This document shows, piece after piece, positions 1 through 64,000 of a stretch of 64,000 nt of DNA. Numbering within the stretch: the first letter of the stretch is position 1; each line of letters begins with the position of its first letter. The stretch is taken from contig NZ_CP070225.1 of assembly GCF_021631985.1 (NCBI RefSeq), positions 4,464,001-4,528,000 on the forward strand, given 5' to 3'. Under the pieces are notes generated by a model, which ran no database searches, was not told where the DNA came from, and saw only the letters and a program-made list of their open reading frames with translations. Source of the DNA: Sandaracinus amylolyticus. GTDB taxonomy: Bacteria > Myxococcota_A > Polyangia > Polyangiales > Sandaracinaceae. Position numbers and translations under genes: made by a program.

Positions 1-2
1 AG

Positions 3-1079
3 GTGATCTCGGGCGACGACGCGCCGCTCGAGACCGAGTACGACGACTCCGGCGACGCCACCGTCACCGACGATCCCGACTTCGCCACGTGGGTGGCAGT
101 CCACCTGCAGACCGGGAACGAGTTCGAGGTCCGATTCCCCCGCGATCTCCTCTACGCTGCCGACGAGCGCGCGCACGAGCGCGGGATCGATCGCGGCACT
201 CGCGAGCCCGTCTCGGAAGCGTCGGAGCGCCCGACGGCGCCGTTCGTCGAGGACGACGCCGCGCTCGATCCCACGACGCGCAAGGGTTGGTCGAACGGAC
301 AGGACACTCGCACGCTCCGCGGGACCATCGGAGTCGCGCACACCGACTCGGCCTATCGACGCCTGGTCTCGCTCGGTACGAACGGTGGTTGTTCGGGCAC
401 GCTCGTCGGGCCCAAGCACATCGTGACCGCCGCGCACTGCATCCGGAACTTCACCAACCGCACCTGGCGCGGGACCACGGCGTACGCGGGCCGCAGCGGT
501 CAGGACGCCTGGCGCTCGTCGGCGCAGTACCACCCGGATCCCGACGTCGCCGCGACCTGGTACTGGGTGCCGGGCAGCTTCATCGCGCAGGCGGACGGCC
601 AGGAGAAGATGCCGTACGCCGCGACGCCGTGGGACATCGGCGTGATCGTCACGCACGCGTCGCGCCTCGGCGAGACCGTCGGCTGGATGGGCTGGTACTG
701 GTGGGGTGACGACGCCGAGTTCGCCAATCGCACCCGCTACAACCGTGGATATCCGGTCTGCGGCTCGGAGAACGCGCCCGCTTCGTGCCAGCGACTCGGC
801 CTCTACGGCGACACCCAGTCGTGCGCGGTCGGTGAGCATTCGTCGCCGGACGCCGATGGAATCGAGCGTCGATTCCGCTTCAGCTGCGACATGTCCGGCG
901 GTCACAGCGGCTCGTCGCTCTACACCTATCTCGACTCGGACACCCTCGCGGTCACCGGCGTGGTGAGCTGGGAGCACTGCTTCCGGTGCGGCGGGGACGA
1001 CGACCGACCGAACACCGGCGTGCGCATCACGCGAGAGTACTCGGGCGTGATCGCGTCGCTCCGCCAGGGCATGCCCTGA
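3..1079 (+). CDS. Secreted trypsin/V8-like serine protease, 5' end cut by window edge
   Basis: The reading frame is open to the window edge and the first residues are acidic with no signal peptide, so the N-terminus is probably missing and the GTG at base 3 is only the first in-frame start codon. The S1-fold catalytic triad is visible: His145 in TAAHC, Asp211 in PWDIGVIV and Ser302 in SGGHSGSSLY. The GHSGS context, rather than GDSGGP, resembles V8/glutamyl-endopeptidase relatives. About 115 residues precede the protease domain and could be a propeptide. Cysteine pairs fit an exported protein. Substrate specificity cannot be read. It converges on the next gene across a strong hairpin. Confidence 0.85.
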   Translation: MISGDDAPLETEYDDSGDATVTDDPDFATWVAVHLQTGNEFEVRFPRDLLYAADERAHERGIDRGTREPVSEASERPTAPFVEDDAALDPTTRKGWSNGQDTRTLRGTIGVAHTDSAYRRLVSLGTNGGCSGTLVGPKHIVTAAHCIRNFTNRTWRGTTAYAGRSGQDAWRSSAQYHPDPDVAATWYWVPGSFIAQADGQEKMPYAATPWDIGVIVTHASRLGETVGWMGWYWWGDDAEFANRTRYNRGYPVCGSENAPASCQRLGLYGDTQSCAVGEHSSPDADGIERRFRFSCDMSGGHSGSSLYTYLDSDTLAVTGVVSWEHCFRCGGDDDRPNTGVRITREYSGVIASLRQGMP

Positions 1080-1110
1080 GGTGAACCCCGCCCCGCGCGC
1101 GGGCGGGAAA

Positions 1111-1154
1111 GACGAGACGAGGAGCAGCGCAACAGCGCGGCTCCTCGTCTCGTC
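1111..1154. terminator. Bidirectional hairpin between convergent genes
   Basis: A perfect 15-bp inverted repeat (1111-1125 with 1140-1154) encloses a 14-nt loop. It lies 31 bp after the protease stop and 15 bp before the stop of the converging gene. No T-run follows on either strand, so it may act as an RNA 3'-end stabiliser as much as an intrinsic terminator. Confidence 0.6.
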
Positions 1155-1168
1155 GTCGTCTCGCGGGA

Positions 1169-2113
1169 TCAGCTCGCGACGGGCTCGGGGGGCGCGGGCT
1201 CCACGAGCGCTTCGTCGTCGTCTTCCGGGCGCGACCCCGCGACCAGCCGCTCGAGCGCGCCGAGCGGGGGCGGCGCGATGCCGCTGCCGTCCTGTTGGGC
1301 GTCGTGCAGGGGCCACCAGATCGCGCGCATCAGCGCGACCACGATGCCGTCCTGGCGATCGAGCGCGCGCTGGTCGACGCGCTGGGGAGGCGTGAGCTCG
1401 GCGCCCGCGCGGTCGAGTCGCTCGATCTCGCCGGCGAGCGCCTCGAGCTCGCCGACGAACGCCTCGTCGTAACCGTAGCGGTCGAGCACCGGCACCAGCG
1501 CGGGCTCCTTTCGCAGGTCGACGAGGACGCGTGCCACCGTCCGAACGCTCGTCACGGTCGACGCCGGAGTCGGCGCCTTGGCGGCGGCGCGCGCGAGCTC
1601 CACGCGCACCTTCGAGCCGTGCGGCACGACGTGCCGATTGAGCGTCAGCGCGACGGATCGGCGAATGCGCAGCGCGCGGGAGTTCGTCGACTTCAGCTCC
1701 TCGCGCCGGCCGAGGATCGCGGTGGACACGTCGCGGCGCTGTTGCTCGAACGACAGGTTCACGCGTCCGAGCTCGAGCGCCTCGCGCACCAGCAGAGCCA
1801 GCAGCTCGGGCGCCAGCCCCGGAATCGGCTTTGCGATGGACTGGATCGCGAAGAGCGCACCCGCGGCGAAGCTCGGCGCGACCGCGAGGATGTCCTCGGT
1901 GCGGAAGGCCGCGCCGAGCGCGATCAGCCCTTCGTTCGACTGCGCTCGGATCAGCGCCTCTCTCACGAGCGCGAGGTCCTCGTCGCGCAAGGCGGGCAGG
2001 TGCGGACCGAGCTCCTCGAGCGACCAAGCACGGCTCGTGTCGATGGTGGACGGCGCCGACGGGCGCCGCGGTGTCGGTGTCTTGCGAGTGGTTTTCTTCT
2101 TGGCAGTCGCCAT
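1169..2113 (-). CDS. Unrecognised alpha-helical protein with basic N-terminus
   Basis: A 314-residue protein that I do not recognise. The first 25 residues are rich in Lys, Arg, Thr and Pro (MATAKKKTTRKTPTPRRPSA), which resembles a disordered nucleic-acid-binding tail. The rest looks mostly helical, with Leu/Ala/Glu/Arg-rich segments and no signal peptide or membrane span. The last 35 residues are acidic and Pro-rich. No catalytic motif was found. Codon use matches its neighbours, and the reading frame is far more protein-like than the overlapping frames. It stands alone: convergent with the protease on one side and bordered by repeat arrays on the other. Confidence 0.7.
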   Translation of the reverse strand: MATAKKKTTRKTPTPRRPSAPSTIDTSRAWSLEELGPHLPALRDEDLALVREALIRAQSNEGLIALGAAFRTEDILAVAPSFAAGALFAIQSIAKPIPGLAPELLALLVREALELGRVNLSFEQQRRDVSTAILGRREELKSTNSRALRIRRSVALTLNRHVVPHGSKVRVELARAAAKAPTPASTVTSVRTVARVLVDLRKEPALVPVLDRYGYDEAFVGELEALAGEIERLDRAGAELTPPQRVDQRALDRQDGIVVALMRAIWWPLHDAQQDGSGIAPPPLGALERLVAGSRPEDDDEALVEPAPPEPVAS

Positions 2114-2207
2114 GCCGCGGACAGTAGGAGCCCGCGAAGCGCCGTGTAAATCGTCCGAGACCGGGACGTCCGCGCGCAGAGACGTAGTCCGGCGAATCTG
2201 TCTTTTT

Positions 2208-2449
2208 GACGAGCTGGAACGGTCGTTCGAGGAGCTCGAACGGTCTTTCGACGCGAAATCCGGTCTTTGGACGCGAAATTCGGTCTTTGGACGAGGTGGA
2301 GCCGTCGTTCGACGAGCTGGACGGTCTTTCCACGAGAATTTCGGTCTCTGGACGAGGTGGAGCCGTCTTTCGACGAGCTGGACCGTGTTTGGACGAGCTG
2401 AACGGTCTTTCGATGAGCTGGGCGGTGTTGGACGAGCTGGACGGTCACC
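2208..2449. repeat. Array of twelve degenerate 19-21 bp tandem units
   Basis: Twelve head-to-tail units of 19-21 bp can be aligned. The commonest unit reads GACGAGCTGGACGGTCTTTC. Units start at 2208, 2229, 2250, 2270, 2290, 2311, 2331, 2351, 2372, 2392, 2412 and 2431. Variants (GACGCGAAATCCGGTCTTTG, GACGAGGTGGAGCCGTCTTTC) suggest old duplications that have drifted. There are no unique spacers, so it is not a CRISPR array, and the variable unit length argues against coding. It lies upstream of the leftward gene that ends at 1169. Confidence 0.75.
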
Positions 2450-2510
2450 GCGAAAAAACCCATCGCAGAGGCCGCAGAGCTCCTGTCATCGGCGACCCAC
2501 TTCACCGCAA

Positions 2511-3240
2511 GCGACTCCGCGCGGACTCGGCACATCACTCCCGAAAGAGACTCTGCGGGGACTCGAGATCACGCCCACCGCGAAGCAACCCCACCACGAG
2601 CGGCCCGAACGACGAGACCCAAACGAAACAGCAGAGCGACGTGCGCGCGAAGCGCGCACCTGGAGCGAGTGCACACCGAAGAGCGCAGGTCAGTACAACC
2701 AAGAGAGAGCGCGTCCTCGAGACCAACTCCACCACATGCGACTCCGCGGGGACTCGGCACATCGCGCTCGAAAGAGACTCTGCGGGGACTCGAGATCACG
2801 CCCACCGCGAAGCAACCCCACCACGAGCGGCCCGAACGTCGAGACCCAAACGAAACAGCAGAGCGACGTGCGCGCGAAGCGCGCACCTGGAGCGCAGGTC
2901 AGTACAACCAAAAGAGAGCGCGTCCTCGAGACCAACTCCACCACATGCGACTCCGCGGGGACTCGGCACATCGCGCTCGAAAGAGACTCTGCGGGGACTC
3001 GAGATCACGCCCACCGCGAAGCAACCCCACCACGAGCGGCCCGAACGACGAGACCCAAACGAAACAGCAGAGCGACGTGCGCGCGAAGCGCGCACCTGGA
3101 GCGAGTGCACACCGAAGAGCGCAGGTCAGTACAACCAAGAGAGAGCGCGTCCTCGAGACCAACTCCACCACATGCGACTCCGCGGGGACTCGGCACATCG
3201 CGCTCGAAAGAGACTCCGCGGGGACTCGAGATCACGCCAC
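2511..3240. repeat. Three tandem copies of a 227-bp (or 209-bp) repeat plus a partial fourth
   Basis: The landmark ACTCGAGATCACGCC recurs at 2561, 2788, 2997 and 3224, giving periods of 227, 209 and 227 bp. The copies are nearly identical. The short copy lacks 18 bp that are flanked by GAGCG in the long copies, as expected for slippage or recombination between short direct repeats. Each full copy carries a perfect hairpin, GTGCGCGCGAAGCGCGCAC, at 2641-2659, 2868-2886 and 3077-3095. A smaller motif, GACTCYGCGGGGACTCG, occurs twice per unit. The region is gene-poor and less GC-rich than its surroundings; the overlapping open frames are artefacts. Confidence 0.9.
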
Positions 3241-3279
3241 CGCAAGAGACTCGCAGGGACTCGACCCCTCGCTGGCGAG

Positions 3280-5220
3280 CTATTTCGCCCGCAGCGCCGC
3301 CACCGCGCCCTCCGGGTAGCTCCACAGGCGCGCTGCGAGCGCCAGTCTCGCGCGCAACTCCGCGCTGCCCTCCGCCGCTCCGCGCTCGAACACCTCGACG
3401 AGCAGTGCGTCGACCTCCGTGTCGCGCTTGGCGGAGAGCACATCGATCACCCGCACGAGCTCCTCGTCTCCGCTCGCCAGCATCCGCGCGACGGCCCGCC
3501 GCACGACCTGCACGTCGCGCGCGTCGATGCCTGCGCCCGAGGGAAGCGTCGACGCGATCAGCGAGAGCTCGTCGCCCGCGACGGCGTCGAGATCGAGCGC
3601 GTCACGCAGCGCTCGAAAGCGCTCCCACTCGGCCTCCGAGGGCGACTTGCCGCGGCGCCGGACCGGCTTGCCGTAGCGCGCCATCGCGACGTTCCGCAGA
3701 GGCTCGGCGACGCCGCCGATCGCGCGGATCACGCCGGCCGCCTGGAGCGCGTCGAGCGCGCCCGCGACGAGATCCGCACGCGCGGCGCGGAGCACGCCGG
3801 GCGTCGCGCGACGCGAGCGCAGCAGCGCGCTGCGCGTCGCGGGATCGCGGTACAGCGACGTCGCGAGCCGCGCCACCGGCGGGTCGGCCTCGGGGTCGTG
3901 CAGGTCGCCGAGCAGCCCGTCGATCGCGGCGATCTGCGCGGCGCGATCGGGCCCGGCGAGGTCGAGGCGCGCCCGCTCCCGGCGCTCCGCGCGCAGCGCG
4001 GGCGCGAAGCGCTGCTCGATCGCGTGCGGCATCGCCGCCCACGCGCCCGGCTTGCCGCGTCGGAGGGCCTCGACGATGAGCTCGCGGTGCGCCTCGAGCG
4101 CCGGGTGCGCCGGATCGATCGCGGCCTCGACGGGATGCGTGATCCGCCACGACGCGGGCTCGCGATCGGCGGCGCCGGCGAGCGCGCCGCCGAGCAGGAC
4201 GGCGAACGGCACCGAGGGGTCGGCGTCGCGCGGCCACACCGCGCCGAACGCGCGGGCGAGCGCGTACTGCACGTCGTCGTCGGAGCGCTCGTGCGCGGCA
4301 GCGCGCGCCGCGAGCAGCGCGTCGGCGAGCGCGACGCCGAGCTCGATGCGCCGCGCGCGGTCGATCGACGCCAGCGGATCGAGCTTACCGAGGATCATGA
4401 AGGTCTCGCCGCTCCACGCCCGCAGCGCGCGGATCACGGCGGCGGCCGAGCCGGGGCGGCTCGCGGCCGCGGTGAGCCACGTGAGCGTCGACTCGCGCGC
4501 ACCCGCGCCGGCGGCGAGCGTCGTCAGGAGCGCGATCGCGAGCGGGTCCGGCAACGCAGCCGCGGCCTCGACGACCTCGCCGGCGGGCTGCTTCGAGAGC
4601 GGGTACGGCTCGAGCTCGAGCGCGGCGCGGAGGCGCGCGAGCGCGGCGCGCGCGGGCTCGTCGAGCGCCGGCTCGGGATCGGCGTCGAGGATGCGGTGCC
4701 ACCACGGCGGCGTGGGCTGCAGGCGCGCGCGCGCGGCCCGGCGGACGGTGGGATGCGGATCCCCCGCGAGCTGATCCAGCGCGTCGCGCGCGTGCTCGAG
4801 CGAGAGGCCGAGCGCGAGCGCCTCGCGCACCGCCGCCCGAGTATCGCCGAGCGAGGCGCGCAGCTCGGCGGGGAGCTCGTGGGCGCGGGCCGCCGCGTGC
4901 CGCACCGCCCTGGCGATCGCGAGGCTGTAGCTGCGATCGTCCTCGTCGCCGCCGTGGTCCTCGGCGAGCTGGAGCATCCAGGCGAGCAGCGGGAGGGTCT
5001 CGACCTGCGCGCGCGACGCGCACGCGGCCGCGACGAAGCGCCAGAGCTCGGCCGCCGCCTCGCGGCGGGCGGCGCGCGAGAGACCGTCCGCGGTGCGGGC
5101 GTCGTACGCGCGGGCCTCGTCTTCCTCGTCGCCCAGCGCGCTGTGATCGATGAGGGGCCGGACCTCGCGCGCGAGCGCCCAGAGCTCGCGCCAGGTGAAG
5201 CGATCGTCGGGCGCGCTCAT
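3280..5220 (-). CDS. Helical-repeat (HEAT-like) protein, third gene of the Lon operon
   Basis: A 646-residue Ala/Leu/Arg-rich protein built of helical pairs, with phrases such as DPHPTVRRAARARL that are typical of HEAT/Armadillo-like repeats. No signal peptide, membrane span or catalytic motif is visible. The start is set by an ATGA overlap with the stop of the upstream gene; the open frame continues upstream, but that part is shadow of the other gene. It is clearly related to its upstream neighbour: both carry a DDRxxSLxIAxA segment followed about 70 residues later by an RRAAR/RAAAREAL helix and a W-H-(R/G)-(I/V) segment. A scaffold or adaptor role for the co-encoded Lon protease is inference only. 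Confidence 0.8.
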   Translation of the reverse strand: MSAPDDRFTWRELWALAREVRPLIDHSALGDEEDEARAYDARTADGLSRAARREAAAELWRFVAAACASRAQVETLPLLAWMLQLAEDHGGDEDDRSYSLAIARAVRHAAARAHELPAELRASLGDTRAAVREALALGLSLEHARDALDQLAGDPHPTVRRAARARLQPTPPWWHRILDADPEPALDEPARAALARLRAALELEPYPLSKQPAGEVVEAAAALPDPLAIALLTTLAAGAGARESTLTWLTAAASRPGSAAAVIRALRAWSGETFMILGKLDPLASIDRARRIELGVALADALLAARAAAHERSDDDVQYALARAFGAVWPRDADPSVPFAVLLGGALAGAADREPASWRITHPVEAAIDPAHPALEAHRELIVEALRRGKPGAWAAMPHAIEQRFAPALRAERRERARLDLAGPDRAAQIAAIDGLLGDLHDPEADPPVARLATSLYRDPATRSALLRSRRATPGVLRAARADLVAGALDALQAAGVIRAIGGVAEPLRNVAMARYGKPVRRRGKSPSEAEWERFRALRDALDLDAVAGDELSLIASTLPSGAGIDARDVQVVRRAVARMLASGDEELVRVIDVLSAKRDTEVDALLVEVFERGAAEGSAELRARLALAARLWSYPEGAVAALRAK

Positions 5221-7058
5221 CGTGCGCCCCCCTCGAGGTCGCGGCGTAGGTCCGCGAGGGCGTCGGCGGCGAGATCGCGGGCGGGGTACGAGGCCGAGGC
5301 CGCGAGGCGCTCGAGCACGGTGACCCACGGCGGGCTCGCGGCGAGGGCGGCGTTGTAGAGGCGGATCTCGAGCGGCGGCGCGGACGCGGGCGCGACCGCG
5401 GCGAAGAGGTGCTCGACCGCGGGATGGTCGTGCGCGACGACGCCCGTCCTCGCGAGCTCGACGAGCAGCGCGCCGAGGGTGGCGAGCGCGTCGGGCGAGG
5501 CCGGGTCGGAGAGGAGCGCGTCGAGGGCGTCGCGGGCGCGGGCGAGCTCCGCGGCGCTCGGAGGGGCGGAGCGCGCGTGCGCGGTGATCGCGCGCAGCAC
5601 GATCGCGATCTCGTCCCCCGCGAGGCGCCCTGCCGCGAGCTGCGCGCGCAGGGTGCGCATCACGACGCGGCGCAGCGGCTCGCAGTCGATCACGACGGCG
5701 CGGAGGCGCGGCGCGTCGAGCGCGCTCACGAGCAGCGCGCGCCCGGCCCTGCCGCGCACCCGCGCCATGCGCTGCAGCGCGAACGTGAGGGCGTCGGGAT
5801 CGTCGCTCAGCGCGAGCGCGCGCTCGGCGTAGGCGGTGACGCGCGGGTCCTCCGAGGCGAGCAGCGAGGTGCGCAGCGGGGTGGCGAGCAGCGACCACGC
5901 GCCGGGGAAGCCGGCCTCGAGCGCGGCGACCGCAGACTCGGCGAGCGGGCCGAGAGCGGTGCGCGCGGAGATCGCCGACGCCACCGCGCGGGTGAGCGGC
6001 GTGTGCGCGCGCGCGTCGGTGGCGGGGACCGATGCCGCGGCATCGAGCGGCGCGCCGAGGGCGAGCGCGACGAGCGGCCGGAGGTCGTCGACGAGGCTCG
6101 CGAGCGACGTGACGATGCGCTCGGCGACGTAGCGATCGGCCGAGCGCTGCTCGCCGAGCGCGGGCAGGAGCGTCTCGAGCGCGCGCGCGCGGACCGGCTC
6201 GGCACACTCGGCGAGCGCGCGGGGGATCAGCATCTCGAGCTGCTCGATGATCGCGTAGGGCCGCGCGTCGAGGACGCGGCCGATCTCGAGGCCGCCGGTC
6301 GCGCGCAGCCAGCGCACGCCCAGCGCATGGTCCCACGCGCGATCGCGACAGAAGAAGCGGGTGAGGATCGCCCCCGCGACGTCGTCGGGGAGCGCGCGCA
6401 TCGCGCGGCGAATCGCGCGCTGCGCCTCCTCGTGCTTCCACGGAGGCTCGACGAGCGCGGCGAGCGCGGCGTCGAGCGGCTTGCGGAGCCGGCGCGCGTC
6501 CTCCGCCGAGCGCGAAGAGAGCGGATCGGCGGGGAAGACGCCATGCCACGCGGGCGGTCCGTGGCCCCCGAGCGCCTCGCGCGCGGCGGCGCGCACGGTG
6601 TCGTCCTCGTCGCCGTGCAGGTCGTAGAGGAGCGCGCGCACGTCGGCGCTGCCGGCGGCGTGGGGCGCGAGGCCGCGCGCGATCGCGGCGCGCGCGGTGG
6701 GCGTGCGCTTGCCGACGAGCTTGCGCGCCTCGGGCAGCGCGCGCGGCCCCGCGAGCGTGACGAGCTGCTCGATCGCCTGCGCGATCGCGATCGAGAGCGA
6801 GCCGTTGCGGTCGTCGTAGCCTTCGGTGCGCCCGCGTGTCGCGCGGAGGTAGCGCAGCGCGAGCGGGTCTCCTTCGGCGCCGAGGATCGCCGCAGCGAGC
6901 GGGAGCGCGGTGGCGAGCGCGCCGTACTTCGCCTGGGCGTGCGCGCGCTCGGTGGTGGCGTCCACGAAGGTGTCGGAGGTGCGATCGGCCGGCGCATCGA
7001 GCGCGGCGATCGACGCGTCGGCGAGCCCGACGAGACGCTCTCGATCGATCCAGGTCAT
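5217..7058 (-). CDS. Helical-repeat (HEAT-like) protein, second gene of the Lon operon
   Basis: A 613-residue protein starting MTWIDRERLVG, whose ATG overlaps the lon stop by ATGA. It is almost wholly alpha-helical, with repeated R-A-A-x-E-A-L helices (GDEDDTVRAAAREALG about residues 140-160) like HEAT repeats. There is no export signal or enzyme motif. It shares order and motifs with the gene downstream, so the two look like a tandem duplication that has diverged strongly. Translation of all three operon genes appears coupled, which suggests fixed stoichiometry with the protease. The role is unknown. Confidence 0.8.
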   Translation of the reverse strand: MTWIDRERLVGLADASIAALDAPADRTSDTFVDATTERAHAQAKYGALATALPLAAAILGAEGDPLALRYLRATRGRTEGYDDRNGSLSIAIAQAIEQLVTLAGPRALPEARKLVGKRTPTARAAIARGLAPHAAGSADVRALLYDLHGDEDDTVRAAAREALGGHGPPAWHGVFPADPLSSRSAEDARRLRKPLDAALAALVEPPWKHEEAQRAIRRAMRALPDDVAGAILTRFFCRDRAWDHALGVRWLRATGGLEIGRVLDARPYAIIEQLEMLIPRALAECAEPVRARALETLLPALGEQRSADRYVAERIVTSLASLVDDLRPLVALALGAPLDAAASVPATDARAHTPLTRAVASAISARTALGPLAESAVAALEAGFPGAWSLLATPLRTSLLASEDPRVTAYAERALALSDDPDALTFALQRMARVRGRAGRALLVSALDAPRLRAVVIDCEPLRRVVMRTLRAQLAAGRLAGDEIAIVLRAITAHARSAPPSAAELARARDALDALLSDPASPDALATLGALLVELARTGVVAHDHPAVEHLFAAVAPASAPPLEIRLYNAALAASPPWVTVLERLAASASYPARDLAADALADLRRDLEGGAR

Positions 7059-9289
7059 GCGACGCTCGGCGGTGAGGGCTCGTCCCACGCGATCGCGGCG
7101 GCCTCGGCGAGGTCGCGCACGAAGAGGATCTCGATGCGCGCTTCGGCGGGGACGTCGGCGCGGTTGGCCTCGGGGACGATCACCGCGCGGAGCCCGGCGC
7201 GCTCGGCGGCGAGCACCTTCGCGCGCACGCCGCCGACCGCGAGCACCGCGCCGTGCAGCGTGATCTCGCCGGTCCACGCGACGTCACCGCGCACCGCGAG
7301 CCCGGTGATCGCGGAGCGGATCGCCAGATAGAGCGGCACGCCGGCGGAGGGGCCCTCCTTGCGCACGGCGCCCTCGGCGATGTGCACGTGGAGGTCGGCC
7401 ACGAGCGCGGCGTCGGGCGCGCCGATCGCGCTCGCCTCGGCGGCGATGCGCGAGAGCGCGGTGCGCGCGGACTCGCGCATGACCTCGCCCTGGAGGCCGG
7501 TGAGGTGGAGCTCGGGGCGCGCGCCGCGCGCAGGCGCGCGTAGCACCTCGATCGGCAGCACTGCGCCGCCTCCGTCGCCGCCGACCGAGAGGCCGTGCGC
7601 GGAGCCGATCGGCAGGCGCGTCGCGGGGGGGACGCGGCGGTGGCGAGGCGGCCCGTGGACCGTGGTGATCTCGGCGATGGTGATCGGCGCGTCGCTCGCG
7701 GCGGCGCCGCGCGCCAGCTCGACGGCGCGGGCGCGGTGGACGGCGGAGAGCACGCGCTCGAGCTCGCGCACGCCCGGCTCGCGGGTGTAGCCCTCGACGA
7801 TGGCGGCGAGCGTCTCGGCGTCGGCGGTGAGCGGCGCGGCGAGGCCGTGCGAGCGCGCGAGGCGCGGCAGCACGTGGCGCGATGCGATGCGCACCTTCTC
7901 GCCCAGCGTGTAGCCGTCGAGCTCGACGACCTCGAGGCGATCGCGGAGCGCGGGGAGGATGCGATCGACGTCGTTCGCGGTGGCGATGAAGAGGACCTTC
8001 GAGAGGTCGTAGGGCGCGCCGAGGAAGTTGTCGGAGAAGGCGTGGTGCTGCTCGGGATCGAGCACCTCGAGGAGCGCGGCGGCCGGGCTGCGGAAGCTCT
8101 CCTGGCCGATCTTGTCGAGCTCGTCGAGAAGCAGGACGGGATCGGTGCGCCCCGCCTGCCGCATGCCCTGCACGATGCGCCCCGGCGACGCCGCGTGGAA
8201 CGACTGGCGGTGGCCGCGGATCTCGCACTCGTCGTGCACGCCGCCGAGCGGCACGCGCACCAGCGGGCGACCGAGGCCCTCGGCGATGCTCCGCGCGATC
8301 GTCGTCTTGCCGACGCCCGGCGGGCCGGCGAGGCACAGCACCAGGCCTCGCGAGCTGCCGCCGAGCTTGCGCACCGCGAGGTGCTCGAGGACGCGGCGCT
8401 TGGGGCGCGCGAGGCCTTCGTGCTCGGCGTCGAGGCGGCGCGTCACCTCGTCGAGATCGATCGTCGCGGGCGGCGGCTCGCCCCAAGGGAGGTCGGCGAG
8501 CAGCGTCAGGTGCGCGAGGTACGTGTGGTAGTCGTGCGCGTTGCGCGGCATGTCGGCGAGCAGCGCGAGGCGCTCACGGGCGACGGCGCGCGCAGCCTCG
8601 GGGAGCGGGAGGCGCTCGAGCTTCTGGGCGACGACCTCGAGCGGTCCACCCAGCTTGCGACCCGCGAGGGGCTCCGCGATGCCGAGGGTGCGGGCGATCT
8701 CGGTGGCGATCGGCAGGATGCGCGCGCGCTCGGCGTGGCTCGTGTCGCCCGCGGCGAGGCGCGCGGCGAGCGACTCGAGCACCGTCGCGGCGTCGGGCGC
8801 GACGGCGCTCGGGGTGTCGGGCGCCGGGGGATCACCGTCCGCGACGGAGCGGGCGAGCGCACCGTGGGTCGCGAGCGTGCGCTCGATCGCGCGGAGCGCC
8901 GGCACCGACTCCGCGCTCGATCGCTCGCGCGCGAGCGACAGGACGCGGGCAGCGACACGCGCGGCGTCGACCTCGTCGAGCAGCTCGAGGCGCGCCGCGA
9001 AGGGCTCGGCCGTCTCGACGTCCACCACGCGCGCACGGCGAAGGCCGCGGAGGCGCACCCCACCGCGCGCGAGCGAGACGACCTCGGCCAGCACGCCCAC
9101 GCGCCCCGTCACGAACGAAGGGAGCTGCAGCGCGAAGTCGAGCGGGAGCGCGACGACTCGCGCAGCTTTGCGCTTGCGCGCGCGCTTGAGGGACTCGGGC
9201 TCGCAGCTGGCGTCGTCGAGCGCGAGCTCCTCACCGGGCAAGAGGACATCGGAGAGCAACCCGAGGACGATTGTTCGTTCGTCGTTCAT
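7055..9289 (-). CDS. lon: ATP-dependent Lon-family protease
   Basis: A 744-residue Lon protease of the soluble type: a LON-N-like domain (about 1-200), a helical linker, an AAA+ module and a C-terminal serine protease domain. Walker A GPPGVGKT is at 322-329, and Walker B is PVLLLDELDKI. The Ser-Lys dyad is Ser648 in GPSAG and Lys691 in VRAKVLAAERAG. The N-domain begins at MNDERTIV; the upstream extension of the open frame is unlikely because it would cross a short gap and the neighbouring gene. Lon degrades misfolded and regulatory proteins. Here it heads an operon with two helical-repeat proteins, unlike the usual clpX-lon context. This suggests a specialised paralogue rather than, or in addition to, the housekeeping enzyme. 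Confidence 0.93.
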   Translation of the reverse strand: MNDERTIVLGLLSDVLLPGEELALDDASCEPESLKRARKRKAARVVALPLDFALQLPSFVTGRVGVLAEVVSLARGGVRLRGLRRARVVDVETAEPFAARLELLDEVDAARVAARVLSLARERSSAESVPALRAIERTLATHGALARSVADGDPPAPDTPSAVAPDAATVLESLAARLAAGDTSHAERARILPIATEIARTLGIAEPLAGRKLGGPLEVVAQKLERLPLPEAARAVARERLALLADMPRNAHDYHTYLAHLTLLADLPWGEPPPATIDLDEVTRRLDAEHEGLARPKRRVLEHLAVRKLGGSSRGLVLCLAGPPGVGKTTIARSIAEGLGRPLVRVPLGGVHDECEIRGHRQSFHAASPGRIVQGMRQAGRTDPVLLLDELDKIGQESFRSPAAALLEVLDPEQHHAFSDNFLGAPYDLSKVLFIATANDVDRILPALRDRLEVVELDGYTLGEKVRIASRHVLPRLARSHGLAAPLTADAETLAAIVEGYTREPGVRELERVLSAVHRARAVELARGAAASDAPITIAEITTVHGPPRHRRVPPATRLPIGSAHGLSVGGDGGGAVLPIEVLRAPARGARPELHLTGLQGEVMRESARTALSRIAAEASAIGAPDAALVADLHVHIAEGAVRKEGPSAGVPLYLAIRSAITGLAVRGDVAWTGEITLHGAVLAVGGVRAKVLAAERAGLRAVIVPEANRADVPAEARIEILFVRDLAEAAAIAWDEPSPPSVA

Positions 9290-9339
9290 CCGGGCCAGGA
9301 TAGCCGAGGACGGAACGGGCCGAGGTGCTCCGAACCGCG

Positions 9340-10128
9340 TCAGCTCCCGGGGCGCGCGATCGCGATCGGCAGCACGACGTTCGCGGTCGCGCCCGGGCTC
9401 TCGTAGGTCCAGCCGCGCATCGTCTCGGCGACGCAGCTCGTCAGCGCCTCGCTCTCGATGTCGCTGCGCACGATGTCGATCGCGGGCGCGCCGCTCGCGC
9501 TCGGAAAGGTGACGCGCACCCAGACGCGACCGTGTGCCTGCACCGCCGCGCGGCGCGCACACGCGGCGAGCGCCTCGGGATGCGCGGCCATCGCCGTCTG
9601 CACGCTCGCGAGCGCGCGGGCGTGCAGCTCTTCCTCGGTCAGCGGGCGCGACGGCGCAGCGCTCGTCGGAGGCGGCGGAGCCGTGGGCACGGTCGAGGCC
9701 GACGTGGTCTCGGTCGATCCCGGGATCGAGGGAGTCGGTGTGCCGATCAGCGCGTGCACGACGACTCGCGTGCTCGCATCGCGCTCGGGGAACCGCGCGG
9801 CACCGAACGCGCGCGTGAGGCATCGCGCGAAGCGGCGCTGAGCGCTGGTGAGCGTGCTCGTGATGCGCGGCGTCGCGCGACCGCGTGCGCCCACCTCGAG
9901 CTCCAGCGTGATGTCTGCAGGGTCGGTGGGACGCTCTCGCAGACACGCGCTGATCGGCGCGAGGACCGCGCGCAGCCCGGTCTCGAGCTCGTCGACCGTG
10001 AGCGCGCCCGATGGACCCTCGAGCGCGAGGGCCGCGTCGGCGATCGCGGGATCGCGCACGGCACGTGGCTGGGCATGCGCGAGCGAGGGAGCCGCCACGA
10101 GCACGATGAGCGCGAGGACGCGGGCCAC
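9340..10128 (-). CDS. Secreted AgmX/TonB-C-like protein with two repeats
   Basis: A 262-residue protein starting with GTG and a clear Sec signal peptide (MARVLALIVLVAAPSLAHAQ). Two domains of similar plan are joined by a Pro/Thr/Ser linker at about 128-155. Each contains a Cys pair around a G-x-(A/V) strand (ISACLRE...RCLTRAF and LAACARR...SCVAETM), the pattern of the AgmX/PglI C-terminal and TonB-like domains common in myxobacterial envelope proteins. A periplasmic location is expected. It is divergently transcribed from the kinase gene across 164 bp. Function unknown. Confidence 0.7.
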   Translation of the reverse strand: MARVLALIVLVAAPSLAHAQPRAVRDPAIADAALALEGPSGALTVDELETGLRAVLAPISACLRERPTDPADITLELEVGARGRATPRITSTLTSAQRRFARCLTRAFGAARFPERDASTRVVVHALIGTPTPSIPGSTETTSASTVPTAPPPPTSAAPSRPLTEEELHARALASVQTAMAAHPEALAACARRAAVQAHGRVWVRVTFPSASGAPAIDIVRSDIESEALTSCVAETMRGWTYESPGATANVVLPIAIARPGS

Positions 10129-10202
10129 GCACCGAGTGTAGCCGAACGGCTCGCCGGCACTGGGTGGCGGGAATCCATACTGGTCGGGCTCTTTCGCCTG
10201 TA

Positions 10203-10232
10203 TTGACAGTCCGCGACGGCCGTCCGTAGTTT
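10203..10232 (+). promoter_or_regulatory. Sigma-70-type promoter of the kinase gene
   Basis: A consensus -35 TTGACA at 10203-10208 is followed after 18 bp by TAGTTT at 10227-10232. The start codon at 10293 is 60 bp downstream and is preceded by GGAGCAGGA, a good ribosome binding site for the GTG start. The -10 is weak (3 of 6), as often in high-GC genomes. Confidence 0.45.
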
Positions 10233-10292
10233 GGCGAGAGTCGGTCGACGCACCCGGGGTGGCGGGCTCGGCCGCGAGCGAGAGGAGCAGGA

Positions 10293-13200
10293 GTGAGGGA
10301 CCCTGCGCTGTCGTCGGCTCGTTTCGAGCTGCTGCGTGAGGTCGGCAGCGGGGGCATGGGCGTCGTCTTCGAGGCGCTCGATCGCGAGACGAACGCGATC
10401 GTCGCGCTGAAGATGCTCAAGACGCGCGACGCGCACCTGCTCTATCGCTTCAAGCAGGAGTTCCGCGCGCTCGCCGACGTGCAGCACCCGAACATCCTGC
10501 GCTTCGGGGAGCTCCATCACGAAGGCGATCAGTGGTTCTTCACGATGGAGCTGGTGCGAGGGGTCGATCTCCTCGCGTACGTGCGGCACGGAGCGAGCGC
10601 GTCCAGCCCGCTCGACGAGAAGACGCGCGACGCGTCGCCCGCCGGCCGACGACGCCGCGCGCGCGAGATCGAGACCGAGGACGACGCCACGCTCCACGAC
10701 GAGCCACGCGAGCACGTCGCCGACGAGCCGAGCCCCATCGCGTGCGAGGTCGGCTACGACGAGGCGCGGCTGCGGTCCACGCTGAGGCAGCTCGCGAGCG
10801 CGATCGACGCACTGCACCGACGCGGTCGACTGCATCGCGACGTCAAGCCATCGAACGTGCTGGTGCGCGACGACGGACACGTCGTGTTGCTCGACTTCGG
10901 TCTGGTCGAGCGCTTCGGCACCACGGTCGAGCGCCACGTCGAGAAGAGCGGCGAGCGCGCGATCGTCGGGACACCTCACTTCATCGCGCCCGAGGTGGTC
11001 GACGACGACGTCGGCCCGGAGGCGGACTGGTACGCGTTCGGCGTGCTGCTGTTCAAGGCGCTCACCGGGACGTTGCCGTTCCGCGGGCACCCGCTCGTCG
11101 TGATGCGCGAGAAGCGCGAGCGCGCCGCGCCCGCGCCGAGCGATCTGGTCCCCGGAGCGCCGCCCGATCTCGATCGACTGTGCCGTGCGCTCCTCGAGCG
11201 CGATCCCGCGGTGCGTCCGTGCGGCGACGACGTGCTCCGCGCGCTCGGCGCCGAGCCTCCCGCCGACGATCTCGTCGCGTCCGAGCCCGACGGCGCCGCG
11301 ATGCTCGAGGTGCCCGCCGCGTTCGTCGGAAGGCGCCGCGAGCTCGCGACGCTCGCCGACGCGTTCGTGCGCGTCGCATCGAGTGGGCGCGAGCTGGTGG
11401 TGGTGCGCGGCGAGCCGGGCGTCGGCAAGAGCACGCTCGTGCGTGCGTTCCTCGAGCAGCACGTCGCGCCGGATCGCGACGCGCTGGTGCTCGCGGGCCG
11501 CTGCTACGAGCAGGAGTCGGTCCCGTTCAAGGCGTTCGACGCGATCATCGACGCGCTGAGCGCGCACATCGCCGCGCTTCCGATCGCCGAGGCGCGCGCG
11601 CTGCTCGCGGGAGGAGCGCAGTTCCTCGCGATGATGTTCCCCGTGCTCCGGCGCGCACCCGCCGTCGCGGAGATGGTCACTCCGGGCAGCGCGCTGCGGA
11701 ACGTGTCGCTCATGCGCGATCTCGCGTTCCGCGAGCTCAAGGACGTGCTCGGAGCGCTCTCCGAGCGCGCGCGCCTCGTAGTGTTCGTCGACGATCTGCA
11801 GTGGGCCGACCGCGACAGCCTCGCGCTCCTCGAGGCGCTCTTCGCGCAGCCGGGCGCGCCTCGCGCGCTCTTCGTCGCGACGATGCGCGCGGGCAGCGCC
11901 GAGATGCAGGCGCGCCTCGACGCGCTGTCGCCGCGCACGCTCGATCTCGGTGGGCTCTCGCACGAGGAGTCGAAGGCGCTCTGGAACCTCCTGTGGATCG
12001 CGAACGGTGGGCCGCACGCCGGGCTCGCCCGACGCGACGCGGCGTCGTTCCTCGACGAGGCCGGCGGACATCCACTCTTCCTCTCGGAGCTCGTGCGCTT
12101 CGCGCGGAGGCCGCAGCGCGGCGCCACCTCGCGCGCGCGCCTGCAGGACGTGATCTGGACGCGCATCGCGGAGCTCGACGAGCCCGCGCGTCGGTTCATG
12201 GAGATGGTCGCGCTCGCGGGCGCGCCCTTCCCGTTCCAGCTGATCGCGCGCGCGGCGGGGCTCGACGTGAGCCAGAGCGCGATCCTGATCGGCGCGCTCC
12301 GCACCGCGCAGATGATCCGCGTCAGCCGTCACGGCGAGGATCGTCTGGTCGAGCCCTATCACGACCGAATTCGCGAGGCGATCCGCCGGCACTTCGACGA
12401 CGGCGGCGAGGCGATGGCGGCGCGGCTGCGCCACCTGCACCTGAGCCTCGGTCTCGAGCTCGTCGCGCACACGTCGAGCGCGGCGCTGCCCTCGGTGGTC
12501 TTCGCGATCGTGCAGCACCTGCACCAGGCGGGAGACCTCGTGTCGTCGCGCGACGCGCGGCGGCGGTTCGCGGAGCTGTGTCTCGTCGCGGGACGTCAGG
12601 CGAAGCAGACCACCGCGTATCGCGCGGCGCTCGAGTACCTCGAGCGCGCGACCGTGCTGATCGCAGGGCTCGGCGATCCGTGGACGACGGAGCACGCGCT
12701 CGCGTGCTCCGTCTGGTGGGAGCGCATGGAGTCGGCGTACCTCGCGGGCGAGATCGACCTCGCGAAGCGCCTCTTCGCGGAGCTCCTCCAGCGGCTCGCC
12801 GACCCTGCGGAGCGCGCGCGTCTCTACGCATCGCGCATCGCGCTGGAGACCGGGCACGGCCGCAGCGTCGAGGCGATCGCGACCGCACGCGAGGCGCTGC
12901 GGAGCTTCGGTCAATCGCTGCCGGCGAACGCGAGCACGGCGTCGGTGCTGCTCGAGTACGCCGCGGTGCGGTGGGCGGTCGGGCGCCGCTCGGCCGAGAA
13001 GCTCGCAGCGCTTCCCGAGCTCGAGGACGTCCGCGCACGATGCGCGATCGAGATCCTCGTCGCGATGGTGCCCGCAGCGTTCTTCGTGTCGACGGATCTC
13101 CTCGTGGTCGTGAGCCTGCGCATCGCGCAGCTCTCGCTGCACCACGGCGTGATGGACGCGTCGGCGTACGGCTTCGCGCTCTACGGAGCGGTGCTCTCGG

Positions 13201-14198
13201 GCGCGTTCGGAGATCACGCGAACGCGCACGCGTTCGGGCGCCTCTCGCTGGTGCTCCAGGAGCGCTTCCGCAGCGAGCGCTTCGCCTGCAAGCTGCTCTT
13301 CGTCAACGGCACGTACCTCACGCCGTGGGTCGAGCCGTTCGCGGCCGCGAAGGCCCAGCTGCGCGACGCGGTGTCGGTCGGCACGCGATACGGAGACACC
13401 GCGTACGAGGCGTACTCGGCGGGCACGCTCTCGGTGATCACCTACTGCGACGCAGCGCACCTCGGCGAGCTGCGCGAGACCGCAGAGGCGTGTCGAGCCA
13501 TCGCGGTGCGCCGTCGCGACGTGGACATGGCGGCGCTGGCCTCGACGCACGCGCGGTACGCAGCGGCGATGCGGGGACCGGACGGCGATGCGACGACCCT
13601 CGCCGCCGAGGACTCGGACGACGCGACGTTCCGCGCGTCGTTGAGCGAGCGGAAGACGCCGGTGGCCATCTTCTACTATCACCTGCTCGGCGCTCAGCTC
13701 GCGTATCTCCACGACGACGACGCGCGCGCGAGCGCGCTGCTCGCGGAGTGCGATCGTCACGTCGGCGCGGTGTTCTCGGTCCCGACCTCGGTCGAGCTCG
13801 AGGCGTGGCGCGTGCTCGTCGGTGCGCGCTCACATCGGAGCGCGGGCGCGCTGGAGCGCGCGCAGATCGCGTGGAGAGCGCGAGGAAGCCTCGCGAAGCT
13901 CGCTCGATGGGCGCAGGTCAATCCGCAGAGCTTCGAGCCGCTCTACCTCGTCGCGCTGGCCGAGCACGCGCGGGTGCGCGGAGCGAGCGACGCCGTCGCG
14001 CACTTCGAGCAGGCGGTCGAGCGCACGCGTGCCCATCGACGAGGCAAGTGGGAAGCGCTGGCGCTCGAGCTCCTCTGGCGCTTCCACGCAGAGCGTGGCG
14101 ATCACGCGATCGAGCAGCTCCGCGAGGCGCGCGACGCATACGCGCGCTGGGGCGCCGAGCGCCGCGCCGCGGAGCTCTCGCAGCGACTCGCGCGCTGA
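10293..14198 (+). CDS. PknK-like Ser/Thr protein kinase fused to AAA ATPase and long helical sensor region
   Basis: A 1301-residue protein. The N-terminal Hanks kinase has the P-loop GSGGMG at 18-23, Lys40 in ALKML, His181-Arg-Asp183 (HRDVKPSNVLV) and Asp201-Phe-Gly, so it should be active. A charged insertion of about 60 residues lies between the ATP-lobe strand and the catalytic loop. An AAA_16-type NTPase follows, with P-loop GEPGVGKS around 373-380 and Walker B FVDDLQWAD near 505. The last 600 residues are helical, TPR-like. This is the architecture of PknK and MalT/STAND-like signal ATPases that many myxobacteria have in large numbers. No membrane span, so cytoplasmic. Likely targets or inducers are not shown. 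It is transcribed alone from the promoter at 10203. Confidence 0.9.
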   Translation: MRDPALSSARFELLREVGSGGMGVVFEALDRETNAIVALKMLKTRDAHLLYRFKQEFRALADVQHPNILRFGELHHEGDQWFFTMELVRGVDLLAYVRHGASASSPLDEKTRDASPAGRRRRAREIETEDDATLHDEPREHVADEPSPIACEVGYDEARLRSTLRQLASAIDALHRRGRLHRDVKPSNVLVRDDGHVVLLDFGLVERFGTTVERHVEKSGERAIVGTPHFIAPEVVDDDVGPEADWYAFGVLLFKALTGTLPFRGHPLVVMREKRERAAPAPSDLVPGAPPDLDRLCRALLERDPAVRPCGDDVLRALGAEPPADDLVASEPDGAAMLEVPAAFVGRRRELATLADAFVRVASSGRELVVVRGEPGVGKSTLVRAFLEQHVAPDRDALVLAGRCYEQESVPFKAFDAIIDALSAHIAALPIAEARALLAGGAQFLAMMFPVLRRAPAVAEMVTPGSALRNVSLMRDLAFRELKDVLGALSERARLVVFVDDLQWADRDSLALLEALFAQPGAPRALFVATMRAGSAEMQARLDALSPRTLDLGGLSHEESKALWNLLWIANGGPHAGLARRDAASFLDEAGGHPLFLSELVRFARRPQRGATSRARLQDVIWTRIAELDEPARRFMEMVALAGAPFPFQLIARAAGLDVSQSAILIGALRTAQMIRVSRHGEDRLVEPYHDRIREAIRRHFDDGGEAMAARLRHLHLSLGLELVAHTSSAALPSVVFAIVQHLHQAGDLVSSRDARRRFAELCLVAGRQAKQTTAYRAALEYLERATVLIAGLGDPWTTEHALACSVWWERMESAYLAGEIDLAKRLFAELLQRLADPAERARLYASRIALETGHGRSVEAIATAREALRSFGQSLPANASTASVLLEYAAVRWAVGRRSAEKLAALPELEDVRARCAIEILVAMVPAAFFVSTDLLVVVSLRIAQLSLHHGVMDASAYGFALYGAVLSGAFGDHANAHAFGRLSLVLQERFRSERFACKLLFVNGTYLTPWVEPFAAAKAQLRDAVSVGTRYGDTAYEAYSAGTLSVITYCDAAHLGELRETAEACRAIAVRRRDVDMAALASTHARYAAAMRGPDGDATTLAAEDSDDATFRASLSERKTPVAIFYYHLLGAQLAYLHDDDARASALLAECDRHVGAVFSVPTSVELEAWRVLVGARSHRSAGALERAQIAWRARGSLAKLARWAQVNPQSFEPLYLVALAEHARVRGASDAVAHFEQAVERTRAHRRGKWEALALELLWRFHAERGDHAIEQLREARDAYARWGAERRAAELSQRLAR

Positions 14199-14288
14199 CC
14201 CCCGAGCGCGCGTACCCGAGTCGGGAGCCTTGAGCGTCCTGATCGGACGTGGCCCCATCGATCTCCGGTGAGCGCACAAGGAGAGCCG

Positions 14289-15986
14289 ATGATCCTCTTG
14301 AACCCGAAGAGCTACACGCGGACCTATCCCGATGCGCGCTCGCGCGAGCTGATGGAGAAGACGATCGCGTTCTTCGAACGACGCGGGAAGAGGAAGCTCA
14401 AAGAGCACGATCTCGCGCGCACGTGGTACGCGGACTTCCTCGAGTTCGTGGGCGAGGAAAAGGTGTTCGCGACACTGCTCACGCCCGCGGGCCACGGCGA
14501 TTCCGACGCACGCTGGGACACCTGGCGCAACTGTGGTCTCAACGAGATCCTGGGCTTCTACGGACTCTGTTACTGGTACACGTGGCAGGTCTCGATCCTC
14601 GGCCTCGGTCCTCTCTGGATGACCTCCAACGAGGCGCGCAAGAAGAAGACCGCCGAGCAGCTCGCACGAGGCGGCATCTTCGGATTCGCGCTCTCGGAGC
14701 GCGAGCACGGCGCCGACATCTACTCGACCGACATGGTGCTCGCGCCGAAGGGCGACGGAACCTACGTCGCGAACGGCGGCAAGTACTACATCGGCAATGG
14801 CAACGCGGCGGCGACGCTGTCGACGTTCGGAAAGCTCGAAGGCACCGACGAGTACGTCTTCTTCGCGGTCGACCCGAAGCACCCGAGCTATCGCCTCGTG
14901 AAGAACGTCGTCGCGAGCCAGTCGTACGTCGCGGAATTCGCGCTCGAGAATTATCCGATCACCGACTCGGACATCCTCTCGCGTGGCAAAGACGCGTGGA
15001 ATGCCGCGCTCAACACGGTGAACATCGGGAAGTACAACCTCGGCTGGGCGTCGATCGGCATGTGCACGCACGCGCTCTACGAGGCGCTGAACCACGCGGG
15101 CAATCGCCGCCTCTACGGGATGTACGTGACCGACTTCCCGCACGTGAAGCAGATGTTCACCGACGCATACGCCCGACTCGTCGCGATGAAGCTCTTCGCG
15201 CTCCGCGCGGCCGACTACATGCGCTCGGCGTCACCCGACGATCGTCGATATCTGCTCTACAACCCCGTCGTGAAGATGAAGGTCACCACGCAAGGCGAAG
15301 AGGTGATCAACCTGCTGTGGGACGTGATCGCGGCGCGTGGCTTCGAGAAGGACACGTACTTCGAGATGGCGGCACGCGACATCCGTGCGCTGCCGAAGCT
15401 CGAGGGCACGGTGCACGTGAACATCGCGCTCATCGTGAAGTTCATGCCGAACTACTTCTTCGCGCCGGCGAGCCTCCCCGAGGTCCCGCGGCGTGACGAC
15501 GCGACCAACGACGACTTCCTGTTCCGACAGGGCGACGCCGCGGGGCTCGGCAAGATTCGCTTCCACGACTACGAGCCTGCGTTCCGCGCGTTCGATCTCC
15601 CCAACGTGCGCATCTTCCAGAAGCAGGTCGCGATCCTGAAAGAGCTGCTGATGGTCGCCACGCCCGACGACGCGCAGCGCAAGGATCTCGACTTCCTCAT
15701 GACGCTCGGCGAGATGTTCACGCTGGTCGTCTACGCCCAGCTCGTCGCAGAGAACGCGAAGATCTACGGCGTCGAGGACGACCTCGTCGATCAGATGTTC
15801 GACTTCATGGTGCGCGACTTCGGCAAGCTCGCGCAGCAGCTCCATGCGAAGCCGAGCAGCACCGAGGCACAGCAGGCGTTCTGTCTGCGCCTCGTGCTCA
15901 AGCCCGCGTTCGACGAGCGACGCTACCAGCACGTCTGGAAGGACCACGTCCTGTCGCTGAAGGGCGCGTACGAGATGTCGCCCTGA
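14289..15986 (+). CDS. Acyl-CoA dehydrogenase family flavoprotein
   Basis: A 565-residue acyl-CoA dehydrogenase, FAD-dependent, that should introduce the alpha-beta double bond in an acyl-CoA. The diagnostic stretch FGFALSEREHGAD (about 130-145) followed by GKYYIGNGNAA is the middle beta-domain substrate/FAD signature. The C-terminal helical half has an ARGFEKDTYFEMAARD segment where a catalytic Glu is expected. At 565 residues it is longer than short-chain enzymes (about 380), with about 80 extra residues at the N-terminus and a C-terminal extension, like long-chain FadE-type proteins. ATG at 14289 is chosen because AAGGAG lies 5 nt upstream; GTG 14268 is in frame but lacks that site. The substrate is unknown. 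It converges on the next gene with 4 bp between stops. Confidence 0.88.
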   Translation: MILLNPKSYTRTYPDARSRELMEKTIAFFERRGKRKLKEHDLARTWYADFLEFVGEEKVFATLLTPAGHGDSDARWDTWRNCGLNEILGFYGLCYWYTWQVSILGLGPLWMTSNEARKKKTAEQLARGGIFGFALSEREHGADIYSTDMVLAPKGDGTYVANGGKYYIGNGNAAATLSTFGKLEGTDEYVFFAVDPKHPSYRLVKNVVASQSYVAEFALENYPITDSDILSRGKDAWNAALNTVNIGKYNLGWASIGMCTHALYEALNHAGNRRLYGMYVTDFPHVKQMFTDAYARLVAMKLFALRAADYMRSASPDDRRYLLYNPVVKMKVTTQGEEVINLLWDVIAARGFEKDTYFEMAARDIRALPKLEGTVHVNIALIVKFMPNYFFAPASLPEVPRRDDATNDDFLFRQGDAAGLGKIRFHDYEPAFRAFDLPNVRIFQKQVAILKELLMVATPDDAQRKDLDFLMTLGEMFTLVVYAQLVAENAKIYGVEDDLVDQMFDFMVRDFGKLAQQLHAKPSSTEAQQAFCLRLVLKPAFDERRYQHVWKDHVLSLKGAYEMSP

Positions 15987-15990
15987 GGGC

Positions 15991-16482
15991 TCATCCCTCG
16001 GCGCCTCGGAGCTCCTCCGTGCACCATCCGCCGGTCACCAGCAGTCCGACGTCGACGTTCGCATCCATGCGCTCGAGCACGCCGCCCACGACCTCGAGGA
16101 CGCGCCCGACCTCGGCCCAATCGGACACGTAGACACGAAGCCCCGACGCGTTGCACCCGATGCCGGTCCCCACGCCGAACACGCTCTGGATGCCGGCATC
16201 GCGGCACGCTCGTTCGATCGCTTCGCTCAGCACGCCGAGGCCGGGGCGCGCCGATCCGCGCCCGCTCACTCCATAACGCGCTTCTCCGATGGTGAGCGTG
16301 CACTGGTCGCTCACGACGTAGCCGCGCCCGTCGGGTGGCAGCGTGACCTGCGAGGGTGAGCCCACGAGCCGTGGGCCGCACGACGCCTCGCCCGATGCGG
16401 CGCTCGGAGCGTGCTCCGTCGCGCGCGGCGGCGAGCTTCCGCATGCGCTCGCGAGGAGCAGGCAGAGCGCAGTACATCGCAT
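15991..16482 (-). CDS. Small putative lipoprotein
   Basis: A 163-residue protein with a lipoprotein-type signal (MRCTALCLLLASAC, Cys about residue 14) followed by a Ser/Pro/Ala linker. The mature part has four Cys residues and a Gly/Val-rich alternating region (GLRVYVSDWAEVGRVLEVV), perhaps a small alpha/beta domain. No family recognised. An in-frame ATG at 16494 would add MGFE and is an equally possible start; the open frame further upstream is Arg-rich and unlikely. The stop is 4 bp from that of the acyl-CoA dehydrogenase. Confidence 0.65.
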   Translation of the reverse strand: MRCTALCLLLASACGSSPPRATEHAPSAASGEASCGPRLVGSPSQVTLPPDGRGYVVSDQCTLTIGEARYGVSGRGSARPGLGVLSEAIERACRDAGIQSVFGVGTGIGCNASGLRVYVSDWAEVGRVLEVVGGVLERMDANVDVGLLVTGGWCTEELRGAEG

Positions 16483-16553
16483 CTCGAAGCCCATCCGGCG
16501 TCGAGTGGAGCACGCTCGGCGTCGGTTCGTCGACCGCGCCCCGACGGACGCGA

Positions 16554-16589
16554 ACGAGCCGCCGTACCCTCGCGGGCGCGGCGGCTCGT
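16554..16589 (-). terminator. Hairpin downstream of ahcY
   Basis: A perfect 11-bp inverted repeat (16554-16564 with 16579-16589) has a 14-nt loop and begins 52 bp past the ahcY stop. No T-run follows, so termination without Rho is uncertain. Confidence 0.45.
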
Positions 16590-16640
16590 CCACGGAGATC
16601 GCAGCTCACTCGCGCCGAAGAGCGCGAGCGAGCGTCGCAA

Positions 16641-19023
<2,383 letters not shown>

Positions 19024-19030
19024 GGCGAAC

Positions 19031-19059
19031 GATATATGCGACGATGCGCATGGACGCAA
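19031..19059 (-). promoter_or_regulatory. Promoter of the SahR-like/ahcY operon with palindrome in the spacer
   Basis: Read leftwards, TTGCGT (19059-19054) and TATATC (19036-19031) are separated by exactly 17 bp. The spacer contains the palindrome ATGCGCAT (19044-19051), a possible operator for autoregulation. The predicted transcription start coincides with the GTG start at 19023. Confidence 0.5.
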
Positions 19060-19074
19060 GCAACGAGGTTTGTC

Positions 19075-20259
19075 TCAGGAATTGGGCCGTTCTCGGAGGG
19101 CAGCGTCGAGAATCGCGGCATCGAGCGTGCCGTCGAGAACGGCCTCGAGCGCGACGCGGAGCGCGGGCGCAGCAGTGGTCTCTGCGGCCGTGCGGACGCG
19201 GCGGAGCGCTTCGTCGCGATCGAGTGCGAGCAGCGCGAGCGCAGCGCCCACGCGCTGGTCGGGAGGCGCGGCAGGATCGCCGAGTCGGGTCGCGAGTCGC
19301 GCAGGGGTGATCGTCGCGGCGCGGAGGGTCGCGCGGCCGTCGCGGATGGATGCGAGCGACGCGTGCCACGCATCGAAGCTGCGGCCACCGAGGGCGAGCA
19401 GCGCGGAGAAGGCCGCTTCATCGTGGCGTGCGGCGAGCATCGCGAGCGCCGCATCGATGCGACGCTCGATCGCGCGACGAACGTCGCCGGGCACGTCGCT
19501 CGGCACCAGCGCGAGCGCGTCGGCGCGCGATTCGAGGTCGCCGAAGCGAAGCGTGCGATCGGGCGCGCCCGAGGCACGCACGACGATCGCATCGGCACCG
19601 ATCTCGACCGCGCGACGACCCGCGTGCAGCGCGCGCCAACCGCCGAGCGCCCACGGGACGGAGAACAGCGAGCGCCAGAAGAGCGGCTCGAAGACCGGTG
19701 GTCCGTAGAGCGCGCCGAGCGCCAGGACGGTCGCGAGCATCATCGAGGTGGGCCAGAACACTTCCCAGCGCTCGGATGCGATCGTCCAAGCCAGGCGCGC
19801 GCGTCGCGACGCGGGGCCCTGGTCGAGCGCGTCGAGCAGCGCGTCGGCGCGCTCGACGCTGCCGACGCCGATACGAAGCGCGACGCCCTCCCGGGTGTCG
19901 ATCGCGACGACCCCGTCCTGCTCGTGCACGGCGGAGACGATCGACGCGGGCTCGATCACGCGCGACGCGCCGTACTCCAACGCCCGGTGCGACAGAACGC
20001 GGACGGCTACGTCGCGATGCTGCAAGGCCACGAACGAGATCCAGCTGGACAGCGCGAGCACCGGGGCGAGGAGGAACGCGCCGACTTCGACGCTCTCGAC
20101 GGTCTCGAGCAGCGCGTCCGACTCCAACGTGATCGCGAGCCCCCGCACGCAGCCGGCGACCCAGGCGACGAGCAGCGCGACGCACGCGGCACGCAGCGCC
20201 CACTCGCCGTGACGTGTGCGCCGATGCTCGAACCACGCGTGCGGCTCCTCGAACCTCAC
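19075..20259 (-). CDS. Membrane protein with helical HEAT-like C-terminal region
   Basis: A 394-residue protein not recognised as a family. About residues 18-85 hold two hydrophobic segments (AACVALLVAWVAGCV, then AFLLAPVLALSSWISFVAL), and another pair lies around 190-240 (MMLATVLALGALY). The remaining C-terminal 150 residues are Ala/Arg/Leu-rich helices that may be HEAT-like. The middle has a DUF-like beta region (VVAIDTREGVALRIGVG). The GTG start forms a GTGA overlap with the stop of the CAP lipoprotein gene, so the two are translationally coupled; the further open frame upstream is shadow. Probably a membrane protein with a cytoplasmic helical tail. Confidence 0.65.
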   Translation of the reverse strand: MRFEEPHAWFEHRRTRHGEWALRAACVALLVAWVAGCVRGLAITLESDALLETVESVEVGAFLLAPVLALSSWISFVALQHRDVAVRVLSHRALEYGASRVIEPASIVSAVHEQDGVVAIDTREGVALRIGVGSVERADALLDALDQGPASRRARLAWTIASERWEVFWPTSMMLATVLALGALYGPPVFEPLFWRSLFSVPWALGGWRALHAGRRAVEIGADAIVVRASGAPDRTLRFGDLESRADALALVPSDVPGDVRRAIERRIDAALAMLAARHDEAAFSALLALGGRSFDAWHASLASIRDGRATLRAATITPARLATRLGDPAAPPDQRVGAALALLALDRDEALRRVRTAAETTAAPALRVALEAVLDGTLDAAILDAALRERPNS

Positions 20260-20810
20260 TGGAAGTTCTGCACCGCCCAGACCTCGCCGTCGGGCGTGGT
20301 GAAGAACCCGCACGCGACCTCGCCGAAGTCGGGGTTCGTCATGTTGAGGTAGTGGCCGTGCGACGCGAAGTCCTCGCCCGGGCCTTCGTCCCACATGAGC
20401 TGGAGGCAGCCCGAGATCGTGTCACCCACGCTGCCCCAGCCCGGGCACTCGTTCTGACCGAAGCCACCCGGCGAGCAGATGCCGTCGCCGAAGCCGGCGT
20501 GCGGCGAGCGCGTGCTGTCGTACTCGGCGTGCATCGACGCGCAGGGCTCGCCCTCGGTCCAGCGCGCGAGCGGCGGCAGGCACTGACACTCCCAGCGAAG
20601 CTGGTTGATGCGCGCGACGCAGTCCTCCGCGGGATCGCCGGTGCTGGGCAGCGGAGCTGGCGAACAATCGGGGATCGGCGCGTCGAGCGGGCCGTCGTCG
20701 CACGAGCCGCGAGCGCCTCCGTCACCGCCGCCCGAGCCTCCGTCGTCGTCACCGCACGCGACGAGCGAGAGCACGAGCAGCGAGAGCACGACCCAGCGAG
20801 ATGTGCGCAC
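20256..20810 (-). CDS. CAP/SCP-domain lipoprotein
   Basis: A 184-residue exported lipoprotein: signal peptide with lipobox LSLVAC, an Asp/Gly-rich linker of about 25 residues, then a CAP (SCP/PR-1) domain. CAP features are ARINQLRWEC, MHAEYDSTRSPHAG and SHGHYLNMTNPDFGEVACG, the last being the conserved CAP signature. The domain holds many Cys residues, likely disulfides. The GTG at 20810 is preceded by GGAGGT only 3 nt away; an ATG at 20832-20834 (8 residues longer) is the alternative. CAP proteins are secreted and of diverse function; the ligand is unknown here. Confidence 0.82.
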   Translation of the reverse strand: MRTSRWVVLSLLVLSLVACGDDDGGSGGGDGGARGSCDDGPLDAPIPDCSPAPLPSTGDPAEDCVARINQLRWECQCLPPLARWTEGEPCASMHAEYDSTRSPHAGFGDGICSPGGFGQNECPGWGSVGDTISGCLQLMWDEGPGEDFASHGHYLNMTNPDFGEVACGFFTTPDGEVWAVQNFQ

Positions 20811-20849
20811 GGGACCTCCGGCGAGAGGCCCCATCGTACTCTCGTGCGA

Positions 20850-21713
20850 TCACAACGACGACGCGGAGAACGTGTCGCACGCCGCGGGATCACCCGCGGA
20901 GAGCCCCTGACGGAACCACCGCACGCGCTGCTCCGACGTGCCGTGCGTGAACGACTCGGGCACCGCGTAGCCACGCGCGCGCGCCTGCAGTCGATCGTCT
21001 CCGATCGCCGCGGCTGCGCGCAGGCCCTCTTCGACGTCGCCCGGCTCGAGCAGGCCGCGCTGCGCCGCGTGATGTCCCCACACGCCCGCGTAGCAGTCCG
21101 CTTGTAGCTCCTGTCGCACCGAGAGCGCGTTCGCCTGCTCCTCGGGGAGCGCGCGCATGCGCGCGTCGACCTGCGACGAGGTGCCGAGCACGTTCTGCAC
21201 GTGGTGCCCGACCTCGTGCGCGATCACGTAGGCCTGCGCGAAATCGCCGGGCGCGCCGAAGTTGCGATCGAGCTCGCGGAAGAACGAGAGGTCGAGGTAC
21301 ACGCGCGAGTCGGGCGGACAGTAGAAAGGCCCGACCGCCGCCGACTGGAAGCCGCACGCCGAGCGCACCTGCCCTTCGAAGAGCACGAGCTCGGGCTGCG
21401 GATACGCGACGCCGTGGCGCGCGAGCAGCGCGGGCCACGTGTCCTCGGTGCTGCCCAGCACGACCGACACGAACTGCGCGGTCTCGTCGCTCGCGGGGGG
21501 CGCGACCGCGGGCGCATCGCTCGGGCTCGCACCGCCGCCGCCGGTGAGCATGCTCGGATCGACGCCGAGGAAGAGCGAGATCGCCAGCAGCGCGAGGACC
21601 ACGAGACCGCCGCCCGCACGCATCGGGATGGGGAGGCGCATTGCACCACCCCCACCACCGCTGCCACGGAGATCCCGGACGTTCGTGCTTCGTCGACCTT
21701 GCTGCCAGCGCAC
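20850..21713 (-). CDS. YpfJ-family neutral zinc metallopeptidase
   Basis: A 287-residue protein with the full YpfJ family plan: N-terminal RWQQGRRSTNVRDLRG followed by a Gly-rich stretch, one hydrophobic anchor (about 31-50, GGLVVLALLAISLFLGV), then the zinc metallopeptidase domain. The zinc site is HEVGHH, with His166, Glu167 and His170. The mature domain is expected in the periplasm. The GTG start is supported by alignment with the conserved family N-terminus. It lies 28 bp after the znuB-like gene stop, in the same leftward run, which hints at zinc-linked expression. Confidence 0.9.
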   Translation of the reverse strand: MRWQQGRRSTNVRDLRGSGGGGGAMRLPIPMRAGGGLVVLALLAISLFLGVDPSMLTGGGGASPSDAPAVAPPASDETAQFVSVVLGSTEDTWPALLARHGVAYPQPELVLFEGQVRSACGFQSAAVGPFYCPPDSRVYLDLSFFRELDRNFGAPGDFAQAYVIAHEVGHHVQNVLGTSSQVDARMRALPEEQANALSVRQELQADCYAGVWGHHAAQRGLLEPGDVEEGLRAAAAIGDDRLQARARGYAVPESFTHGTSEQRVRWFRQGLSAGDPAACDTFSASSL

Positions 21714-21741
21714 GACGAGGGATGTAGTCCCCCGCCTTCGA

Positions 21742-22563
21742 TCAACGACGCTTCGCCAGGAGCACCACGCCGAAGAGCCCCCCGAGCGTGAGGATGATCG
21801 TCGCGCCGCTCGCGACGTTGAGGTGGTAGCTGAGCAGGAGGCCGAGCGCGGCGCCGCCGATGCCGAGCGCGAGCGCGTACGCGGCGACGCCCGGCAGCGT
21901 GCGACCGAGCATGCGCGCCGTCGCAGCCGGGATGACGATGAACGAGCTCACGAGCGCGATGCCGACCGTCTTCACCGCGACGACGATCACCACCGCGACC
22001 AGCGCGAGCAGCATCGAGTCGAGCGCGGCCACGGGCACACCCGCGATCGCCGCGAGCTCGGGATCGAAGGTCGCGAACGCGAGGCGCGACCACGTCGCCG
22101 CGAGCACGAGGCCCGACGCGATCGCGACGCCGGCGACGACCCAGAGATCGTTGGTCGAGATCGCGAGGATCGATCCGAAGAGCACCGTCTCGACGTTCAC
22201 CGGTGGCGCATCGTTGGGGCGCAGTCCGAGGAAGAGCACGCCGAGCGCGAACGAGACCGAGAAGAACACGCCGACCGCGACGTCGCCGCGCAGCTTCCCG
22301 CGGCGCAGCACCCACGCGATGCCGAGCGCGATCGCGATGGTGAACGGGAGCGCCACCCACGTCGCGCGATCGACCGCGACGCCGATCAGCAGCCCGAGCG
22401 CGATGCCGCCGAACGCCGCGTGCGCGAGACCGTCGCCGAGGAACGAGAGGCCGCGCTGCACGACGAACACGCCGAGCGTCGCGCAGAGACCGCCGACGAT
22501 CGTGCCCGCGATCAGCGCGCGGATCATGAAGCTCTGCGAGAGCGGCTCGAGCAGCCAGTCCAT
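21742..22563 (-). CDS. znuB: Zinc/manganese ABC transporter permease (ZnuB/MntB family)
   Basis: A 273-residue integral membrane protein with about eight hydrophobic helices and the family motif near the N-terminus (RALIAGTIVGGLCATLGVFVV, cytoplasmic coupling region follows). It forms the channel for metal import with the ATPase encoded 4 bp upstream. The ZnuB signature GLSFLGDGLAHAAFGGIALG is present. Whether the metal is Zn or Mn is inferred from the His-rich binding protein of the same cluster. Confidence 0.9.
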   Translation of the reverse strand: MDWLLEPLSQSFMIRALIAGTIVGGLCATLGVFVVQRGLSFLGDGLAHAAFGGIALGLLIGVAVDRATWVALPFTIAIALGIAWVLRRGKLRGDVAVGVFFSVSFALGVLFLGLRPNDAPPVNVETVLFGSILAISTNDLWVVAGVAIASGLVLAATWSRLAFATFDPELAAIAGVPVAALDSMLLALVAVVIVVAVKTVGIALVSSFIVIPAATARMLGRTLPGVAAYALALGIGGAALGLLLSYHLNVASGATIILTLGGLFGVVLLAKRR

Positions 22564-22567
22564 CCGA

Positions 22568-23368
22568 TCAATCCTCGTCGGGGAAGGCGCTCTCGCTGCC
22601 GATCGCGCGCGCCGAGGCTCCGTCGTGCAGCGCCTCGAACGAGCGACGGCCGAGCAGCTCGTGCGGCAGGCCCCACGCCGTGAGGTGACCGTCGGTGAGA
22701 TAGACGACGCGCTCGGCCGTGCGCGCGATCGCCGCGAGGTTGTGGGTCACGAGGATCGCCGCGAGCTCGTCCGATGCCGAGACCTCCGCGAGCACGTCGA
22801 GGAACTCGGCGCGCCCCTTCACGTCGACGCCCGCGGTCGGCTCGTCGAGGATCAGCAGCGCGGGATCGTTCACCAGCGCGCGCGCGAGGAACACGCGCTG
22901 CGTCTCGCCACCGCTGAGCCCGGCGATCGGCTTGTCGAGCAGCGGCTCGCCGCCGACGCGTCGCAGCACCCTGCGCGCGCGCTCGCGCTCCTGATCCGTG
23001 ATGCGGAACGGCCAGGTCCCGCGCATCGTCGCGACGATCAGATCGATCGCGCGCGCCGGGAAGTCGCGATCGAAGCTCTTGCGCTGGGGCACGTAGCCGA
23101 CCGCGTGGCGCCCTTCGTGGGCCGGCTTGCCGAGGATCTCGATCGTGCCCGACGTGGGCTTCAAGAGGCCGAGCACGGTCTTCAGGAACGTGCTCTTTCC
23201 CGCACCGTTCGGGCCGCAGAGGCACACGAACTCGCCCTTCGGGATCCAGAAGCTCACGTCGTGCAGGATCACGCGCGACTCGATCACGACGCTGACCTGC
23301 TTCGCGTCGAGCACGATCGGGAGCGACGTGCGATCGGGGATCGTCAGCTGTCGGGACGAGTTGTTCAT
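22568..23368 (-). CDS. znuC: Zinc/manganese ABC transporter ATP-binding protein
   Basis: A 266-residue ABC ATPase with Walker A GPNGAGKST, Q-loop VGYVPQRKSF, signature LSGGETQRV and Walker B ALLILDEPTAG, followed by the H-loop THN. It energises metal import with the ZnuB-like permease. Its ATG overlaps the stop of the binding-protein gene by ATGA, so expression is coupled. The start is the first Met after that overlap (MNNSSRQLT). Confidence 0.92.
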   Translation of the reverse strand: MNNSSRQLTIPDRTSLPIVLDAKQVSVVIESRVILHDVSFWIPKGEFVCLCGPNGAGKSTFLKTVLGLLKPTSGTIEILGKPAHEGRHAVGYVPQRKSFDRDFPARAIDLIVATMRGTWPFRITDQERERARRVLRRVGGEPLLDKPIAGLSGGETQRVFLARALVNDPALLILDEPTAGVDVKGRAEFLDVLAEVSASDELAAILVTHNLAAIARTAERVVYLTDGHLTAWGLPHELLGRRSFEALHDGASARAIGSESAFPDED

Positions 23369-24324
23369 CGCAGCGCGCGCTCGAGCACGTCGGTGTTCGC
23401 GCGGAGCAGCGCCTCGTAGCTGGTGCTCGATCCACCACCGCCGATCGGGTCGAGCTCGAAGAGCGGCACGTTCGCCTGCTGCGCGACGACGCGCGCGGGC
23501 CGCGGATCGAGCTGCGGCTCGGAGAACAGCGCGGCCGCACCGCTCTCGCGGATCGCAGTGAGCACGTCCTGCATGTAGCGCGGCGTCGGCTCGCGACCGG
23601 GGAAGGGCTCGATCACCGCGGCGATGCGTAGCCCGTAGCGCTCCGCGTAGTAGCCGAACGAGCCGTGGAACGTGACGATGGTGCGGCGCGACCAGGTGCG
23701 CGCACGCGCGTCGATCTCGTCGTGCAGGCGACCGAGCTCGGCCTCGACCTGCGCGCCGCGCTCGCGGAACCCCGCCGCGCCCTCGGCGTCGATGCGCGAG
23801 AACGCCTCGACGAGGATCGGCACCGCGCGTCGCATGCGCACCGGATCGAGCCAGAAGTGCGGGTCGAGCGCGCCGTGGTGGTGGTGGTGCTCCTCCTCGT
23901 CGTGGTGCCCTTCCTCTTCGTGCTCGTCGAGCTCGTCGCCGACCTCGTGCGCGGTGAGACGACGCGGCTCGAGGCGCGGACCGAGCTCGAGCATCTCGGG
24001 CTCGGCGTCGCTCGCGCCGCGCACGATGCGCTCGGCCCACTCGTCCATCTCGAGCCCGACGAGCACCGCGAGACGCGCATCGGTGACCCGTGCGACCTCG
24101 CGCGGCGTGGGATCGTAGCCGTGCTCCGAGCGCCCCGGCGGGAGCACGCAGACCACGTCGAGGCGATCCCCCGCGACGCGTCGCGCGACGTCGTAGAGCG
24201 GGAAGATCGAGACCGCGACCCGCGGTCGCCCTCCTCCGCTCTGCTGCCCTCCGCCGCTGCCGCACGCGATCGCGAGCACCGCGATCACGATCGCGCTCAC
24301 GAAGCGCCCCACCCTGACCCTCAT
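23365..24324 (-). CDS. znuA: Metal ABC transporter substrate-binding lipoprotein (ZnuA-like)
   Basis: A 319-residue lipoprotein: signal with lipobox VLAIAC and a Gly/Gln spacer, then the A-1-type cluster 9 metal-binding fold. Metal ligands are suggested by HGYDPTPRE, a His/Glu/Asp-rich loop with eight His residues around 132-150 (EHEEEGHHDEEEHHHHHG), LDPHFWLDP and FHGSFGY. The His-rich loop is typical of zinc-specific ZnuA rather than Mn-specific proteins. The ATG starts 37 bp after the stop of the M50 gene, with no good separate promoter visible, so co-transcription with it is likely. Confidence 0.92.
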   Translation of the reverse strand: MRVRVGRFVSAIVIAVLAIACGSGGGQQSGGGRPRVAVSIFPLYDVARRVAGDRLDVVCVLPPGRSEHGYDPTPREVARVTDARLAVLVGLEMDEWAERIVRGASDAEPEMLELGPRLEPRRLTAHEVGDELDEHEEEGHHDEEEHHHHHGALDPHFWLDPVRMRRAVPILVEAFSRIDAEGAAGFRERGAQVEAELGRLHDEIDARARTWSRRTIVTFHGSFGYYAERYGLRIAAVIEPFPGREPTPRYMQDVLTAIRESGAAALFSEPQLDPRPARVVAQQANVPLFELDPIGGGGSSTSYEALLRANTDVLERALR

Positions 24325-24361
24325 CGCCGCGAGCCTACACCAGCGGCGACGCCGACTCAGC

Positions 24362-25771
24362 TCACGTCGCTGCGAGCCCCGCCTTCACACGGAGCGCCTG
24401 GAACCCGGGCAGCGCACGAAGCGGCGCGAGATCTCCGTCGCGATCGATCACCGAGGGATCGGAGAGCCCCGCGTCGATCGACTTCTCGAGCCACTCGAGC
24501 GCATCGCTCCCGCGCCCGAGCTGACCGAGCGCGCACGCGACGTTGAACGCGTCGGTCGCCTGGCCGAAGCGCGTGAACAAGCGCTCGCCGAGCTTCGCCG
24601 CGGCCTCGTGGTGCCCCGCGTAGAACGCCTCGTTCGCGACGATCTGCAGCGCACGCACGCCGACTGCCTCGCTCTTGCTCGCGTCGTCGAGGATCGCGAG
24701 CACGTCGTCGTAGCGCGCCGATCCCGCGGCCGCGCGCGCGAGACGCTTCGCGACGAAGTCGTCGGCGCGCCCGACGATCGCCTCGGCGAGCGGCTTCACC
24801 GCCTGCGCCGGACGCCCGAGCTCGAGCTGGATCACACCCTCGAGCAGCGCGTCGGGCAGACGTCCGGCGGGCAGCATGCGCAGCGCCTGCGCCGCGCCCT
24901 CGGGATCGCCGGTGAGGGCACGCCCCCACGCGACCAGGTGCACGACGTCGAAGCGATCGTCCTCGGTACGCGCCCGCGACACGAGCGCCTCCGCGATGCG
25001 ACGCACGCGCTGCGCATCACCGGCCTCGAGCGCCGACCATGCCTCGCGCAGCGGCGCCTCGAGCGACTCCGACTGCGGTGCGGCCGCGCGCGGGCGCATG
25101 CGCGCCTGGGTCTGAAGTCGATCGGCGAACTGCGAGCTCGCCTGCCACTCGCGGTAGTTCTGCAGCGCCCACATGCCGATCATGAAAGCCATGAAGACGT
25201 TGCGATACGCGACCGCCAACGCGAGCAGCGCGCACGCAACGACGACCGACACCAGGCGCGCCCATCGCTGACCTCGCACACCGAAGAAGCGGTCGAGCGC
25301 GGCCGCGACGATGTGTCCTCCGTCGAGGGGGAGGATCGGCAGAAGGTTGAAGACGGCCCAGCCGAGGTTGGTCCAGATGATGTCCTGGAGCGCGAGCCGC
25401 GCGACGAACGGCACCGAGGGACCGAACGCGGCGAACGCGAGCGCTCCGCCGCCGATCACGAGCCCGACCGCGGGACCCGCGAACGAGACGAGGATGCTGC
25501 GCCAATGCGTGAGGTTCCGTCCGGCGCTCCAGGCGGTGTGCCCGCCCATCGACGTCAGGTGCACCTCGGGACGGAGGCCGAAGCGACGCCCCGTGAGCGC
25601 GTGCCCCATCTCGTGCAGCAGCACGGCGAGGAACACGATCGGCAGCCACATGACGATCGCCCACGGGTGGCTGCTGCGCCCGTACTGGAGGAACCCCAGG
25701 ATCAACGCGAGGAACCAGAACGCGCCGTGGACGCGGACGGGAACGCCGAAGAGCGAGAAGTGCGGAGTCAC
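24362..25771 (-). CDS. Site-2-protease-family (M50) membrane zinc protease with TPR-like tail
   Basis: A 469-residue intramembrane metalloprotease. The zinc motif HEMGH (His53, Glu54, His57) lies in the second hydrophobic segment, and the distal LLPILPLDGG supplies the third ligand Asp. Four to six membrane segments occupy the first 210 residues; the remaining 250 residues are TPR/Sel1-like helices, rich in Ala and Leu. S2P-family enzymes cleave membrane-bound anti-sigma or regulatory proteins. The GTG at 25771 overlaps the upstream stop by GTGA and is preferred over GTG 25813, which lies inside that upstream gene. It precedes znuA by 37 bp. Confidence 0.85.
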   Translation of the reverse strand: MTPHFSLFGVPVRVHGAFWFLALILGFLQYGRSSHPWAIVMWLPIVFLAVLLHEMGHALTGRRFGLRPEVHLTSMGGHTAWSAGRNLTHWRSILVSFAGPAVGLVIGGGALAFAAFGPSVPFVARLALQDIIWTNLGWAVFNLLPILPLDGGHIVAAALDRFFGVRGQRWARLVSVVVACALLALAVAYRNVFMAFMIGMWALQNYREWQASSQFADRLQTQARMRPRAAAPQSESLEAPLREAWSALEAGDAQRVRRIAEALVSRARTEDDRFDVVHLVAWGRALTGDPEGAAQALRMLPAGRLPDALLEGVIQLELGRPAQAVKPLAEAIVGRADDFVAKRLARAAAGSARYDDVLAILDDASKSEAVGVRALQIVANEAFYAGHHEAAAKLGERLFTRFGQATDAFNVACALGQLGRGSDALEWLEKSIDAGLSDPSVIDRDGDLAPLRALPGFQALRVKAGLAAT

Positions 25772-26406
25772 GTTGAGCCCGAAACTCTGGAGCCAGCGCC
25801 GGGCACACGCCACCCCGCGAGCGCCTTGCCCACGAACTCGAGGCGATCCTGTCCCCAGAACAGCTGGTCGCCGACGACGAAACAGGGCGCGCCCGGCGCC
25901 CCGATCTCGATGGCGCGCGACGTCGCATCGAAGAGCGCCTGCTTCGCGTCGCCTGCTCGATCGAGCAGCGCGGGATCGATCGACGCCTCACGCAAGCACG
26001 CGCGCAGCACCTCCGGATCGGCAGGATCACGATCGAGCACCCAGCACGCGCGCATGACCGCGTGCACGAGCGGCGCACGCGCCTCGTCGTCGAGCAGCAG
26101 CGTCACGCGCAGCGCGTCGACGGTGCGCAGCGGGAAGTGCGTCGTGAAGCGGAACGGCACGCCCCAGTGATCGGCCCAGCGCTCGAGGTCGAGCTGCGCG
26201 TGACGGCGCTTCGCCTCGCCGAAGCTGTCGAGCGGGACCAGCGGCGTCCCGATCTGCTTGAACAGCGCGCCGAGCAGGAACGGACGCCACGCGACCCGCG
26301 CACCGTGCTCACGCGCGACGCGCTCGATCTGCGTCGTGCCGAGGTACGCGAACGGGCTCGAGTAGTCGAACCAGCACTCGACGGTCTTGGAGTTGAGATC
26401 GATCAC
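25768..26406 (-). CDS. DsbA/GST-kappa-fold 2-hydroxychromene-2-carboxylate isomerase family protein
   Basis: A 212-residue thioredoxin-fold protein. The N-terminal WFDYSSPFAYLG is typical of 2-hydroxychromene-2-carboxylate isomerase and GST-kappa, where a Ser replaces the catalytic Cys of DsbA and binds glutathione. The C-terminal motif GAPGAPCFVVGDQLFWGQDRL is the conserved cis-Pro and GQDR region. It has no signal peptide. Activity on an aromatic or other thiol substrate is plausible. It lies next to and divergent from boxC of benzoyl-CoA catabolism, but whether it takes part is unknown. It starts the leftward run that includes the zinc transporter genes. Confidence 0.82.
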   Translation of the reverse strand: MIDLNSKTVECWFDYSSPFAYLGTTQIERVAREHGARVAWRPFLLGALFKQIGTPLVPLDSFGEAKRRHAQLDLERWADHWGVPFRFTTHFPLRTVDALRVTLLLDDEARAPLVHAVMRACWVLDRDPADPEVLRACLREASIDPALLDRAGDAKQALFDATSRAIEIGAPGAPCFVVGDQLFWGQDRLEFVGKALAGWRVPGAGSRVSGST

Positions 26407-26435
26407 GCGCCGCGAGCATACCGCTGCCTTTCCCG

Positions 26436-26449
26436 GTGCGGATCCGCAC
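26436..26449. promoter_or_regulatory. 14-bp palindrome between divergent isomerase and boxC genes
   Basis: GTGCGGATCCGCAC is a perfect palindrome in the 91-bp divergent gap. It is a candidate operator for regulation of either gene; it does not resemble the palindrome upstream of boxB. Confidence 0.4.
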
Positions 26450-26497
26450 TTCCGGCTCCACGGCGATCACCACGCTCGCGTATCGTGCCCGGTCACC

Positions 26498-28132
26498 ATG
26501 ACCATCTCGTTCGACACGCACCCGAGCCGCTACAAGCACTGGAAGATCTCGTTCGACGGAGAGATCGCGACGCTCGCGATGCAGGTCGATCCGAACGGCG
26601 GACTGAAGGAAGGCTACGAGCTCAAGCTCAACTCGTACGACCTCGGCGTCGACATCGAGCTCGCCGACGCGATCCAGCGGATCCGCTTCGAGCACCCCGA
26701 GGCGAAGTGCGTGGTCGTCACGAGCGGCACCGATCGCGTGTTCTGCTCGGGCGCGAACATCTACATGCTCGGATCGAGCACCCACGCGTGGAAGGTCAAC
26801 TTCTGCAAGTTCACCAACGAGACGCGGCTCTATCTCGAGGACGCGTCGAAGCACAGCGGCATCAAGTTCCTCTGCGCGGTGAACGGTGCATGCGCGGGCG
26901 GTGGCTACGAGCTCGCGCTCGCCTGCGACGAGATCCTCCTCGTCGACGACGGATCGAGCGCGGTGAGCCTGCCCGAGGTTCCGCTGCTCGCGGTGCTGCC
27001 GGGCACCGGTGGGCTCACCCGCGTCGTCGACAAGCGCAAGGTGCGTCGTGATCTCGCCGACGTGTTCTGCACGACGAGCGAGGGCGTGCGCGGCAAGCGC
27101 GCGGTCGAGTGGGGCCTCGTCGACGCGATCGCGCCGCGCAGCCGGTTCGCCGACGCGGTGAAGGAGCGCGCGGCCTCGCTCGCGAAGAAGGCGGGTGACG
27201 CAAAGAAGGGCCCGGGCATCGAGCTCGACGCGCTCGCGCCGGAGATCGACGGAGGCACCTATCGCTATCGCTTCGTCACGCTCGCGATCGACGCGAGCGC
27301 GCGGGTCGCGACGGTGACGGTGAAGGCGCCGACCGGATCGATCCCCGAGGGCGGCGATGCGATCCAGGCAGCGGGCGCGTCGCAGTGGTCGCTGCGCGCG
27401 TTCCGCGAGCTCGACGACGCGCTGCTGCGCCTGCGCATCGATCACCTCGACGTGGGCATGCTCGTGCTGCGCACCGAGGGCGACGCGGCGAAGGTCGCCG
27501 CGACCGATCGCGCGCTGCACGCGGCGAAGGATCACTGGCTCGCGAACGAGATCCTGCGGCTCCAGGCGCGCGTGCTGCGCCGCCTCGATCTCACCTCGCG
27601 ATCGATCTTCGCGCTGGTCGAGAAGGGCTCGGCGTTCGGAGGCTCGCTGCTCGAGCTCGCGCTCGCGTCGGACCGCATCTACATGCTCGCGGACGACGAC
27701 GAGGAGGTCGCCATCGCGGTGTCTCCCGCGAACGCGGGCGCGATGCCGATGAGCCACGGGCTCTCGCGCCTCGAGTCGCGCTTCCAGCGCGAGCCCGAGC
27801 GTGTGCAGAAGGTGCTCGCGACCGAAGGCGCGATCACGACCGAGGACGCGAACGCGCTCGGTCTCGTCACGGTCGCGCCCGACGAGATCGACTGGGACGA
27901 CGACGTGCGCATCGCGATCGAGGAGCGCGCGAGCCTCTCGCCCGACGCGCTCACCGGCATGGAGGCGAGCCTCCGCTTCGCCGGCCCCGAGACGATGGAG
28001 AGCAAGATCTTCGCGCGCCTCACCGCGTGGCAGAACTGGATCTTCCAGCGCCCCAACGCGGTCGGTCCGCAGGGCGCGCTCACGAAGTACGGGCAGCCCG
28101 ATCGTGCCGTCTTCGCGTGGACGCGTTGCTAA
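26498..28132 (+). CDS. boxC: Benzoyl-CoA-dihydrodiol lyase (2,3-epoxybenzoyl-CoA dihydrolase)
   Basis: A 544-residue crotonase-superfamily enzyme that opens the epoxide of 2,3-epoxybenzoyl-CoA in aerobic benzoate degradation, giving a C6 aldehyde-acyl-CoA and formate. BoxC landmarks are FSGAN-like (VFCSGANIYML) in the first crotonase half and a second crotonase-like half with EKGSAFGGSLLELALASDRIY. The oxyanion region is around GACAGGGYELALACDE. Length matches BoxC (about 550). ATG 26498 is chosen because the sequence upstream is Arg/His-rich and intergenic in character, and MTISFDTHPSRYKHW fits family N-termini. boxB follows after 243 bp. The regulator, boxA and boxD are not in the window. 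Confidence 0.93.
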   Translation: MTISFDTHPSRYKHWKISFDGEIATLAMQVDPNGGLKEGYELKLNSYDLGVDIELADAIQRIRFEHPEAKCVVVTSGTDRVFCSGANIYMLGSSTHAWKVNFCKFTNETRLYLEDASKHSGIKFLCAVNGACAGGGYELALACDEILLVDDGSSAVSLPEVPLLAVLPGTGGLTRVVDKRKVRRDLADVFCTTSEGVRGKRAVEWGLVDAIAPRSRFADAVKERAASLAKKAGDAKKGPGIELDALAPEIDGGTYRYRFVTLAIDASARVATVTVKAPTGSIPEGGDAIQAAGASQWSLRAFRELDDALLRLRIDHLDVGMLVLRTEGDAAKVAATDRALHAAKDHWLANEILRLQARVLRRLDLTSRSIFALVEKGSAFGGSLLELALASDRIYMLADDDEEVAIAVSPANAGAMPMSHGLSRLESRFQREPERVQKVLATEGAITTEDANALGLVTVAPDEIDWDDDVRIAIEERASLSPDALTGMEASLRFAGPETMESKIFARLTAWQNWIFQRPNAVGPQGALTKYGQPDRAVFAWTRC

Positions 28133-28157
28133 TCGCGCAGCGGCACACGACGACCGA

Positions 28158-28175
28158 GTTAACACGCGTGTTCAC
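28158..28175. promoter_or_regulatory. Palindromic operator candidate upstream of boxB
   Basis: An 18-bp palindrome with core AACACGCGTGTT (28161-28172) and outer GT/AC arms, broken by one mismatch. It lies 26 bp after boxC and about 200 bp before boxB. The symmetric, AT-flanked form resembles a TetR/MarR-type site. Confidence 0.4.
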
Positions 28176-28179
28176 GTCG

Positions 28180-28207
28180 CGGCGAGGTGCTACGTAGCAC
28201 CTCGCCG
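28180..28207 (+). terminator. Perfect 28-bp palindrome between boxC and boxB
   Basis: Two 12-bp arms flank ACGT in an exact palindrome (28180-28207), giving a very stable hairpin starting 47 bp after the boxC stop. A short T4 run follows about 6 nt later. It could be a terminator or attenuator dividing boxC from boxB, or a second operator adjacent to the one at 28158. Confidence 0.5.
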
Positions 28208-28283
28208 TGCGCGTTTTCAGGCGCGTCGGGTCATGCGTTTCCGTGAGTGATCACAGCGCCTTTTCGCGTGCTGGAATGCGCGG

Positions 28284-28327
28284 GTGAGCCACCGCACGCG
28301 CGGGCTTCGCGAGTGAGCCACCGCACG
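28284..28327. repeat. 15-bp direct repeat before boxB
   Basis: GTGAGCCACCGCACG occurs at 28284-28298 and 28313-28327, spaced 29 bp start to start, close to three helical turns. This can be a pair of regulator half-sites on one DNA face. Confidence 0.5.
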
Positions 28328-28375
28328 ACGGCCGAAGTGCGCAGCAACCTATCCTGCCACCCGAGATACGCACTC

Positions 28376-29791
28376 ATGTCGCTCACCGACTCGATCCCGA
28401 ACAACGTCGATCTCGGCTCTGACAAGAAGCTGCTCCGAGCGCTCGAGAAGTGGCAGCCCGACTTCATCAACTGGTGGATGGAGATGGGCCCCGACGGGTT
28501 CCAGAAGGACGAGATCTACCTGCGCACCGCGATCTCGGTCGATCCCAAGGGCTGGGCGAATTACGAGTACGTGAAGATGCCCGACTATCGCTGGGGCATC
28601 TTCCTGACGCCGCGCGAGGGCGAGCGCGACATCGGCTTCGGTGATCACGCGGGCGACAAGGCGTGGAACGAAGTGCCCGGTGAGCTGCGCTCGATCCTTC
28701 GTCGCATCATCGTCACGCAGGCGGACACGGAGCCCGCGTCGGTCGAGCAGCAGCGCCAGCTCGGCAAGACCGCTCCGTCGATGTACGACCTTCGCAACCT
28801 CTTCCAGGTGAACGTCGAAGAGGGCCGGCACCTCTGGGCGATGGTGCACCTGCTCCACCAGTACTTCGGTCGCGATGGTCGCGAAGAGGCCGAGGCGCTC
28901 CTGCAGCGCCGCAGCGGTCATCCCGACACGCCGCGCATCCTGCAGACGTTCAACGAGAAGACCGACGACTGGATGTCGTTCTTCATGTTCACGATGTTCA
29001 CGGACCGCGACGGCAAGTACCAGCTCGCGGCCCTGAGCGAGAGCGGCTTCGATCCGCTCGCGCGTGCGACGCAGTTCATGCTCACCGAGGAGAGCTTCCA
29101 TCTCTTCACGGGAGAGACCGGCGTCGAGCGCATCGTGCAGCGCGCGGCGGAGCTCACGAAGCTCGATGCGAACGGCGATGCGCGCGCGCAGGGCGGCATC
29201 GACCTCGGGACGATCCAGAAGTGGATCAACTTCTGGTTCTCGAGCGCGGTCGAGCTCTTCGGCGGCGAGATCTCGAGCAACGCGGCGGACTACTTCGCCA
29301 CGGGCCTCAAGGGTCGCTTCCGCGAGCGCGAGAAGTACACCGAGCACAAGGCGCTCGAGGGCGCGTACTCGATGGTGGTGCCCGGCGAGCAGGGCCGCCT
29401 CGCGTCGCGCGACGTGCCGCTGCGCAACGCGATGAACGAGATCCTCCGCGACGAGTACGTGGCCGACTGCGAGCGCGCCTGTCGCAAGTGGAACCACGCG
29501 ATCAAGAAGACCGGGCTCGATGTGGAGCTCTACATCCCGAGCCGTCGCTTCAATCGCTCGATGGGCATCTACGCGGGCCAGTCGTTCGCGCCGAACGGCG
29601 AGCCGATCTCGAAGGAGCACTTCGAGTCGATGCGCAGCAAGTGGCTGCCCACGCCGGAAGACCGCGAGTACGTGCGCTCGCTGATGACGGCGGTGCACGA
29701 GCGCGGAAAGATCGCGAACTGGATCGCGCCGCCGAAGCAGGGCGTCGACGGCAAGCCGTTCGACTGGGAGTACGTGCGCTTCGCGCAGTGA
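28376..29791 (+). CDS. boxB: Benzoyl-CoA 2,3-epoxidase, oxygenase component
   Basis: A 471-residue diiron oxygenase that epoxidises benzoyl-CoA with O2 and electrons from BoxA. BoxB motifs are the carboxylate/His ligands in VNVEEGRHLWAMVHLL and TEESFHLFTGETG, spaced about 90 residues apart, and DTEPASVEQQRQLGKTAPSM. Length agrees with the family (about 470-480). ATG 28376 (MSLTDSIPNNVDLG) is the natural start; 43 upstream codons of open frame are Arg/His-rich and contain the repeats and palindromes. Together with boxC it shows that the host can oxidise benzoyl-CoA aerobically; the rest of the pathway must be elsewhere. Confidence 0.94.
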   Translation: MSLTDSIPNNVDLGSDKKLLRALEKWQPDFINWWMEMGPDGFQKDEIYLRTAISVDPKGWANYEYVKMPDYRWGIFLTPREGERDIGFGDHAGDKAWNEVPGELRSILRRIIVTQADTEPASVEQQRQLGKTAPSMYDLRNLFQVNVEEGRHLWAMVHLLHQYFGRDGREEAEALLQRRSGHPDTPRILQTFNEKTDDWMSFFMFTMFTDRDGKYQLAALSESGFDPLARATQFMLTEESFHLFTGETGVERIVQRAAELTKLDANGDARAQGGIDLGTIQKWINFWFSSAVELFGGEISSNAADYFATGLKGRFREREKYTEHKALEGAYSMVVPGEQGRLASRDVPLRNAMNEILRDEYVADCERACRKWNHAIKKTGLDVELYIPSRRFNRSMGIYAGQSFAPNGEPISKEHFESMRSKWLPTPEDREYVRSLMTAVHERGKIANWIAPPKQGVDGKPFDWEYVRFAQ

Positions 29792-29818
29792 TCCCGATCG
29801 CGACGTGACGTGACGAGC

Positions 29819-29845
29819 GCGCGCGGCGTGGTGGAAGCCGCGCGC
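29819..29845 (+). terminator. Hairpin downstream of boxB
   Basis: Inverted repeat with 9-bp perfect arms (29819-29827 and 29837-29845) and a 9-nt loop, 27 nt past the boxB stop. No T-run, so a GC-rich terminator-like hairpin only. Confidence 0.4.
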
Positions 29846-29914
29846 GACGCAGTGTGTGCAGTGAGCCCGCGACGATGCGACGCACGTCGACGAGCAGGGG
29901 AGACGCGTCGACAA

Positions 29915-30508
29915 ATGCAGGCGGGTGAGCGCATCGAAGCGCTGACGCGGCGGTGGATCGCTGCGGGCAAGAACGTCTACGTCGCCAAGGAGCCGCCCTT
30001 CGATCCCGACGACGGCGGCGTGCCGCCGGCGATGTGGGACGGAGAGCCGGATCCTTCGGGCTGGGTGCGCTGGCGCGCGACGGAGCCGCGTGTCGCGCCG
30101 CGCGACCTGCAGCGCGTCGAGGAGCGCATCGGCGCGAAGCTACCGCCGCTGGTGCGCGCCTGGCTCTCGACGAGCTCGATCGGGCCGCTCGAGAGTGATC
30201 GTCTGCGCCTGCCCGCGTTGTGGTCGGACGCGCCGCTGCGCGACCTCGAGAGCCTGCTCGACGCGTGGTCGCCCCTCGAGCGCGCGGGCTTCGTCGCGAT
30301 CGGCGAGGACGGTCTCGACGCGGGCCCGCTCTGCATCGATCTCCAGGCGCGCGACGACTCGGGTGATGCGCGCGTGGTCGCGTTCGATCACGAGGCGCTG
30401 ATCGCGCTCGGCCCCGAGGCGTGCGCGCAGCGCGAGAAGGTCGCGTCGCTCGCGCAGCCGCGCTTCGCGTCGTTCGCCGCGCTGCTCGACGCGCTCGACC
30501 GCAGCTGA
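29915..30508 (+). CDS. SMI1/KNR4 (SUKH) family-like protein
   Basis: A 197-residue soluble protein. The stretch EERIGAKLPPLVRAWLSTSSIGPL matches the SUKH core (an L-P-P-x-x-x-x-x-L helix followed by a Gly turn), and the end has DxFAALLDALD-like helix. SUKH proteins in bacteria often serve as immunity proteins to secreted toxins or bind polymorphic partners, but no toxin gene is adjacent, so that role is not claimed. The ATG at 29915 is chosen because the 35 codons upstream are Arg-rich and overlap the hairpin after boxB. It may have its own promoter. Confidence 0.55.
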   Translation: MQAGERIEALTRRWIAAGKNVYVAKEPPFDPDDGGVPPAMWDGEPDPSGWVRWRATEPRVAPRDLQRVEERIGAKLPPLVRAWLSTSSIGPLESDRLRLPALWSDAPLRDLESLLDAWSPLERAGFVAIGEDGLDAGPLCIDLQARDDSGDARVVAFDHEALIALGPEACAQREKVASLAQPRFASFAALLDALDRS

Positions 30509-30544
30509 TCCGGAACGCGCGCGCGTTCGCGTTGTCGAACGCGC

Positions 30545-31429
30545 GTGCGCTGGGGGCTCGTCGCGCTGATCGTGCACGTCGTGGTGCTCGCGCTCGTTCC
30601 GTCGGGCGCTGCGCGCCGTGGCGAAACGCACGAGCCGATCGCGATCGAGTTCGTCGAGTCGCTCGCGCTCGAGCGCGCCGTGGGCTCGAAGGACACCGGC
30701 GGAGGCGACGATCCGGGCGGCGATCCCGTGCCGAGCGGTGTGAACGACGACGGGCTCTCGATCGGTCGCGACGACGCGCGCTCGAGCGCGCGTCCCGGTG
30801 CCGCACGGGAGGCGACGATCGCGCTGACGGAGGCGCTCGCCGGTGCGCTTCGCACGCTCGGGACCGAGGGCACGCGCGACGACGTCGATCTCGACGTCGC
30901 GACCGCGACGGCATCTCGCCTCGCGCTCTCGAGCTCGACGATCGAGGCGCTCGGGCACGCGCCCGCGCGCGGCTGTCCACCCGGCGAAGCGTGCGGCGCA
31001 TTCGGCGCGCGCGGCGAGGGACTGATCGATCGCGGGAGCACACGCGCCCTCGCATCGACGAGCGGCGCACCGATCGTCATGAGCGATCCCTGCCACGGGC
31101 TGCACGTGTGCCCGCGACGGCGCCTCCGAGCGCCGTACTTCGTCGAGACGACGATCACCGGAGGGCTCGCGTACGCGCCAGTCGCCGCCGTGCGCATGCC
31201 GATCCATCGCGCCGCTCGTCGCTGCCTGACCGCGCAGGGCGAGCCCGGCGCGTATCCGTTCGGGCTCGGGGTCGCGCCCGACGGTCGCGTGCTCGCGCTG
31301 ATGAAGCTCGATGCGTCGCGCGAAGGAGAGCCGCGCCTCGAGTGCCTCGCGCGCGCCCTCTCGACCAGCACGTTCCCGATCGCCGACGGCGGATCGCGCA
31401 TCCGCGTCGTGATCACGATGGGGCGCTGA
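30545..31429 (+). CDS. TonB/AgmX-like protein with N-terminal signal anchor
   Basis: A 294-residue protein that starts with GTG, with a hydrophobic anchor (about 4-22, GLVALIVHVVVLALV), then an Asp/Gly-rich disordered region (about 45-90), and a C-terminal domain. That domain has paired Cys residues and a G-L-G-V-A-P-D-G-R-V-L strand followed by LECLARALSTSTFP, the layout of TonB/AgmX-type C-terminal domains. The N-terminal anchor plus periplasmic tail would fit an energy-transducing or envelope role. It is close behind the SMI1-like gene (36 bp) and its stop abuts, with no gap, the stop of the next gene. Confidence 0.6.
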   Translation: MRWGLVALIVHVVVLALVPSGAARRGETHEPIAIEFVESLALERAVGSKDTGGGDDPGGDPVPSGVNDDGLSIGRDDARSSARPGAAREATIALTEALAGALRTLGTEGTRDDVDLDVATATASRLALSSSTIEALGHAPARGCPPGEACGAFGARGEGLIDRGSTRALASTSGAPIVMSDPCHGLHVCPRRRLRAPYFVETTITGGLAYAPVAAVRMPIHRAARRCLTAQGEPGAYPFGLGVAPDGRVLALMKLDASREGEPRLECLARALSTSTFPIADGGSRIRVVITMGR

Positions 31430-32413
31430 TCACGGCGCGAAGCTCTCGACCACGTCGACCGCCGCGAACGTCGGCCGATCTCCGCCCCCGACGACCCACA
31501 CGCGCCCTGCAGCCGCGAGCACGACGTGCCCGTGACGCGGCGTCGGCACCGGCTCGATCTGCGACCACGTCTCGGTCGCGAGATCGAGCGCCTCCACCGA
31601 GTCGAGCGCGCGATCGGGCTGCTCGCCGCCGACCGCGTACGCGATGCCCTCGAGCACCGCGATCCCGAACCCGCCACGAGCCGTCGCAATGCTGGGCCCG
31701 GTGCGCCACGCGTCGGCGATCGGATCGTAGATCTCGACCACGTCGGTGTTCGTCGACAGCGAGTTGCGACGGCCCGCGACCACCCAGAGCTCCCCGTCGT
31801 GCGCGAAGCCTCCGAGGTGCTCGCGCTGGGTCGGGATCGCCGCGCCGGCGTCCCATCGATCGTTCGCGAGGTCGTAGCGCAGCGTGCTCGTCGCGAGCCC
31901 ACCGCGCGTCGCGTTGCCGCCCGCGACCACGATGCGATCGCCGATCACCTCGGCGACCGCCGCGCCGCGACCTTCGGGAAGGGGCGCGATCTCCTGCCAC
32001 GCGCTCGCCCCGTCGCGCAGCACCCACGCGGTCTCGAGCGGATCGAACTCGAGCGTCTCCATTCCGCCGATCAGATAGAGGTCGTCACCGGTCGACACCA
32101 TCATCGCGTGGTGGCGCGGGCGCGGCAGCGACGGCCCCTCGCTCCATGTGCTCGTGCCCGGATCGAAGATGCGCACCGCGCTCGAGGTCGCGCCCGAGGC
32201 ATCGAGGCCGCCCGCGATCCACAGGCGCCCGTCGTGCACCGCGCCCGTGATCTCCTGGATGCGCTCGGGCACCGCGGGCTCGCTGCGCCACGCGCTCGAC
32301 GTGGCGGCGTCGACGACGCTCGCATCGATCGGCGCGTCGGGCGCGTCGCGTGTGTCGCCGCACGCCGCGAGCACGAGCACCGCCCACGCGCCCACCATCA
32401 CGTCGTCGCGCAT
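31430..32413 (-). CDS. Kelch-repeat lipoprotein
   Basis: A 327-residue protein with a short lipoprotein-type signal (VGAWAVLVLAACG, Cys about 18) and about six Kelch blades. Repeated features are a Gly-Gly pair followed by a hydrophobic strand and a W at the end of each blade (LWIAGGLDASG, LYLIGGMETL, IVVAGGNATRGG, LWVVAGRRNS, AYAVGGEQPD, VWVVGGGDRP). It should form a single beta-propeller on the outer face or in the periplasm, with unknown ligand. ATG at 32413 is chosen by the signal peptide; the longer open frame upstream is antisense shadow of the carboxypeptidase gene. Confidence 0.85.
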   Translation of the reverse strand: MRDDVMVGAWAVLVLAACGDTRDAPDAPIDASVVDAATSSAWRSEPAVPERIQEITGAVHDGRLWIAGGLDASGATSSAVRIFDPGTSTWSEGPSLPRPRHHAMMVSTGDDLYLIGGMETLEFDPLETAWVLRDGASAWQEIAPLPEGRGAAVAEVIGDRIVVAGGNATRGGLATSTLRYDLANDRWDAGAAIPTQREHLGGFAHDGELWVVAGRRNSLSTNTDVVEIYDPIADAWRTGPSIATARGGFGIAVLEGIAYAVGGEQPDRALDSVEALDLATETWSQIEPVPTPRHGHVVLAAAGRVWVVGGGDRPTFAAVDVVESFAP

Positions 32414-32452
32414 CCCCCACCCCGCTCCGAATGAATCTACACTCCGCGCTCC

Positions 32453-34213
32453 ATGAGGAACGAGGACTCTCCCCGCGCCCGCCTCGCAGCGCTCTCGAAA
32501 GGCTTCCGCCGCGACTACCTCGGTCACGATGCGCTCACCGCGCAGCTCCGCGCCTGGGCCGACGCGTTCCCCGACGTCGTTCGCCTCCGCTCGATCGGCA
32601 CCACGCCCGAGGGCCGCGATCTCTGGGTGCTCACGATCGGCCCCGAGCCCGACCGCGTGCGGCCGGGCGTCTGGATCGACGCGAACATGCACGCGTCGGA
32701 GCTCTCGGGTTCGAGCGTCGCTCTCGCGATCGCCGAGGACGTGATCGCGCTGCACCTCGACGACGAGACCGTCTCGGGCGTCGGCCTGCCGCGCCACCTG
32801 CGCCGCATCGTGAAGGACGTGCTCTTCCACGTGATGCCGCGCGTCTCGCCCGACGGCGCCGAGGCCGTGCTCACGACCGGACGCTACGTGCGCTCGGTGC
32901 CCCGCGACTCGCGCCTCAACCGCGCGCATCCGCGCTGGATCCCCGAGGACGTCGATGGCGACGGGGTCGCGCTCTACATGCGCAAGGAGGATCCGGCGGG
33001 CGACTTCGTCGAGATCGCGGAGTTCCCCGGGCTGCTCGTGCCGCGCACGATCGACGACCCGCCGCCCTACTTCAAGCTCTTCCCCGAAGGGCGCATCGAG
33101 CACTTCGACGGAGTCACGGTGCCCGCGCCGGACTTCCTCTCGGACACCGACGTCGATCTCAATCGCAACTTCCCGTTCCGCTGGGCCGCCGAGCCGCAGC
33201 AGCGCGGCGCGGGCGCGTTCCCGGCGAGCGAGCCCGAGGTGCGCGCGATGGTCGAGCACGCGACGCGCACGCCGAGCCTCTTCGCATGGCTGAACCTCCA
33301 CACGTTCGGCGGCGTGTTCATCCGTCCGCCGGGAGACGTGCCCGACGATCGTATGAGCTCGTACGATCTCGCGGTCTATCGACAGGTCGGTCAGTGGGCC
33401 GAGGAGATCACCGGATATCCGATGGTCAGCGGCCACGACGAGTTCCTCTACGAGCCCGGCAAGCCGCTCTACGGCGCGCTCAGCGAGTGGGCGTACGAGC
33501 AGCGCGGCGCGCTCTCCTACGTGTGCGAGCTCTGGGATCTGATGGCGCGGCTCGGGATGCCGCGACCCAAGAAGTTCGTCGACTACTACACGCGCTTCCG
33601 TCGCGAGGACTGGGTCGCGCTGGCGCGCTGGGACGCAGATCACAACCGCGGGCGCATCTTCCGGCCGTGGAAGCGGGTGCGTCATCCGCAGCTCGGCGAC
33701 GTCGAGGTGGGCGGCATCGATCGTCGCGTCGGGCTCTCGAACCCGTCGTACGAGGAGCTGCCGGGGATCTGCGAGAAGCAGAGCGCGCTGATGCTGCGCG
33801 TCGCGTCGCTCCTGCCGCGCATCGTGGTGAGCCGCGTCGAGGTCGCGCCGCTGCGCGAGGACGTCACCGAGCTCACCGTCGTGGTCGAGAACCACGGCTA
33901 CCTGCCGACGTACGGCATGCAGCACGCGATGGATCTGCCCCACAACGAGGCGCTCTGGGCGGACGTGATCTGCGATGGCGCGTGCGTGCTCGAAGAGCGC
34001 GGGACGTCGCATCGATCGGTCGGGCACCTCGAGGGCTGGGGGCGCGGGCTCGGCGACGCGGGGCACTCGATCTTCTTCCCCGCGAGCCAAGGCTCCGCGA
34101 CGAGCCGCACGCTGCGCTGGGTGGTGCGCGGTCGCGGCACCGCGACGGTGCGCATCGGCAGCTGCCGCACCGGCTACGTCGAGCGTCGCGTCGGCATCGG
34201 CGGCGGGCTGTAG
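32453..34213 (+). CDS. M14-family zinc carboxypeptidase without signal peptide
   Basis: A 586-residue metallocarboxypeptidase. Zinc ligands are His80 and Glu83 in NMHASE and His283 in LNLHTFGG; the catalytic Glu is Glu359 in YVCELWD. The catalytic domain is about 1-370 with a large insertion (175-235). The remaining 210 residues are an extra domain of mixed strands. No signal peptide is visible, so the enzyme may act in the cytoplasm, or be exported by another route; many relatives are secreted. The ATG lies 39 bp from the divergent Kelch gene. Confidence 0.88.
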   Translation: MRNEDSPRARLAALSKGFRRDYLGHDALTAQLRAWADAFPDVVRLRSIGTTPEGRDLWVLTIGPEPDRVRPGVWIDANMHASELSGSSVALAIAEDVIALHLDDETVSGVGLPRHLRRIVKDVLFHVMPRVSPDGAEAVLTTGRYVRSVPRDSRLNRAHPRWIPEDVDGDGVALYMRKEDPAGDFVEIAEFPGLLVPRTIDDPPPYFKLFPEGRIEHFDGVTVPAPDFLSDTDVDLNRNFPFRWAAEPQQRGAGAFPASEPEVRAMVEHATRTPSLFAWLNLHTFGGVFIRPPGDVPDDRMSSYDLAVYRQVGQWAEEITGYPMVSGHDEFLYEPGKPLYGALSEWAYEQRGALSYVCELWDLMARLGMPRPKKFVDYYTRFRREDWVALARWDADHNRGRIFRPWKRVRHPQLGDVEVGGIDRRVGLSNPSYEELPGICEKQSALMLRVASLLPRIVVSRVEVAPLREDVTELTVVVENHGYLPTYGMQHAMDLPHNEALWADVICDGACVLEERGTSHRSVGHLEGWGRGLGDAGHSIFFPASQGSATSRTLRWVVRGRGTATVRIGSCRTGYVERRVGIGGGL

Positions 34214-34777
34214 TCAGCGAGCGCGTACGCGCATCGGGCGGCCGTAGAGAACCGCGAGCGCGGGCTCGAGCTTCGACGTCTCGACCCGCGCACCGATCAC
34301 GTCGACCTCGCGGGCGCCGATCTCGAGCTCGCCGCCCGCGAGCGCACGCGCGCTCTCGTCGTCCCCGCTCGCGCGGAGGAAGCCGACGAGCGCGCGCTTC
34401 ACGTCGTCGCCGAACCCGCGATCGAGCGGCTCGCCGGCGTCGTCGCGATAGCCCGCCTCCACGCTGCGCTCGCGAACGCCCCACACGATCGCGAGGTCGA
34501 CCACGCTCGCGCCGAGCACGCGCGGCGCCTCCGCGGTGATCGTCACGATCACCGCGTCGCGCACCGACGGGAACGTCTCGCACGAGCCCAGCGCGTGCCC
34601 GTCGACCTCGAGGCGCACGTCGATCGCGCGCACCGTTCCATCACTCGATTCCCACGCATCCCCGGCGCGCTCGAACACGTGCACGATCGAGCGGCGCAGC
34701 ACCTCCGCGACGCGTCCGTCGCGCATCGTCGCCGCGCGCGCGAGCGCGGCACGCCGCAGCTCGGGGACTGCGCTCAC
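34214..34777 (-). CDS. Unknown protein, coupled to the slipin gene
   Basis: A 187-residue protein with no recognised domain; it contains a charged helical N-terminus (ELRRAALARAATMRDGRVAEVLRRS) and an alternating beta/alpha region (AVIVTITAEAPRVLGASVVDLAIVWGVRE). Its GTG overlaps the slipin stop by GTGA. The tight overlap suggests the two proteins act together at the membrane, but there is no membrane span. The stop of the M14 gene abuts its stop codon with no gap. Confidence 0.55.
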   Translation of the reverse strand: MSAVPELRRAALARAATMRDGRVAEVLRRSIVHVFERAGDAWESSDGTVRAIDVRLEVDGHALGSCETFPSVRDAVIVTITAEAPRVLGASVVDLAIVWGVRERSVEAGYRDDAGEPLDRGFGDDVKRALVGFLRASGDDESARALAGGELEIGAREVDVIGARVETSKLEPALAVLYGRPMRVRAR

Positions 34778-35640
34778 GCCTTGCGCCGGATGCGCGCCGC
34801 GAGACCGGGCTCGTCCTCCGCGAGGCCCGGCTCCTCGTCGGCGACGCGCACGTCGGCCGCGGGGCGCGCATCTTCCGCCATCGCCGCGGCGAGCGCCGCC
34901 GCTTGCGCGCGATCGTCGCCGCCGCTCGGCTTCGCGAGGTCGAACACGATCTTCGTGTTGCCCGATCCGCTGATGCCCTGGAGCGCCTCGAGGCGACGCA
35001 GCTCGAGCGCGCCCGGCTGCGCGGTGAGCACACGCGCGGCCTCCGCGAAGTTCTTCGCGCTCTCGAGGTCCGCCTGCGACTTGATGATGACGACCTGCTT
35101 GTCGCGCTCCGCGATCGCCTTGCGCGCGATCGCGTCCGAGATGTTGCTCGGCAGCTGGATGTCCTGCAGCGCGATCAGCTCGAGGTGCAGGCCCCACTGC
35201 GAGACGAACTGCTCGACCTGCGCGCGCACCCGCGCCGCGACCTCGTCACGGTTCGCGAGGAGCTCGTCGAGCGTGATCTCGCCGACCACGTCGCGCAGCA
35301 CGACCTTCGCGCGATCCTTCACCGCGAGCTCGTAGTTCTCGACGTTGAGCACGGCCTTCTGCGGATCGACGACCTTGAAGTAGACGACCGCATCGATCAG
35401 CGCGGTGACGTTGTCCCGCGTGATCACGACCTGGCGCGGCAGATCACGATTGCGGATGCGCTTGTCGATGCGCGCGAAGCGCTGCACGACCGGCAGCACC
35501 ATGCGGATGCCGGGCTCGAGCCGACCCGAGAGACGGCCGAGCGTGAACTTCAGCCCGACCTCCCACTCGTTGATCTGCTTGACCGACGACGCGAGCACGG
35601 CGGCGCCGACGAGACCGAGGAGCAGCAGGAACGGGACCAT
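34774..35640 (-). CDS. Slipin/SPFH (band 7) membrane protein
   Basis: A 288-residue SPFH protein: one N-terminal hydrophobic segment (VPFLLLLGLVGAAVLASSV, residues 2-20) followed by the PHB/band 7 domain (GLKFTLGRLSGRLEPGIRMVLP) and a coiled C-terminal part (about 180-220, AERDKQVVIIKSQADLES). Slipins form membrane-associated oligomers that organise lipid domains. They are often paired with an NfeD membrane protease, which is absent here. The start is supported by GGAGGT 6 nt upstream of the ATG. Confidence 0.9.
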   Translation of the reverse strand: MVPFLLLLGLVGAAVLASSVKQINEWEVGLKFTLGRLSGRLEPGIRMVLPVVQRFARIDKRIRNRDLPRQVVITRDNVTALIDAVVYFKVVDPQKAVLNVENYELAVKDRAKVVLRDVVGEITLDELLANRDEVAARVRAQVEQFVSQWGLHLELIALQDIQLPSNISDAIARKAIAERDKQVVIIKSQADLESAKNFAEAARVLTAQPGALELRRLEALQGISGSGNTKIVFDLAKPSGGDDRAQAAALAAAMAEDARPAADVRVADEEPGLAEDEPGLAARIRRKA

Positions 35641-35712
35641 CGAGCGACCTCCGGTGCGTGGGAAACGACCGAGCGTGCGCGGATCATCCGATCGTGCGCG
35701 GAGCCTCGTCGA

Positions 35713-37056
35713 TCACCATTTGCGCTTCGGCGGTGGAGGCGGCGAGCTCGGCTTGATCGGCGGCGGCGCGGACGAAGGGCGCGGCGGCTCCACCATCACG
35801 TCGATGTCGACGTGCGACATCGGCGGCGCGACCGACTGCGCACGCGTCTGCGGCAGCGGCAGGAACGAGAGGCGCTGGTAGAGCTGGATCGCCTCGGGCG
35901 GGAGGTCCCCGACCATCTGCACGAGGTCGCTCTTGCGCAGGTAGAGCTCCTCGCGGCGACCGTCCTCGCGCTCGAGCTTGAGCGAGAGCTCGTGCGGGTT
36001 CGGGCTGTGCCGCGCGACCTCCGCGGCGACGCTCGCGAGGCGATCGGAGATGCGCAGCAGGAGCACGTGGACGAGGTTGCGCTCGAACACGTCGTGGCCG
36101 TCGAGCTGCGCCGAGAGCAGGCGCTGCTTGCGCGCGACGAGCGGCGCGCACTCGGCGCGCAGCGACTCCGCGAGCTCGGCGATGCGCGCGATCTCCTCGC
36201 CCTGGCTCGCATACGGCGCGTCGCTGCCGCCGCCGGTGCGCTCGTCGAAGCGCGTGATCTTCGCGACGAGCTCGTCGCCCTCGGGATCGAGCGTGATGAC
36301 GAAGCTGTCGCGCGGCGCGTCGAGCTTGCGGCGGAGGTGGATCTCCATCGAGTCCGGACCGAGCTCGAGCGCGGCGATCATCATCTCGTCGAGCACGACG
36401 ACGTCGGGGTGCAGCGAGCTGCGGAGGAACGCCTTCTTGAACCCGACCTGCAGCGCGAGCCCCGGTGCGAAGTCCCCGATGCGGCGCGGCCGGCCCCAGC
36501 TCGCGTCGCGCGACACGTCGAGCGAGAAGCTCGTCGTGAGATCACCGGGGTGCGAGCGCACGACCTGCCCTTGGGGCGCGGTGCCGCCGAGCCCGAGCGA
36601 GAGCGCCCACGAGTCGACGGGCAGCGGATCGCTCAGCAGGTACTCGGCGAGCGCAGCGCGCAGCTCGCTGCGCCTCGCGCGGATGCGCGCCGCGACCTCG
36701 ACCTGATCGGCGTCGAGATCCTTCGCGCGCGCGGCGCGCGCCTTCGCGGAGAGCGCGTCGATCTGATCGAGGAGCTGGCTGGCATAGGGACCGACGATCT
36801 GGGGCGCGCCCGATCGCGCGGCGCGCTCCGCGATCACGTCCCCGAGGCCATTGAAGAAGGCTTGCAGCGACTCGAGGGCGTGCAGGTGCTCCTGGGCGCG
36901 CTCGCCGAGCGATCGCTCGAGCTCGTCGGCCTCGTACGCGAGGGCGAGCACGCGGCTCGAGGCGCGCACGAACGTGCGGAGCGCGCTCAGGAAATCGAAG
37001 CCGTCGGGGAACGGCTCGGAGTCTCCGTACAGGAATCGGGCGCCCACAGCACACAC
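35713..37056 (-). CDS. Unrecognised large protein with Pro-rich tail
   Basis: A 447-residue protein starting with V(C)AVGARFLYGDSEPFPDGFDFL. The middle has an extended helical region (about 40-110, heptad-like, DQIDALSAKARAARAKDLDADQVEVAARIRAR) and later another (EIARIAELAESLRAE). The last 35 residues are Pro/Ser-rich with basic KRKW at the end. No membrane span or catalytic motif found. GTG 37056 and GTG 37047 are both possible starts; neither has a strong ribosome binding site. It is in the leftward run after the ATP synthase genes but has no known connection with them. Confidence 0.6.
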   Translation of the reverse strand: MCAVGARFLYGDSEPFPDGFDFLSALRTFVRASSRVLALAYEADELERSLGERAQEHLHALESLQAFFNGLGDVIAERAARSGAPQIVGPYASQLLDQIDALSAKARAARAKDLDADQVEVAARIRARRSELRAALAEYLLSDPLPVDSWALSLGLGGTAPQGQVVRSHPGDLTTSFSLDVSRDASWGRPRRIGDFAPGLALQVGFKKAFLRSSLHPDVVVLDEMMIAALELGPDSMEIHLRRKLDAPRDSFVITLDPEGDELVAKITRFDERTGGGSDAPYASQGEEIARIAELAESLRAECAPLVARKQRLLSAQLDGHDVFERNLVHVLLLRISDRLASVAAEVARHSPNPHELSLKLEREDGRREELYLRKSDLVQMVGDLPPEAIQLYQRLSFLPLPQTRAQSVAPPMSHVDIDVMVEPPRPSSAPPPIKPSSPPPPPKRKW

Positions 37057-37108
37057 GATACCCGTGGCTGGTGCCGGCTGTACACCGGAACGATCGCGAC
37101 GGAAAGGA

Positions 37109-38116
37109 TCACCGCGAGGCGCGGGGCGCGCTGGGGCACGAGCATCCCCAGCTCTCGGGGAGCTGCGGGCACACCGTCTCCGCGATGAGCCGATGTCCCT
37201 CGCGGTTCGGGTGCACCGGGTCGAACCCGCGGTACTCGGGGCGCAGGAACCACCGCGGGAGCTCCGCGAGGATGCGCGAGTCGGCATCGAGCCGCGCCAT
37301 CCGCACGGCCTCGGGGAACGCCGCGAGCATCCGCCGCGCCCGCGAGTCCTGCTCGAGGACGCGCCGCATCTCGGCCACGTCGCGCGGCGCCGCGCCGCGA
37401 TCGCGGAGCACCGAGTCGTAGAGGTCGATGCGCACGTCCGCGAGCTCCTCGGACGCCCACGGCGCGTCCGCATCGAGCTCGCGGTGCTGCGCGTGCTCTC
37501 CGAGCGCTTCGCGCGGCGGGATGCGCCCCATCACGAAGTCGACGATGCGCCGGGTGCTGCGCCACGTCTCGAGCCCGCGCGCACCGCCCCAGCGACGCTC
37601 GTCGTCGAAGCTGCCCCACGGCGTGAGCGTCATGCCGACCACGCGCATCCCGCGCCGATGCGCGTCGCGGAACGTGCGACGGATGTAGTGGTTCGTGCGG
37701 TGCGAGACGCCGGCGCTGTTCAGCCCGCCGTTCCACACGAGCCAGTATTCCTGCTCCGGCGCGCCGAGGGTCAGCCGCGGATTGTCGAGCACCTCGGTGC
37801 GGAAGTGCTCGTAGAGCTGCCACGCGCCGTAGCCGACGCGCGACAGGTTCCGCACCTCGGCGTTGCCGCACCAGTTGTGCAGGAGCCGCCCGTAGGGCTC
37901 GTCGCGCCACGCGCCGATCGAGCCCGCGAGCAACACGACCTTCACCGGCCGTGAGCGCAGGACGAAGCGCCAGTCCGGGTCGTCCCACGCGTACCCGCCA
38001 CCGCCGGTCGGCTGTGCGAGCGAAGGAGTCGACGGAACGACGAACGCCGCGATCCCGCAGAGCAGGATCGCGGCGGTCGTGCAGAGCGCCTCAGCCCTTG
38101 AGCGCCTCGGCGCCAC
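37109..38116 (-). CDS. Secreted SGNH/GDSL-type hydrolase, overlapping the atpG end
   Basis: A 335-residue protein with a Sec signal peptide (MAPRRSRAEALCTTAAILLC, then AFVVPSTPSLAQ). SGNH features: block I is LLAGSIGAW, with the nucleophile Ser in GSI rather than GDS, block III is WNGGLN (compare GxND), and block V is FDPVHPN with the Asp-x-x-His pair. It may be an esterase or acyltransferase on a cell-envelope sugar. The GTG start at 38116 overlaps atpG by 26 bp and is preceded by GGAG 7 nt away. This is the only start that preserves a complete signal peptide. Confidence 0.7.
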   Translation of the reverse strand: MAPRRSRAEALCTTAAILLCGIAAFVVPSTPSLAQPTGGGGYAWDDPDWRFVLRSRPVKVVLLAGSIGAWRDEPYGRLLHNWCGNAEVRNLSRVGYGAWQLYEHFRTEVLDNPRLTLGAPEQEYWLVWNGGLNSAGVSHRTNHYIRRTFRDAHRRGMRVVGMTLTPWGSFDDERRWGGARGLETWRSTRRIVDFVMGRIPPREALGEHAQHRELDADAPWASEELADVRIDLYDSVLRDRGAAPRDVAEMRRVLEQDSRARRMLAAFPEAVRMARLDADSRILAELPRWFLRPEYRGFDPVHPNREGHRLIAETVCPQLPESWGCSCPSAPRASR

Positions 38117-38972
38117 CGATGATCTCCATCAGCTCGGTGGTGATCGCCGCCTGGCGCGCGCGGTTGTAGGCGAGAGTCAGCTTGCCGACGAGCTCCGACG
38201 CGTTCTTCGTCGCGTTGTCCATCGCCGTCATGCGCGCGCCGTGCTCCGACGCGACCGACTCGAGCAGCGCGCGGAAGATCTCGATCTCCACGTACATCGG
38301 GAGGAGTCGATCCAGCAGCGCGACCTTGCTCGGCTCGTAGATGAAGTCGACCGACGCGCCGCCCGCACCCTCCGCGTCGCCCGCGCTCTGCGGGACGATC
38401 GGGAGCAGCGGCTCGAGCACGACCTTCTGCGAGATGGCGCTCTTGAACTCGTTGTACGCGAGGAGGACCTCGTCGTAGCCGTCGCTCTTGTACTCCGCGA
38501 CGATCGCGCGCCCGATCTCGCCGGCCTTGAGCACCGAGAGGTTCTCGAAGACGCCGGTGAACTCGAACTCGATCTTCGCGCCGCGACGACGCAGGAAGTC
38601 GCGCGCCTTGCGGCCGATCACCGCGAAGCCGACGTCGACGCCCTGCCCCTCGAGCTCCTTCCACTTGCGGAAGGCGGCCTTGTTGATGTTCGCGTTGAAC
38701 GCGCCCGCGAGGCCGCGGTCGCTGGTCAGCGCGACGATCAGCACCTTCTTGCGGTCGCGTCGCGCGAGGAGCGGATGGACATCCTCCTCACCGGCGCGGG
38801 TCGCGACCGAGCTGAGGACCTCCATCGTCTTGATGGCGTAGGGCCGCAGCTCGGTGATCGCCTGCTGTGCTCTCCGGAGCCGAGCAGCGGCGACCATCTT
38901 CATCGCGCGCGTGATCTTCTGCGTGTTCTTGACGCTTCCGATCCGCTTACGAATGGCCTTGAGGTTGGCCAT
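38091..38972 (-). CDS. atpG: ATP synthase F1 gamma subunit
   Basis: A 293-residue gamma subunit, the central rotor shaft of F1. N-terminal NLKAIRKRIGSVKNTQKITRAM and C-terminal RAAITTELMEIIGGAEAL are the conserved coiled-coil ends; the Rossmann-like middle has VALTSDRGLAGAFN. The start is 3 bp after the atpA stop, so translation is coupled. It is the last ATP synthase gene in this cluster; the beta and epsilon subunits that often follow are absent. Confidence 0.96.
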   Translation of the reverse strand: MANLKAIRKRIGSVKNTQKITRAMKMVAAARLRRAQQAITELRPYAIKTMEVLSSVATRAGEEDVHPLLARRDRKKVLIVALTSDRGLAGAFNANINKAAFRKWKELEGQGVDVGFAVIGRKARDFLRRRGAKIEFEFTGVFENLSVLKAGEIGRAIVAEYKSDGYDEVLLAYNEFKSAISQKVVLEPLLPIVPQSAGDAEGAGGASVDFIYEPSKVALLDRLLPMYVEIEIFRALLESVASEHGARMTAMDNATKNASELVGKLTLAYNRARQAAITTELMEIIGGAEALKG

Positions 38973-38975
38973 CGA

Positions 38976-40703
38976 TCACTCCGCCACGTCGTCGGAACGC
39001 TCAGCGTCTTCGGCCGCGGCCTTCTTCGCCTTCTTGCCGCCCTTGGCGCCGGCGCCCTCGACCGAGAAGATCGTGGCGAACTCCTTCAGCGCCTTGTGCA
39101 GGTCGCCCTCGATCTCCTTCGTGATCTCGGGCTTCTTCTTCAACGCGTCGATGATCGCGCCGTGCGAGCCCTCGACGAACGAGAGCATCTCGCGCTCGTA
39201 GCGGCGGACCTCGCCGGTCGGGATCTCGTCGACGTAGCCGTTCGTCGCCGCGAAGATCGACACGACCTGCTTGTCGACCGTGAGCGGCGCGAACTGGTCC
39301 TGCTTCATGATCTCGACCAGGCGCGCGCCGCGCGCGAGCTGGCGCTGCGAGGCCTTGTCGAGGTCCGACGCGAACTGCGCGAACGCCGCCATCGCGCGGT
39401 ACTGCGCGAGCTCGAGGCGCAGCGGGCCGGCGACCTTGCGCATCGCCTTCGTCTGCGCGCTGCCGCCGACGCGCGACACCGAGATGCCGACGTTGATGGC
39501 GGGGCGGACGCCCGAGTAGAAGAGGTCCGACTCCAGGAAGATCTGGCCGTCGGTGATCGAGATGACGTTCGTCGGGATGTACGCCGAGACGTCACCCGCC
39601 TGCGTCTCGATGATCGGGAGCGCCGTGAGCGAGCCGCCGGAGTCGGGGATCTTCTTGGCGACGTAGTCGCCACCCTTCTCCTTGGCCTCCTTCTCGGCCT
39701 CCTTCTTCGCTTCCTCGCCCAGGTGGACGTGGACGCCCGGGAGGCCGCGCTTCGGCTCCTGATCCTTCTTCACGCACACCCACTCTTCCGCGAGCTTCGC
39801 GGCGCGCTCGAGCAGGCGCGAGTGGACGTAGAAGACGTCGCCCGGGTACGCCTCGCGGCCCGGCGGGCGGCGGAGGAGGAGCGAGAGCTGGCGGTACGCG
39901 ACCGCCTGCTTCGAGAGATCATCGTAGACGAGCAGCGCGTGCTGCCCGTTGTCGCGGAAGTACTCGCCCATCGTCACGCCCGCGTAGGGGGCGATGAACT
40001 GGAGCGGCGCCGACTCCGACGCGCCGGCCACGACGACCGTCGTGTACTCCATCGCGCCGTGCTCCTGGAGCTTCGTCACGACGTTCGCGACCGTCGACTG
40101 CTTCTGGCCGATCGCCACGTACACGCAGAAGACGCCCTGGCCCTTCTGGTTGATGATCGTGTCGAGCGCGACTGCGGTCTTGCCGGTCTGGCGGTCACCG
40201 ATGATCAGCTCGCGCTGACCACGGCCGATCGGGATCATCGCGTCGATCGGCTTGATGCCGGTCTGCAGCGGCTCCTTGACCGGCTGGCGCTGCACGATAC
40301 CGGGCGCCTTGATCTCGACGCGGCGGCGGAGCTTCGACTCGATCGGGCCCTTGCCGTCGATCGGCTCGCCGAGCGAGTTCACCACGCGACCGACCAGCGC
40401 CGGGCCGACGGGCACGTCGAAGATGCGGCCCGTGCGCTTGACGGTGTCGCCCTCGCGGACCTCGATGCCGGTGCCGAGGATGGCGACGCCGACGTTGTCC
40501 TCCTCGAGGTTCAGCACCATGCCGGCCAGGCCGCCGCTGAACTCGACGAGCTCGCCCGCCATCGCGCTCTCGAGGCCGTAGATGCGCGCGATACCGTCAC
40601 CGACCGACAGCACCGTGCCGGTCTCCAGGACGTCGACCGCCTTGTCGTAGCTGGCGATCTGCTTCTTGATGATCTCCGAGATCTCTTCGGCGCGGAGCTG
40701 CAT
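38976..40703 (-). CDS. atpA: ATP synthase F1 alpha subunit with charged insertion and tail
   Basis: A 575-residue alpha subunit (usual length about 500-515). P-loop GDRQTGKTA near residue 170 and the alpha-specific [17 protein letters not shown] and [12 protein letters not shown] motifs are intact. After the [10 protein letters not shown] helix, residues about 308-348 form an insertion of roughly 30 extra residues, rich in Lys, Glu and Ala ([16 protein letters not shown]), placed just before [12 protein letters not shown] second extension of about 25 residues ends the protein ([18 protein letters not shown]). Both are likely surface loops or tails and not errors of frame, because flanking family sequence is continuous. 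The subunit is non-catalytic but essential for F1 assembly. Confidence 0.96.
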
Positions 40704-40735
40704 GTTCCTGTCCTCGTTGGCGACTGGCGGCGCCC

Positions 40736-41299
40736 TCAGGCGCGACCCTGCGGGGAAGCAGCCACCAGGAGCTGGTGGCGGATGTCACGGAGACGGTTCT
40801 TGATCGAGCCGTCGAACACGACGTCGCCGACCTTCGCGACGACGCCGCCGATGAGCGAGGGATCGGTGCGGCGCACGAGCTGCACCTTGCGACCGGTCGC
40901 CTCGGAGAGCGTGCGCTCGAGCTCGGCGTAGTAGCTCTCGGGCAGCTGCGTCGCGCTGATCACCTCGGCGCGCAGGCGTCCTGCCTGGGCCTCGGCCATC
41001 GACTGGTACGCGTCCGAGATCGCGCGCAGGTGCTCGAGGCGGCCGCGCTCGGTCAGCATCATCAGCGCGTTCACGAGCATCGCGGGCGCGCCGGCGCGCT
41101 CGGCGATGCCGCGCACGACCTGCTTCTTGGTCTCGGGCAGGTACTTCGGGTTCTCGAGCACACCGCGCAGCTCCACGCTGGACTCGAGCGCGCCCGCCAC
41201 GTCGGCCAGCCCCTTCCCGATGGTCTCGACCGTCTTCTGCTCGCTCGCGAGCTCGAAGAGAGCCTTTGCGTAGCGCTTGGCGACTCCCGACGCGATCAC
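40736..41299 (-). CDS. atpH: ATP synthase F1 delta subunit
   Basis: A 187-residue delta/OSCP subunit linking the b stalk to the top of F1. N-terminal [15 protein letters not shown] and C-terminal [28 protein letters not shown] are the family signatures. It starts with GTG overlapping the atpF stop (GTGA). A 32-bp gap with a ribosome binding site precedes atpA. Confidence 0.94.
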
Positions 41300-41973
41300 A
41301 GCCGCTTCTCCTGCACCTTCTCGGCGAGCGAGGTGCGAATCGTGCCGAGGTAGTCCTTCGCGAGGCGCTCCTGGTCCTGCGCGTTCGTCGACTGCACGAG
41401 CATCGACTCGGCGGCCGCGACCGCGGCCTCGATCGCCTCGCGCGTCAGGTCCTCGCGGAGCTGCTTCATCTGCTGCTCGATCAGGAAGCGCGCTTCGTCG
41501 CGCATCTTCTCGGCGCGCTTGCTCGCGTCGGCGACGATGCGATCGCGCTCGTCCATGCCGGCGCGGCGCATCTCCTCGCGGAGGCGATCGAGCTCGGCGT
41601 CGAGGTTGTCGATGCGGGCCGAGTACTCCTTGTACTTCGTCTCCGCCTCTTCCTTGACGCGCTTCGCCTCTTCCATGCCCTCGACCACCGACGCGCGGCG
41701 GTTGCGGAGGAACTCGGGCAGCGACTTCCGCATCAGGAGGAAGAGGACGAGCAGCAGGAGCGCGAAGTTGACGATCGAGCCACCGAGCTCGAACGTGTTG
41801 ATCTCCGCGTGGTGCTCGCCGCCGTGCTCGCCGTGCGCGTCGCCGTGGCCTTCGCCGTGCGCGTCACCGTGCTCCGCAGGCGCGCCGTGCTCGCCGTGAT
41901 CCTGAGCGCTCGCGATCGCCGGGACCGAGAGGCCCAGCATCGCCGCGAGCAGCCACATCCGCAGCGTGCGCAT
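41296..41973 (-). CDS. atpF: ATP synthase F0 b subunit with signal peptide and His-rich periplasmic segment
   Basis: A 225-residue b-type stator subunit. Unusually it begins with a clear Sec signal peptide (WLLAAMLGLSVPAIASAQ), then about 35 residues with nine His plus Asp, Glu and Gly (HGEHGAPAEHGDAHGEGH), and only then the single membrane helix (about 62-82, GGSIVNFALLLLVLFLLM) and the long charged coiled coil typical of b. A signal peptide and periplasmic His-rich domain preceding the b helix are found in some relatives. The domain could bind metals. The start is fused to the upstream stop (TGATG). Confidence 0.93.
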   Translation of the reverse strand: MRTLRMWLLAAMLGLSVPAIASAQDHGEHGAPAEHGDAHGEGHGDAHGEHGGEHHAEINTFELGGSIVNFALLLLVLFLLMRKSLPEFLRNRRASVVEGMEEAKRVKEEAETKYKEYSARIDNLDAELDRLREEMRRAGMDERDRIVADASKRAEKMRDEARFLIEQQMKQLREDLTREAIEAAVAAAESMLVQSTNAQDQERLAKDYLGTIRTSLAEKVQEKRL

Positions 41974-42443
41974 CAGGCTGCCTTCCTGCCGAGCAGCTTC
42001 TCGGCGATCTGACCCGCGAGCGCGGGCACGGTCTTCTTCATGTCGGCGCGGATGGCCGTCGCGTCGGACTGCATCTTCGCGGTCGCGTCGCCGAGCATCC
42101 CGTCGGCCTCGACGCGCGCCTTCGCGAGCAGCTCGCGCTCGAGGCGCTGCGCGTCCTGGCGGATCGAGTCGCGATCGGCCGCGGCCTCGGCGCGCACCTT
42201 CTTCATCTCGGACTCGAAGGCCTTGAGCTTCTCCTCGGCCTCGGTCTCGAGCGAGCGCGCCTCGCGCTTCGCTCCGTCGATCGCCGCCTCCCGCGCATCG
42301 AAGAGCGCGATCATCGGGCGGAACACCAAGCGGCGCAGGAGCTCGAACGCGACGAAGAAGATCAGCAGCTGGATCAGCAGCGACCCGTCGAGATCGATCA
42401 CCGCGCCTCCGGAGAGGAGCAGGGCAGGAAGAGTGGACGGCAT
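41973..42443 (-). CDS. atpF: ATP synthase F0 b'-type subunit
   Basis: A 156-residue b-like subunit (b'), first gene of the cluster. It has an N-terminal membrane helix (about 18-40, LLIQLLIFFVAFELLRRLVF) and a charged coiled coil. Two different b subunits are usual in cyanobacteria, alpha-proteobacteria and some other groups, and form the heterodimeric stator. The operon then runs b, delta, alpha, gamma. Promoter at 42603-42630. Confidence 0.9.
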   Translation of the reverse strand: MPSTLPALLLSGGAVIDLDGSLLIQLLIFFVAFELLRRLVFRPMIALFDAREAAIDGAKREARSLETEAEEKLKAFESEMKKVRAEAAADRDSIRQDAQRLERELLAKARVEADGMLGDATAKMQSDATAIRADMKKTVPALAGQIAEKLLGRKAA

Positions 42444-42796
42444 GCCGATTCCTCGAGGGCGAAGGCGCCTCGCAAGGGAGCTCTCGAGAACGCCTCGAGA
42501 GAGGGCCCCCTGCCCAGCGCGAAGCGGTCGGGGGTTCGAGAGGGCCGGGAAATCAGTGGCGGCGGGCGCGCGCTCGGGGGGAGGGCCCCCTCGGGCGGGC
42601 GCTGTGTAGCATGGGGGTGTGGGCAGTCAAGCGTGGTCGCGAGTGCTCGCGAGACGCGCGGATGCCCGAGAAACATGGGCCTTTCTCGTCGGACGTGGGG
42701 TCGCTCCTGCGCGGCGGCGAGGGGCTCTCGAACGAGGTCCCACACGTGGCTGGAAGCCTCTGTCCGAGCACGCCTTTTCGTCTATGCTCCGCGCCG
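42444..42796. other. Gene-free region between atp cluster and outer-membrane barrel gene
   Basis: This 353-bp divergent region holds the atp promoter at 42603-42630 and two copies of GAGGGCCCCCT at 42501 and 42581 in the atp leader, 80 bp apart. A possible -10 TATGCT for the rightward gene is at 42783-42788, without a convincing -35. No small gene is supported; the open frame that crosses it has an improbable composition. Confidence 0.5.
42603..42630 (-). promoter_or_regulatory. Promoter of the ATP synthase cluster
   Basis: Read leftwards, TTGACT (42630-42625) and TACACA (42608-42603) are 16 bp apart. The leader to the first start codon is about 150 nt and carries GC-rich inverted repeats. 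Confidence 0.45.
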
Positions 42797-44059
42797 ATGA
42801 GTGTCACGACGCGCTGGATCCCAGTCGCGGCCGCGATCGCAGCCGCGGCCCTGGTGACGATCGACGGAGCACCGGCCGAGGCGCAGGTGCGGGTCGCGGT
42901 GATGCCCTTCGAGGGTGCGGGCGCGGGCGGGGCGAGACGTCAGGTCCAGAGCGCGCTCGAGGAAGACGGACGCGTGTCGGTCGTCGATCTCGATCGGGTG
43001 GATTCCGCGGGGAGCGATCCCGGTCGGGTCGCGAGCGATCTCGAGGCTCGGATGATCGTGCAGGGCCGGGTGACGGGACGCGGTCGTCGCCGGCGCCTCC
43101 AGCTCACCGCCCTCGACGAGAACGGGCACCAGGTCGCGAGCGCGAGCGCGCAGATGCGCGGCCAGGGCGTCGCGCGCGCCGCGCGATCGCTGCTCGACGA
43201 CGGCCTCTCGCGCCTGCCCGGGCCGCGGCAGCAGGTGGAAGAAGAGGCGCCGCCGCCGGTGCGCACCACGACGCTGCCCGACGAGGAAGAGGTCGAAGAG
43301 GAGGTCGAGGAAGAAGAGGCCGAGGAAGGCGCCCCGTCGTCGTGGGATCGCCGCGCCCCGCTGCTCGAGCTCCAGTTCGGCGTGGTGCCGCGCTCGCGCG
43401 AGGCCGACGTGACGTTCCAGGACGGCCGCCACGGTCGCTACAACGCGTGGTACCCGGAGCTCGCAGTGCGCGGCGAGCTGCGCCCGTTCAACGCGGATCC
43501 CGGCGTGATCCAGGGGATCTACGCGCGCGGTTTCTTCGCCCACGCGGTCGGTCTGTCGTCGCAGGTCGACAGCACGGGACAACCGGTCGACAGCACGTTC
43601 TACCGCGTCGACTTCGCGGCGGGCTGGCTCTTCCCGCTCGCCGACGTGCTCGATCTCGGCGTCGAATTCGGCGCGGGCTGGGACACCTACAACCTCAGCG
43701 AAAACCCGCTCCTCGAGAGCGCGGAGTACGTCTATCTCCGCCCCGCGCTGCGCGGTCGCATGCGCATCTACCGGGAGCTCTTCGTGATCGGCGCCGAGGT
43801 CGGCGTGCGCCCGGTGCTGAGCCGCGGCGATCTGAACCAGTACGGGAATTCCGGCGACACGATCGGCTTCGACGTCGGCGGGTCGCTCGGCGGCGGGTTC
43901 ACGCTCGCGGGCACGTTCGGGATCACCTGGGCGCTCCAGGTCAGCTACGTGAACTACTGGCTCACGTTCTCGGATCCGCCGGACGCGGCGTTCGCGGGCG
44001 ACAGCGGGACCGACGGCGGCGTGCGCATCGGGATCTTCGCCGGCATCGGCTACTGGTGA
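42797..44059 (+). CDS. Outer-membrane beta-barrel protein with acidic linker
   Basis: A 420-residue exported protein: signal peptide (AAAIAAAALVTIDGAPAEAQ), a small alpha/beta domain (about 30-140, RVAVMPFEGAGAGGARRQV, like a curli-CsgG/TolB-N type domain), an acidic stretch of Glu residues (EEEVEEEVEEEEAEEG about 170-190), and a C-terminal beta barrel with alternating aromatic residues that ends GIFAGIGYW, aromatic C-terminus typical of BAM-inserted porin-like proteins. The ATG at 42797 is chosen from the signal peptide. Function unknown; possibly a cell-surface sensor or transporter. Confidence 0.7.
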   Translation: MSVTTRWIPVAAAIAAAALVTIDGAPAEAQVRVAVMPFEGAGAGGARRQVQSALEEDGRVSVVDLDRVDSAGSDPGRVASDLEARMIVQGRVTGRGRRRRLQLTALDENGHQVASASAQMRGQGVARAARSLLDDGLSRLPGPRQQVEEEAPPPVRTTTLPDEEEVEEEVEEEEAEEGAPSSWDRRAPLLELQFGVVPRSREADVTFQDGRHGRYNAWYPELAVRGELRPFNADPGVIQGIYARGFFAHAVGLSSQVDSTGQPVDSTFYRVDFAAGWLFPLADVLDLGVEFGAGWDTYNLSENPLLESAEYVYLRPALRGRMRIYRELFVIGAEVGVRPVLSRGDLNQYGNSGDTIGFDVGGSLGGGFTLAGTFGITWALQVSYVNYWLTFSDPPDAAFAGDSGTDGGVRIGIFAGIGYW

Positions 44060-44095
44060 TCGCGGCGCCCGGGCGCCGCCCCTGGTTCTTTCAGC

Positions 44096-44132
44096 AAAAA
44101 ACGGGTCTGGCCCCGGGCAAGACCCGGTTTTT
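44096..44132. terminator. Bidirectional intrinsic terminator between barrel and bactofilin genes
   Basis: A6 then CGGGTCT at 44096-44108 pairs with GACCCGG followed by T5 at 44121-44132, around a loop of about 12 nt with one bulged base. It works for both strands by symmetry. A separate perfect 18-bp palindrome GCGGCGCCCGGGCGCCGC is at 44062-44079, and TTTTTCGCCGAA recurs at about 44128 and 44208. Confidence 0.65.
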
Positions 44133-44247
44133 CGCCGAAGATCGCCGGTTTCACCGGACCGGAGCCGTTCTTCGGTCGAAGGCAGCCTCCGGCCCGCGCG
44201 GAGTCACGTTTTTCGCCGAATGAAAGGCTCGGGCGCGCCCGGCGGTA

Positions 44248-44658
44248 TCATCCGTGCTCGTCGGGCACGGCGGTCTCCCCGGTCTCGGCCTCTTCGTCGT
44301 CGCGACCGACCGGGAGCATCGTGCAGCGGCCCTCGAAGACGCAGCCCTTCGAGATGTCGATCTCCGGCGCCTGGATGTCGCCGTAGACCGCGCCCTCGGG
44401 GTGGATCTCGATGAGCTGACGCGCGAGCACGTTCCCGCGCAGCACGCCGCCGCGCACGATCAGCGTGCCGACCTCGATGTTCGCCTCGACCTCCGCGCCG
44501 TCGCCGATGACGAGCACTCCGTCGCCGAGGATCTCGCCCTTGAGCGCGCCGTCGATGCGCACCCGCCCTTCGAACGCGAGCTTGCCCTCGAAGCGCGCGC
44601 CGCGGCCGAGCAGCGCGTGCAGCTCGCCGATGCCCGTGAGATCGCGGGGCGCGGGCAT
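44248..44658 (-). CDS. Bactofilin (polymer-forming cytoskeletal protein)
   Basis: A 136-residue protein with the bactofilin beta-solenoid: FEGKLAFEGRVRIDGALKGEI, then GEVLV-like repeats, GTLIVRGGVLRGNV and AVYGDIQAPEIDI. Short charged tails lie on each side of the core, as in other bactofilins. These self-assemble into filaments without nucleotide and give shape or polarity cues in myxobacteria. It begins directly after the homoserine dehydrogenase stop (no gap), so the two are co-transcribed, although a functional link is not evident. Confidence 0.88.
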   Translation of the reverse strand: MPAPRDLTGIGELHALLGRGARFEGKLAFEGRVRIDGALKGEILGDGVLVIGDGAEVEANIEVGTLIVRGGVLRGNVLARQLIEIHPEGAVYGDIQAPEIDISKGCVFEGRCTMLPVGRDDEEAETGETAVPDEHG

Positions 44659-45972
44659 TCAGCCTTCCTCGATGCGGATCGCGCGCGCCGGCTGCGCGAT
44701 GCCGCTGAGCATGTGGATCTCCCGGAGCGCGCTGCGCACGTTCGCGTCCTTGCACGCGTGGGTGAGCATCACGACGTGCACCGGCTCGCCGTCGGCGCTG
44801 GCGCGGCCTTCCTGGATCATCTGCTCGATCGACACGTCGAACGCGCCGAGCACGCCCGCGATCCGCGCGAGCACGCCGGGGCGATCCATCACCGTGAAGC
44901 GCAGGTAGTAGCGGCCGACGTGGTGCCCCGGATCGCGCACCTCGCGCGCCGCGAGCGAGCGATGGGTGATGCGACCGCGCGAGCCCATCATCAGGTTGCG
45001 CCCGACGTCGACGATGTCGCTCACCACGCTCATCGCGGTCGGCATCGAGCCCGCGCCGTAGCCCGAGATCATCAGCGGGCCGAGGCTCTCGCCCTCGATG
45101 TAGATCGCGTTGAGCGCGCCCGAGATGCTCGCGATGACGCTGTCGTCGGGCACGAGCGCCGGGTGCACGCGCAGATCGAGCGCGCCGTTCGGCAGCGCGC
45201 GCGCGATCGCGAGCAGCTTGATCACGTAGCCGAAGCGCGCCGCCATCTGCATGTCGATCGCCGCGACGTGCTCGATGCCCTCCTGGTGGATCTGCGAGGG
45301 CAGCACCCGCGTGCCGAACGCGAGCGACGCGAGGATCGTGAGCTTGTGGAGCGCGTCGCCGCCGTTCACGTCGAGCGTGGGATCGGCCTCGGCGTAGCCC
45401 GCGTCCTGCGCGCCGCGCAGCGCGACCGAGAAGTCGATCTTCTCGTCGTACATGCGCGAGAGGATGTAGTTGCTCGTGCCGTTGACGATGCCGCGCAGCG
45501 CGACGACGTTGTCGCTCACGAGCGCCTCGCGCAGCACGCGGATCACCGGGATGCCGCCGCACACCGCGGCCTCGAACGCGAGGTCGACGCCGCGTGCCTC
45601 GGCGAGCTCGAAGAGCTCCGAGCCGCGCTCGGCGAGCAGGAACTTGTTCGCGGTGACGACCGACTTGCCGGCCTCGATCGCGCGCACGACGTGGGCGCCC
45701 GCGGGATCGAGCCCGCCCATCACCTCGACGACGACGTCGATCTCGGGATCGCCGAGCACGCTCTCGGGATCGAACGAGAGCAGCTCGCGAGGCGCGTGCT
45801 CGCCGCGCTCCTTGTCGGGATCGCGCGCGACCACACGGCGCACCTCGATCGGCGCACCGAGGCGGCGCGCGAGGCTCTCACGGCGGGTCGCGATCGTCCG
45901 GAGCACGCCCTGCCCCACCACGCCGCAGCCCAGCATCCCGATCCGAATCGACCTCGTCACGGGCGCTGACAT
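44659..45972 (-). CDS. hom: Homoserine dehydrogenase with C-terminal ACT domain
   Basis: A 437-residue NAD(P)-dependent enzyme that makes homoserine for threonine and methionine synthesis. The nucleotide-binding loop is GMLGCGVVGQGV near residue 12; the catalytic region contains ANKFLLAE and GIVNGTSNYILSRM (homoserine dehydrogenase signature). A C-terminal ACT domain (about 355-430, FTVMDRPGVLARIAGVLGAF) should bind threonine for feedback control. Monofunctional, as no aspartate kinase domain is present. It is transcribed leftwards from a region shared with the small membrane protein gene. Confidence 0.95.
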   Translation of the reverse strand: MSAPVTRSIRIGMLGCGVVGQGVLRTIATRRESLARRLGAPIEVRRVVARDPDKERGEHAPRELLSFDPESVLGDPEIDVVVEVMGGLDPAGAHVVRAIEAGKSVVTANKFLLAERGSELFELAEARGVDLAFEAAVCGGIPVIRVLREALVSDNVVALRGIVNGTSNYILSRMYDEKIDFSVALRGAQDAGYAEADPTLDVNGGDALHKLTILASLAFGTRVLPSQIHQEGIEHVAAIDMQMAARFGYVIKLLAIARALPNGALDLRVHPALVPDDSVIASISGALNAIYIEGESLGPLMISGYGAGSMPTAMSVVSDIVDVGRNLMMGSRGRITHRSLAAREVRDPGHHVGRYYLRFTVMDRPGVLARIAGVLGAFDVSIEQMIQEGRASADGEPVHVVMLTHACKDANVRSALREIHMLSGIAQPARAIRIEEG

Positions 45973-46016
45973 ACCTCATGGGCCGTGCTCACGAAAGCTG
46001 GTAGGAGGCTCCAATC

Positions 46017-46256
46017 TTGCCGTCGGGCGCAGCGCTTCTGATCTCGTGGATCGTGACCGCCGGCGTGTGGCTCTTCGTGCACGTCCTCGCGACGGTGAAG
46101 CTCCTGCGATCGGACGCGATCGATCGACGCACGAAGTCGCTCGGGCTGGTGCCGCTGGCCACGCCCTACGTCGCGTGGAAGGCGGGCGCGCGCGTGTCCG
46201 CGGTGCTGTGGGCCGCGCTCGCGGTGCTCTACGTGGTGCTGCGCGCCATGGGCTGA
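46017..46256 (+). CDS. Small two-helix membrane protein with TTG start
   Basis: A 79-residue protein with two hydrophobic helices (about 5-24 and 58-76) joined by a charged loop with LRSDAIDRRTKSLGLVPLATPYVAWK. The start is TTG, 8 nt after a perfect AGGAGG (46003-46008), which makes it credible despite the rare start codon. It lies upstream of trxA by 19 bp to its promoter, and has no known family. It probably sits in the inner membrane. Confidence 0.65.
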   Translation: MPSGAALLISWIVTAGVWLFVHVLATVKLLRSDAIDRRTKSLGLVPLATPYVAWKAGARVSAVLWAALAVLYVVLRAMG

Positions 46257-46275
46257 GCTCGCACGGCAGCTTCGA

Positions 46276-46304
46276 TTGACACCCCCCCGGTGGTTCCCTA
46301 CGTT
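46276..46304 (+). promoter_or_regulatory. Promoter of trxA
   Basis: A perfect -35 TTGACA (46276-46281), 17-bp spacer and -10 TACGTT (46299-46304). The start codon at 46326 follows GGAGG at 46316-46320 by 5 nt, leaving a short leader of about 15 nt. Confidence 0.6.
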
Positions 46305-46325
46305 CACCGCGTTTCGGAGGTGCTC

Positions 46326-46661
46326 ATGGCCGGCAAGAACGTGCTCGTGGTGAACGATCTCAACTTCGAGACCGAGGTGATGAACTCGGACCAGCCGGTC
46401 CTGGTCGACTTCACCGCCACGTGGTGCGGGCCCTGCCGTCAGATCGCGCCCTTCATCGACCAGCTCGCCGACGAGTACGCCGGGCGCGCGAAGGTCGTGA
46501 AGCTCGACATCGACGAGAGCCCCAGCACCGCGGCGCGCTTCGGCATCCGCGGCGTCCCCACGCTCTACGTGTTCAAGGGCGGACGCATCGTCGCGCAGCA
46601 GCAGGGCGCGGCGCCGAAGACGATCCTCGCGCGCCTGATCGACACCGGCATCGGCGCCTGA
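46326..46661 (+). CDS. trxA: Thioredoxin
   Basis: A 111-residue thioredoxin that reduces protein disulfides with electrons from thioredoxin reductase. The active site is ATWCGPCRQ, with the cis-Pro in RGVPTLYVFKGG. Length and sequence match the family without extension. The ATG at 46326 is backed by GGAGG 5 nt upstream. An ORF start further upstream (46290) is not used because it lies on the -10 side of the promoter. Confidence 0.95.
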   Translation: MAGKNVLVVNDLNFETEVMNSDQPVLVDFTATWCGPCRQIAPFIDQLADEYAGRAKVVKLDIDESPSTAARFGIRGVPTLYVFKGGRIVAQQQGAAPKTILARLIDTGIGA

Positions 46662-46685
46662 GCGCGCCGCTCGCGACGAGCGAGA

Positions 46686-46717
46686 GACGCCCTGGTCCCG
46701 CGAGGGATCAGGGCGTC
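46686..46717. terminator. Bidirectional hairpin closing trxA and the pseudokinase gene
   Basis: A 14-bp stem (one G-T pair) capped by a GCGA (GNRA) tetraloop, 25 nt past the trxA stop. It overlaps the last codons and stop (46708-46710) of the opposing gene, so the terminator for one gene is encoded within the end of the other. Confidence 0.55.
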
Positions 46718-48561
46718 GTGCTCTGGAGCTCGCGGAGGCGCTGCTCGATGCGCTGCTGGCGCTCCTGCTCGCGCTGCATCGAGGCGCGATAGAGGAACCC
46801 GGCCCCGACGATCGCGATCGCGATGACCACTGCGCCCGCGATGATCGCGTAGCTCGTCCACGAGGTCGTGCGTCGTGCGGGCCCGCGCGGCGCGGCAGGG
46901 ACGGCGGCGGCGGGGGTCTGCGGGGCAGGTGCGGCCGGCGCCGCGGCGCGCGGCGCGGGCTTGGACGCGTCGAACAGCACCGGGCCCGGCGCGATCATCT
47001 CGCCGCTGTCCGCGGCGCGCGGGCGCGGGATCGGCTTGATGTCGGTGGGCAGCGGCACCGGCTCGGGCTCGCGCGCAGGGCGACGTCGCACGGGACGCGC
47101 GGGCTCGGGCTCGGAGACGATCGCGGGGACCACCACGGGCATGCCCACCGCGGTCGCCTTCGCGCTCGCGATCTTCGGCGTCTTCTTGCCGGGCGCGGTG
47201 GCGCGCAGCTCCTCGAGATCGGTGGGCGCGAGCTCCTGCGTGATCTGCGCCGAGCGACGCTTCGGCGGGGGTGCGTCGAGCGCGATGCCGAGCGCGGCGC
47301 GCACCAGGCGCGGATCGAGCTCGTCGCTCATCGTGTCGCGCGGGTCGACCTTCGCGCCGGGATCGGTCTTGCCGTCGAGCAGCTCGAGCTCCGCGCTCGC
47401 GAGCACGTCGGGCTCGGACGCGAGCGCGGCGCGCACCAGACGCGGATCGAGATCGCTCGCCTCGGGCAGCTGCCCGTCGGGGCCGAGCGCGACGTGCCGC
47501 GCGGTGTCACGCGACGCGGTCGGCGTGATCCCAGGATCGGTGGGCACACGCTCGTCGCTGTCGAGCGACGCCTCCGCCGAGCGCGTGACGCGATCGGTCG
47601 GCGGATCGGCGAACGTCGGGTACGACGAGCTGGTGCGCCGCGAGGGATCGGTCGGCGAGCCCTCGAGCTCCGCGACCTGCGTCGTCTCGTCGGTCGTCGC
47701 GGACGTCGCGACGGGGAAGCTGTCGCGATCGACCTGGGGGACCGGAAGGCGCGCGAGATCGGCGAGCGCACCGACCAATGCGTCGAGCGTCGGGGGCCGC
47801 GCCGCGGGATCGGCGTTGAGCACGCGAGCGAGCTCGATGCCGACCGGGCCGAGCGCCGCCGGCGGCGACGCGCGGCGCATGTCCACGCCGCGCCCGGTGA
47901 GCGCTTCCCACGCGATCGCGGCGACACCCCAGCGATCCGAGGCCCGACCGCCGAGCCCGTCGGCGATCTCGGGGGCGAGGCCCTGACGGAGGCCCGGCTC
48001 GCGCTCGAGCGCGCTCGACACCAGCTCGCCGGACATCGCGGACAGCAAGAAGCCGCCGGTGAGCAGCAGCCCGTCGGGATCGACCCACACGCGATCGGCG
48101 CGCACGTCGCCGTGCCAGAAGAACTCGGGGATCGAGGCGATCGCCGCGGCCAGGCGCGCGACGACCGGGAGCACCTCACGCGGCTCCAGCGTGCCCGCGG
48201 CCTTCGCGCGTCGCGCATCGAGCACCGCGCGCAGCGAGGTGCCGCGCGGCCACGGCTCGACGGTGAGCACCAACGTGCCCTCGCGATCGACGTCGCGCAG
48301 CGGTGAGATCACGCGACCGCCGCCGCCGATCAGCGGGCGCATCCGCTCGACCATCCCGCGCGCGTCGCGCTCACCGAGCAGGCCCGGCGCGGTGCAGCGC
48401 AGGAGGATCGGCGCGTCGCTCTCCTGATCGAGCCCGCGGTAGGTGAGGACGAGCGCGTCGCTCGTGAGCGCTTCGACGATCTCGTAGCGCTCGGCGAGGA
48501 CCTCGCCTTTCCGCGGGGCACGGCCGCCGGGCGCTCCGGTCACCAGCGTCGTGTCACTCAT
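46708..48561 (-). CDS. Membrane-anchored kinase-like pseudokinase with repeated LDPRLVRAAL motif
   Basis: A 617-residue protein. Residues about 30-280 have the fold of a Hanks kinase, but no Gly-rich loop, an Arg where the VAIK lysine should be, HGDVRADRV in place of HRDxKxxN, and TGG in place of DFG, so it should not phosphorylate. A long disordered Pro/Ala/Ser/Thr linker (290-560) follows, containing the same motif LDPRLVRAAL twice (about 405 and 450). One membrane helix (about 565-590, IIAGAVVIAIAIVGAGFL) and a short basic tail end the protein. This is the PASTA/Stk arrangement with a periplasmic tail too short for a sensor. The likely role is a scaffold or decoy of kinase signalling. ATG 48561 is chosen by the kinase-fold start. 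Confidence 0.8.
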   Translation of the reverse strand: MSDTTLVTGAPGGRAPRKGEVLAERYEIVEALTSDALVLTYRGLDQESDAPILLRCTAPGLLGERDARGMVERMRPLIGGGGRVISPLRDVDREGTLVLTVEPWPRGTSLRAVLDARRAKAAGTLEPREVLPVVARLAAAIASIPEFFWHGDVRADRVWVDPDGLLLTGGFLLSAMSGELVSSALEREPGLRQGLAPEIADGLGGRASDRWGVAAIAWEALTGRGVDMRRASPPAALGPVGIELARVLNADPAARPPTLDALVGALADLARLPVPQVDRDSFPVATSATTDETTQVAELEGSPTDPSRRTSSSYPTFADPPTDRVTRSAEASLDSDERVPTDPGITPTASRDTARHVALGPDGQLPEASDLDPRLVRAALASEPDVLASAELELLDGKTDPGAKVDPRDTMSDELDPRLVRAALGIALDAPPPKRRSAQITQELAPTDLEELRATAPGKKTPKIASAKATAVGMPVVVPAIVSEPEPARPVRRRPAREPEPVPLPTDIKPIPRPRAADSGEMIAPGPVLFDASKPAPRAAAPAAPAPQTPAAAVPAAPRGPARRTTSWTSYAIIAGAVVIAIAIVGAGFLYRASMQREQERQQRIEQRLRELQSTTP

Positions 48562-48678
48562 GGAGCGAGCACCTCGAAGGATCGTGGCGCGCGCCGCCAG
48601 CTCGCGTGGGCCCATCCATCGGGCCTTCGAGGGTATTCGAGGCCTGCGCTCCCCGTCGAGGGGCGTCCTCGGAGCGCA

Positions 48679-49125
48679 TCAGCGACGCCCGAGCCCCGTC
48701 GAGCCGAAGCCGCCGTCGCCGCGCGGCGTCGTCTCCAGCGCATCGACCACGTCGATCGCGACGCGCGTGACCGGCGCGACCACGAGCTGCGCGATGCGAT
48801 CGCCGTGACGGATCACGTGCGGCTCGCGGCCGTGGTGCACGAGGATCACCTGGACCTCGCCGCGATAGTCCTCGTCGATCGTGCCGGGCGCGTTGAGCAC
48901 CGTGATGCCGTGGCGCGCGGCGAGACCGCTGCGCGGTCGCACCTGGCCCTCGTGGCCCGGCGGGAGCGCGATCGCGAGACCGGTCGGGACGCGCACGACG
49001 TCACCGGGACGCACCTCGATCGGCGCGTCGAGCGCAGCGGAGAGATCGAGACCGGCGGCACCGTCCGTGGCGTACACGGGAAGCGGCGCATCGTCGCGGA
49101 GACGCTGGATCCGAAGTCGCTCCAT
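48679..49125 (-). CDS. dut: dUTP diphosphatase (deoxyuridine 5'-triphosphate nucleotidohydrolase)
   Basis: A 148-residue trimeric dUTPase that hydrolyses dUTP to dUMP and pyrophosphate, preventing uracil incorporation. Motifs in order: [42 protein letters not shown] and the C-terminal GGFGSTG, which closes on the nucleotide. The ATG at 49125 has GAGGGG 8 nt upstream; GTG 49134 is less likely. Confidence 0.95.
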
Positions 49126-49148
49126 GCTCGACACCCCTCACCAAAACA

Positions 49149-49183
49149 CGAACGCCCCGGAGCGTGGCGCGCCGGGGCGTTCG
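49149..49183 (-). terminator. Intrinsic terminator after pnp
   Basis: A perfect 12-bp inverted repeat (49149-49160 and 49172-49183), 11-nt loop, followed leftwards by TGTTTTGG, in the direction of pnp transcription. It begins 24 nt beyond the pnp stop. Confidence 0.75.
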
Positions 49184-49206
49184 TCGGGATTGCGCTCGTC
49201 GCGCGA

Positions 49207-51633
49207 TCAGTCGTTGTCGCGGTCGTCGCGCGGACGATCGTCGCGCGGGCGATCCTCACGAGGACGATCCTCGCGCGGACGATCCTCGCGCGGACGGTCA
49301 TCACGCGGGCGATCATCGCGCGGACGATCCTCACGCGGACGATCGTCGCGCGGGCGGTCGTCGCGCGGACGGTCGTCGCGCGGACGATCATCACGCGGAC
49401 CCCGATCGCGCGGACCACGATCACGATCGCGCGGACCACGATCACGATCGCGCGGACCACGATCACGATCGTGCGGACCACGATCACGATCACGATCACC
49501 ACGGCCCTCGCGGGGCTCGCGCGCCGGACGCTCCACCCAGCCCTCGGGCTTCGGCAGCAGCGCCTTGCGCGACAGGCGCACGCGGCCCGTCTGATCGATG
49601 TCGGTGACCTGCACCTCGATCTCGTCGCCGAGGTTCATCACGTCCTCGGTCTTCTCGACGCGCTCCCACGCGAAGTCCGAGATGTGACAGAGGCCGTCGG
49701 TGCCCGGCATGATCTCGAGGAACGCGCCGTAGGGCTCCACGCGCTTCACGATGCCCTTGTAGGTCTTGCCGACCTCGGGCTCCGTCGTCAGGCCGCGGAT
49801 CATCTCGAGCGCCTTCTCGGCCGCCTTCGGATCCGCCGACGCCACGTGCACCGTGCCGTCGTCCTCGATGTCGACCTGCGCGCCCGTCGCCTCGACGATG
49901 CCCTTGATCGTCTTGCCGCCGGGGCCGATCACGAGACGGATCTGGTCGGGCTTGACCTTGATCGTCGTGATGCGCGGCGCGTACTTGCTGAGCTCCGGGC
50001 GCGCCGCGGGCATCGCCTCGAGCATCTTGTCGAGGATGTGCAGGCGCGCGTCCTTCGCCTGCGCGAGCGCCTGCTCCATGATCTGCCGGCTGAGGCCGGA
50101 GATCTTGATGTCCATCTGGATGCCGGTGACGCCGCGCTTGGTGCCACAGACCTTGAAGTCCATGTCGCCGAGGTGGTCCTCGTCACCGAGGATGTCCGTG
50201 AGCACCGCGTAGCGATCGCCCTCGGCGATCAGACCCATCGCGACGCCCGCGACCGGCGCCTTGATCGGCACGCCCGCGTCCATCAGCGAGAGCGTCCCGC
50301 CGCACACCGTCGCCATCGAGCTCGAGCCGTTCGACTCGGTGATCTCGCTGACGATGCGGATCGTGTAGGGGAACTCTTCCTTGCCCGGGACCATCTTCGC
50401 GAGCGAGCGCTCAGCGAGGTTGCCGTGGCCGATCTCGCGACGGCCGGGGCCGCGCATCGGCTTCACCTCACCGACGGAGTACGCCGGGAAGTTGTAGTGC
50501 AGCAGGAAGCGCTTCCAGGTGTTGCCCTCGAGCGCGTCGATGCGCTGCTCGTCGCTCGTGGTGCCGAGCGTCGTGGTGACGATGCCCTGGGTCTCGCCAC
50601 GCGTGAACAGCGTCGAGCCGTGCACCCGCGGGAGCAGGCCCATCTCGATCGAGATCGGACGCACGGTCGTGAAGTCACGCCCGTCGACGCGGCGCTTGTC
50701 CGTGAGGACCTGCTCGCGCATCGAGACGTACTTCAGATCCTCGTACGCCTCCTTGATCTCCTTCTCCTTCTCGGCGCCGAGCTCGGGAAGGAGCGCCGCG
50801 ACCACGTCCTTCTTCACCTTCTTGAAGAGGTCGTAGCGCTGGTGCTTGACCGGCGTGTTGATCGCCTTCTTCATGCCCTCGCTCGCGACCTGCGCGACGC
50901 GATCGGCGAGGCCCGGCGTCTTCGCGGGCGGGGTGAACGCCCACTTCGTCGAGCCCGCCGCTTCGCGCATCTGCTCGATGAGCTGGATCGCGGGCTGGAT
51001 CGCGTTCTTGCCGAACCAGAGCGCCTCGACGAGGTCGCTCTCGCTCATCTCGTCGGCCTCGCCCTCGACCATCACGATCGCGTCCTTGCTGGCCGCGACG
51101 ACGAGCTCGCAGTCGCTGCGCTCCTGCTCGGCGTAGGTCGGGTTCGCGACCCACTTGCCGTCGACGCGCCCGACGCGGAGGCCGCCGATCGGGCCCGCCC
51201 ACGGAATCGCCGACATGTGCAGCGCGGCGCTCGCACCGAGCATCGCGAGCACGTCGGTCGGGTTCTCCTGATCGAACGAGAGCACGGTCGCGATGACCTG
51301 CACCTCGTTGCGATAGCCGTCGGGGAAGAGCGGACGACAGGGGCGATCGATCAGGCGCGAGACGAGGATCTCGGCATCGCGCAGGCGACCCTCGCGCTTG
51401 AAGAAGCCGCCCGGGATCTTGCCCGCGGCGAACGTCTTCTCGACGTACTCGACGCTGAGCGGGAGGAAGTCGATGCCGGGGCGCGGCTCGGTGGTGCCGC
51501 AGACCGTCACGAGGACGATCGACTCACCACACGTGACGAGGCAGGAGCCGTGCGCCTGCTTCGCGATGCGGCCGGTCTCCAGCGTGATGACGCGGTCGCC
51601 GACCTTGACGTTCTCTCGGATGAACTGGGACAT
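49207..51633 (-). CDS. pnp: Polyribonucleotide nucleotidyltransferase with repetitive Arg/Asp-rich tail
   Basis: An 808-residue PNPase (usual about 700) that degrades RNA 3' to 5' with phosphate. Two RNase PH-like domains (first about 1-210, second from about 300 with FTRGETQGIVTTTLG and ESNGSSSMATVCGGTLSLMDAG), a KH domain (VIGPGGKTIKGIV) and an S1 domain (YKGIVKRVEPYGAFLEIMPG) are all present. The last 107 residues (702-808) are an RD/RE/RG-rich disordered tail with a RDRDRGP heptad near its start and about 11 pentads of R(D/E)DRP, encoded by 15-bp and 21-bp tandem repeats. Such a tail may bind RNA or a degradosome partner. The ATG is preceded by AGGAG at an acceptable distance. Confidence 0.96.
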   Translation of the reverse strand: MSQFIRENVKVGDRVITLETGRIAKQAHGSCLVTCGESIVLVTVCGTTEPRPGIDFLPLSVEYVEKTFAAGKIPGGFFKREGRLRDAEILVSRLIDRPCRPLFPDGYRNEVQVIATVLSFDQENPTDVLAMLGASAALHMSAIPWAGPIGGLRVGRVDGKWVANPTYAEQERSDCELVVAASKDAIVMVEGEADEMSESDLVEALWFGKNAIQPAIQLIEQMREAAGSTKWAFTPPAKTPGLADRVAQVASEGMKKAINTPVKHQRYDLFKKVKKDVVAALLPELGAEKEKEIKEAYEDLKYVSMREQVLTDKRRVDGRDFTTVRPISIEMGLLPRVHGSTLFTRGETQGIVTTTLGTTSDEQRIDALEGNTWKRFLLHYNFPAYSVGEVKPMRGPGRREIGHGNLAERSLAKMVPGKEEFPYTIRIVSEITESNGSSSMATVCGGTLSLMDAGVPIKAPVAGVAMGLIAEGDRYAVLTDILGDEDHLGDMDFKVCGTKRGVTGIQMDIKISGLSRQIMEQALAQAKDARLHILDKMLEAMPAARPELSKYAPRITTIKVKPDQIRLVIGPGGKTIKGIVEATGAQVDIEDDGTVHVASADPKAAEKALEMIRGLTTEPEVGKTYKGIVKRVEPYGAFLEIMPGTDGLCHISDFAWERVEKTEDVMNLGDEIEVQVTDIDQTGRVRLSRKALLPKPEGWVERPAREPREGRGDRDRDRGPHDRDRGPRDRDRGPRDRDRGPRDRGPRDDRPRDDRPRDDRPRDDRPREDRPRDDRPRDDRPREDRPREDRPREDRPRDDRPRDDRDND
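49212..49490. repeat. Tandem 15-bp and 21-bp coding repeats in the pnp 3' end
   Basis: Units of 15 bp encode R-(D/E)-D-R-P and units of 21 bp encode R-D-R-D-R-G-P. Length variation between strains is expected by slippage. The reading frame is preserved in every unit. Confidence 0.85.
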
Positions 51634-51843
51634 GAAGAGACACTCCTCGAGCGATGCCGGTGTCGCGGCGCGGAGGGGTGCTCGGTCCTCGGTTCCAGGC
51701 CTCGAACGAGATCACGACGAGGGGTGTCGTCGTGCTCGAGGGCTCGAATCGAAGTCCGAACGCTGTCCCTTCTCTCGCGGACGCGCGCCGGCGTTGGGGT
51801 TGGTGGTTGGAACGTGCTGAAGATGGGCGCGGAGACGGAAACG

Positions 51844-51888
51844 AAAAAGCGGATCCCTTCACCGCAATCTGCGGTGCCGGGACCCGCT
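51844..51888 (-). terminator. Intrinsic terminator of rpsO
   Basis: Inner perfect stem CACCGC/GCGGTG with AATCT loop (51860-51876) and an outer arm of 10 bp with one mismatch (51848-51857 and 51879-51888); in leftward direction it is followed by T5 (51844-51848). It lies 30 nt past rpsO stop, before the pnp gene. It could terminate or attenuate read-through into pnp. Confidence 0.7.
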
Positions 51889-51917
51889 CTCTCGCTACGC
51901 GCTCCAACGACCCAGGA

Positions 51918-52187
51918 TCACTTACGGATGCCGAGCGCGCCGATCACCTTGCGGTAACGGTCGACGCTCTCGCGGCGCAAGTAGTCGAGCAGACGGCGGC
52001 GCTGGCTGACGAGCTGCAGGAGACCACGACGCGAGTGGTGGTCCTTCGCGTGCGTCTTGAAGTGCTCGGTGAGGTACTGGATGCGCTCGGTGAGCAGCGC
52101 GATCTGCACCTCGGGCGAGCCGGTGTCGCCCTCGTGCGTGCGGAACTGCTCGATGATCTGCGTCTTGCGCTCGGGGTTCAGAGCCAT
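51918..52187 (-). CDS. rpsO: 30S ribosomal protein S15
   Basis: An 89-residue protein of exactly the family length that binds 16S rRNA early in assembly of the 30S subunit. The hallmarks are [36 protein letters not shown] and the C-terminal [29 protein letters not shown] at 52187 is chosen by length; the longer open frame is shadow. rpsO-pnp gene order is conserved in bacteria. Confidence 0.98.
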
Positions 52188-52256
52188 GCGGAAATCTCGG
52201 GAAAACGGGCCAAAAACGAGCGGCCCGGGAACGTCCTGGGCCCTGAAAGTCGGCGG

Positions 52257-52285
52257 AGTATGCGGGCCACCCCCCTGGGCGTCAA
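52257..52285 (-). promoter_or_regulatory. Promoter of rpsO
   Basis: Read leftwards, TTGACG (52285-52280), 17-bp spacer, CATACT (52262-52257). The start codon is about 65 nt downstream of the predicted start site. The leader holds an inverted repeat GGGCC/GGCCC near 52208-52227 where S15 might autoregulate by binding. Confidence 0.6.
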
Positions 52286-52374
52286 GCACGGGTCCGCGGG
52301 CGGGTGGAACCCTGGCGTGAGCACTGGAAAGTGTCAGACTCGCCGTCGCCTTCGGTGGGAAGAAGGGGAGGATT

Positions 52375-53274
52375 ATGCGGAAACGGCTCGGTTTCTTGGC
52401 GTGTGCGATCGTTGCTTTGGCGGGGTGTGGCGGCGACGACGACGACGGGATGATGATGGATCCGGACGCGGGCCCTCCGCCTCCGGCGCTCACCGGCGAT
52501 CTTTCTTGCGTCGGCACGCGCACTGCGCCGACCGGCGGCGCGGCGTCGACGTTCACCGGGCACGTCTACGACTTCCAGAGCGGTGAGGCGAGCAGCGTCG
52601 GTGGCGTCGCCGTCGACTACTTCCCCGACAACGTCGTGTCCGAGGCCTGCGCGGGAACCTGCGTCACGAACACGCCCGGCGCCGATGGCAACGTCGCGGG
52701 CCTGACGGGCATGGAAGGCGCGTGGTTCGCGTACCGCGTCGCGGCCGGCACCGGCAGCGGCGGCAGCGTCCCGGTCCTGACCGTCGGCTACAACCGCCAG
52801 GTCCCCGCGACCGGCGGCACGGCGCAGCTCCCGAGCGTGTCGAGCATGACGATCGGGTTCATCCCGTCGCTCTACCGCCGCATGCGCCTCCCGGGCACGG
52901 CGATCGTGTCGGGCAGCTTCACGGACTGCGCGGGCGCGCCGGTCGGCAACGCGGTGGTCCGCGTGTTCCGCGGCAGCACCGAGATCGCGCCGGGCGCGAA
53001 CCCGACCGACTTCTTCGCCGGCTACTTCGGCAACACCCGCCTGCCGGATGCGACGCGCACCACGACGAACCCGATGAACGGTCTGTTCGCGGCGGCGAAC
53101 GCCGAGGCGACCACGGATCCGATCCGCGTCGAGCTCTGGGGCAGCCGCACCGAGGGTGCCGCGGCGGAGCGCGTGGCCTGCGAGGAGATCCAGGTCTTCG
53201 CGGACGGCGTCACGATCGTGACCCTCGGCCCGCTGCGCAACGACTACGCCGCGGGCTCGCCCTGCGCGGAGTGA
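52375..53274 (+). CDS. Lipoprotein with Cys-rich exported domain, unknown function
   Basis: A 299-residue lipoprotein: signal with lipobox VALAGC (Cys 18), then four Asp, three Met and Pro-rich linker (to about 40). The mature part is predicted beta-rich ([47 protein letters not shown]), with several Cys residues that could pair. Two regions look like carboxypeptidase-regulatory-like or Ig-like strands. GGGGAGGATT precedes the ATG as a good ribosome binding site. Confidence 0.7.
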
Positions 53275-53348
53275 TCGCAGCGCACGCGTGAGCGTCGAAC
53301 GAGGCCGGCGTCGGAGACGACGCCGGCCTCTTCGTTTCCGTCGGGTCT

Positions 53349-54515
53349 ATGATGGGCACCGTGCTCGTTCTCGATCTCGAGCGAGAGCTCTCGGTGCCGC
53401 CGGCGGTCGCGTTCGCGCTGGTGTCGGAGCCCGATCGCATGAACCGCTGGTCCGAGGCGCGCGTCGAGCGCGTGCTGGGCGGCGATGCCGGACATCCGGG
53501 CGGGACCGGCGCGCTCCGGCGGGTGCGGCCGCGGATGATGGGTCGCGAGGTGGTGCTCGAAGAAGTGATCGAGCGCGCCGAGGCGCCGGGGCTGCTCGTA
53601 TATCGCGTGCTCGCGGGCGGCGGCGTGAAGCAGCACCGCGGGACGATCACGATCACCCCGAGCGCGCGCGGATCGCGGGTGCACTGGCGGGTCGAGGCGA
53701 CGCTCGCGGCCCTGCCGCTCGAGTGGGCGGCGCGCGCGGCGCTGCGCCCTTCGCTGGAGCGCAGCCTCGACGCGATGGCGCGCGTCGCGACGGAGATGGA
53801 CGATCACGTCGAGGTCACGCTGCCCCCGCTGCGATCGCTCGACGAGCTCGCGGAGTCGCGCGCCCTGCTGCGCGAGGCCGAGGCGTGTATGGAGTCGCAG
53901 CGCGCCTACGCCGACATGCTGCTCGAGCGCGACGACGATCGCGGGTGGTTCGCGCGGGTGTACGAGCACGTCACCGAGGGCCAGCTGATCGCGTGCGCCG
54001 CGGGGCGCTTCGATCATCCGGCGTGGGTGCTGCGGCTCGTGATCGCGTTCCACGGGCTCTGGGAGGAGAACCTCGCGATCCGGCTCGGGGAGCGCAGCGG
54101 AGACGTCGAGGCGCACTGGGTCAAGGCGCATCGGCGCGCCGAGACCGCGGCGCGCGACGACGCGACGGTGTTCGTGCGCGCGATGCGATCGATCCACGCG
54201 GGGATGCGCGCGCACATCGAGGACGATCTGCCGCGCGCGATCGCGAAGGTGCACCTGTCGAGCTACGCGGGGCGCGCCGATCTCGCGCGGTTCCGCGCCG
54301 ACTACCTGCGCATGGGCGACATCTTCCTCGAGGCCTCGGCGAAGATCCGCGAGGTGCTGCCGCGCGAGGCGTGGACGCCGAGAGAACGCGTGCTCGACGT
54401 GCTCACGCCCGACGCGATGCGCGGGGCGCTCATCGAGAAGCGCTACTACCCGATCGCGCGCCGCAGGCGCGAGGCGTTCGAGCGCGCGGTCGGGCTGGTG
54501 CGCGTGCTCGGGTAG
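53349..54515 (+). CDS. SRPBCC-fold domain fused to a C-terminal helical domain
   Basis: A 388-residue soluble protein. Residues about 5-150 resemble a START/SRPBCC lipid- or polyketide-binding domain (LERELSVPPAVAFALVSEPDRMNRW at the start, HRGTITITPSARGSRVHWRVEA near its middle). The second half is helical with a HxxxE/WxxxH pattern (FHGLWEENLAIRL, DVEAHWVKAHRR) and may be a DUF5995-like domain. The first half could bind an aromatic or lipid ligand. ATG 53349 and 53352 are both possible. Convergent with the PhyH gene, 4 bp between stop codons. Confidence 0.6.
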   Translation: MMGTVLVLDLERELSVPPAVAFALVSEPDRMNRWSEARVERVLGGDAGHPGGTGALRRVRPRMMGREVVLEEVIERAEAPGLLVYRVLAGGGVKQHRGTITITPSARGSRVHWRVEATLAALPLEWAARAALRPSLERSLDAMARVATEMDDHVEVTLPPLRSLDELAESRALLREAEACMESQRAYADMLLERDDDRGWFARVYEHVTEGQLIACAAGRFDHPAWVLRLVIAFHGLWEENLAIRLGERSGDVEAHWVKAHRRAETAARDDATVFVRAMRSIHAGMRAHIEDDLPRAIAKVHLSSYAGRADLARFRADYLRMGDIFLEASAKIREVLPREAWTPRERVLDVLTPDAMRGALIEKRYYPIARRRREAFERAVGLVRVLG

Positions 54516-54519
54516 TCGA

Positions 54520-55296
54520 TCAATCTTGGTTGGTCGACCAATCAACTCCGTCGAACATCGCGCGCTCGTCCATCAGCGGCGTCGGATCCTGGGCGCTGTC
54601 GCGCGGATGCAGCAGGCGGAAGTAGACGGTCTCGCGGGTTCGTAGCGCGAGGTTGTCGGACGCGCCGTGCGCGAGGAGATGATGCGCGAGCACGACGTCG
54701 CCGGGCTCGACCTCGATCTGGCGCGGCGGGCCGACCTCTTCGGCGCGGATGCGATCGAGCAGGGCCTCGGCGCCGTGCGTCGCGAGGAACGCGGGCGCGT
54801 CGAGCGCGCGCAGCATCCGCGCGAAGTGGCGATGGGAGCCGGGCCACACGACGAAGTTGCCGCGATCGGGACCGCGAAGCGGGGTGAGATACACGCCGCA
54901 GAGCAGCGTGTGTCGGTGCACGGTGCCGCGCGGGACGTTGTTGAGCGCGGTGGGAAAGCCGTCGAGGTGGAACCCGTGGCGTGCGTCGATGCGCGCGCGC
55001 TCCGGGAAGCGCAGCGCGATCTGACCGCTCTTCGCGCGCGGTGCTTCGGGGACGCCGAAGAGCGCGGCGATCGCGGGGTACGCGGGCTCGAGCAGTCCGA
55101 CGATCTCGGGGTCGCGGGTGATCGAGGGGCAGAACGTGCTCGCGAGGAAGCGCGGCAGCTCGCCGATCGACTCGTCGCGCTCGAGCGCCTCGGCGATGCG
55201 ATCGCGCGCGGCTCGGACGCGCTCGGCGGGGACGCAGGCGCGCAACACGATGTAGCCATCGCGCGCGAACGCGGTCCGCTGCTCGTCGGTGATCAC
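54520..55296 (-). CDS. Phytanoyl-CoA dioxygenase (PhyH) family Fe(II)/2-oxoglutarate oxygenase
   Basis: A 258-residue non-heme iron oxygenase. The iron motif His-x-Asp is HLDGF (GFHLDGFPTAL), the distal His is in LAHHLLAHGAS, and Arg in LRTRETVYFRLL is the 2-oxoglutarate partner. Substrate unknown. The GTG at 55296 forms a GTGA overlap with the upstream beta-lactamase-like gene, so the two are translationally coupled. Frame further upstream is shadow of that gene. Confidence 0.85.
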   Translation of the reverse strand: MITDEQRTAFARDGYIVLRACVPAERVRAARDRIAEALERDESIGELPRFLASTFCPSITRDPEIVGLLEPAYPAIAALFGVPEAPRAKSGQIALRFPERARIDARHGFHLDGFPTALNNVPRGTVHRHTLLCGVYLTPLRGPDRGNFVVWPGSHRHFARMLRALDAPAFLATHGAEALLDRIRAEEVGPPRQIEVEPGDVVLAHHLLAHGASDNLALRTRETVYFRLLHPRDSAQDPTPLMDERAMFDGVDWSTNQD

Positions 55297-56504
55297 TCGC
55301 GCACCAGCGTGTCGGCCTCGGTGTCGAGGCGCAGCACGATCTCGCGCAGCGCGTCGGCGCCCTCGCGCATGCCGAGCCGCGAGCGGATGTACGCGTCGCT
55401 GTTGGTGAGCACGATGATGCTCACGCCGTCGTCGCCGACGTAGAGCAGCGTCGCGCCGCCGTTCGTCGCGCCGGAGTGGTGCATGTACGCGCGGCCGCGG
55501 ATCGTCTCGATCTCCCACGCGAGCGCGCGATCGCCGGCGATCTCGGGGAAGGGGACGCGGCGCATCTCGGTCGCGAGCTCCGCGCTCAGCACGCGCGTGC
55601 CGTCGATCTCGAGGCCGCGTGACACCGCGCGGGCGTAGCGCGCCATGTGCGCGATCGACGCGCGCATCGAGCTCGCCGGATAGAACGCGTAGCCGCCGTG
55701 TTGGAGCGCGGTGAAGCCGCGTCGCTCGCTCCACGCGTACGGCGTCGCGATCAGCGAGACGTCGACGTCGGCGAGGAACCAGCCCGCGCCGTCGAGCCCG
55801 AACGGATCGAGCAGGCGCGCGTCGCTGCGCGCGCGGAAGTCCTGCTGGGTGATCGCCTCGACGAGCGCGCCGAGCACGGCGAAGCCGGCGTTGGTGTACT
55901 CGTATCGAGTGCCGGGGCGCGTGCTCCAGTGATCGGCGACGGCGACGTAGTCGCGCACGAAGTCGGAGAGCGCGATGTCGGGATCGGTGCCTGCGGTCGA
56001 CGCCATGCCGAGCACGGTGAGCTGATCGCGGAGGCCCGACGTGTGCGTGAGCAGCATGCGCGCGGTGACGGGCACGTCGGGGAACGCGGGGTTGCGCACC
56101 GCGTACGGGAGGTCGTCGTCGAGCGGCGCATCGAGATCGAGGAGGCCGTCCTCGACGAGCTGCACCACGAGGATCCCGGTGAACGTCTTCGAGATCGACG
56201 CGAGCACGAAGAGCGTGTCCTCGGCGACGGGAATGCCCTCGCTCGCTTCACCGCGCAGCAGCGTGAGCGCAGTGCCGTCGCGCGTGGTGATCGCAGCAGC
56301 GAGGCCGCGGATGCCGCCGGCGCGCATGTGCCAGTCGACGAAGCCCTCGAGATCGGCGGGCGGCGGGCCGCCGTCGAAGGGCGTCGCGTCGATCGCGGGC
56401 GGCGTGATCGCGTCGGTCGGGACCGATGCGTCGACCGACGCGAGACCGAGGTCGCCACAGGCCGCGAGCGAGAGCGCGAGGAGCGCGACGTACGGCAGGC
56501 GCAT
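55293..56504 (-). CDS. Beta-lactamase-fold serine hydrolase lipoprotein (class C type)
   Basis: A 403-residue exported protein: lipoprotein signal (LLALSLAACG, Cys 16), a Pro/Asp linker, and a penicillin-binding-protein/class C-like domain. Active-site motifs are SISK (Ser103, Lys106), YxN in YEYTNAG and HSG in YMHHSGATNG (in place of KTG). These enzymes are often esterases, D-aminopeptidases or peptidoglycan-related rather than true lactamases. It is probably in the same transcript as the PhyH gene. Confidence 0.85.
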   Translation of the reverse strand: MRLPYVALLALSLAACGDLGLASVDASVPTDAITPPAIDATPFDGGPPPADLEGFVDWHMRAGGIRGLAAAITTRDGTALTLLRGEASEGIPVAEDTLFVLASISKTFTGILVVQLVEDGLLDLDAPLDDDLPYAVRNPAFPDVPVTARMLLTHTSGLRDQLTVLGMASTAGTDPDIALSDFVRDYVAVADHWSTRPGTRYEYTNAGFAVLGALVEAITQQDFRARSDARLLDPFGLDGAGWFLADVDVSLIATPYAWSERRGFTALQHGGYAFYPASSMRASIAHMARYARAVSRGLEIDGTRVLSAELATEMRRVPFPEIAGDRALAWEIETIRGRAYMHHSGATNGGATLLYVGDDGVSIIVLTNSDAYIRSRLGMREGADALREIVLRLDTEADTLVRE

Positions 56505-56571
56505 GCGAGCACGAGGATAACGCGTTCACGCGCGTGCTCGCGCGGGGCCCGCTCGAACGGAGGGGAGCGGG

Positions 56572-58500
56572 CTACCAGCCCTCGTTGCCGGTGCCGCGCT
56601 CGATCGTGAATTGCCCGGCGGGGCCCTCGTGCAGGAGTCCCCCGGCGGACGCGTCGCGCACCACGACCTCGCTCAGCGAGAGGCGGCCGCGCGCATCGCC
56701 GCGCACGTGGATGCCGTGGCGCGCGGGCGAGCTGATCGTGACGCGCGACATCGATGCCTGCGCGATGCGGCTCGCGTCGGCGCCCCACGACTGCAGGTCG
56801 AGCCCGAAGTAGCTGGGATCCTCGATGTCGATGTCCTCGACGACGATCTGGTTCAGATCGACCTGGAACGAGAAGAGCTTGAGCGCGCCGTGCTCTTGTC
56901 CGAACGAGACGCCGCCCGCGCGCAGCAGCGTGTTGCGCGCGACGCGGGTGGTGCCGCCGAACGCGTGCTGCGGATACGGGCCGCCGACCTGGATGCCGGG
57001 GAACGTCAGCGTGTCGGTGCAGACGTTGTCCTCGATGCGGTTGTCCGCGCCGCCGTAGATCGCGAAACAGTTGGCGCGCCACGGGAGCTGCGCGGTGTTG
57101 CGATGGAACACGTTGTTCGTCGCGACGGCGCCCGGCGCGGTGTAGGCCCACACCGCGAGCGAGTCGTCGCCGGTGTAGCGGAGGTGCGTGTTCACGACCT
57201 CGGAGTTGCTGGTGCCGTTGCAGAAGTTGACGCCGTCTGCGTAGGTGTTGCGAATGCGGCAGTCGGAGATGACGAGGCCATTCGTCGGACCATTCGGAGG
57301 GCTGTCGAGCCCGACCCAATAACCGACCTCGACGTGCTCGATCCAGATGCGATCGAGCCGTGAGCCGGTGCCGGCGCTGCCGTTGAATCCATTGCTGCGC
57401 TTCTGTCCGTCGCGAACGCGGGTGTCGCCGAAGAGCGCGAAGTCGGAGAAGACGCAGTCGTTGCCCGCGCAGTAGAAGCGCGCGCCCGAGCCGTGGATCG
57501 TGGAGTGCCACATGCCGGCGCCGCGGATCGTGTTGCGGTCGGTGAAGAAGCCCATGTCCCGCGCGGGCGCGTACGAGGTCTCGAACGTGCCCGCGGGGAT
57601 CCACACGCCGCGCGACTCGGCGCGGCCGCGGTCGAGGCACGTCTGGATCGCGTTGCCGTCGTCGGTCGCGTCGTTCGGGGTCGCGCCGCAGTCGTCGACG
57701 ATGGAGAGGAATCCGTCGGGGCGCGGGAGCGGATCGGGAGCGAGCTCGAGATCGACGAGATCGATGACGTAGTAGTCGGCGGCGTTGTCGGCATCCATCT
57801 GGATGCGCACCGTCGCGCCCGCGGGGATGTCGCCGATCAGCGCGCGCGACTCGTCGTAGAAGTGGAACGGAGTGCCGCGCGCAGGGTCGTCGGTGGGGTG
57901 ATTGGGCCCGCCGTTGAGCCATGAATTCAGATCGTAGAACCACGCATATCGCGACGTGACGGGCAGTCGGTGGCGAAGGGTGCCATTCACGTAGACGTTG
58001 ATCGTGGAGTCGATTCCACCGCCGCCGGGCGCGTCGGGGATCGAATATCGGACGACGATCGAATTCGCGCGGCGTGCAGCGGTGAGCTCGACGTAGTCGC
58101 CGGGGTCGTCGAGACGGACTGCGCGCCTGCCGGAGGACTCGGCCTCGACGGTGCCGACCTCGCGGCGATCCTCGAGCACCGTCGCGTTCGTGCGGCCCGC
58201 CTCCGCTTCGTACTCGTCCCAGGGCACCGTCGCGCCGCGATCCGCGGGCGGGACCACCGGGCCGCCGCCGTCGGGATCGAGCGGCGTGCCGCCGTCGGTG
58301 TCGTCGGGCGTGCTCGCGTCGTCGTCGATCGGCGCCGGGCCTCCGTCGGTGCCGGGCGGGACGGTGCGTCCGCCGTCGACACGCGGCCCGACGAGACCGC
58401 CGGCGTCGGTGCGCTCGACGTCGCCGATGTTTCCTGGAGCGCACGCGATCGAGGTCCCGAGCAGCGCGAGCACGAGCAGGTGGCGCATCGGCGCGGCCAT
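56572..58500 (-). CDS. Secreted CBM6-type plus right-handed beta-helix protein, possible glycanase (GH87-like)
   Basis: A 642-residue lipoprotein: signal peptide with LLGTSIAC (Cys near 16), Asp/Gly/Pro linker with poly-Asp/Gly (to about 90), a carbohydrate-binding-like beta sandwich (about 95-250, starting YEAEAGRTNATVLEDR) and a parallel beta helix (about 260-642) made of short repeats with N-x-I/V and D/N-G turns (VFSDFALFGDTRVRDGQKRS). The combination recalls mycodextranase/alpha-1,3-glucanase (GH87) or other pectate-lyase-like glycanases. Catalytic Asp candidates are in TYADGVNF and RYTGDDSLAVW. Function on extracellular polysaccharide is inference. ATG 58500 is the chosen start; ATG 58488 also suits the signal peptide. 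Confidence 0.75.
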   Translation of the reverse strand: MAAPMRHLLVLALLGTSIACAPGNIGDVERTDAGGLVGPRVDGGRTVPPGTDGGPAPIDDDASTPDDTDGGTPLDPDGGGPVVPPADRGATVPWDEYEAEAGRTNATVLEDRREVGTVEAESSGRRAVRLDDPGDYVELTAARRANSIVVRYSIPDAPGGGGIDSTINVYVNGTLRHRLPVTSRYAWFYDLNSWLNGGPNHPTDDPARGTPFHFYDESRALIGDIPAGATVRIQMDADNAADYYVIDLVDLELAPDPLPRPDGFLSIVDDCGATPNDATDDGNAIQTCLDRGRAESRGVWIPAGTFETSYAPARDMGFFTDRNTIRGAGMWHSTIHGSGARFYCAGNDCVFSDFALFGDTRVRDGQKRSNGFNGSAGTGSRLDRIWIEHVEVGYWVGLDSPPNGPTNGLVISDCRIRNTYADGVNFCNGTSNSEVVNTHLRYTGDDSLAVWAYTAPGAVATNNVFHRNTAQLPWRANCFAIYGGADNRIEDNVCTDTLTFPGIQVGGPYPQHAFGGTTRVARNTLLRAGGVSFGQEHGALKLFSFQVDLNQIVVEDIDIEDPSYFGLDLQSWGADASRIAQASMSRVTISSPARHGIHVRGDARGRLSLSEVVVRDASAGGLLHEGPAGQFTIERGTGNEGW

Positions 58501-58555
58501 TTGCAAGGGCGCGTCCAACCCGTGCAGCCGCAAGGATCCACGAAAATCGCGCGGT

Positions 58556-58589
58556 GCGGAGCGTGCGCCGCGCATGCGGAGCGCTCCGC
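58556..58589 (-). terminator. Hairpin after the LytT-like regulator gene
   Basis: GCGGAGCG (58556-58563) pairs with CGCTCCGC (58582-58589), and a nested 14-bp perfect palindrome GCGGAGCGCTCCGC covers 58576-58589. It starts 27 nt beyond the regulator stop at 58616. Confidence 0.4.
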
Positions 58590-58615
58590 GCTCCACACGT
58601 TGGAGCCCAGAGGCC

Positions 58616-59371
58616 TCAGCCCGCGATCGGGATCAGATCGCGGAGCAGGCGCGCACGCTCGCGCGCGAGTGGGATGCGCGGCTTCTCGGGATGGCTGAGC
58701 GTGAGCTCGAACGTGCCCGCGCCGCTCGGCTCCATCGCGGCGATGCGATCGAGGCGCACGAGGAAGCCGCGGTGCGATCGGAAGAACACTCCGTCGGGCA
58801 GGCGCTGCTCGAGCGCGGAGAGCGTGAGATCGAGCGCGTAGCGATCGTTCTCGGTCACTGCCCAGACGAGCTCGTCCTTCACTTCGAACCACACGACGTC
58901 GTGGATGTCGACGACGACGTACGCGCCGCGACGGCGCACCGCGAGGCGCGTGAGCGTCGCGCCCTCGCGCGGCGGTGGCTCGCTGGGGCTCGGACCTTCG
59001 GCGATGCGCGCGCGCACCCGATCGATCGCCTTGCGCACGCGGTCGAGGCGCGCCGGCTTGAGGAGGTAGTCGACGACGCCGACCTCGAAGCCGCGCAGCG
59101 CGCCGTCGTCGTGCGCCGAGACCATCACGATCGCGGTGCTGGGACGACGCGCGATCACCGCCTCGGCGAGCGCGAGCCCGTCGGGGCCGGGCATGCGGAG
59201 ATCCGCGAACACCACGTCGGGCGCGTGCTCGCTCAGGAGCGCGAGCGCCTTCGCGCTGCTCTCGGCCTGCGCGACGACCTCGACACCGCCGATCTGCTCG
59301 AGCGTGAACACGAGCTCGTCGCGGGCGAGCGGCTCGTCGTCGACCACCAGTGCGCGGATCGTCGTGCTCAT
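58616..59371 (-). CDS. LytTR-type response regulator
   Basis: A 251-residue regulator: receiver domain (about 5-118; phospho-acceptor Asp near 57 in VVFADLRMPG, Lys in LLKPARLDRV) and a LytTR DNA-binding domain (about 145-245, VDIHDVVWFEVKDELVWAV and FFRSHRGFLVRLDRIAAM). Paired with the histidine kinase gene upstream by an ATGA overlap. Probably activates genes for envelope or extracellular processes in response to that sensor. Confidence 0.93.
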   Translation of the reverse strand: MSTTIRALVVDDEPLARDELVFTLEQIGGVEVVAQAESSAKALALLSEHAPDVVFADLRMPGPDGLALAEAVIARRPSTAIVMVSAHDDGALRGFEVGVVDYLLKPARLDRVRKAIDRVRARIAEGPSPSEPPPREGATLTRLAVRRRGAYVVVDIHDVVWFEVKDELVWAVTENDRYALDLTLSALEQRLPDGVFFRSHRGFLVRLDRIAAMEPSGAGTFELTLSHPEKPRIPLARERARLLRDLIPIAG

Positions 59372-60642
59372 GACGCATTCGCCCTTTCCTCGATCGATGC
59401 GAGCACCCGAGACCCGCTGGACGTAGTCTGCGCTTCGAGCGGCAATCTCACGCACGCGCGCGCGCCGGTCGCACCGACGTCGAGATCGATCGCGGCGCGA
59501 TCGCCGAAGAGACGGCCGAGGCGCTCGCGCAGCGTCGCCAGCGCGATGCCGCTGCCCTTCTCGTTGGCGGGCACGGGGTCGCCCTCGCACGCGTCCTCGA
59601 CCTCGATGACGAGCGAGTCGCCGTCCTCGTGGGCGCCGATGCGGATCGTGCCCGCTCCGCTGCGTCGCGCGACCCCGTGACGCACCGCGTTCTCGACGAG
59701 CGGCTGGAGCAGGAGCGCGGGCACACGATGGGCGCGGAGCGAGGTGGGCACGTCGATGTCGATGCGCACGCGGCCTTCGCCGAGGCGCGCGCGCTCGATC
59801 GCGAGGTACGCGCTCGCGTGATCGACCTCGGCCGAGAGCGGCGCGTCGTCGGGGTGCGAGAGCAGGTAGCGATAGAGATCGGCGAGATCGCTGACGAGCT
59901 CGCGGGCGGCCTCGGGATCGCGGCGGATGGTCGCGCGGATCGCGGTGAGCGCGTTGAAGAGGAAGTGCGGCTCGAGGCGGCGGCGCAGCGCTTCGAGCGC
60001 GGCCTTGTCGGCGGCGGCGCGCGCGTGAGCGAGCGCGACGCCGCGCTCCTCGCGCGAGATCACGAGGCGCGCGACCATGACGAAGAGCGTGACGCCCGCG
60101 CCGTTGACGACGAGCTTCACGAGGTGCGCGGGCCACGCGGGCAGATATCGCTCGGCGTAGCCGAAGGCGACGAGGCCGACGCCGACCACGAAGAGGTGCA
60201 CGCCCTGCACGGCGATCGCGGTGAAGAAGACGCGCGGGCCCTCGACCCACTCGGGCCTGCGCTCGGCGACGACACCCGCGAGCACTCCGTCGACGACCGA
60301 CGCGATCAGCACGTAGGGAGCCGTCTGGGGGTCGACCTGGAACGCGTAGAAGAGACCGCCACCGAGGCCCGCGAGCAGACCTGCTTTCCAGCCACCGAGG
60401 ATCGCGGCGATCAGGATGCCGATCGCGCGCACGTTGATGTCCTCGCCCGCGACGTGGAGCCCGAGCGTCGCGCCCCACACCGAGAGCCCGAAGCCGAGGC
60501 CGACCGCGGCGAGCTTGTCGACGCGACGGCCGACGCCGAGCAGTCGATTGCGCAGCGGCGGGAAGAGAACGGCCACCAGCGCGGCGGCCGCGAGGAGCCC
60601 CATCTTCTCCGCGAGCTCGACGAGCAGCGTCGGCGGCGTCAT
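59368..60642 (-). CDS. LytS-like membrane sensor histidine kinase
   Basis: A 424-residue histidine kinase: five or six membrane helices (5TM-5TMR_LYT, about 10-200), then HisKA_3/LytS-type His box in EPHFLFNALTAIRA, and the ATPase with N-box QPLVENAVRHG and G-box GSGIALATLRERL. The phosphoacceptor His is in EPHFLFN. ATG at 60642 is chosen because the residues upstream are Arg/Pro-rich. It overlaps the LytTR gene by ATGA, so they form a two-component pair. Confidence 0.93.
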   Translation of the reverse strand: MTPPTLLVELAEKMGLLAAAALVAVLFPPLRNRLLGVGRRVDKLAAVGLGFGLSVWGATLGLHVAGEDINVRAIGILIAAILGGWKAGLLAGLGGGLFYAFQVDPQTAPYVLIASVVDGVLAGVVAERRPEWVEGPRVFFTAIAVQGVHLFVVGVGLVAFGYAERYLPAWPAHLVKLVVNGAGVTLFVMVARLVISREERGVALAHARAAADKAALEALRRRLEPHFLFNALTAIRATIRRDPEAARELVSDLADLYRYLLSHPDDAPLSAEVDHASAYLAIERARLGEGRVRIDIDVPTSLRAHRVPALLLQPLVENAVRHGVARRSGAGTIRIGAHEDGDSLVIEVEDACEGDPVPANEKGSGIALATLRERLGRLFGDRAAIDLDVGATGARACVRLPLEAQTTSSGSRVLASIEERANAS

Positions 60643-60747
60643 TCGGAGAAGAGCGTAGCAGCGGGCCGGGGCAGCGAGCCCGCCGTTCGGGCAGCTCGGG
60701 AGACCGTTCGCGCGGTGATGCGACGCGGCGCGCACCGCGCCACTCGA

Positions 60748-62568
60748 TCAGAAGCCGCAGGTGCGGCCGCGGTTCTGCTCCTCGAGGTACTGCATCAGGG
60801 GGCGGTAATACTCGAGCATCGGCTCCGCGGTGAGCTCGCGGCCGGTGTGCTCGACGAGGACTTCCTGCCAGTCGCGGCTCGCGCCGGGCGACATCACTGC
60901 GCGGAGGAAATCGCCGACCTCGCGACGACCGTAGTAGTTACAGGCGCGCGGGTCCTGCTGGAGGATGTTCCGGCAGATGTGATCGTGGAGCTGATAGAGC
61001 ACCACGTTCGCGAGCGCGTAGTCGTAGTACTGTCCGGGATCGTCGTTGATGTGCGTCTTGGTGCAGGCGTCGCAGCCCTCGGCGGGGCGCTCGCTCGGCG
61101 GCGCGATGCCCTGGAAGCGCGCGACGTGCTCCCACCAGCGGCGGTTGATCTCCTCGGGCGGCAGCTCGCCGGCGTAGAGATCGCGCTCGAAGTGGCTCAT
61201 CACGCCCGCCGACCACGGCAGGAACGTGATCGGGCCGGTGAGCGCCGAGTCGAGCAGCCAGCGCATCTCGTCGATCTCCTGCCCTTCGGGCAAGAGACCG
61301 ATCTCGCGCAGATAGGGCTCTTGCGACGCGGCGAGCGAGATCAGATCGCCGATTCCCTCGTGGTAGCTGCGATTGGCACCCTCGCGTAGCAGATAAGGCA
61401 CCTCGGGGCGCGAATACGAGATGTAGTAATAGATGTGCCCGAGCTCGTGGTGCGTCGTCGTGAACCACTCCCACGTCGGCTCGACGCTCATCAGCGAGCG
61501 CACGTCGCTCTGCAGATCGACGTGCCACGCGCTCGCGTGCGCGTTCTTCCGACGGGTCTCGCCCTCCGGCACCGGATAGAGATCGCTCTGCTCCCAGAAC
61601 GACTGCGGCAGGCTCGGGAAGCCCATCGAGACGTAGAAGCGCTCGGCCTGCTGCACGACCCACTCGGGCTCGCGCGACGACACCAGCGAGTCCATGTCGA
61701 CGCCCTCGACCAGGCCGGGCCAGCTCTGGCCCCATCGATTGCCGAGCCAGTGCGCGGGAATCAGCGTCGGGACCTCGCTCTGGCCGTATCGCTGCGCGAG
61801 CTCGTGGCGCGCCCAGCACTGGAGCTGCACGTAGAGCGGGCGCACTTCCTCCACGAGGCGGTCGAGCAGCGCCATCATCTGCTCGGTCGTGAGCGAGTAG
61901 TTGTCGACCTGGAACGCGAAGAAGTCGCGATATCCCATCTCGCGCGCGACGCCGTTGCGCAGCCCGCGCAATTCGACGAGACCGTCGCGGAGAACGGCGC
62001 CGACTTCCTTGCTCGACTGCCACGCTCGAAGGCGCTCCTCGAGATTGGTGGACGTCTGCAGCACACGATCGAGATCGTTCGTCGTGACCGGCTGCGTGCA
62101 GGTGTCGCCCTCGCGCGCGAGGCAGAACTGGAATCCGTCGAGCCGCGCGCTCTGCTGCGCCTCGGCGGCGACGCGCGCACGCGCGAGATCGGGACGCGTC
62201 TGGGGCGCGGACGCTGCGAGATAGAGCATCTGCCGCAGCTGGCGCACGGTCAGCGGATCGAGCTGGTCCTGCTGCTCGAGCAGTGCGCGCGCGCGGCGGA
62301 TGACCTCGGCGTTGCCCGCGAACGCGGCGAACGCCGTGTCCGCGCCGGTGCGCTGGCCCGTGTGCTCCTCGGAGACGTCGGTCGCCGCGACCCACGCGGC
62401 GCGCGCCGACTCGGTGTAGAGCGCGACGTAGATCGGATCGTAGAGCGCGAGCAGCTCGTCGGCCTGCGCCTGGGGCGAGAGGTCGGCCGCGCTGCGTGGG
62501 GCGGGGGCGCTGCCGGCGCACGCGACGCTCGCGAGCGCCGCGATCACTGCGAAGAATCGTGAACGCAT
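60748..62568 (-). CDS. M2-family peptidyl-dipeptidase (angiotensin-converting-enzyme-like)
   Basis: A 606-residue lipoprotein-type metallopeptidase: signal with VACAG (Cys around 17), then the M2 fold of all-helical type. The zinc site is HHELGH (His374, Glu375, His378), and the third ligand is Glu404 in YHEGIGD, matching the ACE plan HExxH ... E. It should release dipeptides from the C-terminus of peptides. ATG 62568 is preferred over TTG 62586. ACE homologues are uncommon in bacteria, and this one has a divergent C-terminal region with several Cys pairs (EGCDACTK, HICRNILQQDPRACN). Confidence 0.93.
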   Translation of the reverse strand: MRSRFFAVIAALASVACAGSAPAPRSAADLSPQAQADELLALYDPIYVALYTESARAAWVAATDVSEEHTGQRTGADTAFAAFAGNAEVIRRARALLEQQDQLDPLTVRQLRQMLYLAASAPQTRPDLARARVAAEAQQSARLDGFQFCLAREGDTCTQPVTTNDLDRVLQTSTNLEERLRAWQSSKEVGAVLRDGLVELRGLRNGVAREMGYRDFFAFQVDNYSLTTEQMMALLDRLVEEVRPLYVQLQCWARHELAQRYGQSEVPTLIPAHWLGNRWGQSWPGLVEGVDMDSLVSSREPEWVVQQAERFYVSMGFPSLPQSFWEQSDLYPVPEGETRRKNAHASAWHVDLQSDVRSLMSVEPTWEWFTTTHHELGHIYYYISYSRPEVPYLLREGANRSYHEGIGDLISLAASQEPYLREIGLLPEGQEIDEMRWLLDSALTGPITFLPWSAGVMSHFERDLYAGELPPEEINRRWWEHVARFQGIAPPSERPAEGCDACTKTHINDDPGQYYDYALANVVLYQLHDHICRNILQQDPRACNYYGRREVGDFLRAVMSPGASRDWQEVLVEHTGRELTAEPMLEYYRPLMQYLEEQNRGRTCGF

Positions 62569-62639
62569 GGCGCGCGAACTTGCCAACGCAGGATGGTGAA
62601 GACAAGCACTGCGGGATTTTCTGCCACGGGGTGTGAGAG

Positions 62640-63008
62640 ATGCCGCGCGACGTGCTCGACGAGTCGAAGATCCATCCTGCAGTCCGCGAGAAGATCGCGA
62701 CGCATCACCGCGACATCGTCGACGAGGTGAAGGCCGCCGTCGCGAAGCACGACGTGGTGGTGGTCGGGATGTCGCAGAACCCGAACCCGCGGCGCGCGCG
62801 TGCGCTGCTCAAGAAGCTCGGGATCGAGCACGAGTACCTCGGCTACGGCAGCTATCTCTCGCTCTGGCGCCGCCGCAACGCGCTGAAGATGTGGACCGGC
62901 TGGCCCACGTTCCCGATGGTGTTCGTGAAGGGCACGCTCGTCGGCGGGGCCGACGATCTCGAGAAGCTCGCGGAGAGCGGCGAGCTCGCGAAGATGCTCG
63001 GGCGCTGA
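62640..63008 (+). CDS. Glutaredoxin-fold protein lacking all cysteines
   Basis: A 122-residue protein with monothiol-glutaredoxin plan: active-site loop position reads GMSQNPNPRRARALL in place of the P-x-C-G-F-S motif, then the cis-Pro WPTFPMVFVKG and GGADDL as in CGFS glutaredoxins. No Cys is present anywhere, so neither redox chemistry nor [2Fe-2S] binding by the usual route is possible. The N-terminal 25 residues are an extra helix. Perhaps it binds glutathione or a partner without catalysis. Encoded divergently from the M2 peptidase and 69 bp before lhr. Confidence 0.75.
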   Translation: MPRDVLDESKIHPAVREKIATHHRDIVDEVKAAVAKHDVVVVGMSQNPNPRRARALLKKLGIEHEYLGYGSYLSLWRRRNALKMWTGWPTFPMVFVKGTLVGGADDLEKLAESGELAKMLGR

Positions 63009-63039
63009 AGAGCCCGGACGCTCTCGTGCGAGCCCTGCG

Positions 63040-63074
63040 CTGAACACAGCGCTGAACACTGGTATGGTGTTCAG
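63040..63074 (+). promoter_or_regulatory. Palindromic operator over the lhr promoter
   Basis: CTGAACAC occurs at 63040-63047 and 63052-63059, and its reverse complement GTGTTCAG at 63067-63074. The second and third copies form an exact 8-bp inverted repeat with a 7-bp spacer. A possible -10 TATGGT (63063-63068) lies in that spacer and a -35-like CTGAAC 17 bp before it lies on the first copy. The lhr start codon is 3 nt after the palindrome, so a bound repressor would block the promoter and the mRNA would be nearly leaderless. The GTTCAG half-site recalls the LexA box described in Myxococcus, but the match to the full consensus is partial. Confidence 0.55.
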
Positions 63075-63077
63075 TCC

Positions 63078-64000
63078 ATGTCCGCTCCGTCGTTCCATCC
63101 TGCGGTCCAGCGTTGGTTCGAGCGCGCGCTGGGCGCACCGACACCGCCGCAGCGCGAGGGCTGGGCCCACGTCGCGGCGGGGCGGCACGTCCTGATCGCA
63201 GCGCCCACTGGCTCGGGCAAGACGCTCGCCGCGTTCCTCGCGACGATCGACGCGCTCGTGCGCGAGTCGCGCGAGCACGCGCTGCCCGACGAGACGCGCG
63301 TGCTCTACGTCTCGCCGCTCAAGGCGCTGAGCCACGACATCGAGGTGAACCTGCGCGCGCCGCTCGAGGGCATCGACGCGGCGCTCGCGGAGCTCGGCGA
63401 AGGCGGACACGGGATCCGCGTCGGACTGCGCACCGGCGACACGCCCGCGAAGGAGCGCGCGAAGGCGAGCAAGCGCCCGCCGCACGTGTTCGTCACGACG
63501 CCCGAGTCGCTCGGGATCCTGCTCACGAGCGCGAGCGGGCGGCGGATGCTGAGCACGGTGCGCACCGTGATCGTCGACGAGATCCACGCCGTGGTCGGGA
63601 GCAAGCGCGGCGCGCACCTCGCGCTCTCGCTCGAGCGGCTCGTCGATCTGATCGGGGGACGGCTGCAGCGCGTGGGGCTCTCTGCGACGCAGAAGCCGAT
63701 CGAAGAGGTCGCGCGCTTCCTCGTGGGCACGGCGGGCGTGTCGAGCGAGGGCGTGCCCGACTGCGCGATCGTCGACGTCGGTCACGCGCGCACGATCGAT
63801 CTCGCGCTCGAGATGCCGGACTCGCCGCTCGAGGCGGTGATGGCGAACGACGTGTGGGGCGAGATCCACGCGCGCCTCGCGTCGCTGGTGCAGGCGCATC
63901 GCACGACGATCGTGTTCGTGCCGCAGCGTCGATTGTGCGAGCGGCTCGCGCGCGCGCTCGGGGAGATCCTGGGCGAGGACATGGTCGCGGCGCACCACGG
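63078..64000 (+). CDS. lhr: Lhr-type superfamily 2 DNA helicase, 3' end cut by window edge
   Basis: The first 307 residues of a large ATP-dependent helicase. Motif I is APTGSGKT (starting near residue 42), Ia is YVSPLKAL, motif II is VDEIHAVVG (DEIH), motif III is GLSATQ, and IV begins with [10 protein letters not shown]. The DEIH box and the early Lhr-specific insertion fit Lhr, which unwinds DNA in repair in several bacteria. The ATG at 63078 gives [18 protein letters not shown], a natural Lhr N-terminus. No Shine-Dalgarno is visible. The full enzyme is about 1,400-1,600 residues, so most lies beyond the window. Confidence 0.9.

Follow-up and report, generated by a model that had tools for sequence, protein, structure and literature searches.

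A divergent LonA-type protease and the predicted alpha-solenoid proteins encoded beside it in Sandaracinus amylolyticus and other Myxococcota

Sandaracinus amylolyticus has several genes for Lon-type proteases, and one of them runs directly into two genes for large proteins predicted to be helical. This raises the question of whether this Lon and its neighbours are parts of one system or have only come to lie side by side. The gene is on the minus strand of the 64,000-nucleotide stretch of the genome that was analysed, called the window here; it starts with an ATG at 9289, occupies 7055..9289 and encodes a divergent LonA-type AAA+ protease of 744 aa. On the same strand it is followed by H1 (5217..7058, ATG at 7058), which encodes a predicted alpha-solenoid protein of 613 aa, and by its paralogue H2 (3280..5220, ATG at 5220), which encodes one of 646 aa. 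At both junctions a stop and a start codon overlap in the minus-strand tetranucleotide ATGA (Lon/H1, 7055..7058; H1/H2, 5217..5220), and the sizes and overlaps that the earlier note had reported are all present in the sequence. The three frames are free of stops and have a third-position GC of about 0.94, a value typical of real genes here, which indicates that the frames are real. Four-nucleotide gene overlaps are common in bacteria, and for this reason the overlaps alone are weak evidence.

In its domain order the protein is a LonA (peptidase family S16; TIGR00763), with a recognisable N-terminal part, linker, AAA+ domain and Ser-Lys protease domain. The ATPase and protease motifs and domains are intact, and the N-terminal region is diverged in sequence and shortened. 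Walker A (GPPGVGKT, residues 322-329; 8303..8326, minus strand) and the codons of catalytic Ser648 (7346..7348, minus strand) and Lys691 (7217..7219, minus strand) fall in invariant columns of an alignment of the window Lon, one other member of its clade and 31 other Lons. Lon_C (156.9 bits), AAA and Lon_lid score above the Pfam cut-offs, and the Pfam Lon N-domain model has no match in the protein. Against TIGR00763, the equivalog model of endopeptidase La, the window Lon reaches 497.5 bits, below the curated cut-off of 608.05, as does the Lon of the L042 locus with 576.2 bits. Positions 62-303 of a clade profile align with E. coli Lon (6u5z) at E 5e-9. In a predicted model of the window Lon (pLDDT 79) the N-lobe is beta-rich, the helical part at about residues 108-214 is of low confidence, and the AAA+ and protease domains match LonA structures, LonA proteins being the best structural matches. 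Changes specific to the clade occur at otherwise near-invariant sites and include G332A, G400R, D401S, W569V and E690A; the catalytic residues are kept. These altered sites, the score under the TIGR00763 cut-off and the absence of an N-domain match, together with the dedicated partners, are what distinguish the clade from LonA.

In a tree of 108 other Lons and the Lons of the eight loci described below, the eight form one clade (support 100, stem 1.18) and the window Lon is placed apart from the four other Lons of its own genome; the tree was made by a quick method in which long branches and unusual composition are flagged and the inner branching order is unsure. A Lon_C search of the genome gave these four further places at 270-321 bits. 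The earlier note had been wary of a Lon that was the sole housekeeping copy; with four more strong Lons encoded in the genome, the one in the window is not the housekeeping Lon. Of these four, that at 3801060-3802643 has a nearly identical counterpart in the congener G148; two weak Lon_C matches of about 30 bits lie at G000:C1:5229205-5229486 and 1160968-1161186.

The partners had been labelled HEAT-like, and their sequences hint at this: H1 reaches 25.4 bits with the Pfam model HEAT_2, under the cut-off of 27.7, and H2 matches no Pfam repeat model. Further support for the label comes from structure and homology. The predicted model of H1 is all-helical, at low confidence (mean pLDDT 63, from an alignment of four sequences), and almost every structure that it matches is a solenoid of HEAT/ARM type (AP2, importins, CRM1, beta-catenin and CAND1); these matches have E above 1e-3, Z up to 10.6 and large rmsd and so indicate fold class only. 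Both proteins are homologous to the partner proteins at other loci of the same Lon clade, and one of these relatives, H1 of L044, passes the HEAT model (24.1 bits against a cut-off of 23.5). Beyond such generic HEAT matches, no Pfam, NCBIfam or PADLOC model was found for the partners. The solenoid profile also has a weak match to proteasome Rpn2/PSMD1 over one repeat stretch (E 0.0005), and the arrangement would be alike in its logic, with a scaffold of helical repeats next to an AAA+ protease. However, the similarity is one of HEAT-type repeats generally and the PP2A scaffold scores equally, so a function shared with Rpn2 or PP2A is not accepted. A single-sequence search with H1 in 141 genomes returned only H1 itself and two weak matches, the same kind of search within the taxonomic family gave nothing further, and a scan of genome contigs with H1 gave no match. 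Because the single-sequence search recovered so little, profiles were needed to find relatives of the solenoids.

Lon and solenoid are genomically associated across the clade: all eight clade Lons found in Myxococcota adjoin a homologous solenoid gene. The first four loci came from the best full-length matches of the window Lon in the order together with a weak match of H1, and solenoid genes lie beside Lon at each. A solenoid profile searched in 379 genomes of the phylum added G021, where the neighbour is a Lon of the same type, and a Lon-N profile (A6), built from the N-terminal part and linker of the clade Lons and searched in 184 genomes of the order, yielded G426 and G480 as well; no additional clade member came from the orders to which G108 and G021 belong. 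The Lon-N profile gives 272-482 bits for members of the clade and less than 80 for all other Lons. When this profile and the solenoid profile were searched separately in the 379 genomes, they picked out an identical set of six (strong hits in the case of the solenoid), and the flanks of about 100 other Lon loci, taken at 1.5-7 kb, contained no match to the solenoid profile. The identical genome sets and the pairing at eight of eight loci bear out the description of the partners as dedicated. A search with a fragment of the Lon pore region found mostly ordinary Lons and the G108 locus; none of the others matches the Lon-N profile, and the GGVHDE motif is therefore not specific to the clade.

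The arrangement of the genes is more variable than their pairing. The order Lon-H1-H2 is found in the window and in G108, H1-Lon-H2 in G165, Lon-H in three genomes (G206, G226 and G021) and H-Lon in two (G426 and G480), with partners of 375-720 aa. The exact triad for which the earlier note proposed a synteny search thus recurs once only, in G108; the remaining loci have a single partner or one that precedes Lon, and what does not vary is therefore Lon with at least one solenoid. That the order changes while the adjacency is kept argues for a functional tie and not for frozen synteny. Coding sequences overlap at four of the eight loci, by ATGA at both junctions in the window, by TTGA and ATGA in G108, by 8 nt and by GTGA in G165, and by 8 nt in G480, where only the end of H lies on a short contig, its frame is interrupted and the assignment is by a weak colinear match (blast E 1e-4). 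At the remaining four loci Lon and solenoid are 26-63 nt apart (29 nt in G206 and in G226, 26 nt in G021 and about 63 nt in G426). The suggestion that overlaps hold the products in a fixed ratio therefore suits half of the loci but does not describe a general feature.

Apart from protein kinases near some loci, no shared neighbourhood beyond Lon and the solenoid was found at the loci. Genes for Ser/Thr protein kinases or their homologues lie within a few kb at 10293-14198 of the window, 13001-17308 of L042 and 2182-4242 of L044; the loci concerned are those of the window, G206/G226 and G108, and chance may be the explanation, such kinases being frequent in these genomes. Upstream of the module of G206, in sequence that fails to align with the sister genomes, is a gene (L042, 3328-4779) for an AAA_15 ATPase with matches to the defence models NsnB and AriA. 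A 314-aa gene at 1169-2113 of the window has its best DNA match in G148 (79% identity) elsewhere on the G148 chromosome, and the corresponding place in G148 holds a different frame of 297 aa.

Analysis of genomes without the module proved informative about its limits. Relative to the congener G148, the window has an extra piece at 3261..9336 that contains Lon, H1, H2 and no other gene. In G148 the repeat-rich stretch on the H2 side and the gene that precedes Lon meet at 5160/5184 of the reversed L237, 24 bp apart; the edges of the extra piece are good to tens of bases, the left one because of repeats. Within genus g143 the place of Lon-H in G226 corresponds to 21-82 bp in G474, G475, G216 and G225, and the Lon-H of G206 lies one to two genes beyond this place, at a site with 10 bp in G474, so that four of the six species of the genus cleanly lack it. 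The module has been gained or lost as one block, and no transposase gene was seen inside it. The conserved pairing and the empty sites together place the association above chance. The intergenic stretch downstream of H2, at 2200-3260 of the window, is rich in repeats, some of them short and tandem-like and others direct repeats about 200-300 nt long and up to 97% identical; G148 has related repeats at the same place, in both orientations. GC is 0.769 for 3280-9289 against 0.710 for the whole window, a difference that is smaller or absent at other loci.

The solenoid evolves faster than Lon in the one close pair compared, L042 (G206) and L043 (G226), in which dN/dS is 0.53 for the solenoid, 0.29 for Lon and 0.18 for a neighbouring gene; the most variable stretches of Lon between these two genomes are the N-terminus and about residues 511-600. 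The solenoids of G206, G226, G021, G426 and G165 (H1) end in a flexible-looking stretch, a Trp and then acidic residues, with the tails GGDWMDEDE, GGDWMDEEDE, GQWMDEDD, GVWEDDDDDE and GWGDDD at L042, L043, L070, L198 and L041, respectively. A frame in G480 ends in a similar Trp-acidic tail, and both window partners and G108 have none. LarA acts on Lon through its last five residues, and its tail depends on bulky valines and a histidine (PMC10665427). The likeness of the acidic Trp tail to it is a loose analogy, as the chemistry differs.

How the two kinds of protein might work together can be outlined from these comparisons. We give an even chance to the proposal that this Lon is a specialised derivative of LonA and that its solenoid partners either bring it substrates or gate it. 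An ATP-dependent protease derived from LonA, and long split from the housekeeping Lons, would work with one or two dedicated alpha-solenoids. The solenoid would bind the Lon hexamer, most likely through the diverged N-terminal region of Lon, and could provide the substrate choice or gating that an ordinary Lon has from its own N-domain. The Lon motor would then be freed from the constraints on a housekeeping N-domain, and faster evolution than in the motor would be expected of a receptor whose targets vary. The acidic Trp tail, by analogy with LarA, could be a docking peptide at the five of eight loci where it is present, and in the window H1 and H2, as paralogues, may together make up a recruiter of two parts that is produced in step with Lon.

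The strongest rival, because the distribution is patchy and block-like, is that the pair forms a conflict or defence module in which a foreign protein, for example a component of a phage, is sensed by the solenoid, which passes it to, or unleashes, the Lon-type protease; this we regard as rather unlikely. It would account for presence that is patchy even within genera, for gain or loss as a block and for a fast-evolving solenoid. Lon-family proteases do occur in defence, and the models of BREX BrxL and of CARF-Lon effectors match the window Lon weakly through the Lon-type protease domain. However, these Lon matches are to generic domains only, no PADLOC model matches the window solenoids, and neither BREX genes nor a CARF domain nor any other listed defence part occurs in the module. 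The ATPase gene of NsnB/AriA type near the G206 module is the one supportive context, the neighbours at the other checked loci being ordinary or unassigned.

It is also possible, though a good deal less probable, that the solenoids are mainly clients, that is, regulators or toxic proteins kept low by Lon, the pair resembling a protein and its dedicated eliminator. Solenoids of about this size are usually scaffolds, which speaks against such a role, and the position of Lon as the first gene, seen at five of the eight loci, is not suggestive of an elimination pair, yet is compatible with one. The linkage of Lon and solenoid is strict, as clients of this kind would have it, and the C-terminal tails could be degrons at five loci, LarA itself being degraded by Lon through its C-terminus (PMC10665427), but neither the window nor G108 has the tail. 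Accidental adjacency or hitch-hiking of a spare Lon with unrelated neighbours is strongly disfavoured and can be rejected, for although several Lon copies are usual in this order, Lon and solenoid co-occur at eight of eight loci despite changing order, their genome sets are identical and the empty sites delimit exactly Lon and the solenoids.

Novelty here lies in the constant solenoid partner, the protease itself being a LonA variant. SmiA, HspQ and LarA, regulators to which the solenoids can be compared, are, in the literature covered, small proteins that act singly on an ordinary Lon, whereas here solenoids of several hundred residues are encoded beside their own Lon. Known Lon adaptors and dedicated regulators are few (PMC10665427); SmiA (PMC9204741) and LarA, which acts through its C-terminus (PMC10665427), are dedicated partners, and with HspQ they direct or stimulate Lon (PMC9204741, PMC10665427), as the solenoids may do. 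Among the known adaptors and regulators none was found that is a large repeat protein encoded next to a Lon of its own, and a literature search of partial coverage found no published description of a Lon-HEAT operon. The earlier view of an undescribed system agrees with this, as nothing described in that search or in the Pfam, NCBIfam and PADLOC models matches.

Beyond the proposed recruitment or gating by the solenoids, a wider reading, unlikely in our estimation, is that the module is a transferable proteolytic machine in which fast-evolving solenoids serve as exchangeable receptors for their own Lon, by a logic like that of proteasome scaffolds and possibly for conflict with phages or rivals. 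Should it be the partners that select the substrates, the module would be a natural, portable protease with separate recognition units. It may also partly explain why large myxobacterial genomes have several Lons.
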